Positions 1 to 31,561 of a DNA stretch of 31,561 bases are shown here, piece by piece (positions within the stretch are counted from its first letter, which is position 1; every line of letters begins with the position of its first letter). Both the position numbers and the translations under genes were made by a program. Source of the DNA: a virus; IMG/VR virus record IMGVR_UViG_3300025645_000284, positions 1 to 31,561 of that record. The stretch is one strand, 5' to 3'. Below the pieces are notes generated by a model. That model searched no databases. It saw only the letters and a program-made list of their open reading frames with translations, and had not been told where the DNA came from.

Positions 1-585
1 GAATACAGCGGAGCGGTTCGGGATGCGTTTATAGCACAAGGCCATGATGCCATGTCATGTGACCTGCTACCGACTGATGTGCCGGGGCCGCATCATCAAG
101 GTGATGTTATTGAATACTTGAATGAGTTTGATGACGGGCACTTCGATCTAATCATTGCACATCCTGAATGCACCAAGCTGTGTGTTTCTGGCAACAGCAC
201 CTACGGCGAAGGAAAGCAGAAGTATGACCAGCGATTGGCATCTGTTGAATGGACAATGGCCTTCTGGGAGTTGGCAAAGCGAAAGGCTCACTCAGTCTGT
301 TTTGAAAACCCTGTTGGTGTATTGCACCGGCTTGGTAGAATGCCAAAAGCCAGCTACGTTCAGCCTTGGCAGTTTGGGCATACTGAACAGAAGAAAACAG
401 GGCTACACCTGCACAACCTTGAGCCGCTTGTGGAGACAGATAATGTATATGAGGCAATGATGCTGCTACCAATCAACGAGCGTCAGCGCCTCCACTATCT
501 GCCGCCTTCACCGGATCGCTGGAAAATTAGATCTACTACATTCACGGGAATAGCGGCAGCAATGGCGCAGCAATGGAGCAAATAA
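1..585 (+). CDS. DNA methyltransferase-like protein, 5'-truncated
   Basis: The frame is open from base 1, so the true start lies to the left; the Met at 52 is probably internal. The residues upstream of it (EYSGAVRDAFIAQGHDA) match the N-terminal motif of a phage protein family often annotated as cytosine methyltransferase-like. Further family hallmarks are IAHPECTKLCVSGN, the ENPVGV stretch and a PWQFGH motif. In C5-methyltransferases the catalytic loop is PPC; here the corresponding segment reads HPEC, so a proline is replaced by glutamate. Catalytic activity is unproven for this family. The role could be DNA modification against host restriction, but this is inference. The stop at 583-585 is followed at once by the next small gene. 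Confidence 0.6.
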   Translation, partial: EYSGAVRDAFIAQGHDAMSCDLLPTDVPGPHHQGDVIEYLNEFDDGHFDLIIAHPECTKLCVSGNSTYGEGKQKYDQRLASVEWTMAFWELAKRKAHSVCFENPVGVLHRLGRMPKASYVQPWQFGHTEQKKTGLHLHNLEPLVETDNVYEAMMLLPINERQRLHYLPPSPDRWKIRSTTFTGIAAAMAQQWSK

Positions 586-587
586 CT

Positions 588-788
588 ATGAACTTACCTG
601 AATTTGATTATAATGACTTCGATGAAGTTGACTTACCTGAGATGTTCGAGTACAATGATGACCAAGAAGTTGATGAGGAGTTCGTAGATAACGATCAAGA
701 AGATTGGGACTATGACTACTTCTTGGAAGCTGATGGCACCATCCGTGAGATAGACTTTCGTGAGATAACACTGGAGAAATCAAAATGA
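588..788 (+). CDS. small acidic hypothetical protein
   Basis: The product is 66 residues and extremely acidic, rich in Asp, Glu, Tyr and Phe, with no recognisable domain. An in-frame ATG at 573 exists, but it overlaps the previous gene. The ATG at 588 is preceded by GGAG at 575-578 with 9-base spacing, so it is preferred. The gene ends in an ATGA overlap with the next gene, showing translational coupling in the replication operon. The strong negative charge would suit a DNA mimic or a protein inhibitor, but nothing in the sequence shows this. Function unknown. Confidence 0.6.
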   Translation: MNLPEFDYNDFDEVDLPEMFEYNDDQEVDEEFVDNDQEDWDYDYFLEADGTIREIDFREITLEKSK

Positions 789-1063
789 CTAACTTGCAAG
801 TTAACCTATTCAATTGCGGCCTTGAGGAAGTATTACACTTCGCTAAGGATAACAACCATCGCATAGAGACATCAGCATTCTTCGCTGCGCTATGCCAACG
901 GCATGAGGATGTACACTTCTTTCTCTCTGTACGAGACCATGAGGTGCGGCTGTGCTTAAGCTGGACCAAGCTTGAAGGCTACGGTATACCATTGAAACGA
1001 GCAGGAGCATTCCTAGATGAGCTGGAAGAATTTAGAATTCGAGATCAAGAACCTATCGCTTGA
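785..1063 (+). CDS. hypothetical protein upstream of primase
   Basis: The product is 92 residues, soluble, with no motif I recognise. Its ATG overlaps the stop of the acidic gene before it (ATGA), and its 3' end overlaps the primase start by 47 bases in another frame. The tight overlap on both sides supports real translation. Its place just before primase suggests a replication or host-takeover role, but this is only positional. Function unknown. Confidence 0.6.
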   Translation: MTNLQVNLFNCGLEEVLHFAKDNNHRIETSAFFAALCQRHEDVHFFLSVRDHEVRLCLSWTKLEGYGIPLKRAGAFLDELEEFRIRDQEPIA

Positions 1064-1790
1064 CTTAGATGAGGGTGCGTCTGCAAGGGCGGTGTGCCCT
1101 AAATGCGGTAACCGCGAAAAGACGCTCTCCATTACGGTTAAGGATGGCACTGTCTTGTTTCAATGCTTCCGTATGAGATGTGGGCTATCTGGTGCTCTGC
1201 ACAAGACATCAGGTGGTCTGGCTCCAGCAAACTTTAAGAAAGTTATTAAAGAAATACCACCACTAGAACTAACCAATCTACCCGAGGAATACTACTATGC
1301 GCTACCAGTTAAGACGCTCTCAGTTGCTCCCAAGTGGGACACGAAACACCAGTTGGTATGCTACCCAGTCCTATCCTTCTACGGTCAGCGTCTCGGGTAT
1401 GTTAGCCGACACTACAAAGAACTCAATTCCTGGTGGAGTGGTCCTAAAGCCAAGAACGTAGTTGAGATTACATCTACGCCTTGGGGTCACTTCCCTGCTA
1501 ATCAAAGCATAACGAACACCTTGTACATTGTAGAGGATATCCCTAGCTCTGAGGCAATGGCACCGTATGTGCCGGTATGTGCACTAGCTGGCACTAACAT
1601 CACTGATGGCTTACTAAGCTTCTTTGTGGACATAGGCATTAAGCATCTCCGCATCTGCCTAGACAATGACGCTATAGCTAAGGCAATTAAACTTAAACGA
1701 CAATTGTCGTTGACATTCGATACGATTGAGGTTATATTTGTCGACCGCGATCCAAAAGACATGAACCATGAGGAGTTACAGAGCTTATGA
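1017..1790 (+). CDS. DNA primase (zinc-finger + TOPRIM, T7 gp4 N-half type)
   Basis: This enzyme makes RNA primers for lagging-strand synthesis. A four-cysteine zinc ribbon is visible at C27, C30, C50 and C55, as in the N-terminal half of T7 gp4. The TOPRIM core follows, with YIVEDIPSS (acidic residue for metal), LDNDA and a DPKDMN segment near the C-terminus. At 257 residues it is a stand-alone primase; in T7 primase and helicase are one chain. AGGAG at 1003-1007 sits 9 bases before the chosen ATG, and the gene overlaps its upstream neighbour. The helicase lies one small gene downstream, so the two probably act together at the fork as separate subunits. Confidence 0.88.
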   Translation: MSWKNLEFEIKNLSLDLDEGASARAVCPKCGNREKTLSITVKDGTVLFQCFRMRCGLSGALHKTSGGLAPANFKKVIKEIPPLELTNLPEEYYYALPVKTLSVAPKWDTKHQLVCYPVLSFYGQRLGYVSRHYKELNSWWSGPKAKNVVEITSTPWGHFPANQSITNTLYIVEDIPSSEAMAPYVPVCALAGTNITDGLLSFFVDIGIKHLRICLDNDAIAKAIKLKRQLSLTFDTIEVIFVDRDPKDMNHEELQSL

Positions 1791-2005
1791 ATCTTAACGA
1801 AAGAGAATTATTTACGACTATACTATCAGAGCATGGCATGCTGGATGAGCTTTACGACACAATGGGTAAGGCACGAGTCAGTCGCTACCTAGAGCTTATT
1901 ACACCTGAATACGCATTACAGCATGGCTTTGTTTGGGATGACACACCCAGCGGACACCATAGTTGGTCTGTGATGAATGATACTTGGAAGGGGATGTTAC
2001 GATGA
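1787..2005 (+). CDS. hypothetical protein between primase and helicase
   Basis: The product is 72 residues with no motif I recognise; it is hydrophilic and has several aromatic residues in its second half. It starts inside the primase stop (ATGA, 1787-1790) and ends inside the helicase start (ATGA, 2002-2005), so translation of primase, this protein and helicase is coupled. Its position exactly where T7 gp4 has its primase-helicase linker suggests a bridging or accessory role, which is inference from context alone. Confidence 0.65.
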   Translation: MNLNERELFTTILSEHGMLDELYDTMGKARVSRYLELITPEYALQHGFVWDDTPSGHHSWSVMNDTWKGMLR

Positions 2006-3213
2006 GCGAACGCCGCATACTAGCTGCACTGATACACGATCGCAGCGTCTACGACACCCTAGAGCCTGTGATGGACATCGATGATGACTTCACTGATCAA
2101 GGCAAGATCATTGCTACAGCTGTTAAGGAGTACTACGACAATGATGAGAATGCTGATTGTGTAGACAAGAGCTTCCTTATTGACCACATCCGCTCAGAGA
2201 TGCCTAAACACTACCAACTCTTTGAGGGAATCATATCTGGTCTCGAAGAGGTATCTATACCTAATGCTCTGTCTGAGTTTAGGAAGTTAAAGCAAGAAGC
2301 TACAGCCCAGCACTTAGCTGAGGCATTGATGTCTAAGGACGAAAGCCGCATAGCTGCCTACATGGAGAAGTTCACCTTCTACCGTGATATGACAGATGCT
2401 GATGCAGCAGGGTCCATCTTCATCAACCATGACCTAGACGACATCCTTACAGTCTTCTCTAAGGAGAATCTGATTAAGGTCTACCCTAACGTGCTAAATG
2501 ACAAGCTAGGTGGTGGCATTACTCGCGGTACTCAGATGGCTATCTACGCTCCGACTGAGGTTGGTAAGTCTCTGCTCTCCATTAACATTGCTAGTGGCTT
2601 CCTGCACCAAGGCCTTAAGGTTATGTACTGTGGTAATGAAGACCCAGCCTACAGTATGATCGCTCGCTTCTACTCTCGGCTCACTGGTATGAATCGTGAG
2701 GAGTTAGCACTCAATCGCCCTGAGGCACGGCGACGTGCTGAGGCTAATGGCTTTCAGAACCTCATCTTCTTTGAGATGGCACCTGGATCTATCTTTGACA
2801 TTAAGCGTATGCTTGACCGCTACGAACCCGATGTCATTATCGTTGACCAGATGGCTAACATGGAGACTAAGGCCAACTTCACCAAGGTAGAGAAGAATGA
2901 GTACCTAGCTATTAAGCTGCGGTCCTTGGCTAAGAAGTACGACCTAGTGAGCATCATCGTGCACCAAGCAAGTGACAGTGCCTACGGTAAGCTCAGCATT
3001 GAGAAGAACGACATGTACTACTCAAACGTAGGTGTTCAGGGTCAGATGGATGTTATGATTGGTATCGGCATGGATGAGTCATTCGATCAGCAAGATAAGC
3101 GGATGCTATGCTTAACCAAGAATAAGATTAGCTCCAACCACAGTCACATACCCGTTAACTTCAACGCTCAGCTGTCGAAGGTGACTGGGCTTAGCGAGGA
3201 AGCGGATGAATGA
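2002..3213 (+). CDS. replicative DNA helicase (DnaB/T7 gp4 C-half type)
   Basis: This is a hexameric 5'-3' helicase of the RecA-fold family that unwinds the phage fork. The N-terminal half resembles a DnaB-like helical region (ILAALIHDRSVYDTLE at the start). Walker A is APTEVGKS at residues 183-190, with an Ala in first position as in many DnaB proteins. Walker B ends in VDQ at D282, and IIVHQAS fits the sensor Gln/His motif. A TTG at 1984 could extend the frame, but the ATG at 2002 overlaps the previous stop and follows GGAAGGGG at 1986-1993, so 403 residues is the better call. The stop overlaps the polymerase start by 8 bases. Confidence 0.9.
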   Translation: MSERRILAALIHDRSVYDTLEPVMDIDDDFTDQGKIIATAVKEYYDNDENADCVDKSFLIDHIRSEMPKHYQLFEGIISGLEEVSIPNALSEFRKLKQEATAQHLAEALMSKDESRIAAYMEKFTFYRDMTDADAAGSIFINHDLDDILTVFSKENLIKVYPNVLNDKLGGGITRGTQMAIYAPTEVGKSLLSINIASGFLHQGLKVMYCGNEDPAYSMIARFYSRLTGMNREELALNRPEARRRAEANGFQNLIFFEMAPGSIFDIKRMLDRYEPDVIIVDQMANMETKANFTKVEKNEYLAIKLRSLAKKYDLVSIIVHQASDSAYGKLSIEKNDMYYSNVGVQGQMDVMIGIGMDESFDQQDKRMLCLTKNKISSNHSHIPVNFNAQLSKVTGLSEEADE

Positions 3214-5035
3214 TTTTCTAACCAAGATACCATATGACTCAGAGAATTACGTAGTCCTTGACTTTGAGACTACTAACGTCAACCACGGAAGCGCACTAAC
3301 TGAGGAGAATTCAATTGTGCTTTCAGTACTGTATGTTCATACAGCTCATAGCGAGGGTATGACTGTCCACTGGGGAAACGAATACAGCCTCAGAGATATC
3401 ATCCAGAAGATTGAAGCTGCTGATTTTCTAGTAGCTCACAATGCTAAGTTCGAGCTGCAGTGGTTAGCTAGGGCTGGTCTGGATCTGGCTAAGGTCAGGG
3501 TGTACGACACGCTACTAGGTGAGTATGTGATATATGCTGGACTATCTAATGTAGGTCTGGGCTTGGGTATCGTAGCAGATCGCTATGGTTTCTCAACTAA
3601 GGAGCCGTACATTGATCTTTGTATTAAGAAGGGAATCTGTCCATCTACGCTACCACGTAGCCTGCTTGAACGTCGATGCATCTATGATGTTAACGTGACA
3701 CACAAGATCTTCAGGAGACAGCGTGAGCGGCTAGTGGAACTAAATATACTATCAAGCTTATGGACCCGCTGCATACTAACTCCTGTGCTAGCAGCCATTG
3801 AGCCTACCGGTATGTGTCTCGACAAGGAACGAGTCACTGACATGTACACAGCAACGATCCGAGAGTTCAACACGATAGAAGAGCAGCTGTCCGAACTGAC
3901 TGGTGGTATCAACCTGAAGTCATCGGTTCAACGAGCTACCTACATCTACGACACACTCGGCATTGCAGAGCTTACTGATCGACAAAAGAAACCCATACGA
4001 ACCACTAAGGACGGACGTAAGACTGACCAATCTACACTGCTATCGCTTAAGGGTAAGAACAAAGCACAGCGTTACTTCCTAGAAGTCTATGCTCGCTACG
4101 CTTACTTGAACGCTAAGCTATCTAAGTCGCTTAATACATACAAAGAAGTGATTGACAATGACGACATCTTGCAGGCGCAGTTCAACCAGTCTCGCACGAC
4201 AACACAGCGGCTAAGTAGTAGTGGCCTGAAGTATAGCATTCAGTTCCAGAACCAAGCACGAGAGTTTAAGCCCATGTTTAAAGCTAGGCATGAGGATTGG
4301 CTCATTGGTGAGATAGACGGCGCGCAGTTAGAGTTTCGAGTAGCTGCTTTCCTAGGGCAAGATATCGTGGCAGTGCGTGACATTGAGAATGGATTCGATG
4401 TTCACAGCTACACAGCCAAGGTAATGACAGACGCTGGTCAGAAGACTGACCGTCAAGGAGCTAAGGCCCACACATTCAAACCATTATTTGGAGGCAGCAG
4501 TGGCACAAAAGCAGAGCAAAAGTATTATGAGGATTTCAAAGCTAAGTATAAAGGTATTGCAGCAGCCCAATCGCGTTGGATTGACGAAGCACTTGCTCGT
4601 CAGAAAGTCAAGACAATTACGGGACTTCAGTACCATTATCCAGGAACAAAATACCAAGGACGTGGCGGCTATGTAATCAACACAACTCAGATCTGCAACT
4701 ATCCTGTGCAGGGCTTTGCTACTGCTGACATAATCCCAATCGCGCTAACGTACATGTGGCATGCAATGAATGATGCTGGTCTACGTAGCTTTATCGTTAA
4801 CACAATTCACGACTCAGTGGTCATGGAGATCCATCCAGAGGAGGTAGATCAAGTAAGAGAAATAGGTGTTAAATGTTTTACGGAATGTGTTTACACTTAC
4901 CTAAAATTGGTTTATAATATCGACTTCAATGTTCCATTAGGCACTGGCTTCAAGGCTGGTAAGTACTGGACAGAAGGCACAGAGATCGTAGAATCGATCG
5001 CACCCCCATACAAATTAGAGGCTACAAAATTATGA
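3206..5035 (+). CDS. DNA polymerase I family (T7-type) with 3'-5' exonuclease
   Basis: This is the phage replicase of 609 residues. The exonuclease domain shows LDFET (D19, E21), AHNAKFE (about 77-83) and YDVNVT (D161). Polymerase motif A is EIDGAQLEFR with D371, motif B runs from R416 through K420 and F424 to F428-G429, and motif C is IHDS with D536. These are the residues that bind the two catalytic metals and the incoming dNTP. The position equivalent to E. coli F762/T7 Y526 is Phe424. In the exonuclease, E83 stands where Asp is usual, and Arg157 where the third motif usually has Tyr. The 5' end overlaps helicase and the 3' end overlaps the SSB gene. Confidence 0.95.
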   Translation: MNDFLTKIPYDSENYVVLDFETTNVNHGSALTEENSIVLSVLYVHTAHSEGMTVHWGNEYSLRDIIQKIEAADFLVAHNAKFELQWLARAGLDLAKVRVYDTLLGEYVIYAGLSNVGLGLGIVADRYGFSTKEPYIDLCIKKGICPSTLPRSLLERRCIYDVNVTHKIFRRQRERLVELNILSSLWTRCILTPVLAAIEPTGMCLDKERVTDMYTATIREFNTIEEQLSELTGGINLKSSVQRATYIYDTLGIAELTDRQKKPIRTTKDGRKTDQSTLLSLKGKNKAQRYFLEVYARYAYLNAKLSKSLNTYKEVIDNDDILQAQFNQSRTTTQRLSSSGLKYSIQFQNQAREFKPMFKARHEDWLIGEIDGAQLEFRVAAFLGQDIVAVRDIENGFDVHSYTAKVMTDAGQKTDRQGAKAHTFKPLFGGSSGTKAEQKYYEDFKAKYKGIAAAQSRWIDEALARQKVKTITGLQYHYPGTKYQGRGGYVINTTQICNYPVQGFATADIIPIALTYMWHAMNDAGLRSFIVNTIHDSVVMEIHPEEVDQVREIGVKCFTECVYTYLKLVYNIDFNVPLGTGFKAGKYWTEGTEIVESIAPPYKLEATKL

Positions 5036-5568
5036 TGAATACAACTACTGGTACAGTTCAGAAAATCCTTGCTAAGCCTGCTGGCAACAAGGGCGGTACG
5101 TCTTACAACTTCGTAGTACAGGTCAATGGCCAAGACACATGGTTTGGTCACGGCTTTGCTCCTACCAAGTTCAAGGAAGGCGACACAATTACTTTCAGCT
5201 GGAAAGAGAACGGTAACTTCAAGAACGTAGAGGTATCAACGGTACGTGTCGAAGCAGGCGGTGCTCCTGCCCCTCAGCAACAACAGGGTGCTCCAGCAGC
5301 TCAGTCTGGTCCAGTCCGTACTAACAGCACACAGTTAGCTATTCAATACCAAGCTAGTCGTAATGCTGCCATCCACCTGTTAGAGGTAATCGTTAATGCT
5401 GGTGCGGTCTCGCTGCCTGCTAAGAAATCTGATCAGTTCGATGCCATGTTGGCACTCATAGATGATATGACTAACACATTCCACACCAAGACAGACAAGG
5501 TTGTGGAGAATGGTGGGCTTGTACTAGAGGAGTTAGAAATTGCTGTATCTAACCGCGACTTTGAATAG
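5032..5568 (+). CDS. single-stranded DNA-binding protein (OB-fold, putative)
   Basis: The product is 178 residues. Residues 1-75 have the strand-rich pattern of an OB fold (NFVVQVNGQDTWFGHGF, then GDTITFSW). A Gln/Pro/Ala-rich linker follows at about 76-95, then a helical C-terminal half ending SNRDFE, a mildly acidic tail with terminal aromatic as in SSBs that recruit partners. It sits directly behind the polymerase, overlapping it by 4 bases, and AGAGG at 5017-5021 precedes the start by 10 bases. Binding to ssDNA at the fork is expected from fold and context; a database match was not possible. Confidence 0.7.
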   Translation: MMNTTTGTVQKILAKPAGNKGGTSYNFVVQVNGQDTWFGHGFAPTKFKEGDTITFSWKENGNFKNVEVSTVRVEAGGAPAPQQQQGAPAAQSGPVRTNSTQLAIQYQASRNAAIHLLEVIVNAGAVSLPAKKSDQFDAMLALIDDMTNTFHTKTDKVVENGGLVLEELEIAVSNRDFE

Positions 5569-5761
5569 TGAACGTTTCAGCGCTAAGCATTACGCTGTGT
5601 ATCGGGACCCTGCTCGTGATATCCTTGCTGATGAATGGCCCAATTGCTGGCTTGTAGTTTATCGCAAGACAGGTGAGATCGTTGATCAGGCTACGTCGTA
5701 CAGTTCTGCTGTTTACATAGCTATCCAGCTGGATGAGTTACACAGTCAGTTCATGGGTTAA
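5540..5761 (+). CDS. hypothetical protein (TTG start)
   Basis: The product is up to 73 residues with no known motif. No ATG is available near the 5' end. The TTG at 5540 has AGGAG at 5527-5531, 8 bases away, and overlaps the SSB gene by 29 bases. A second in-frame TTG at 5561 would give 66 residues. It is the last gene before the UUCG hairpin at 5767. Function unknown and start uncertain. Confidence 0.5.
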   Translation: MLYLTATLNSERFSAKHYAVYRDPARDILADEWPNCWLVVYRKTGEIVDQATSYSSAVYIAIQLDELHSQFMG

Positions 5762-5766
5762 TTAAT

Positions 5767-5782
5767 AGGGGCTTCGGCCCCT
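5767..5782 (+). terminator. UUCG hairpin, terminator-like or attenuator
   Basis: AGGGGC-TTCG-GCCCCT forms a 6-bp stem with a very stable C(UUCG)G tetraloop, just after the stop of the preceding gene. No U-run follows; instead TTAGGGGG comes next, and its G-run can pair with the same CCCC, giving a mutually exclusive hairpin. It may therefore act as an RNA processing or stability element or as an attenuator rather than as a simple terminator. The same 18 bases recur on the - strand at 27358-27375. Confidence 0.55.
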
Positions 5783-5793
5783 TAGGGGGTCGG

Positions 5794-6057
5794 ATGGAAT
5801 GTTTACTTACGTTTTGTTTTGTTACACAAATTTACGTCACTGGTTCAGTAGGCATGCAGGCGATGCCTTCGGTATGGGGCGTGGAAGAGGAGATGGTCAC
5901 GAACGACTATGACCTATTTATAGGTGAAGCTAGAGTAGTCATGGAATTTCTAAATGGTTCTTTCGTCGAAGTTAAGCACATATCTGGGCTGAATACGCCA
6001 GAGGCTGATGGTGGCATCAACGCTGTCATGGTTGGTGCTAAGATTCGTTTCTACTGA
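5794..6057 (+). CDS. hypothetical protein upstream of thymidylate synthase
   Basis: The frame encodes up to 87 residues. The first 20 are hydrophobic and could be a membrane or signal segment, or non-coding leader if the true start is the Met at 5857 or 5893. A G-run (5785-5789) lies just before the ATG at 5794 and could serve as ribosome binding site. It ends 14 bases before ThyA, in the same direction. The C-terminal part (about 35-87) looks like a small beta-rich domain. Function unknown. Confidence 0.5.
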
Positions 6058-6071
6058 TAAGGAGAAATCAA

Positions 6072-6920
6072 ATGACTGATCAGTACGTAACGCTTTGTAA
6101 GCGCATCTTAGATGAAGGAGAGTGGGTCACCAACGAGCGGACAGGTAAACGCTGCTTGACAGTGATTAATGCTGACTTAGTCTACGACGTAGGAGGTGGG
6201 AAGTTTCCGCTAGTAACGACACGTAAGTCATTCTTTAGGCCTGCAATTGCGGAGCTTATAGGATACCTTAGAGGTTATGATAATGCCCTTCAGTTTAGAC
6301 AGATAGGCTGTCGGACTTGGGATGCCAATGCTAATTACAATCAAGCATGGTTAGCTAACCCTCACCGTACAGGTCGTGACGATATGGGTCGTGTGTATGG
6401 GGTTCAAGGAAGGAACTGGCAAGGCCCTGATGGCACGATAGATCAGCTTAGAAAGTTAGTCAATAACCTCACTAGAGGCATTGATGATCGAGGTGAGATC
6501 TTAACCTTCTACAATCCTGGTGAGTTTGATCGTGGTTGCTTGCGACCCTGTATGCATACACATACATTTTCGTTAGTAGGTGACACTCTGCACTTGACCA
6601 GCTACCAACGCTCTGCAGATGTGCCGCTCGGTCTTGTGTTCAACATGCCTCAGGTCTACACGCTGCTAGCTCTTGTAGCAAGGATCACAGGTCACAAGCC
6701 TGGCAAGGCATACCATAAGATAGTCAATGCCCATGTCTACGAAGATCAAGTAGAGCTACTTAAGCAACAAGTTAAGCGTGACTTTATGCCTATATGTACT
6801 CTGGACATCAATCCTGAGATATATACACTAGATGACATTGAGACTTGGGTTGACGTGTTCGACTTCACAGCTGCTGATTACGTTTACCATCCACCAATGT
6901 CCTATCCATTCTCAGTATAA
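6072..6920 (+). CDS. thyA: thymidylate synthase (ThyA family)
   Basis: ThyA methylates dUMP to dTMP with methylenetetrahydrofolate. The 282-residue product has the TTRKSFF/LIGYLRG segment, WDANANYN, the catalytic Cys160 after RP, QRSAD (R180, S181; phosphate binding), VFN with N191 (the Asn that selects dUMP over dCMP), NAHVYEDQ and a C-terminal PFSV tail. The residue after the catalytic Cys is Met161, where ThyA nearly always has His. A pyrimidine hydroxymethylase is the main alternative; Asn191 argues for uracil rather than cytosine as base. AAGGAG sits 8 bases before the ATG. It pairs with the reductase downstream to supply DNA precursors. Confidence 0.85.
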
Positions 6921-6929
6921 GGAGACACT

Positions 6930-7742
6930 ATGCACTTCCTACTAGATGCTGACAGCTTGATCTACAAGGCAGGTTGCTCTAACGAGAAGCGTAGCTACCT
7001 GATCTACTCAGGGCCTAACATCGTCGCTTCGTACCAATACAAGAAAGACGCTGATGAGTTCGTTGATGGAGATGAGACGCTTACCATTGAGTTCCATAAG
7101 GAGGCAGGGCCGCTAGCTAACAGCCTTAGCAACTTAGACAACAAGATGGTGTCGATCATTGAGCACCAACGCTGCTCGTCCTACCAATCGTACATAGGAG
7201 GAAAGGGAAACTTCCGCTACGACATTGATCCTAACTACAAGGGTCAACGAGATCCAATGACTCGTCCCATTCACGAGATGCAGATACGAAAACATCTGGT
7301 AGATCACTGGGATGCACAGGTCATAGACGGTATTGAAGTAGATGATCACATCAGTGTGCTACTACTGCAAGACCAAGTAAATAATGTTATTGTAAGTATT
7401 GATAAAGATCTTGACAATACATCAGGATGGCATTATAATTACGATAAGAAAAAAGCTTATTGGGTTAGCCCTGAGGAAGCTGATCTAAACTTCTACCGAC
7501 AACTACTTAGTGGTGATCCTACCGACAACATTAAGGGTGTCAAGGGAATCGGCAAGCTAACCGCACACGACATACTACCACATGCACTTACAGCTGAGCG
7601 TATGGCTTCCATCTGCTGGCGTGTGTATGAAGAGAAGGGATACGACTGGGAGTACATGGTTCAACAGGGCCGTCTACTATGGATGCTAAGAGAGTTTGAT
7701 GTTATGTGGAACCCGCCGATCACTCAGCCGGAACCAACGTAA
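6930..7742 (+). CDS. 5'-3' exonuclease (T7 gp6 / FEN type)
   Basis: This 270-residue nuclease belongs to the 5'-nuclease family, which removes RNA primers and degrades host DNA. Metal-binding acidic residues appear as LLDADS at D6 and D8, as EVDDH in the middle, and as SIDKDLDN. The helix-3-turn-helix DNA-binding segment is GDPTDNIKGVKGIG, diagnostic of the family. AAGGAG stands 7 bases before the ATG, 9 bases after ThyA ends. Bases about 7375-7450 are visibly more AT-rich than the rest of the gene, which could reflect mosaic exchange. Next gene downstream is endonuclease I, its functional partner in T7. Confidence 0.9.
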   Translation: MHFLLDADSLIYKAGCSNEKRSYLIYSGPNIVASYQYKKDADEFVDGDETLTIEFHKEAGPLANSLSNLDNKMVSIIEHQRCSSYQSYIGGKGNFRYDIDPNYKGQRDPMTRPIHEMQIRKHLVDHWDAQVIDGIEVDDHISVLLLQDQVNNVIVSIDKDLDNTSGWHYNYDKKKAYWVSPEEADLNFYRQLLSGDPTDNIKGVKGIGKLTAHDILPHALTAERMASICWRVYEEKGYDWEYMVQQGRLLWMLREFDVMWNPPITQPEPT

Positions 7743-7763
7743 TACTATCACGGTGATTCGCTT

Positions 7764-8159
7764 ATGAGAAGCAAGTTTGAAGTTGACTTGTCAAAGAAAC
7801 TAAAGAACTGTTTGTATGAGCCCTTCAAGGTAGCATACACATGGGAAGCTAACTACATACCAGACTTTGTACCTAAGGCAGACAAGAACATACTGATCGA
7901 AGCTAAGGGAAGATTCAGAACTAGGGCTGAGGCTCGTAAGTATCAAGCAGTTCAGAAATCTAATCCTGAAGTAGAAGTTGTGTTTGTGTTCATGTCTCCT
8001 AACGTACCAATGCCTGGAGCACAGCGTAGAAAGGATCGTACACGCTTATCTCACGGTGAGTGGGCTGAGTCAAATGGCTTTAGGCATTACACATTAAAGA
8101 ATCTGCCTGAAGAATGGTGTGATAAGAAATTCATTAAGAAGGAAGCTATTGATGATTGA
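7764..8159 (+). CDS. endodeoxyribonuclease I (Holliday-junction resolvase, T7 gp3 type)
   Basis: This 131-residue enzyme cuts branched DNA and helps break down the host chromosome and clear junctions before packaging. The PD-(D/E)xK site is seen as E6, PDF (D34), IEAKG (E46, K48), matching T7 E20, D55, E65 and K67 in order. The SHGEW motif near the C-terminus and the closing LPEEW also match T7 gp3. The Shine-Dalgarno is weak (GGTGA at 7752-7756). The stop overlaps the start of a 48-codon gene. Confidence 0.9.
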   Translation: MRSKFEVDLSKKLKNCLYEPFKVAYTWEANYIPDFVPKADKNILIEAKGRFRTRAEARKYQAVQKSNPEVEVVFVFMSPNVPMPGAQRRKDRTRLSHGEWAESNGFRHYTLKNLPEEWCDKKFIKKEAIDD

Positions 8160-8298
8160 ACTGACCAAGTTGGAGACTCTGTTCATCCTTGACTTACTAA
8201 AGGACTTTGTAGACCCAAGTGAAATCATATTCCCCGAAGAGCTTGAACAGGCTATAGAGATACTGGAGGCATGCTTAGATGAACACGAGAAGCTTTGA
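8152..8298 (+). CDS. small acidic helical protein
   Basis: A 48-codon frame starts at an ATG that overlaps the endonuclease stop (ATGATTGA). AAGGAAG at 8139-8145 lies 6 bases before it. The stop lies 20 bases inside the DUF3310 gene. The product is Leu/Glu-rich and predicted to be helical, with no motif I recognise. It fills what would otherwise be the only gap (119 bases) between two coupled genes, and overlaps at both ends support translation. Function unknown. Confidence 0.55.
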   Translation: MIELTKLETLFILDLLKDFVDPSEIIFPEELEQAIEILEACLDEHEKL

Positions 8299-8500
8299 CA
8301 ATGTAAATCACCCACAGCACTACACCTCGCACCCAAGTGGAGTCGAAGTCATCCTGATCACCGAGCATATGAACTTCTGTCTCGGCAATGCTATTAAGTA
8401 CATCATGCGCTGTGACGAGAAGCTTGACGCCATCGAGGATCTCAAGAAAGCAGTGTGGTACGTTAACCGAGAGATTGAGAAGAGGGAGTCAGAGTTATGA
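8279..8500 (+). CDS. DUF3310 protein (T7 gp1.7-like)
   Basis: The 73-residue product has the DUF3310 signature: VNHPQHY at the N-terminus, GVEVI, FCLGNAIKYIMR and a closing DLKKAVWYVNREIE. The family includes T7 gp1.7, reported as a nucleotide kinase acting on dTMP/dGMP, so a role in nucleotide metabolism is plausible. GGAGG at 8265-8269 lies 9 bases before the ATG, and the stop overlaps the next ATG. The placement among thyA, nuclease and reductase genes fits nucleotide supply. Only the family assignment is secure; the activity here is inferred. Confidence 0.85.
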   Translation: MNTRSFDNVNHPQHYTSHPSGVEVILITEHMNFCLGNAIKYIMRCDEKLDAIEDLKKAVWYVNREIEKRESEL

Positions 8501-9276
8501 AGCACGTACTAATACCTGATGTTCAGGCTAAGAAAGGAACTCCTACAGATCACCTAACAGCTGCTGGCCGTCTCATTGTAGATGAGCGACCTGACGTAGT
8601 GGTTTGTATCGGAGACTTTGCTGACATGCCTAGCCTGTCCGTATACGACAAGCCAGGATCTAAGTCACACGAGGGCAAACGCTACTCAGCAGACATTGAA
8701 GCTGCAAGAGAGTCGATGCGAGCATTGCTTGATCCAATACGGGAGCATAATCGCCATCAGCGTAAGAATAAGAAGAAGCTATATACCCCTCGAATGGTAA
8801 TGACTTACGGCAATCACGAGAACAGAATCAACCGTGCTATTGAATCCAACCCTAATCACCTAGAGGGTGTAATTAGTTTAGGAGATCTGAAGTATGAGAA
8901 GTCTGGTTGGGAAACATATCCGTTCCTTGAGCCTGTAAACATAGACGGTATCTTATATAGTCACTACTTTGTGAATCCTAAGTCTCTTACTGGCTACCCA
9001 GTAGCAGGGACATGTGATGCTAAGCTTAACAATCTGAAGTGTAGCTTCATCATGGGACACCAGCAGCATGAGCAAGTAGGTGATGCCTATGACGCTTCTG
9101 GTAAGCGTATGAGAGGTCTTGTAATGGGAGCTTTCTACCAACACAATGAAGACTTTATGGGACCACAGAAGAACACACAGCACTATCGTGGTATGGCTAT
9201 CCTGCATGATGTCACGGAAGGTACCTACGATCTCGAAGAAGTGTCTATGAGCCGATTACTGAGGAAATACTTATGA
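8497..9276 (+). CDS. calcineurin-like metallophosphoesterase
   Basis: The 259-residue product carries the metallophosphoesterase motifs in order: PDVQ (D8, Q10), IGDFAD (D40), YGNHE (105-108) and MGHQQH (H188, H191). The DxQ in place of canonical DxH is a feature I associate with the phage subfamily that begins PDxQ. The substrate is unknown; phage members have been suggested to act on nucleic acid ends or nucleotides. It is translationally coupled at both ends by ATGA overlaps. It could process DNA or RNA ends in replication, which is inference. Confidence 0.85.
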   Translation: MKHVLIPDVQAKKGTPTDHLTAAGRLIVDERPDVVVCIGDFADMPSLSVYDKPGSKSHEGKRYSADIEAARESMRALLDPIREHNRHQRKNKKKLYTPRMVMTYGNHENRINRAIESNPNHLEGVISLGDLKYEKSGWETYPFLEPVNIDGILYSHYFVNPKSLTGYPVAGTCDAKLNNLKCSFIMGHQQHEQVGDAYDASGKRMRGLVMGAFYQHNEDFMGPQKNTQHYRGMAILHDVTEGTYDLEEVSMSRLLRKYL

Positions 9277-9530
9277 AATTATTTGGAGATATCTTACCGT
9301 TCATTGGCTTCTCATCTGAAGCGTACCAGTCAGTAGAGGAAGTGCCTGAAGGGATAATGGAAGGTGCTGATCTGTATGCTGCCATGCGAGAGCAACGAAC
9401 GATACGCCCAGGCTTTACTGATGCGGTGGTTTTTACTAAGTTTTTTGAGGTAGGCTGGTTAGGCTACTCATTCCGCTATGTCCGAGAGATTATAATCTAC
9501 TATAAATACCCAGTGGAGGGTGAAGAATGA
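9273..9530 (+). CDS. hypothetical protein upstream of ribonucleotide reductase
   Basis: The product is 85 residues with aromatic-rich C-terminal half and acidic tail. I recognise no motif. GAGGAA precedes the ATG, which overlaps the phosphoesterase stop; its own stop overlaps the reductase start. It is too long and lacks cysteines to be a NrdH-like glutaredoxin. Function unknown. Confidence 0.6.
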   Translation: MKLFGDILPFIGFSSEAYQSVEEVPEGIMEGADLYAAMREQRTIRPGFTDAVVFTKFFEVGWLGYSFRYVREIIIYYKYPVEGEE

Positions 9531-11512
9531 TGAATAGCTATGAAGGTTTCATACACCAATCCCGATATGCCCGATGGAGAGAAGAAGATGGACGACGTGA
9601 GACGTGGGAAGAAACAGTTGATCGCTACATTACATCGCTGTCACATGTTATGGAAGATAAAGGTCTTACACCTAAAGGTGTTTTACACCCTAACCTGGCT
9701 GAAGCTGCTTACTTTATTAAAGAACAAAAGGTAATGCCTTCCATGAGGGCTCTCATGTCCTCAGGCCCTGCACTAGATAAGGATCACGTAGCTGGCTATA
9801 ACTGCAGCTACTTACCAATTGATTCTCTATACTCGTTTGACGAAGCCATGTACATTTTGATGTGTGGTACAGGTGTTGGCTTTAGCTGTGAACGTCAGTA
9901 CGTTACTCAGCTCCCTGTAGTAGGGGAGTTTGTAGGTGAGCCTGATGTTCCACAGAAAATTGCTGACTTCGAACTGTCACATGTAGTTAACAACGTTGTT
10001 GAAGTAGCCGACAGTAAGTATGGTTGGGCAAGTGCCCTTCGCTTATATATACACGAACTGTACAAAGGAAACTTTGCAATAACATATGATGTTAGCAAGG
10101 TACGTCCTAGTGGTGCGCTACTAAAGAGCTTTGGTGGACGAGCATCAGGACCGCAGCCGTTGGTAGATCTGTTTGTTTTTATACGTGAGCGGTTGTTAGA
10201 TGCCTATGAGCATAAGCGTAAGATTACTTCTATCGAAGCCCATGATATTTTATGTCAAGTTGGTAAAGTGGTGGTTGTTGGTGGCGTACGTCGGAGTGCC
10301 CTTATCAGCCTGTCTAATCTTTCTGATGATCGGATGCGTCGAGCTAAGTCTGGTGAGTGGTATGTTTCTAATAGTCAACGCGGCCTTGCCAATAACTCTG
10401 TGGCTTTTACTGAGAAACCTGACTTCCACTCGTTCCTAAAGGAATGGCAAAGCCTGTATGAATCTAAGTCAGGTGAGCGTGGTATCTTTAACCGAGTAGC
10501 TAGTCAGAAGCAAGCATCTCTTAACGGTCGTCGAGACCCTAACCATCAGTTTGGTACTAACCCTTGCTCAGAGATCATCCTGCGGCCATATCAGTTCTGT
10601 AACCTTACAGAGATAGTGGTACGAGAAGGTGACTCTCCTCGGGAGTTAGATAAGAAGACAGAAGTTGCTGCGTTTCTGGGAACAATGCAGTCAACCTTCA
10701 CTACCTTTGTATATCTTCGTGACGTATGGACAACCAACACAGAAGAAGAACGCTTACTCGGTGTGAGTATGACCGGCATCATGGACCATAAGATGCTTAG
10801 CGGACAGGGTGACCTGCTTGAACTTGGTGCTTGGCTACGTGGCCTAAAGCAAACTGCAATTGACATTAACAAAGAGTGGGCAGCTAAACTTGAAATACCA
10901 CAATCAACTGCGATCACTGCGGTCAAGCCTTCTGGGACTGTGTCTCAGCTTGTTAATAGTGCCAGTGGCATCCATCCTCGTTTTGCTCCTTTCTATAGTC
11001 GGCGGGTGCGTGGGGACATTAAAGACCCTATTACAACGTTCATGATTAACGAAGGCATTCCTAATGAATTGGATGCTTACAATGACCAGAATGTTGTGTT
11101 CTCTTTCCCTCAACGGGCACCAAAGGGTGCTGTATGTACGCAGGACGTTGGAGCAATGGATCAGCTACGCTTGTGGATGATCTACCAAAAGCAATGGTGT
11201 GAGCATAAGCCATCCATTACTGTGTTCTACAATGACGATAACTTCTTGGAAGTTGGTAGCTTTGTATACAAAAACTTTGATGACATCAGCGGTATTAGCT
11301 TCTTGCCTTATGAAGGTCATAGTTATGTACAGGCTCCCTACGAAGAGATAACAGAGGAACAATATAACGAACTACTTCCTGCAATCCCGCAGGACATAGA
11401 CTGGAAGCGCCTAGGTGAACTGGAGTCAGGAGACAATACTGTAGGTGCACAGACGCTGGCTTGCAGCGGAAACTTTTGTGAGGTAGTTGACATAGGAGAA
11501 CATGACGAGTAA
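9527..11512 (+). CDS. adenosylcobalamin-dependent ribonucleotide reductase (class II, monomeric)
   Basis: This enzyme reduces ribonucleotides to deoxyribonucleotides without oxygen or a radical-generating partner, but needs coenzyme B12. The 661 residues show C93 in YNCSY, NPCSE (thiyl-radical C347, E349), C358 in FCNL, the PSGTVS segment and a C-terminal pair C646-x4-C651. These equal C119, C408, E410, C419, C731 and C736 of the Lactobacillus leichmannii enzyme, including the 11-residue spacing from C408 to C419. No small subunit or activase gene is nearby, as expected for this class. GGAGGG precedes the start; ATG at 9530 is an alternative. The host would have to make or import B12. Confidence 0.92.
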   Translation: MMNSYEGFIHQSRYARWREEDGRRETWEETVDRYITSLSHVMEDKGLTPKGVLHPNLAEAAYFIKEQKVMPSMRALMSSGPALDKDHVAGYNCSYLPIDSLYSFDEAMYILMCGTGVGFSCERQYVTQLPVVGEFVGEPDVPQKIADFELSHVVNNVVEVADSKYGWASALRLYIHELYKGNFAITYDVSKVRPSGALLKSFGGRASGPQPLVDLFVFIRERLLDAYEHKRKITSIEAHDILCQVGKVVVVGGVRRSALISLSNLSDDRMRRAKSGEWYVSNSQRGLANNSVAFTEKPDFHSFLKEWQSLYESKSGERGIFNRVASQKQASLNGRRDPNHQFGTNPCSEIILRPYQFCNLTEIVVREGDSPRELDKKTEVAAFLGTMQSTFTTFVYLRDVWTTNTEEERLLGVSMTGIMDHKMLSGQGDLLELGAWLRGLKQTAIDINKEWAAKLEIPQSTAITAVKPSGTVSQLVNSASGIHPRFAPFYSRRVRGDIKDPITTFMINEGIPNELDAYNDQNVVFSFPQRAPKGAVCTQDVGAMDQLRLWMIYQKQWCEHKPSITVFYNDDNFLEVGSFVYKNFDDISGISFLPYEGHSYVQAPYEEITEEQYNELLPAIPQDIDWKRLGELESGDNTVGAQTLACSGNFCEVVDIGEHDE

Positions 11513-11543
11513 ACCGGCCAAGATGATCCCAGTAAACCGGCCA
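11508..11543 (+). repeat. 13-bp direct repeat after ribonucleotide reductase
   Basis: AGTAAACCGGCCA occurs exactly at 11508-11520 and 11531-11543, 23 bases start to start. The first copy contains the reductase stop codon. Spacing of about two helical turns would put both copies on the same DNA face, which suits a protein-binding site. A duplicated gene end is the other explanation. Confidence 0.6.
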
Positions 11544-11683
11544 CATAATTCCACAGTGCCCCAGTACTAGGGGCCATAAGAGATACTTTACCGGACAGAA
11601 AGACGAGTAGAATAGAGCACTATAGTTACCCATTATTCAAATAATGATAACAGTACGGCCCCCTATAAATCAGAGGTACTAAC
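11513..11683 (+). promoter_or_regulatory. intergenic regulatory region upstream of phoH
   Basis: This is the largest non-coding gap of the window (171 bases). Besides part of the 13-bp repeat it holds a hairpin GCCCC-loop-GGGGC at 11558-11574 and a palindrome CATTATT-CA-AATAATG at 11631-11646, with outer GTTA/TAAC arms at 11625-11652. The palindrome looks like an operator, or a weak hairpin. An 8-base CACTATAG at 11618-11625 resembles the core of T7-like promoters but is expected about once by chance in this much DNA. I infer a transcription boundary here. Confidence 0.5.
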
Positions 11684-12373
11684 ATGAAAAAAGCACGAGT
11701 CACTGGAATAGACAAGTACAAGCAACCACAGACTGGAATGGAGACATGGACCCTATCAGAGGAACAGAAGGAACTTGCTATGATCATTCGCTCAAGCGAT
11801 ATGACTTTGGTATCTGGTAAAGCTGGTGTTGGTAAGACTGCTGCTATTCTACACACGTTTGCATACATGTATCTTAGAGACGTAACAAAACAAATCATCG
11901 TAGTACGAACGCCAGTGGAGGCTGGCATTGACAAGATTGGTTTCCTACCAGGTGATGAAGCTGAGAAGCTAGGACCGCACTTCCTGCCTGCTAAGAAGAT
12001 ACTGGAGCAGTTGATGGGTAAGAATAAAGTTGAGTGTGACATGGGCAAGCGCATTCACTTCCGCATCCCTAACTTTGTACTAGGAGATACATTTGATAAC
12101 AGTCTCATCATCATTAGCGAAGCCCAGCAGATGCCACCTAACATGATTAAGCTATTGCTTGAACGTGTCGGTAAGGATTCTATTGTAGTTGTCGAGGGTG
12201 ATGAGTCACAGCTGTACGCATCTGACGGTAAGCGGAATGGTTTAAGTCATGCATTTGACTTGTTCCAGAAGCATCCTCAGCAAGGTATTGACTTCTTTAC
12301 ATTCAGTAACAATCATAACATGCGCTCTGACTTTGTTGGTCGAGTGAATCGTGTATACGAACTAGAGGGATAA
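11684..12373 (+). CDS. phoH: PhoH-like P-loop ATPase
   Basis: The 229-residue product matches phage PhoH-like proteins. Walker A is GKAGVGKT at 45-52, followed by the VVRTPVEAG segment, the Walker B region IIISEAQQMPP and VEGDESQ. In most PhoH proteins Walker B is DEAQ; here Ser145 replaces the Asp, while Glu146 remains. PhoH genes are common in marine phages; their role, possibly RNA metabolism or phosphate stress, is not settled. AGAGG precedes the ATG by 8 bases. It starts a new transcription segment after the 171-base gap and is followed after 2 bases by a small gene. Confidence 0.85.
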   Translation: MKKARVTGIDKYKQPQTGMETWTLSEEQKELAMIIRSSDMTLVSGKAGVGKTAAILHTFAYMYLRDVTKQIIVVRTPVEAGIDKIGFLPGDEAEKLGPHFLPAKKILEQLMGKNKVECDMGKRIHFRIPNFVLGDTFDNSLIIISEAQQMPPNMIKLLLERVGKDSIVVVEGDESQLYASDGKRNGLSHAFDLFQKHPQQGIDFFTFSNNHNMRSDFVGRVNRVYELEG

Positions 12374-12375
12374 GA

Positions 12376-12600
12376 ATGACTGAGACAAAGAAACGAGTTA
12401 GTTATAAGCAGCGGGCTAAGGCTTTTGAAGAAGCACTTAGTGAAGTAGAGTTGCAGTTCGCCAGGACTAAGGGACTGCTTGGGACGATGGTACATGTGTT
12501 CGGTGTTGAAGTAATGACAGCGATACGCGTCTTCCATGACGCGCCTACTGATGAGAACCTAGCGGAGATTAAGAAACTCTTCTCTGCTCCAGAAGAATAA
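12376..12600 (+). CDS. hypothetical protein at the end of the + strand arm
   Basis: The product is 74 residues, predicted mostly helical, with no motif I recognise. GAGGG precedes its ATG at good distance and it begins 2 bases after phoH, so it is probably co-transcribed. It is the last rightward gene; its stop is 2 bases from the stop of the first leftward gene read in the opposite sense. Function unknown. Confidence 0.6.
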   Translation: MTETKKRVSYKQRAKAFEEALSEVELQFARTKGLLGTMVHVFGVEVMTAIRVFHDAPTDENLAEIKKLFSAPEE

Positions 12601-12602
12601 TC

Positions 12603-12875
12603 CTACTTCTTCTTATTCTTTGAGCCCTTAGGACGGCCACCCTTACCACCATTATCAGCGCGGTTAGCAGACTTTGACCTAGATCTTGTATTGCTTTCCG
12701 CGTTGCTTCCACCACTTCGCAATGGCTTCTTGTGATCGACATCCTTCCCATCACCCTTCTTAGCCTTCCCCGACTTAACCGCTTCGGCTCGTGCTTGATT
12801 GCGAGCTGCACGCTTCTTCTTCTGTTCTGGCGTACCGTGATACTTGGCATACTCTGCCTTGTAATCTCTAGCCAT
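12603..12875 (-). CDS. small basic HNH-like protein
   Basis: The 90-residue product is Lys/Arg-rich with a KDVDHKKPL segment (D47, H48) followed by GGSN and later Asn residues, resembling the beta-beta-alpha metal core of HNH nucleases. No zinc-binding cysteines exist. Similar short basic HNH-like proteins are seen in podoviruses; whether they cut DNA is unclear. The C-terminus is a Gly/Lys tail. It is the last gene of the leftward arm, with AAGGGGAAGG just upstream. A virion- or DNA-binding role is as likely as a nuclease. Confidence 0.55.
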   Translation of the reverse strand: MARDYKAEYAKYHGTPEQKKKRAARNQARAEAVKSGKAKKGDGKDVDHKKPLRSGGSNAESNTRSRSKSANRADNGGKGGRPKGSKNKKK

Positions 12876-12887
12876 CTTACCTTCCCC

Positions 12888-13235
12888 TTATTTTTTATTA
12901 AACAAGCTATAGGCTTTTATGCCAAAGCTTGCACTGACTGACATACCAATAGCAACTTGAAACCATGTAGGTGTTGCTTCTAATGCCAGGAATCCTGTAA
13001 CAACATACGGCTGCATAGACGGAACGAAACATGCACCAATAATTGCTACAAACAATAAGGTCCACAACTCATCCTTCCAACTACCACCAGAGGCCTTCAT
13101 AGCCTCCAGCTCCCAATTATCCGTAGCAGCAATAGACTTTTCCTTTGCGCTTATCTCTGCTTCCTTAACCCTCTGCTTTCCCTGTATTACAGTCGTTGCT
13201 AGTCCAACGATAGGCTTTATTAAAGCTTGCCACAT
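12888..13235 (-). CDS. putative holin (GTA-type three-segment holin-like)
   Basis: The 115-residue product has an amphipathic N-terminal segment (about 3-19), a charged helical middle (20-50), then a membrane segment at about 57-75 and another at about 91-106, ending in a short KAYSLFNKK tail. This layout resembles the three-segment holin family found in gene transfer agents and marine phages. The start overlaps the stop of the upstream membrane gene (TAATG), and GGAGAGGG is close before it. It would form pores that release the amidase. Identification is by topology and context only. Confidence 0.6.
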   Translation of the reverse strand: MWQALIKPIVGLATTVIQGKQRVKEAEISAKEKSIAATDNWELEAMKASGGSWKDELWTLLFVAIIGACFVPSMQPYVVTGFLALEATPTWFQVAIGMSVSASFGIKAYSLFNKK

Positions 13236-13456
13236 TAGCCCTCTCCCCCAGTCTTTCTTTCGCTATGATCCCCGTAAGTCTCACCACCAATAAACACACC
13301 GATGATCGTTACCAGGCTTGGTACAATTACCATTAGCAACCCTGCTGCTTGTGCAGGCAGGTCTACTGGTAGCAATGTTCTAATGACTACAGCGGTAATC
13401 AATCCCATTGTCCAGTAGGCTATTCTTCTGCGAGTCTCTCTCTTAGGTCCAACCAT
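13235..13456 (-). CDS. small two-segment membrane protein (holin-like candidate)
   Basis: The product is 73 residues: a basic N-terminus (KRETRRR), two hydrophobic stretches (about 12-30 and 35-57) and a hydrophilic, charged C-terminus, as in class II holins. The frame can be extended to 13492, but that would run over the terminator stem; GGAG 6 bases before the ATG at 13456 supports the shorter form. It is coupled to the next membrane gene by 1-base overlap. It may be the holin, an antiholin or a partner of the 115-residue protein. Confidence 0.55.
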   Translation of the reverse strand: MVGPKRETRRRIAYWTMGLITAVVIRTLLPVDLPAQAAGLLMVIVPSLVTIIGVFIGGETYGDHSERKTGGEG

Positions 13457-13477
13457 TACTTCTCCAATATACTGAAA

Positions 13478-13500
13478 TAAAAGGCCCCACAAGGAGCCTT
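13478..13500 (-). terminator. intrinsic terminator after tail fibre
   Basis: On the - strand AAGGCTCC-TTGT-GGGGCCTT forms an 8-bp stem (one G-T pair) with a 4-base loop, followed by TTATTT. It lies 37 bases beyond the tail fibre stop and before the Shine-Dalgarno of the next gene. Confidence 0.7.
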
Positions 13501-13513
13501 CTTTGACTACAGC

Positions 13514-13540
13514 GTGATTACCACGGAGTGGTCATGTCAC
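13514..13540 (-). other. hairpin at tail fibre stop codon
   Basis: ACCAC-GGA-GTGGT forms a 5-bp stem with a 3-base loop at 13520-13532, and outer GTGA/TCAC arms at 13514-13517 and 13537-13540 can extend it across an internal loop. It begins at the stop codon of the tail fibre gene and precedes the stronger terminator. It could protect the 3' end of the message. Confidence 0.4.
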
Positions 13541-15054
13541 TTAGCCTCTAAGATTTCAATGCGAGCGATAAGCTCTTGAATCGTTGCAGTCAATAATGGA
13601 ACCAATTTGCTTTGGTCAATGCCTTGGTAGTCAGGTACGGATCGAGTGCCCATAACAGCAGCTTCAATCTCTACACCTTCTGCATCTACAACTGCAGGAG
13701 TAACTTCATACTCTTCGTCCATCATTGCGTCTTTAGTGCCCATTGCTGCCTCTGGCACCACCTCCGCCAACTCATGCGCAAAGAAACCATCAACTCGTGA
13801 ACCAGTCGCTTTCCACGCAAAGCTAATCGGCCGCAGTGCTTTGACTCGCTCAGTAGCGCCGGTCATTGGAACATCGTTTTCTTTTAGGCGATAGTCGGAT
13901 GAGGTGTTGTAGGATGTCGTTGTTGAGGTTACAGCAATAGAGCCAACTGGTGTGCCACTTCTACGGATACTAACGATCTCGCCATCTGATGTGTCTCTGT
14001 TTAGATACTGACATTGGGAACCATCTCTAGTTAAAATTTGATAACCAGAAGCGTGCATTTCGCACCCAGCTACGAAGATGCTAGGAGCAGTCTTACCCAG
14101 AAGGAAGCTGCCCGTCGCAGTGATTCTGGCCCTCTCTTGACTAGATGCATAAAGAAGCAATTCACCGCCACCACCGCCAGGATATAGCGCCAGATCGGCA
14201 TAGGGGTCAGTCGGTGCAAGCGTCAGAAGGCCTGACCCAATCCCTAGCCCAGTGACGGTTAAAAACTCAGCATCAGCAAAAAGTGCAACATCTTGCCACA
14301 AAGAACCATCGTAAACTTTCATTTGATTTGATGGAATGTCAAAGTATATGTCGCCCGTATTCCAGACAGCTGGTGGTGAAACTGGCGGAGCGGACAAGGC
14401 ACCGTAGTAAAGACCCTGAAACTCATCTAAAGCTGCCACGGCTGCAACCTCAGAGTCAGCTGCTGCAATGGCAGATGCCTCAGCTGCTGCTGCGTCACCA
14501 ATGATTGAATTAGCAGATACCAGTGCGGCTGCAGCACTGTCCACAGCACTAGATGCCTCACTAGTTGCTAGTATTGCAGAAGCATCTGCAGCTGCTGCAG
14601 AGATTGCGGCAGCACTCGCACTTGCATCTGCAGCGTCAGCAAAACCAGAGGACTCAAGGGCACTAGTTGCAGCAAGACCAGCAGAGATTGCGGCAGCATC
14701 AGCACTATCACTAGCATTAGCCTCACTACCAGCTGCTGCAGCTGCTGCAGCCTCGGCTTCATCCCTAGCTGTCTCTGCCAGGTTAGCAGCATTCACAGCA
14801 TCTATCACTGCACTATCGATTGTCGCTCCGAACGGAACACCATTTATTAGTAACTCAACACACCCAATTGTATCGGCATTTAGTATGTTGTAGGAATTCA
14901 TGTCGAGGTCGTTGACCATAGTGTTTGACTGGCCAGCGGGATTGTCACGATACAATACTTTGTTGTTTAGTTCGTCTTCCAGCGCCTGAAAGTTCTCGTT
15001 AATACGCTGCCTGTTGTAGCCGCTAGCTACGTCGCTTAGTACAATTTTAGCCAT
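13537..15054 (-). CDS. tail fibre with C-terminal S74 intramolecular chaperone
   Basis: The 505-residue fibre would bind the host receptor. The N-terminus (MAKIVLSDVASGYN ... NNKVLYRDNP) is the common podovirus adaptor that docks fibres to the tail. Residues about 95-205 are an Ala/Ser-rich helical stalk with 28-residue partial repeats. The end is a peptidase S74 domain: SDYRLKEN gives the Ser386-Lys391 pair used in self-cleavage, with GFFAHE and VPE motifs following. Cleavage before Ser386 would free a 120-residue chaperone after trimer folding. The ATG at 15054 has AAGGTG 6 bases upstream and is preferred over the GTG at 15063. Confidence 0.9.
   Translation of the reverse strand: MAKIVLSDVASGYNRQRINENFQALEDELNNKVLYRDNPAGQSNTMVNDLDMNSYNILNADTIGCVELLINGVPFGATIDSAVIDAVNAANLAETARDEAEAAAAAAAGSEANASDSADAAAISAGLAATSALESSGFADAADASASAAAISAAAADASAILATSEASSAVDSAAAALVSANSIIGDAAAAEASAIAAADSEVAAVAALDEFQGLYYGALSAPPVSPPAVWNTGDIYFDIPSNQMKVYDGSLWQDVALFADAEFLTVTGLGIGSGLLTLAPTDPYADLALYPGGGGGELLLYASSQERARITATGSFLLGKTAPSIFVAGCEMHASGYQILTRDGSQCQYLNRDTSDGEIVSIRRSGTPVGSIAVTSTTTSYNTSSDYRLKENDVPMTGATERVKALRPISFAWKATGSRVDGFFAHELAEVVPEAAMGTKDAMMDEEYEVTPAVVDAEGVEIEAAVMGTRSVPDYQGIDQSKLVPLLTATIQELIARIEILEAK
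14597..14698. repeat. 18-bp repeat inside the fibre stalk
   Basis: GCAGAGATTGCGGCAGCA is found exactly at 14597-14614 and 14681-14698, 84 bases apart, which equals 28 codons in frame. It encodes the AAAISA element of the Ala-rich stalk. The period suggests that the stalk grew by in-frame duplication. Confidence 0.6.
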
Positions 15055-15095
15055 TTGTATCACCTTGTGAGTTGTAGTTATGGGTTTTTAATAAA

Positions 15096-15506
15096 CTATA
15101 AGTCTATTTTTGCGAATATCTTATCTACGAGTTTACCATCGCAGTCATGTCGTGTTCTAATCTCTAGCGTGTGGTGATCCTTACCTGAAGTAATCGCTAG
15201 AATCATCAAGTACTGCTTACCAATAGAGCGGTCATAGTCAGTAGCTGGCGAGCCATCAAGTGCCTTCCACTCCAAGTAAACAGGTACGCCTGTATTAATG
15301 CCAAAGACTTCAAGACGCTTGAATTTGCATTCAGACTTAATAAAGCTGGCAGCTACTACGTACCCCTCGTCAGTACGTTCTACCGATGTAATAACTACGT
15401 CCTTGTAAGGCACAGGATCAGATACTAAGTAGTAACCGAACTGTACGGCTGCGGACAGCACTGTGGCTATTATCGCAATATGCCACCAGTCTTTTAAGTT
15501 CTTCAT
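15096..15506 (-). CDS. membrane-anchored hypothetical protein in lysis region
   Basis: The 136-residue product has one N-terminal membrane segment (about 9-27) and a beta-rich remainder of about 105 residues with two cysteines, likely outside the inner membrane. It has no lipobox, so it is not an outer-membrane spanin. GGAGG sits 7 bases before the ATG, which overlaps the XhlA-like gene stop. Its place between XhlA-like protein and fibre suggests a lysis or envelope role. I do not recognise the family. Confidence 0.55.
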   Translation of the reverse strand: MKNLKDWWHIAIIATVLSAAVQFGYYLVSDPVPYKDVVITSVERTDEGYVVAASFIKSECKFKRLEVFGINTGVPVYLEWKALDGSPATDYDRSIGKQYLMILAITSGKDHHTLEIRTRHDCDGKLVDKIFAKIDL

Positions 15507-15769
15507 AAAAGACCTCCCCGCAACATAAACCCTGCCAAGCCTGTAATAATAACTCCTATGAAAACCTTAACTCCCCATGATATGTGTGACATAAAGCCGT
15601 CCATTCTTCCATCCGTAAGATCTGACTTGTTCGACAGCAGCTCATGCTGCAGTCTTAGTCTGACAATTGATTGCTCCAGTTCCTTTATCTCAAGCTTCAT
15701 TTCTGCTATGTGCTTTGCGAGATACTCCACTTCCTGAGCAACACTAGCTACAGTGTCACGTCCTGGCAT
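15503..15769 (-). CDS. XhlA-like coiled-coil protein with C-terminal membrane anchor
   Basis: The 88-residue product has a long heptad-rich helix (about 8-48, VEYLAKHIAEMKLEIKELEQ), then a single C-terminal membrane segment (about 65-85). This is the layout of XhlA-type lysis proteins. A GTG at 15778 lies in frame, but GAGGAG stands 8 bases before the ATG at 15769, so that start is chosen. It overlaps the amidase gene. It probably acts with the amidase and the holins at the membrane. Confidence 0.6.
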   Translation of the reverse strand: MPGRDTVASVAQEVEYLAKHIAEMKLEIKELEQSIVRLRLQHELLSNKSDLTDGRMDGFMSHISWGVKVFIGVIITGLAGFMLRGGLL

Positions 15770-16146
15770 TTGAGCCACTCCTCTACGTTAAAGTTAGGGC
15801 AAGTCTTACTTGAGTAAGAGTAATGTCCAGTAACTTCAATGAGGTCGTACCGAAGCTCTAACTCGTCTACTAGTTTTCGGAGAGAACGAAACTGCGTTCT
15901 AGTAAAGGTACTGTCTCCGACCATACATATCCCGATGGATGTTGAATTACGTCCTCTGCAGTGGGCACCAACGACCGACTCTTGTCGGCCCACTTCGATT
16001 TCCCCATTGCGTCTAATGACGTAGTGATATCCAATATCGCTCCAGCCTCGCTCATTAACATGCCAATCCCTAATTTCCTTAGCACCAATGTCCATCTTTG
16101 CAGGTGTATCAGCGCAGTGTATGATAACTGTGTCTATCTTTCTCAT
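15748..16146 (-). CDS. N-acetylmuramoyl-L-alanine amidase (T7 lysozyme type endolysin)
   Basis: This zinc amidase cuts the bond between muramic acid and the stem peptide. The 132-residue product shows H10 (IIHCADT), Y40 (GWSDIGYHY), H108 (TGHYSYS), K114 and C116 (SKTCP), matching T7 H17, Y46, H122, K128 and C130 with identical spacing of the last three. Its N-terminus is 7 residues shorter than T7 lysozyme, the part that in T7 contributes to inhibiting the phage RNA polymerase; this fits the lack of a visible polymerase gene. There is no signal peptide, so release needs a holin. GAGG sits 8 bases before the ATG. Confidence 0.93.
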   Translation of the reverse strand: MRKIDTVIIHCADTPAKMDIGAKEIRDWHVNERGWSDIGYHYVIRRNGEIEVGRQESVVGAHCRGRNSTSIGICMVGDSTFTRTQFRSLRKLVDELELRYDLIEVTGHYSYSSKTCPNFNVEEWLKCQDVTL

Positions 16147-18296
16147 GACTTAATCCTCGATAGAGACTGTGTAGCAGCATCCCACTTCATGCCTGCCTTA
16201 GACAGCATTGAGTTCATAGTTTCCTCATCAGTGTTGCTAGAGACTTTACGCATGAATGGAAGCAGCTCTTCTATTTCCTTATCTACTGGCTCAAGGATAG
16301 GGTCACCATTATTCCAATCATCCCACAACTTATTCTGTAGTTGGATAATCTCGTTACGTTCTGTCATAGCATCAAAGGTTGGTGGTAATGTCATCAGTCG
16401 CTGATTAAGCATTTCTCCTGCAGCTTCCACATCTTCGATCTTTGTGATGTAAGCGCCAAGATTACCCTTGATGGTAGGTACTAGGTCTGCAGCAGGTAGT
16501 GCCTCTAAAGCTTTAACAGCAGAACTTACTTGGTTATCTACTGTAAACTTACGTTGCTCAAACATAGACTGCATGTACATAGAAGGGCTATCAAACTTGC
16601 CGGCCCAAGAGGTTGGGTTAGCTAGAATGGTGTCATACAAGTCCTGTGCCATGCCTTTTGCCTTGGATGTAGCGCCATCACCTTCCATACGAACTAGGCC
16701 GTCTTCGCCTACCCAAACAGAATACTCAGACTTACCGCCACGCTTCTTAGAGGACAAGATCAAACTCTCAACACCAGAAGCAGCGCCGTATAACATGGCA
16801 TCCATGTCTTCTTCAGATGGCTGTACATCCCACAAGCTAGTGTCTTTCAACGCAACTACTGCTGATGGATCTAGTGAGAATGTGTCTGCTACTTGCTGTG
16901 TATTCCCAGAATCAATTGCCATGTTCACAAGTACTTCTGCAACGTCAGGGCTAGAGTTAATCATAGCGCCTAGATCAAGTGCAGTTGCTTCGTCCATCTT
17001 AATAGGCTCTACTGGAATACCAGGAGGAGCGCCAGCCGGTGTTGCTGTAGGTTGTCCTGTAAGCTTCAGTGCAGCCTTAGCAAAGGAAGAGAACTGCATA
17101 TCTTCTGCGCTCATATCAGTAAGTCCCATTATCTCTTGAGCTGCTGGATTCTCATTAATATAAGCAGAAAATAAAGGATTGCTTGCTAATCGCTCGTACA
17201 GATCTACCAGGTCAACTCCAACTTCTTTGGCAAGTACTTGTGCAGGATACATTGCCTTGGCTGTAAGAGCTACCTTAGCACTTGATATGTTGTTGACTCC
17301 CTGCCAGTAAGATATTGCGTCGTTATCCGACAACAGATCTACCATTTCATTCTTCTGCTTGTTTATCTGATCTCGCATATCGCGTTGCAATTCAGCAGAA
17401 GGCATGATACCATCTGCCCGTAAAGCATCTACCTGCAATTGGACGTTAAGCAAGGACTCACTTTCCCAAGCAGCTAACTCCATACGAAGCCTACCTTGGT
17501 CTTCGAGAGAGAAGGTTCCATCAGGTGCCACAGACTGTGCAATGTTTCGCTGCATAGCAACAGTACTCTTAAGCACTTGTGAGTTACCCCAGTTCTGGAA
17601 TTCAGCATCGTTCTTAGGCTGCTTCTCTACCTTGCGGCCTACCCATGCATCTTCTGCTCGCATGTTGTCTGCTGTTTCCAGATCTACGTTGTACTTCTGA
17701 GCATACAGTGCTGTTATCTTACGATCTTCCTGAAGAGCTTCTTCCTCTGGAGTTCTATTCCACAAGTCAACTTCACCCATAGACGAAGTGCCTGTACTAG
17801 TGCCCACCACAGAGCGGTAAGCAGCATCAATCTGACTAGCAAACAAAGGAGCACGCTGTATAGACTCAGCTCGCTGTGTTGCAGCACGTAGTTGCATCTC
17901 ATCAAAAGTAATACTGCCTTGACGACGGGCCTCTTCCAGGCCACTAAACGTCTTTATCTCATCAACAGCTAAGCTCTGCTGTACACGGACTAATCCATCT
18001 ACATCACTTCTCTGTTGCTCTGCCACTTTCTCAGAATCAGTAGCACCAGCAACATCAGCAGCACCATCAGTTCCTATTAGGTTCTTCTGGACGTACTTCT
18101 TAGCAGCCATGTCAATAACAACAGGAGCTATCTGAAACAATGAGTTAGTCAGGTTATTAAAGTCTTGTGCAGTATCCTGTGCTTGCGATACCTCCTGCTG
18201 CTCTTCCATCACAACAGCGCGATTCTCTACGGGAGGTGCTACACTAGCAGCATTCCCGAGGTCACCTAGTTTAGGATCGAATATATTAGATGTCAT
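16143..18296 (-). CDS. internal virion protein, gp15-like by size and place
   Basis: The 717-residue product is acidic, mostly helical, Gln/Ala/Met-rich and has no membrane segment. T7 gp15 is 747 residues and forms the middle part of the ejectosome that carries DNA across the periplasm; this protein is similar in size and neighbourhood. I see no enzymatic motif. It lies after, not before, the giant internal protein, contrary to T7 order. The start overlaps the upstream stop and has only a weak GGA-type binding site. Assignment rests on context. Confidence 0.6.
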   Translation of the reverse strand: MTSNIFDPKLGDLGNAASVAPPVENRAVVMEEQQEVSQAQDTAQDFNNLTNSLFQIAPVVIDMAAKKYVQKNLIGTDGAADVAGATDSEKVAEQQRSDVDGLVRVQQSLAVDEIKTFSGLEEARRQGSITFDEMQLRAATQRAESIQRAPLFASQIDAAYRSVVGTSTGTSSMGEVDLWNRTPEEEALQEDRKITALYAQKYNVDLETADNMRAEDAWVGRKVEKQPKNDAEFQNWGNSQVLKSTVAMQRNIAQSVAPDGTFSLEDQGRLRMELAAWESESLLNVQLQVDALRADGIMPSAELQRDMRDQINKQKNEMVDLLSDNDAISYWQGVNNISSAKVALTAKAMYPAQVLAKEVGVDLVDLYERLASNPLFSAYINENPAAQEIMGLTDMSAEDMQFSSFAKAALKLTGQPTATPAGAPPGIPVEPIKMDEATALDLGAMINSSPDVAEVLVNMAIDSGNTQQVADTFSLDPSAVVALKDTSLWDVQPSEEDMDAMLYGAASGVESLILSSKKRGGKSEYSVWVGEDGLVRMEGDGATSKAKGMAQDLYDTILANPTSWAGKFDSPSMYMQSMFEQRKFTVDNQVSSAVKALEALPAADLVPTIKGNLGAYITKIEDVEAAGEMLNQRLMTLPPTFDAMTERNEIIQLQNKLWDDWNNGDPILEPVDKEIEELLPFMRKVSSNTDEETMNSMLSKAGMKWDAATQSLSRIKS

Positions 18297-21200
18297 AGTT
18301 TTTCCATTGCCTCAGATCGTTGAGCTTGGTACTTTTTAGTTAGTGGCATAAACTCGTTAGCACTATTAGTAAAGGTGCTTCCTAGAGATTCAATGTGCTT
18401 CCGCAGCTCTACGTCTATACGGTGCTTGCCGTTTGTCATTCTATTATGAATAGATTTCATTATGTCTGCGTGATCTTGTGGGTTAGGAAACATACTGAAG
18501 GTAGCTCTTAGCATATGCTCATACGCCTTTCGCTTCTTCTCATCATTCTCACCAGCAGCATTGAACATGCTCAAGTAACCGCTCATGATGATGTTAGTAG
18601 CTTCCGACTTAGCAAGAGTATGCTTCTTGTTATCAACAGTCAGCTTCCAGAAAGAGTCAATGTCCTGGCTACCAAAGCCCATGGCTTGTGCTATAACATC
18701 TCGCATAGGAGCGTTAGGCTTAATGTCAATGATGTTACCTTGCTTGTCTCGCATTATGCCAGACTTCTGCAGGTAGTAAGCTTTCATCAGGTTCCTAGTA
18801 GAACTAGGTACATTTAACAAAGCCTCACCAATAACACCCCATGCCATACCAGCTTCTTCTTCACTTAGGTCATCATGGCTAATCTTACCAGCCTTAGCAT
18901 AACCAGCTGCTTCCCAAGCTGAGGTTAGTGAATCAACAATACCACCACCCGGTCCTAACAGTAACTTAGATACGCTCTGGTTCTCACCAGTAATCCAATC
19001 CATTAAGGTGTCTGTCATGCCTGAACCAATTGCAACACGACTAGTGAATACTGCGTCTATATCCATGAAGTCGTTTAGCAGCCAACCCATAGCACCACGA
19101 GTTGCCACGATGCGGTCTGTTTCACTCATCTCCTCAGGGTCAACACCAAACAAACCCAGTATAGGCTTAAGGGCATAGGTAGCGAATGGGATACCAGCAG
19201 TACCAAACAAGGCCCATTGTCCCATCAGGAACGAACCTTTCTCAGCAGCTGTTATTTCCTTTCCCATAAGCATCTCAGCAAAGCGTACGTTGATCTGCAA
19301 GAACTGAGTAGGAATACTCATAATGCCTTTCTGGAAACCAGACTTGTTGGCAGTAGTCATGTGCATACGAAACACTTCAGTGTCTGCGATTATCTTCTTA
19401 AGACCAGTTTCGTCTAGCTTCGCGCCTTTGTTAATAGACTTCCACTTCTCGTAAGAGGTCATAAAGGATGTACGTAGGTTAGCTAATTCACCAGCGGTGT
19501 AGGCCATGGTTCCCTTTTCAAGAAACTTAGAGAAGGCACCTTCTGACATAGGTAGGCCCTTGTGGGCTGTGTAAGCGTCAGCGTTAGTGATAAGAGCAGA
19601 CTCATGCAAGCCTGACTTTGCCCATGCATTGTAAGCTTCTTCTAGGTCAGGATCTTTGGTTGTCTTAGCCATATTCTTTAGTGCAATCTTTCTTGCTCTA
19701 GGGTCCATAATATGATCTAGTATAGCAAATCCTGGTACTTTTGTCAAGCCTTTTGCTGCGTGAATGGGAGAAATGCTGACTGCTGTAGACAGTGCCATAC
19801 CCTGTACAAAGAGCTGTGAGAAACTGTATGTTCCTAAGTACAAGTGAAAGACACCAGTCTTGAAAGCAGCTACTGGATCAGACTTATTAAGGTGACCAAC
19901 GAACTTGGACATTGCCTTAACGCCAGGTAACTTTGATCGTGACATTCTCTCACTAATGCCCTTGACCATACCAGCAGTACGCTCGTCACCTAAGGTAGGT
20001 GTGCGGTTCATAAAGGTGATCTGCTCATGTGCACGAATAAGCTTTTGCTTCGCAGCAGAGTTTGCCATTGCACTATTCTCTACAGCTGCCAGTCCATCTT
20101 GAAAGCTGTGTATACGCAATGCTTCAGACTTAGGCAGTACGTCACGTACATGATTCAACCAACGCTGTTCCATTCCCATGCGGTACTGAGCCATAGGGTA
20201 ACGAGTAGAGATGTGTTGCATGTAGTCTTGTATAGCCTCAACAGGAGATACACGAGCACCCTTAACACCAGCAAGTCCAAACTTAACTGCTTCTTCAGTA
20301 CGATAGCCTGAGTACAACCCACCCCACTGACCAATGACTTCTCCACCTAACTCAGATGAGGTAAGCTCTCGGTCACCTAGTACATGAATATCTGCTGGAT
20401 CAAACGGCTGGTTGCTTGCCCTAGCTGTGGTCTCTAGCTGCTTCTTGTACATCTCAGCATCATCGATATTGTCAAAGTAACGCAGGGTACGTAGCCCAGC
20501 AGAAGTATTGACACCATCTATCTTGGTATAGCGAGTTTCCTTGACAAAGTAGTTTGCATTCTTATAAGCTCGTGGGATATAACCAGCACGCTGATTAAGA
20601 ACGACAGGGCTCAGATTGCTAACCTTCTCTTCTTTAACCAGTGCCCAACGGCTATGGCCGAGTGTAGCTGACTTGAACATCTCATCAGGGGTAGTACCAC
20701 CACGAACAAGCTTGTAGCCATTGTTGTAGTATTCAGTTAAGTCACCTTCAGTCAATCCACGAATCGCTGTATCAGAGTTACTCTTAGCTAGTGGTTGTGG
20801 GATTTTAACAGACCCGCCACCCATGTTGCGGTAAGCAGCACCTGCCGACTCAACGGTATCGTATGGCTTAGCCATGAAGTTAGTGCCCTCAACGTCAATG
20901 TTCTTAACGCCCTGCACTACTAGATCACGATGAATCTGATTGTTCTTTATCTGCCACAGATTGTCCATAACCTGACGTGTGCCCAGGTAAGCTTCGTATT
21001 CCTTTGTTGACATACGTACGCCACCAACACCAGCATTAACTAGCTCGTCGTAAGAGAATATCTTACCAGCATCATCGCCCTTCTCCAGGAAGTAGTTCAG
21101 CTTCTCAATAGACTTCTTGTTTAATCCCTTAGTAGCAATGTTCATTGCAGCTGCAAGTCTGCCACCAATCTTACGAGACGCAAAGTCAACCTGCTCATAA

Positions 21201-23143
21201 CCAGACAAAAGCAAGTTACGGTCAGCGCCTGCCCACATGCTCGTGCCTACAATAGGACGAAACAGTTGAGACATGAAGCCAACTTCCTTATCTATGTAGC
21301 CACCAGTAACGTCATCAATCGTGTAAGGTACTTCAATATTGTATTCTTGTCCTGCTTTACCAGCAGTAGTTCCAGTAGTAGTTGTTTCTGTACCAGCATT
21401 AACCTTAGCAAGTGCCTCAGTCTGCGCAGTAATCTTAACTTGTAGATCTTCTGGAATGTTATCAGTAAGGATTGCGTGCAATCGTCCCTCAGCTTCTTTC
21501 TGCTTAGTAGCTACAGCAAGGTTCTCAGACAGAGCATCACCAGCTTTCTCTAGTGCTACTATATCCGCTTTAGCGGCAGACACTGCAGCTGTCTTAGCTG
21601 CCTTTGCAACAGACAACTTCTTACCACTACCTTTAACAACTATAGCTTCAGCATCAGATAATGCTTTGTTAGCCCTTTCCATCTTATTAGCGATAACAGG
21701 AACTTCAGCTTCCATTGCTTTCATCTTGCCTTTAGATGGAGCCTTTAGGGCTTCCTTCTCTAAGCGAGATACTTCTTCTTTAACAAACCGAGTCTTGATG
21801 GCATCAGCAGTATCACTAACAGCACCCTCACCCTTAGTGCCTTTAGTAGTGTAAGGCACACCTTCCTCATCTAGTGTTTTGTAACTGAGTGTAAAGCCTT
21901 TCTCACTCTTAGCACTTACATGAACATTGTCGATATTCAACTTGGTCTTCATGTACTTCACACGAGCTTCTCTGGCCATAAACTTCTCGCCTTCGCTCAT
22001 ACCAAGACCTTGGTCTACTACAGTAAGGCCTTCTGCGATCATATCAGATATAGCATCTAACTTATTACGTACATTAGTAGCTACGCCCTTAGGGGCAGCG
22101 TTAACGATTGACAGTAACTCTGCAGTCTGACGTGGGTCAGCAGAAAACGCAGCATCAGTAGGCCCCATGCCATACTTACGCATAGCGTCAGGAGTTGTTA
22201 GGATCTCATCAGCAGCAATGCCAGCAATGTCTTTGTTACCGCCATCAGACAGTACCTTAACAGCATTACGTGACTTAGCTACTTTCTTAATAGCACCAGC
22301 TACCTTGAGAATACCAGCAGCACCTAGTGTGGCAATGTCAAACTTATCTGCCCATTGAGTGAAGTTAATTTCTCCAGCACTCATCTCACCAGTTGCAGCC
22401 ATAAGGATCTCAAGCTGCTTCATAGGATTACCAGTAATACCTGGCAGCATCTCTTTCATCTCTGTGATAAGATCTACTTTCTGTGCAGGTGGTAGGGACT
22501 GGTAACGCTTACTGAAGTCTTGGATGAATTTAGCGGAGTTGGTATAGTTGTTAATGCCTGACTTATCGTCACTGAAGCTACCCAAGAACTGGGCTGTGCG
22601 GTAGGAGATATCTGGAACCAATAACAGTCCTGCCCAATCCTTAACTCCAGCTTGATCGGCCATAATGCTCATTTGATGTTGCAAGTACAGACCCGCCGCA
22701 GCGTTCTGTTGCAGCAATGGAGATGTCTTAGAGATCTCAGGATCTTGTAATACTAGGTCATGGTACTGGCCCAGAACTGAATCTTGTAGTCTTGCGGTTT
22801 TATCAGCAGCAGCTGTTTGTGCGTTAGCAATATGGACTGCAGCATTAATAGGATCTTTACGTAACTGCTCAGTTAGGCCATCACGCTGCTCTTGCAGCAT
22901 AGAAGCAATAGCTGTACTAGAATCACGGAACGTGTTGATGGGATATCCCTTGTCAGCACGAGCAATGATTGTATCTGTATCCTCACCAGAAAACATCTTA
23001 GTAGAAGCAAAGATCTGTGCCTTAGCCAGAGTCTCGTTTCCATTAGAGCTAACTATAGGATTACCATAACGATTGACGTATGGAGTTCCTTCCTTGGTGT
23101 AAGGGTTTTTGTACTTAGGCATTTCTGGTTTGTACTGTGTCAT
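18293..23143 (-). CDS. giant internal virion protein, gp16-like by size and place
   Basis: The 1616-residue protein is the largest of the window. The N-terminus (about 1-250) is helical and polar; 460-600 is a Lys/Ala/Glu-rich coiled-coil region; hydrophobic segments occur near 1150-1180 and 1355-1390, the latter followed by a Gly-rich stretch. T7 gp16 (1318 residues) is the inner-membrane end of the ejectosome and starts with a lytic transglycosylase domain; I see no such catalytic motif here. The C-terminal third resembles large polyvalent phage proteins that enter the cell with DNA. Its Shine-Dalgarno is poor (no AGGAG within 20 bases), suggesting low output or coupling. Confidence 0.65.
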   Translation of the reverse strand: MTQYKPEMPKYKNPYTKEGTPYVNRYGNPIVSSNGNETLAKAQIFASTKMFSGEDTDTIIARADKGYPINTFRDSSTAIASMLQEQRDGLTEQLRKDPINAAVHIANAQTAAADKTARLQDSVLGQYHDLVLQDPEISKTSPLLQQNAAAGLYLQHQMSIMADQAGVKDWAGLLLVPDISYRTAQFLGSFSDDKSGINNYTNSAKFIQDFSKRYQSLPPAQKVDLITEMKEMLPGITGNPMKQLEILMAATGEMSAGEINFTQWADKFDIATLGAAGILKVAGAIKKVAKSRNAVKVLSDGGNKDIAGIAADEILTTPDAMRKYGMGPTDAAFSADPRQTAELLSIVNAAPKGVATNVRNKLDAISDMIAEGLTVVDQGLGMSEGEKFMAREARVKYMKTKLNIDNVHVSAKSEKGFTLSYKTLDEEGVPYTTKGTKGEGAVSDTADAIKTRFVKEEVSRLEKEALKAPSKGKMKAMEAEVPVIANKMERANKALSDAEAIVVKGSGKKLSVAKAAKTAAVSAAKADIVALEKAGDALSENLAVATKQKEAEGRLHAILTDNIPEDLQVKITAQTEALAKVNAGTETTTTGTTAGKAGQEYNIEVPYTIDDVTGGYIDKEVGFMSQLFRPIVGTSMWAGADRNLLLSGYEQVDFASRKIGGRLAAAMNIATKGLNKKSIEKLNYFLEKGDDAGKIFSYDELVNAGVGGVRMSTKEYEAYLGTRQVMDNLWQIKNNQIHRDLVVQGVKNIDVEGTNFMAKPYDTVESAGAAYRNMGGGSVKIPQPLAKSNSDTAIRGLTEGDLTEYYNNGYKLVRGGTTPDEMFKSATLGHSRWALVKEEKVSNLSPVVLNQRAGYIPRAYKNANYFVKETRYTKIDGVNTSAGLRTLRYFDNIDDAEMYKKQLETTARASNQPFDPADIHVLGDRELTSSELGGEVIGQWGGLYSGYRTEEAVKFGLAGVKGARVSPVEAIQDYMQHISTRYPMAQYRMGMEQRWLNHVRDVLPKSEALRIHSFQDGLAAVENSAMANSAAKQKLIRAHEQITFMNRTPTLGDERTAGMVKGISERMSRSKLPGVKAMSKFVGHLNKSDPVAAFKTGVFHLYLGTYSFSQLFVQGMALSTAVSISPIHAAKGLTKVPGFAILDHIMDPRARKIALKNMAKTTKDPDLEEAYNAWAKSGLHESALITNADAYTAHKGLPMSEGAFSKFLEKGTMAYTAGELANLRTSFMTSYEKWKSINKGAKLDETGLKKIIADTEVFRMHMTTANKSGFQKGIMSIPTQFLQINVRFAEMLMGKEITAAEKGSFLMGQWALFGTAGIPFATYALKPILGLFGVDPEEMSETDRIVATRGAMGWLLNDFMDIDAVFTSRVAIGSGMTDTLMDWITGENQSVSKLLLGPGGGIVDSLTSAWEAAGYAKAGKISHDDLSEEEAGMAWGVIGEALLNVPSSTRNLMKAYYLQKSGIMRDKQGNIIDIKPNAPMRDVIAQAMGFGSQDIDSFWKLTVDNKKHTLAKSEATNIIMSGYLSMFNAAGENDEKKRKAYEHMLRATFSMFPNPQDHADIMKSIHNRMTNGKHRIDVELRKHIESLGSTFTNSANEFMPLTKKYQAQRSEAMEKL

Positions 23144-23148
23144 TATAT

Positions 23149-24003
23149 TTAACCCGTATAGTTGCCGTAAGATTGATCAGGTCGAGTAGTGCTTAGGTTG
23201 CTGGAGGTAGTCTTAGCTGCAGCCTTACTGGCAGCTTCCACCCTATTGGAAGACGCTGTCTGTGCTTGCTGTGGTACTGACGAGGCTGAACTGATTCTAG
23301 CGTTTGCCTTTGTCTGCTTCTCTTTCTTAGCACTTGCCTGCTTTTTCTGCTGTGAAGCAATTACTGCGTTAGTCGCTTCTTGTCGTGCATTGGCCTTGTC
23401 TGACTTTTTCTTGGCACTAGCATCCGCAGCAGCCTTAGCATCCGCAGCAGCCTTAGCAGCAGCTGCAGCATCAGAGGCAGCCGCAGCAGCAGCAGCTTTA
23501 GCAGCCTCTTCTTCTGGAGAAAGAATGCCTAAGCGTGCATTAGTAGCAGCCTGTTGGAGATCGCTGATCTGCTTACCCATCTGCTCCGTGAGCTGGCTAA
23601 ACTGTAGGCTGGAGGCACGTTGTTGGCCAAGACTAGCCTGTGCCCCTCTTGCAATTGAACTGCCCATCAGACCGCTAATAGCGCCCTGTGCTTGAATAGC
23701 CTGAGACTGCAAGAATGCTTGCTGAGAGAATGCCTTACGCTGACGATCAGCCTGTAGTGCGTTCAGAGCCATACCAACTCCTCTGCCTTCACTCATAATA
23801 CCAGCAGCTATCTTCTCACGCTGTATCTGAAGCTCAGACAGAGCCTCAGCCTTATTCTCCGTACTATTACTAAAGAGACCTTTTAAGAGCCCAAACCCTC
23901 CGCCAATAATTCCGCCTACGGGGCCTCCTATTGCGAAGCCTGCCACTGCACCTGAGGCTGTACTTGATCCTATGTCTAAGGCATCTCCTAAATCTGTAGG
24001 CAT
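23149..24003 (-). CDS. internal virion protein, gp14-like
   Basis: The 284-residue product has a Gly/Ala-rich membrane-inserting segment at about 16-45 (GAVAGFAIGGPVGGIIGG), a helical middle and an Ala/Lys low-complexity tail (about 165-270). T7 gp14 has the same kind of N-terminal hydrophobic segment and forms the outer-membrane pore of the ejectosome. It stands just after the nozzle gene, as gp14 precedes gp15/gp16 in T7. AGGAG lies 9 bases before the ATG. Good fit, but by features rather than alignment. Confidence 0.6.
   Translation of the reverse strand: MPTDLGDALDIGSSTASGAVAGFAIGGPVGGIIGGGFGLLKGLFSNSTENKAEALSELQIQREKIAAGIMSEGRGVGMALNALQADRQRKAFSQQAFLQSQAIQAQGAISGLMGSSIARGAQASLGQQRASSLQFSQLTEQMGKQISDLQQAATNARLGILSPEEEAAKAAAAAAASDAAAAAKAAADAKAAADASAKKKSDKANARQEATNAVIASQQKKQASAKKEKQTKANARISSASSVPQQAQTASSNRVEAASKAAAKTTSSNLSTTRPDQSYGNYTG
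23419..23454. repeat. two perfect 18-bp tandem copies in gp14-like gene
   Basis: AGCATCCGCAGCAGCCTT occurs twice head to tail (23419-23436, 23437-23454), encoding six-residue Ala/Asp/Lys repeats in the low-complexity tail. Perfect copies indicate recent slippage; the following bases are degenerate relatives. Confidence 0.7.
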
Positions 24004-24004
24004 A

Positions 24005-26383
24005 CTATACTGCTCCTGTAATTGCTACTTCAGCACCCCAACCCAGTATCTGCAAGTCTTTATCACCATCAGATTCAATCTTAATGGAAACAGCTTTACC
24101 AGAACCTGGAAGGTTGCTCTTAGTTGTTATGATGTTATGACCGTATGTAAACGGATCATTGATGTCTTCAGGCACGTAGTCTTTAGCTAGGCGATACACT
24201 TGCATAGGAGTAGACCACTTGCCACTTATTACGTTATCACTAAAGTCCCATCGTGCAGATAGCAAGCATCCACTAGGATTAGTAGGAATCCAATCACCAG
24301 TACCGTCATCCTCAAACCCATCTTCAGTACGATAGAAGTGTGTCCAGATGTATGGTATGTCTTTACGACGAATAGTATCTCCCATAGTTACAGGATTACT
24401 TACCATAAATGCCGATACGCTACTGCCACCCAGGTCCGTAAAAGACTTATACGCTGGTTGTATAAAGCGGATCTTGTTATTAGGATTATCTAAAACTAGT
24501 AACTTTACCTGTACTATGTCTCTTTTTAAGTCAATTGGACTTTTAATTGTACCGAGCGTATAAGAATTCTTTAGAGAGATGTAGTTTGCTATATAGTATC
24601 CAGTTCCGTCGTACTCAAGGTATCCATAGAACGGCGGTGTTTCGTACACATCGTCCTCGTTATTGCCAGATTTCTTATAAGAGTACACATTAGCGATACA
24701 ACTTTCAAATGCATTTAAGGAGTAAGACCCTAATCGCAAGTCCAGCACTAATTCTTTTTGCTCTACAGTAACTGCAGTTCCTGACTCCCCGGCTGGCGGA
24801 GTATGTAGTAGCCAACGCACTGATTTCTGCGCAGCATCATAGGTACCCCAACCAAACCATCGGTAGTATCCGGCATACGTAGTTCTTATTCTTTCGTCAC
24901 TAATATTCTGCATTGCAACTCGTCGAGAACTTGCGTCAAAATAAAGGGCTAAGATGCCATCCTCGGTTGGAACAAATACCTTGTTCTCTGCACTTACTAC
25001 AGACTTCATTGTAGCAGTACGTGCGCTAGACACTTTTGAGATAATAAAAGAGCTTGGGCTAACGCCATCAGCAGCTCTCAATTCCCAAATTCCATTTGTC
25101 GCTATAATAGCTAATGAGTCACCTACTGCAACAGCTCCTAGTAGTATCTCAGCATTAGCAACAACCACGTAGCCGCCGTCATTGTAAGAAGGGGCAAAGT
25201 TTTCGTCAGTTGGGCTTAACTTGGAAATACACATGTTAGCCGAAGAGCCCTGGGCTCTTTCGTTTTGATTAGTCGTCCACGTAATCTTAGACTCTAAATG
25301 CTCAAGTACACTTGTAAAAAATAGGTAGTTTCTGGCAGAAGGGAACTTACTTCCGTTTTTGGTACTACCTGTGTAGTAGTCTGTTCCTATTATTTCTCCA
25401 GTATAAAAGGCCCTGCCCATAAAGCTAGTTACTGTCTGGGTCCACCAATTCGTTTGTGGATTGCTGCTGCTGTTTAGTATGTTATCTGTATTAAGGGTTA
25501 GCGTGGCAAGGGTGTTTATGGTGTCAAAGGACTTATCAGCAGCCGAGGAATATCTAGGGCCTGTAAGGGGATGTATGAACTTTCCTTTTGGCGCTCCTGA
25601 TGGGAATGGGCGGGATTTTAACAGATCCGCATCAAAGCTGCCGTTAGCTAACCTTCCAAAGTACTCTACATCTGCATTTGAAGGCCATACGCCGAGGTTA
25701 ACGTAAAACAAGTACATGCTTTCAGCAGTCCAGCCTTGGTTTAGCAGGTTGTAGGCATGATTTGCAAGGAGAGTAGCAGAGCGTTCTGTTGTAACAGTAT
25801 TATCCTCTACTCCAAAAAAATCTCTAATATGAATGTTTTCTTGTGTAGGTATTAGCTGGCTTGGGGTTACAGGATCTACGCTAATCATACAGACTCCAGA
25901 CTTTGCTGGAATTACCAGTGTAGAGCCGAACTGAGCGCTAATGATTCCACCAGTAGTAGATCTAGTTTGAACTGCGTTACTCTGGGTAAGAGATAGATCT
26001 GAGTCACTGCCGTACACGTCCCCGTCTTTACTCTGTAAAACCTCAATGTGGTTACCGCTAACGCCTCGCAAGCTCAGCCAAGAAAAGTCTGTGCTAAGAG
26101 GCTCAGTACCTACGCTATGTGCTATATAAACGTTATTAAAAGATCCTGCAGGAATGTCGCAGTCTTCTGGACCAGCAAAGGTGGCATAAGGCCAGAATCC
26201 AGCATCGGTGCCGGGCTCAGTCTCGTACTCATATCCATAGCGCCGTGCACGGCTTCCGTCAGAAGCAAGTACCATGTTCTGCTCTTGCATAGAAGTAGAA
26301 GGATCTGCGGCAAGAGGAGACTGCTCCGTATTCAAGCCACCGGAGAAGTTATTTAGTTCGAGCTGTTTTTTTACTTGGGACAT
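24005..26383 (-). CDS. tail tubular protein B / nozzle (T7 gp12-like)
   Basis: The 792-residue protein begins with LNNFSGGLNTEQSPLAAD and a QNMVLASDGS.ARRYG segment, the start typical of phage nozzle proteins whose N-terminus lists the many-stranded propeller. T7 gp12 is 794 residues, nearly the same. It forms the hexameric end of the tail tube with the gp11-like protein. It is strand-rich, with no enzyme motif. Its 5' end overlaps the 64-residue gene upstream by 35 bases. The Shine-Dalgarno is weak, so coupling to that gene is likely. Confidence 0.85.
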   Translation of the reverse strand: MSQVKKQLELNNFSGGLNTEQSPLAADPSTSMQEQNMVLASDGSRARRYGYEYETEPGTDAGFWPYATFAGPEDCDIPAGSFNNVYIAHSVGTEPLSTDFSWLSLRGVSGNHIEVLQSKDGDVYGSDSDLSLTQSNAVQTRSTTGGIISAQFGSTLVIPAKSGVCMISVDPVTPSQLIPTQENIHIRDFFGVEDNTVTTERSATLLANHAYNLLNQGWTAESMYLFYVNLGVWPSNADVEYFGRLANGSFDADLLKSRPFPSGAPKGKFIHPLTGPRYSSAADKSFDTINTLATLTLNTDNILNSSSNPQTNWWTQTVTSFMGRAFYTGEIIGTDYYTGSTKNGSKFPSARNYLFFTSVLEHLESKITWTTNQNERAQGSSANMCISKLSPTDENFAPSYNDGGYVVVANAEILLGAVAVGDSLAIIATNGIWELRAADGVSPSSFIISKVSSARTATMKSVVSAENKVFVPTEDGILALYFDASSRRVAMQNISDERIRTTYAGYYRWFGWGTYDAAQKSVRWLLHTPPAGESGTAVTVEQKELVLDLRLGSYSLNAFESCIANVYSYKKSGNNEDDVYETPPFYGYLEYDGTGYYIANYISLKNSYTLGTIKSPIDLKRDIVQVKLLVLDNPNNKIRFIQPAYKSFTDLGGSSVSAFMVSNPVTMGDTIRRKDIPYIWTHFYRTEDGFEDDGTGDWIPTNPSGCLLSARWDFSDNVISGKWSTPMQVYRLAKDYVPEDINDPFTYGHNIITTKSNLPGSGKAVSIKIESDGDKDLQILGWGAEVAITGAV

Positions 26384-26543
26384 TGGATTCTCGCTTATTC
26401 AGATAACTTACTATGTAGGCATTAGCTGTTCGGGGAGATGTAAACGACCCTTCAAGCTCCTTAGGCAGTTCGCCACCGCCTTCAAAGTAAATAGAGTACA
26501 TCCGCCCAACTGGTTCTAATCGTACTTTTAATTCCTTGCTCAT
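26349..26543 (-). CDS. hypothetical protein between the two tail tube genes
   Basis: The 64-residue basic product has a small beta-like N-terminal part and a Lys/Arg/Ser tail. AGGA precedes the ATG, and the gene lies 2 bases after the gp11-like stop and overlaps the nozzle start. T7 has no gene here. It may assist tail assembly or only serve for translational coupling. Function unknown. Confidence 0.55.
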   Translation of the reverse strand: MSKELKVRLEPVGRMYSIYFEGGGELPKELEGSFTSPRTANAYIVSYLNKRESNVPSKKTARTK

Positions 26544-26545
26544 AC

Positions 26546-27340
26546 TTAACTGTTCCTACCGTTAGAGATTCTGCTGCGTCCACGGCTGCGGCCATAGTCT
26601 GCAGTTCTAATACCACCGTGAGCTGACCAGCTCTTACGGCTCATGCGATTACGCTGTCGTTGTTCTTCAGCAGCAAGTAGTGGATTACCAAGTTGCTTTA
26701 TGGCAAAGAAGGCACGGCTCTTGGCAGTGGCCTTTAGCAAGCTGAATGCTTCAGAAGGAAGGTCTATTACAAATCCGTCTGCTAAGGTAAAGGTAGGTTC
26801 TTTACGAACATATGCTTGATTGTTTTTTTCTTGGAGAGACTGGCCTGTGGCTTGGTCCCATGAGTCGGTAACTATCCACTGATCGTCAAAACTTGTCCAG
26901 TACTGAGGAGCCTTGTCATTGATGATTAATAGATCACCTTCGTTCTGGTCAGTATTAACAGACGAGATCTCTACTACGTTAGTAGCATCGACGTTTCGGG
27001 CATTGATTAAGTTTATAAACGCATCAGGATACAGGTACGTCAGTGTCTGCCAGTTAGTCTTTTGATCTGGCGATGTGTAGCAGTTATACCGCAACCAAAT
27101 CAACTCTTGTAGGTCGTCAGGAAGCAGCAGGAAGTTAGGTCGTGTGATTACGTTAGACGCAGTCAGGTTTGTTAATTCTTTGTGTGATTCCCATGTACGG
27201 CTAGATACTAGCTCGTAGTAGACATCTTTTAAAAGGAGAGCCACTCTCTGAGCTTCGGTGGTATCATCAATAGAATTGACTATATCACTTCCCATTTCAG
27301 ATAGCGTGCTTTGTACGATTGTTAGTACGGTCTCTTTCAT
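26546..27340 (-). CDS. tail tubular protein A / gatekeeper (T7 gp11-like)
   Basis: The 264-residue product would form the ring joining portal and nozzle. Family features are the N-terminal helix (VQSTLSEMG), a YYELVSSRTW segment, LPDDLQELIWLRYN, and a C-terminal helical part ending in an Arg-rich tail. T7 gp11 is 196 residues; this one is longer mainly at the Arg/Ser-rich C-terminus. It follows the strong terminator behind the capsid genes, as gp11 follows Tphi in T7. GAGG precedes its ATG. Confidence 0.8.
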   Translation of the reverse strand: MKETVLTIVQSTLSEMGSDIVNSIDDTTEAQRVALLLKDVYYELVSSRTWESHKELTNLTASNVITRPNFLLLPDDLQELIWLRYNCYTSPDQKTNWQTLTYLYPDAFINLINARNVDATNVVEISSVNTDQNEGDLLIINDKAPQYWTSFDDQWIVTDSWDQATGQSLQEKNNQAYVRKEPTFTLADGFVIDLPSEAFSLLKATAKSRAFFAIKQLGNPLLAAEEQRQRNRMSRKSWSAHGGIRTADYGRSRGRSRISNGRNS

Positions 27341-27353
27341 ATAGGCCTCAGAT

Positions 27354-27374
27354 AAAAAAGGGGCCGAAGCCCCT
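27354..27374 (-). terminator. strong intrinsic terminator behind capsid genes
   Basis: On the - strand AGGGGC-TTCG-GCCCCT is followed by an uninterrupted U-run (T6), giving a classic intrinsic terminator within 20 bases of the stop of the 150-residue gene. The hairpin is base-for-base the same as that at 5766-5783 on the + strand. It stands where T7 has Tphi, between capsid gene 10 and gene 11. Confidence 0.9.
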
Positions 27375-27379
27375 AGATG

Positions 27380-27832
27380 TTACGCTCGACGGTAACGAAT
27401 AACCAAGCGTGCTTTACCAGTTGCAGATGCGATTGCATTAGCGTTAGGAGTCAACACTACTGGGTAAGTAGCAACAGAGTCAGTACCTGACAAGTTAGCC
27501 AGACCAGTAAGAGCTGGCTTGGTGATTGCCTTGACAGCGAGTGCCAGAGGAGTAGTAAGACCAGCACCACCATTCAAGGTGAAGTTAGCAGTAGATGATG
27601 CAGCAAAGGCTACCTCTACTTCCAACGTGATGTCTTCGATCAGATAGAACTGAGGAAGAGCAAAGGTGTAAGGCATATCACAAGTACCGGCTGTGAGTTC
27701 AAATACAGCTTCCTTGATTACGCCACCAGTTTCGACTTCGCCATGTGAACCACCAATCTTGCGTGGGCCGTAGGTAGCGCCGATAGCTGTAGAACCTGCA
27801 GGCCAGCTAGTAGAACCATTAGAGTAAGACAT
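27380..27832 (-). CDS. putative capsid decoration or head protein
   Basis: The 150-residue product is beta-rich with Gly/Thr/Ala-rich strands and no charge clusters, and ends in LVIRYRRA. It lies 17 bases after the major capsid gene and right before the strong terminator, so it should be made at capsid-like levels. GAGG sits 9 bases before the ATG. Such a place and fold suit a decoration protein or head fibre. I do not recognise the family, so the role is inferred. Confidence 0.55.
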   Translation of the reverse strand: MSYSNGSTSWPAGSTAIGATYGPRKIGGSHGEVETGGVIKEAVFELTAGTCDMPYTFALPQFYLIEDITLEVEVAFAASSTANFTLNGGAGLTTPLALAVKAITKPALTGLANLSGTDSVATYPVVLTPNANAIASATGKARLVIRYRRA

Positions 27833-27849
27833 TTTATATTACCTCGTTG

Positions 27850-28800
27850 TTACGCAACAGCTGTGCGTGAAGTTAGGATGATACCCAGTGTATCGAGACG
27901 TGACACACCGAAACCCAGACGGGCTGAGCTGACATATTCATCACGCTTCAGGTCCTTGTTACGCTCACCTTCAGTAGAAGGATCTTGACGCCATGCAATC
28001 ATCAGAGGCTTAGTCTGATCGTCAGCAACACACATAAAGATGTTGGCTACCAGATCGGTACCAGCTACTGCATTGATAGTCTCGTCACCAACTTGTGGCA
28101 AACGGTTAGAGCTGATGATCAACCAACCGAACACGTCCATCATGGCACGGTGCTCACGCATAAAGCCTTCTTGCATCAGGCTCTGCATCATAGGGTTAGA
28201 GTCAACGTTGTAAACAGTGTTGAACTTAGACTCAAGAGTAGCACCAACGATAGGATCAACGATACCTACACGAGCACCACCAGGAACCTGGGCCTTGTCA
28301 AAAGACAAACGCAAGTCAATCAAGTCTTGCAACTCAATGGTGAAGTTAGTACCAGAAGCAACAAAGCGATGCTTAAAGCCATCGATTGCGTTCAGAGAAG
28401 TAGCAGTCTGAGCAGCATTCAAGGTAGCAAATGCGCGAGTCTCAACGTACTCCTGCATGGCACGGGTGCCTTCGCTTGCACGAGCTTCGAGCAAAGCATC
28501 AACGTTAGAACCATCTTGACGCATAACGTCAGTGATGAAGTAAGCGTCGCCAAAGAAGTCAGTGATCTGCAAGAACACAGCACCAGTCTGGATTGGGTTA
28601 TAGACGAAAGGAGCATTCTCTTCCAGCTCTTGGATAACAGTCTCACCGATGCTAGGGATACGGATGGTATCGCCATAACCGAAATCGGTAACGTCACGCC
28701 AGAACATAGCTGGTAACATGCCATCGTGTAAATTGCGTAGAATGAAATCCGACTGGACCTCAGCTTCGACAAACGTGCGGTTGGATTGGGAAGTAATCAT
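27850..28800 (-). CDS. major capsid protein
   Basis: The 316-residue protein builds the icosahedral head. It has the pattern of HK97-fold podovirus capsid proteins: N-arm, GDTIRIPSIG (E-loop), VETRAFATLN in the spine helix, VGIVDP and a final DTLGIILTSR strand region. It follows the scaffold gene and precedes the putative decoration gene. GAGG precedes the ATG by 10 bases. A TATAAT-like hexamer overlaps the scaffold stop (28821-28831), but I see no good -35 element for it. Confidence 0.9.
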   Translation of the reverse strand: MITSQSNRTFVEAEVQSDFILRNLHDGMLPAMFWRDVTDFGYGDTIRIPSIGETVIQELEENAPFVYNPIQTGAVFLQITDFFGDAYFITDVMRQDGSNVDALLEARASEGTRAMQEYVETRAFATLNAAQTATSLNAIDGFKHRFVASGTNFTIELQDLIDLRLSFDKAQVPGGARVGIVDPIVGATLESKFNTVYNVDSNPMMQSLMQEGFMREHRAMMDVFGWLIISSNRLPQVGDETINAVAGTDLVANIFMCVADDQTKPLMIAWRQDPSTEGERNKDLKRDEYVSSARLGFGVSRLDTLGIILTSRTAVA

Positions 28801-28823
28801 TAGGGTAAATCCTCATTAATAAA

Positions 28824-29576
28824 TTATAGTGTTCCAGAGTCCTGCAAACGTTTAATAGTTTCTGCTCGTTGGGCCGCTAGTCGCTCACCAGGCTTAATCT
28901 GACCAGTAGGTCGGAAGTGCTTGCGTGGCTCAGGCTGCTTGTTCTGCACAGAGGTACTGTTAAATGTTGAAGTAGGAATGGAATTAGATTGTGGTGCCGT
29001 TTCAGTATCAAGCCCCAAGAATTTCCAAGCAGTGCCTGGAGATTGTGTCTCTGCTTCTAGCAAAGTCTGTTCTGATATGCCTGCCGCCGCTAAACGGGTA
29101 TTATAGACAGTACCAGCTTTATCTCCAAACTTGTCAACCAGCATAGTCTTCAGATTGTTAACTCGCTGTGTGTACAAAGTTTGCTGCTCTTGTGCAGATA
29201 TCCCAGCTTGTACTTGCTGAATTATCGCATTTACATCGATACCGGCACTGGTGTTCTCGGTCTGAGGATTACCTTGTGGGGTACTTGTTTGCAAACCTAA
29301 TGCTTCAGTCGCTTGTAGCCTAGCCTTCCAGGTAGCCAGTTCTTCTCGTAACACGGAGTTTTCACTCTCTAGTGTTGAGATATGCTGCTCTTTGGGAAGG
29401 ATTGAACTAAGCGCGTCGCTTAAGTTAGCGTATTTCTGCCTGCCTTCAGGGGTTGTGATGCCTTGGAGCATTGTATCATAACCATTGTTGGCGCTTGCTA
29501 CGGGTGCCGTGTCTGGCATTGCAGCTGCAGGAGTTGATTCTGGTGCTTGCTCACTAAAAAGTGTCGGGTCTGACAT
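28824..29576 (-). CDS. scaffolding protein
   Basis: The 250-residue product guides capsid assembly and is lost on maturation. It is acidic at the N-terminus (Pro/Ala-rich), has a coiled coil at about 58-95 (ISTLESENSVLREELATWKAR), a disordered middle and a basic Arg/Lys-rich C-terminus, which in scaffolds contacts the capsid protein. It lies directly before the major capsid gene, as in T7 (gene 9 before 10). GAGG sits 6 bases before the ATG. Confidence 0.85.
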   Translation of the reverse strand: MSDPTLFSEQAPESTPAAAMPDTAPVASANNGYDTMLQGITTPEGRQKYANLSDALSSILPKEQHISTLESENSVLREELATWKARLQATEALGLQTSTPQGNPQTENTSAGIDVNAIIQQVQAGISAQEQQTLYTQRVNNLKTMLVDKFGDKAGTVYNTRLAAAGISEQTLLEAETQSPGTAWKFLGLDTETAPQSNSIPTSTFNSTSVQNKQPEPRKHFRPTGQIKPGERLAAQRAETIKRLQDSGTL

Positions 29577-29577
29577 G

Positions 29578-29832
29578 TTATTCCTCGATTGAGCTTATTA
29601 ATTCAATAATTTCGGTTAGGGCTCTAGTATAGCCATTTGCATCTGACTGGACAAGAGGCCAAGACGGTTCGTTGTAATCTGGTTTAGCATACTTAGTCTT
29701 GTCGTATGCCGCACGCTTATTATAACACAGTTTCTGTAGTTTGTCAAGAGCTTGTTTAGAAGAAACTAACAATTGCTTGGTAGCTTCCTTATCAGCCTTG
29801 GTCTTGTCGCCCTTCGTCCAGTCTAATTTCAT
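29578..29832 (-). CDS. small hypothetical protein upstream of scaffold
   Basis: The 84-residue product is helical and Lys-rich at the N-terminus (KGDKTKADKEATKQ), with an acidic end (SSIEE). Its start overlaps the stop of the upstream gene, and its stop is 1 base from the scaffold ATG. No motif recognised. It may be a head-associated protein. Confidence 0.55.
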   Translation of the reverse strand: MKLDWTKGDKTKADKEATKQLLVSSKQALDKLQKLCYNKRAAYDKTKYAKPDYNEPSWPLVQSDANGYTRALTEIIELISSIEE

Positions 29833-30161
29833 TACTTAGCCTTCTTCTTCTGGGCATCAGCCCTTATTTTATCCCCAATCTCACCCTTAATGGTACCAAA
29901 GGAGTTCTGGAAGCCAAAGGATCCGTCAAGTCCTGCGTAATCAGCCGCAGTCTTGAGCATGTTGCCTACTTTCTTGAAGGTAAGGTCACTGCTACCGTCG
30001 CCCACCTTGGGTATTGGCTTAGATGGCTGTGAAGAATCCTTGTGTGTATAGCTCTGACCAGCCCCAGTCATGGCAGCTTGGTTCTTAGCTTTCTGTGCTT
30101 TAAGTGCGTCAGCTGCAGCGAATACAGATACTGGAGCTTTCTTTTTCTTTTCAGTTGGCAT
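29832..30161 (-). CDS. Lys-rich hypothetical protein in head region
   Basis: The 109-residue product has 19 lysines, clustered at both ends (EKKKK, QKKKAK), and a central Gly/Phe/Ser part. It contains no enzymatic motif. Its upstream Shine-Dalgarno lies in the second copy of the 27-bp repeat (CTCAGG). It lies between the repeat and the 84-residue gene. Possible packaged or DNA-binding head protein; this is inference from charge and place. Confidence 0.55.
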   Translation of the reverse strand: MPTEKKKKAPVSVFAAADALKAQKAKNQAAMTGAGQSYTHKDSSQPSKPIPKVGDGSSDLTFKKVGNMLKTAADYAGLDGSFGFQNSFGTIKGEIGDKIRADAQKKKAK

Positions 30162-30170
30162 AGTGTTATT

Positions 30171-30197
30171 CCTGAGGTAGTGTTGCGTTATTCATTA
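30171..30197 (-). repeat. 27-bp repeat, copy 2 (non-coding)
   Basis: This is the second copy of the portal 3'-end sequence: 26 of 27 bases match 30931-30957, differing only at 30180 (G versus C). Here it is in the gap between the 95-residue and the 109-residue genes, and it supplies the CTCAGG binding site of the latter. It looks like a duplicated gene end rather than functional coding sequence. Confidence 0.85.
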
Positions 30198-30216
30198 TAA
30201 GTGTGGTATGAGCTTC

Positions 30217-30504
30217 TCACCACTTCTCTTTATCAGCCCAATAAGCAGCTGACATTTTGCCTTTGGCAATGTTTTTTCCGTGACGTGCCTTAAAGGATGC
30301 ACGCTTAGCCTTCATCTTATCAGACTCACCCGCTTTAGGTTTGCCAGCAGTACTAGCACCTTGCTCCCCGAAGCGGATTGTCTTGACAGTATCTCCTTCT
30401 TTAGCCACAACTACATGTGACTTTGTTGGGTGACTAGGAGTGCGCTTTGGTTTGTTATAACCAGACACCCCTGCTCGCTCTAGCCGCGAGTCCTTCGCTG
30501 CCAT
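30217..30504 (-). CDS. conserved basic podovirus protein
   Basis: The 95-residue product belongs to a basic family I recognise from marine podoviruses: KRTPSHPTKSHVVVAKEGD, IRFGEQGAS, then SDKMKAKRASFKARHGK and a closing SAAYWADKEKW. The family usually lies near the portal and its function is not established. The ATG overlaps the preceding stop (TAATG). High Lys/Arg content suggests DNA or head association. It forms a two-gene cassette with the 138-residue gene, flanked by the 27-bp repeats. Confidence 0.75.
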   Translation of the reverse strand: MAAKDSRLERAGVSGYNKPKRTPSHPTKSHVVVAKEGDTVKTIRFGEQGASTAGKPKAGESDKMKAKRASFKARHGKNIAKGKMSAAYWADKEKW

Positions 30505-30920
30505 TACTTCATCGCCTTCTTTTTACTAGCAGGAGCTTTCTTTTTAAAAGGATATTGAGGAATTACTGCTTTAGCAGCTACAGCACTCTCATTTGTAAAC
30601 TTAGGGAGAGGTGTCTTCTTTTGGTTCATATTACCTCCAATCTTGCGCTCGACGATAGACTGGTTGCCTCTGTGCTTCATGGCAGCCGTGCCCTTGGCCT
30701 TTTGCCAATCTTCCTGAGAGATACCGAGCTTACCTGATTTCAAAAACGAGTCAAAGCTTTCGCGATCAAGGGCCTTGTTTGCTTTTTTGTTTCCTGGATG
30801 TGGAAGGCCAGGAGCGATGTTCATGGCACCCGACTCTCCATAAGCAATGCTTGCCTTTGCGCGCTTGGTTGCAAATACGCCCTTTTTAGGTTTGTATTCT
30901 TTAGCCTTCGTATCTTTCAT
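30504..30920 (-). CDS. Lys-rich hypothetical protein next to portal
   Basis: The 138-residue product has 28 lysines, about a fifth of its residues, with a Lys tail (FKKKAPASKKKAMK). The middle (SFDSFLKSGKLGISQEDWQKAKG) looks helical. It has no enzymatic motif. AGGGG precedes the ATG, within the portal end and next to copy 1 of the 27-bp repeat. A histone-like packaged protein or head assembly factor is possible; neither is shown. Confidence 0.6.
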   Translation of the reverse strand: MKDTKAKEYKPKKGVFATKRAKASIAYGESGAMNIAPGLPHPGNKKANKALDRESFDSFLKSGKLGISQEDWQKAKGTAAMKHRGNQSIVERKIGGNMNQKKTPLPKFTNESAVAAKAVIPQYPFKKKAPASKKKAMK

Positions 30921-30925
30921 GTTAA

Positions 30926-31561
30926 TTACCCCTGAGGTACTGTTGCGTTATTCATTAACTGCTGTTGGCCTTGGGCCGCAAGCTTCTGAGTTTCTACTGC
31001 TTCTACTACACCCACGTTTGGACGGAACAGATCGTAACGCTCAAGACCAAGTGAGTCTTCTACTAGCGAGGCTAGTGCCTTGCCTGACATGTGAGGCATT
31101 AACTTCTCTCCGAGAGGTCCTCCTAACAGGCCTGTGAGGTTTTGTATCATAATGCTTTGTTCTGAGAAGTGACGAGCACCAATGGGACGTAGCAAGCCAT
31201 CACCAGCAAGATCTTCTTTAGTTATCTGCGTAAAGAGGATTGCACCTGTGTCACTACTAATAGAACGGATAGTGTCAATAGAGTTGAGGTTACGACGACC
31301 CTGCTCAAGCATAGAGTTAAGTGCTGGTTCTAAAACACCTATCTCAAAGGTAGTGATCTTCTCTTGAAAGATACGAGAGCCTGCGCTTGCCAGCTGCTGT
31401 ACTTCAAAGGCTGTCTTCTCACCTGGTGTACGGAAGCCCATCGCTTCTTTAGGAGCACCAGCAAAGAGTTCCATCTTATCCATCAAAGCATCTATCTCAA
31501 AGTTAACTTGGATAGCACTAGAGTCAGGACGCATAGGCGTTACAGAGCCATTCTCATCCAC
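30926..31561 (-). CDS. portal protein (head-tail connector), C-terminal part
   Basis: Only the last 211 residues are present; the gene continues beyond the right edge. The fragment contains FRTPGEKTAFEVQQLASAG, FEIGVLEPALNSMLEQGRRN and a helical crown region, all typical of podovirus portal C-termini. Portal makes the 12-subunit ring through which DNA is packaged and ejected. It is read before scaffold and capsid, as in T7 (gene 8, 9, 10). The 3' end contains copy 1 of the 27-bp repeat, which encodes the end of the chain. Confidence 0.88.
   Translation of the reverse strand: MDENGSVTPMRPDSSAIQVNFEIDALMDKMELFAGAPKEAMGFRTPGEKTAFEVQQLASAGSRIFQEKITTFEIGVLEPALNSMLEQGRRNLNSIDTIRSISSDTGAILFTQITKEDLAGDGLLRPIGARHFSEQSIMIQNLTGLLGGPLGEKLMPHMSGKALASLVEDSLGLERYDLFRPNVGVVEAVETQKLAAQGQQQLMNNATVPQG
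30931..30957 (-). repeat. 27-bp repeat, copy 1 (portal 3' end)
   Basis: This copy lies inside the portal gene and encodes its residues NNATVPQ. The other copy is 760 bp further left at 30171-30197, with one mismatch. Together the copies bracket the two basic genes of 138 and 95 residues. Confidence 0.85.

Follow-up and report, generated by a model that had tools for sequence, protein, structure and literature searches.

Stepwise gain of a small gene cassette between the portal and scaffold genes of a Zobellviridae phage by probable short-homology recombination

The window, by which we mean the whole stretch of 31,561 nucleotides of the IMG/VR virus record IMGVR_UViG_3300025645_000284, carries two small genes bracketed by a short direct repeat behind its portal gene. 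We consider it likely that these genes represent a moron-type insertion in the portal-scaffold gap of Zobellviridae, built stepwise by recombination at short homologies. A sequence-only reading had proposed that recombination inserted the genes and in doing so doubled the end of the portal gene, and this proposal is now well supported by the gap of the other Zobellviridae compared, which does not contain these genes, by the foreign affinity of the 95-aa protein, and by the portal frame and stop codon found in the non-coding repeat copy. The genes of the locus are as follows.

30926-31561, minus strand: portal (head-tail adaptor) gene, C-terminal 211 aa (phrog_332 head-tail adaptor, E=2.6e-24)
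30504-30920, minus strand: gene of a 138-aa Lys-rich ORFan, called as an open reading frame
30217-30504, minus strand: gene of a 95-aa basic protein (phrog_7595, E=1.5e-43)
29832-30161, minus strand: gene of a 109-aa Lys-rich ORFan, 100% identical in the sister contigs
29578-29832, minus strand: 84-aa gene (phrog_8956), in the place of the gene directly after the portal in relatives
28824-29576, minus strand: scaffolding protein gene (phrog_7931), positioned as the annotated scaffold of ICBM2, CW02 and MEP402
27850-28800, minus strand: major capsid protein gene (PF25209, phrog_267)

The portal, scaffold and capsid genes are homologous to and syntenic with those of Zobellviridae members, and the window further encodes a B12-dependent ribonucleotide reductase, PhoH, a family A DNA polymerase, a 5'-3' exonuclease and an endonuclease I. 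Judged by these structural and enzyme genes and by the gene order, the window belongs to a marine Zobellviridae phage near the cobaviruses. The contig ends inside the portal gene, whose product shares 45-52% identity with known Zobellviridae portals. The phage is probably lytic.

In all the reference genomes compared for the portal gap (n=11: CRP-5, ICBM2, P12053L, PA11, CW02, ICP2, MEP402, Klyazma, VP41s3, CVT22 and ctOsX528) a single gene of about 75-84 aa separates the portal from the scaffold and capsid. The IMG/VR relatives, two with other insertions aside, show the portal, one gene of this size, the scaffold and the capsid in direct succession, and a survey of cobaviruses described conserved synteny across this region, from the lysis genes to the terminase (PMC6775973). 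The distance between portal and capsid is mostly 963-1204 bp in the 81 loci holding both genes, whereas the window has 2125 bp and a sister contig 1768 bp; longer distances among the 81 loci were found only in that sister (L002) and in the two loci with other insertions, L057 and L006. The 84-aa gene of the window was equated with the post-portal gene of the relatives on its position and its phrog_8956 assignment, the direct sequence match to the IMG/VR counterparts being weak (best E about 0.04). The direct order in the relatives thus indicates that the 138-, 95- and 109-aa genes are additions in the lineage of the window.

The 138-aa protein had no relative in IMG/VR, INPHARED, GTDB genomes, Pfam, PHROGs or NCBIfam, and the 109-aa protein none other than in the two sister contigs. 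The basic, Lys-rich nature of the 138-, 95- and 109-aa proteins and their position in the late operon suggest at most a virion or DNA-associated role. We also noted a perfect sigma-70 promoter inside the 84-aa gene and before the scaffold (29747-29719, minus strand; TTGACA, 17 nt, TATAAT, with an extended -10); a sigma-70 promoter is annotated at the matching place in ICP2, and the IMG/VR relatives have one right behind the portal.

The insert is flanked by the following two elements.

30931-30957, minus strand: portal-side repeat copy, coding, which also carries the ribosome-binding site (RBS) of the 138-aa gene
30171-30197, minus strand: non-coding repeat copy, a fossil portal end, which carries the RBS of the 109-aa gene

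Our recount confirmed that the two copies agree at 26 of 27 positions in the same orientation, 760 bp apart, and that two overlapping genes lie between them, those of 138 and 95 aa, both on the minus strand and sharing one base. The roles first given to the copies were nevertheless exchanged: the portal gene, read from the minus strand, terminates at 30926, which makes 30931-30957 the coding copy and 30171-30197 the non-coding one. This is the sole direct pair of 27-mers in the window at 26/27 or better. The best pair in random sequences with the same dinucleotide make-up reached 22/27, and dinucleotide shuffles of the window gave no match to the repeat pattern. Without gaps the similarity extends to 32 bp at 91% (30166-30197 and 30926-30957). 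Occurrence of the repeat at many unrelated loci, which would count against an insertion, was not seen, the pattern being present at these two places only in the window and the 22-nt core matching only the two sister contigs in a scan of IMG/VR.

In the sense direction the portal copy reads TAATGAATAACGCAACAGTACCTCAGGGGTAATTAACATG, that is, the last portal codons, the stop and then the start of the 138-aa gene, and the non-coding copy reads TAATGAATAACGCAACACTACCTCAGGAATAACACTATG, leading to the start of the 109-aa gene. Translated in the portal frame, the latter gives LIMNNATLPQE followed by a stop codon. The retention of both frame and stop shows that this copy is more than an RBS and derives from the end of a portal gene, of which it is a fossil. 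The differences between the copies are clustered, with about 8 in some 36 nt before the ATG vs 0 in the 29 nt that follow (p=0.007 by Fisher's test on these counts); their confinement to the part before the ATG hints that the copies may come from two related parent phages and not from a simple duplication of one target.

Two sister contigs from other metagenomes, IMGVR_UViG_3300022178_001140 and 3300025887_000208, are near-identical to the window. One shows no difference from it over 21570-30433 (8.9 kb) and the other none over 23938-30433 (6.5 kb); the differences begin at 30434 and are few around the start of the 95-aa gene. Both keep the 95-aa gene and lack the 138-aa gene. Behind their portal the 109-aa gene is represented by its RBS, its ATG and its first ten codons, which run directly into the final codons of the 138-aa gene, giving the hybrid open reading frame MPTEKKKKAPASKKKR followed by a stop codon. 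In these contigs the duplication is about 64 bp and takes in those ten codons. The point of fusion is the following word, the longest that the beginning of the 109-aa gene has in common with the last part of the 138-aa gene.

30532-30545, minus strand: 14-nt word AAAAAGAAAGCTCC, common to the 138-aa gene and codons 6-10 of the 109-aa gene

The 138-aa gene, therefore, varies between sister phages, and to this extent the earlier suggestion of a module gained or lost between related phages holds: the window has the whole gene, of which the sisters keep a 3' remnant. The accompanying idea of a single two-gene cassette inserted as a unit is not supported, since the two genes differ in history; the presence of the remnant in phages without the 138-aa gene indicates that the cassette probably arose in steps. 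Furthermore, the remnant preserves the left arm of the uninterrupted site that had been predicted, in which the portal is directly followed by the 109-aa gene. None of the relatives searched had this site complete, with the repeat in single copy and the whole 109-aa gene.

On the portal side, 55 changes in 644 bp separate the window from the sisters. Nearly all of them lie in 31037-31268, a patch about 22% divergent between otherwise near-identical contigs, and 41 of the 55 fall at third codon positions. All but two of the differences near the site (those at 31341 and 31442) lie in one segment.

30434-31268, no strand: tract separating the window from the sisters, comprising the portal patch, the 138-aa gene in place of the remnant, and the few changes at the start of the 95-aa gene

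We read the segment as a recombination tract of about 0.85-1.0 kb, taking in the left part of the cassette. Apart from the sisters, four contigs matched a degenerate pattern made from the end of the portal gene, and no relatives at 60-95% identity were found.

We propose the following history. In the ancestor the portal would have been directly followed by the 109-aa gene. DNA with the 138- and 95-aa genes would have entered between them by two short-homology crossovers; with the portal stop and the RBS lying between these crossovers, a stretch of about 38-64 bp would have been left at both flanks of the insert. The duplicate would thereby supply the 109-aa gene with an RBS of its own despite the insertion, keeping this gene and the remaining late operon translatable. 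In the sister lineage a molecule with the insert would later have crossed over at AAAAAGAAAGCTCC with one lacking it, losing most of the 138-aa gene. The cassette could also be deleted by recombination between the repeats, which would restore the original junction. The T7-like 5'-3' exonuclease and the endonuclease I (Phage_endo_I domain) encoded in the window make annealing-type recombination between short repeats plausible.

Whether the 138-aa gene came first or last is not settled. The main rival to the history just proposed takes the sister arrangement, with the hybrid remnant, the 95-aa gene and the duplication of about 64 bp, as the original one, and has the window gain the 138-aa gene later by a tract from another phage. 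The single tract, with the 138-aa gene and the 22% portal patch inside it, is what such a transfer would leave. On the other hand, the 3' end of the 138-aa gene is already part of the remnant, which requires an earlier molecule with the 138-aa gene joined to the 95-aa gene, and one more event is needed; moreover, the searches for relatives gave no donor with a 138-aa gene. We regard this order as possible, although on balance unlikely.

The origin of the 95-aa gene can be approached through its family, phrog_7595, which has at least 600 relatives at varied genome sites and is scattered over many marine phages. Elsewhere in Zobellviridae the homologue either precedes the terminase or closes the late operon at its distal end, and among the loci compared it occupies the portal gap only in the window lineage. 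Many Zobellviridae have it at that other position and the window carries a single homologue, as would be expected if the gene had been relocated within the genome. However, the tree groups the window protein with unrelated marine phages, its nearest reference being CRP-1, apart from the Zobellviridae copies, and its identity reaches 91% with marine phages outside Zobellviridae vs 68% with the cobavirus copies. The tree, made from few columns and from a set chosen by similarity to the window, is to be taken as support and not as proof, and the choice of that set somewhat weakens the case against relocation. Acquisition from outside appears the more likely origin, and internal relocation improbable.

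The family phrog_7595 resembles part of phrog_220, a family of large minor head/DNA pilot proteins, and also the C-terminal part of phrog_9979, which hints at a virion-associated domain. A PDB search with the 95-aa protein returned ribosomal L24-like matches at E 0.4 or worse, which we took as chance. The place that the 95-aa homologue has in cobaviruses, distal in the late operon, is taken in the window by a gene for a 90-aa basic protein weakly like HNH endonucleases (12603-12875, minus strand; phrog_4590).

The repeat itself could be read as a regulatory or translation-initiation element shared by two gene starts and kept by selection, and each copy does carry the RBS of the next gene. Such an element is nevertheless very unlikely to account for the repeat, which includes in-frame portal codons and a stop, far beyond what an RBS needs, and is absent from the other late-gene starts, in addition to the confinement of its core to the window and its sisters. 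An assembly chimera, in which the repeat and the 138-aa gene would come from misjoined co-assembled strains, could be suspected from the window version of the junction, which is known from one metagenomic contig only and lies near its end; we give this very little credence, the non-coding copy being identical in two contigs from other metagenomes, the 138-aa frame being intact and overlapping the next start codon, and the portal changes falling mostly at third codon positions, a pattern expected of real evolution. Homing or transposition was rejected, as no transposase or homing nuclease family was recognised in the 138-, 95- and 109-aa proteins.

The portal-scaffold gap accepts varied cargo, namely the 138- and 95-aa genes, an endonuclease gene in L057 and a tail-spike-like gene in L006. 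The first of these other insertions is an endonuclease VII/HNH-like gene (L057, 6740-7237) with a second promoter-like sequence behind it; the second lies directly behind the portal and is spread over two reading frames (L006, 4585-6305). Repeats comparable to those of the window were not found flanking either insertion, L057 sharing only a 12-nt promoter word and L006 nothing convincing. We are doubtful of a more general proposal, that the gap is a preferred entry point at which incomers regularly bring or duplicate a flanking translation or promoter signal; if true, it would be a self-repairing insertion site, with the operon staying expressed despite the incoming genes.

As in the morons described in phages (PMC3029335, PMC6316719), whose gain is well established in phage evolution (PMC6316719), small genes stand here between core genes that are adjacent in relatives, and their distribution is patchy: the added DNA separates genes contiguous in related genomes, the 95-aa gene roams among phages and shows foreign affinity, and the 138-aa gene is absent from the sisters. 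A promoter and terminator of its own, which the strict sense of the term implies, were not found in a scan of the coding strand of the cassette, which gave only one weak promoter-like site (9/12, at 30925-30896) and nothing resembling a terminator. Unlike strict morons, the cassette genes would rely on the late operon and the duplicated RBS, and the cassette would thus be a moron only in the broader modern sense of PMC6316719. The window shares with cobaviruses and other Zobellviridae the gene order, capsid, scaffold, portal, B12-dependent ribonucleotide reductase and PhoH, although its lineage breaks the published synteny between portal and scaffold (PMC6775973). The closest precedent is the mycobacteriophage LRRHood, in which a 1.35-kb insertion with genes 43-46 is flanked by 29-bp direct repeats, single-copy in close relatives, and for which gain or loss by recombination at the repeat was proposed (PMC3029335). 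Here too a few extra genes have a direct repeat of about 30 bp on each side. In LRRHood an intact single-copy relative exists, whereas in our case only the left arm of the empty site was found, as the sister remnant; the repeat of the window is the end of a core virion gene together with an RBS, and its sisters keep a hybrid remnant recording a second crossover. The cassette is a clear but ordinary example of phage gene gain. It suggests that an insertion which duplicates the RBS of the following gene may do no harm to a tightly packed late operon. It also offers an unusually readable record of stepwise gain and partial loss: thanks to sister genomes that are identical over many kb beside the site, one can still recognise the scar, the remnant and the crossover word.
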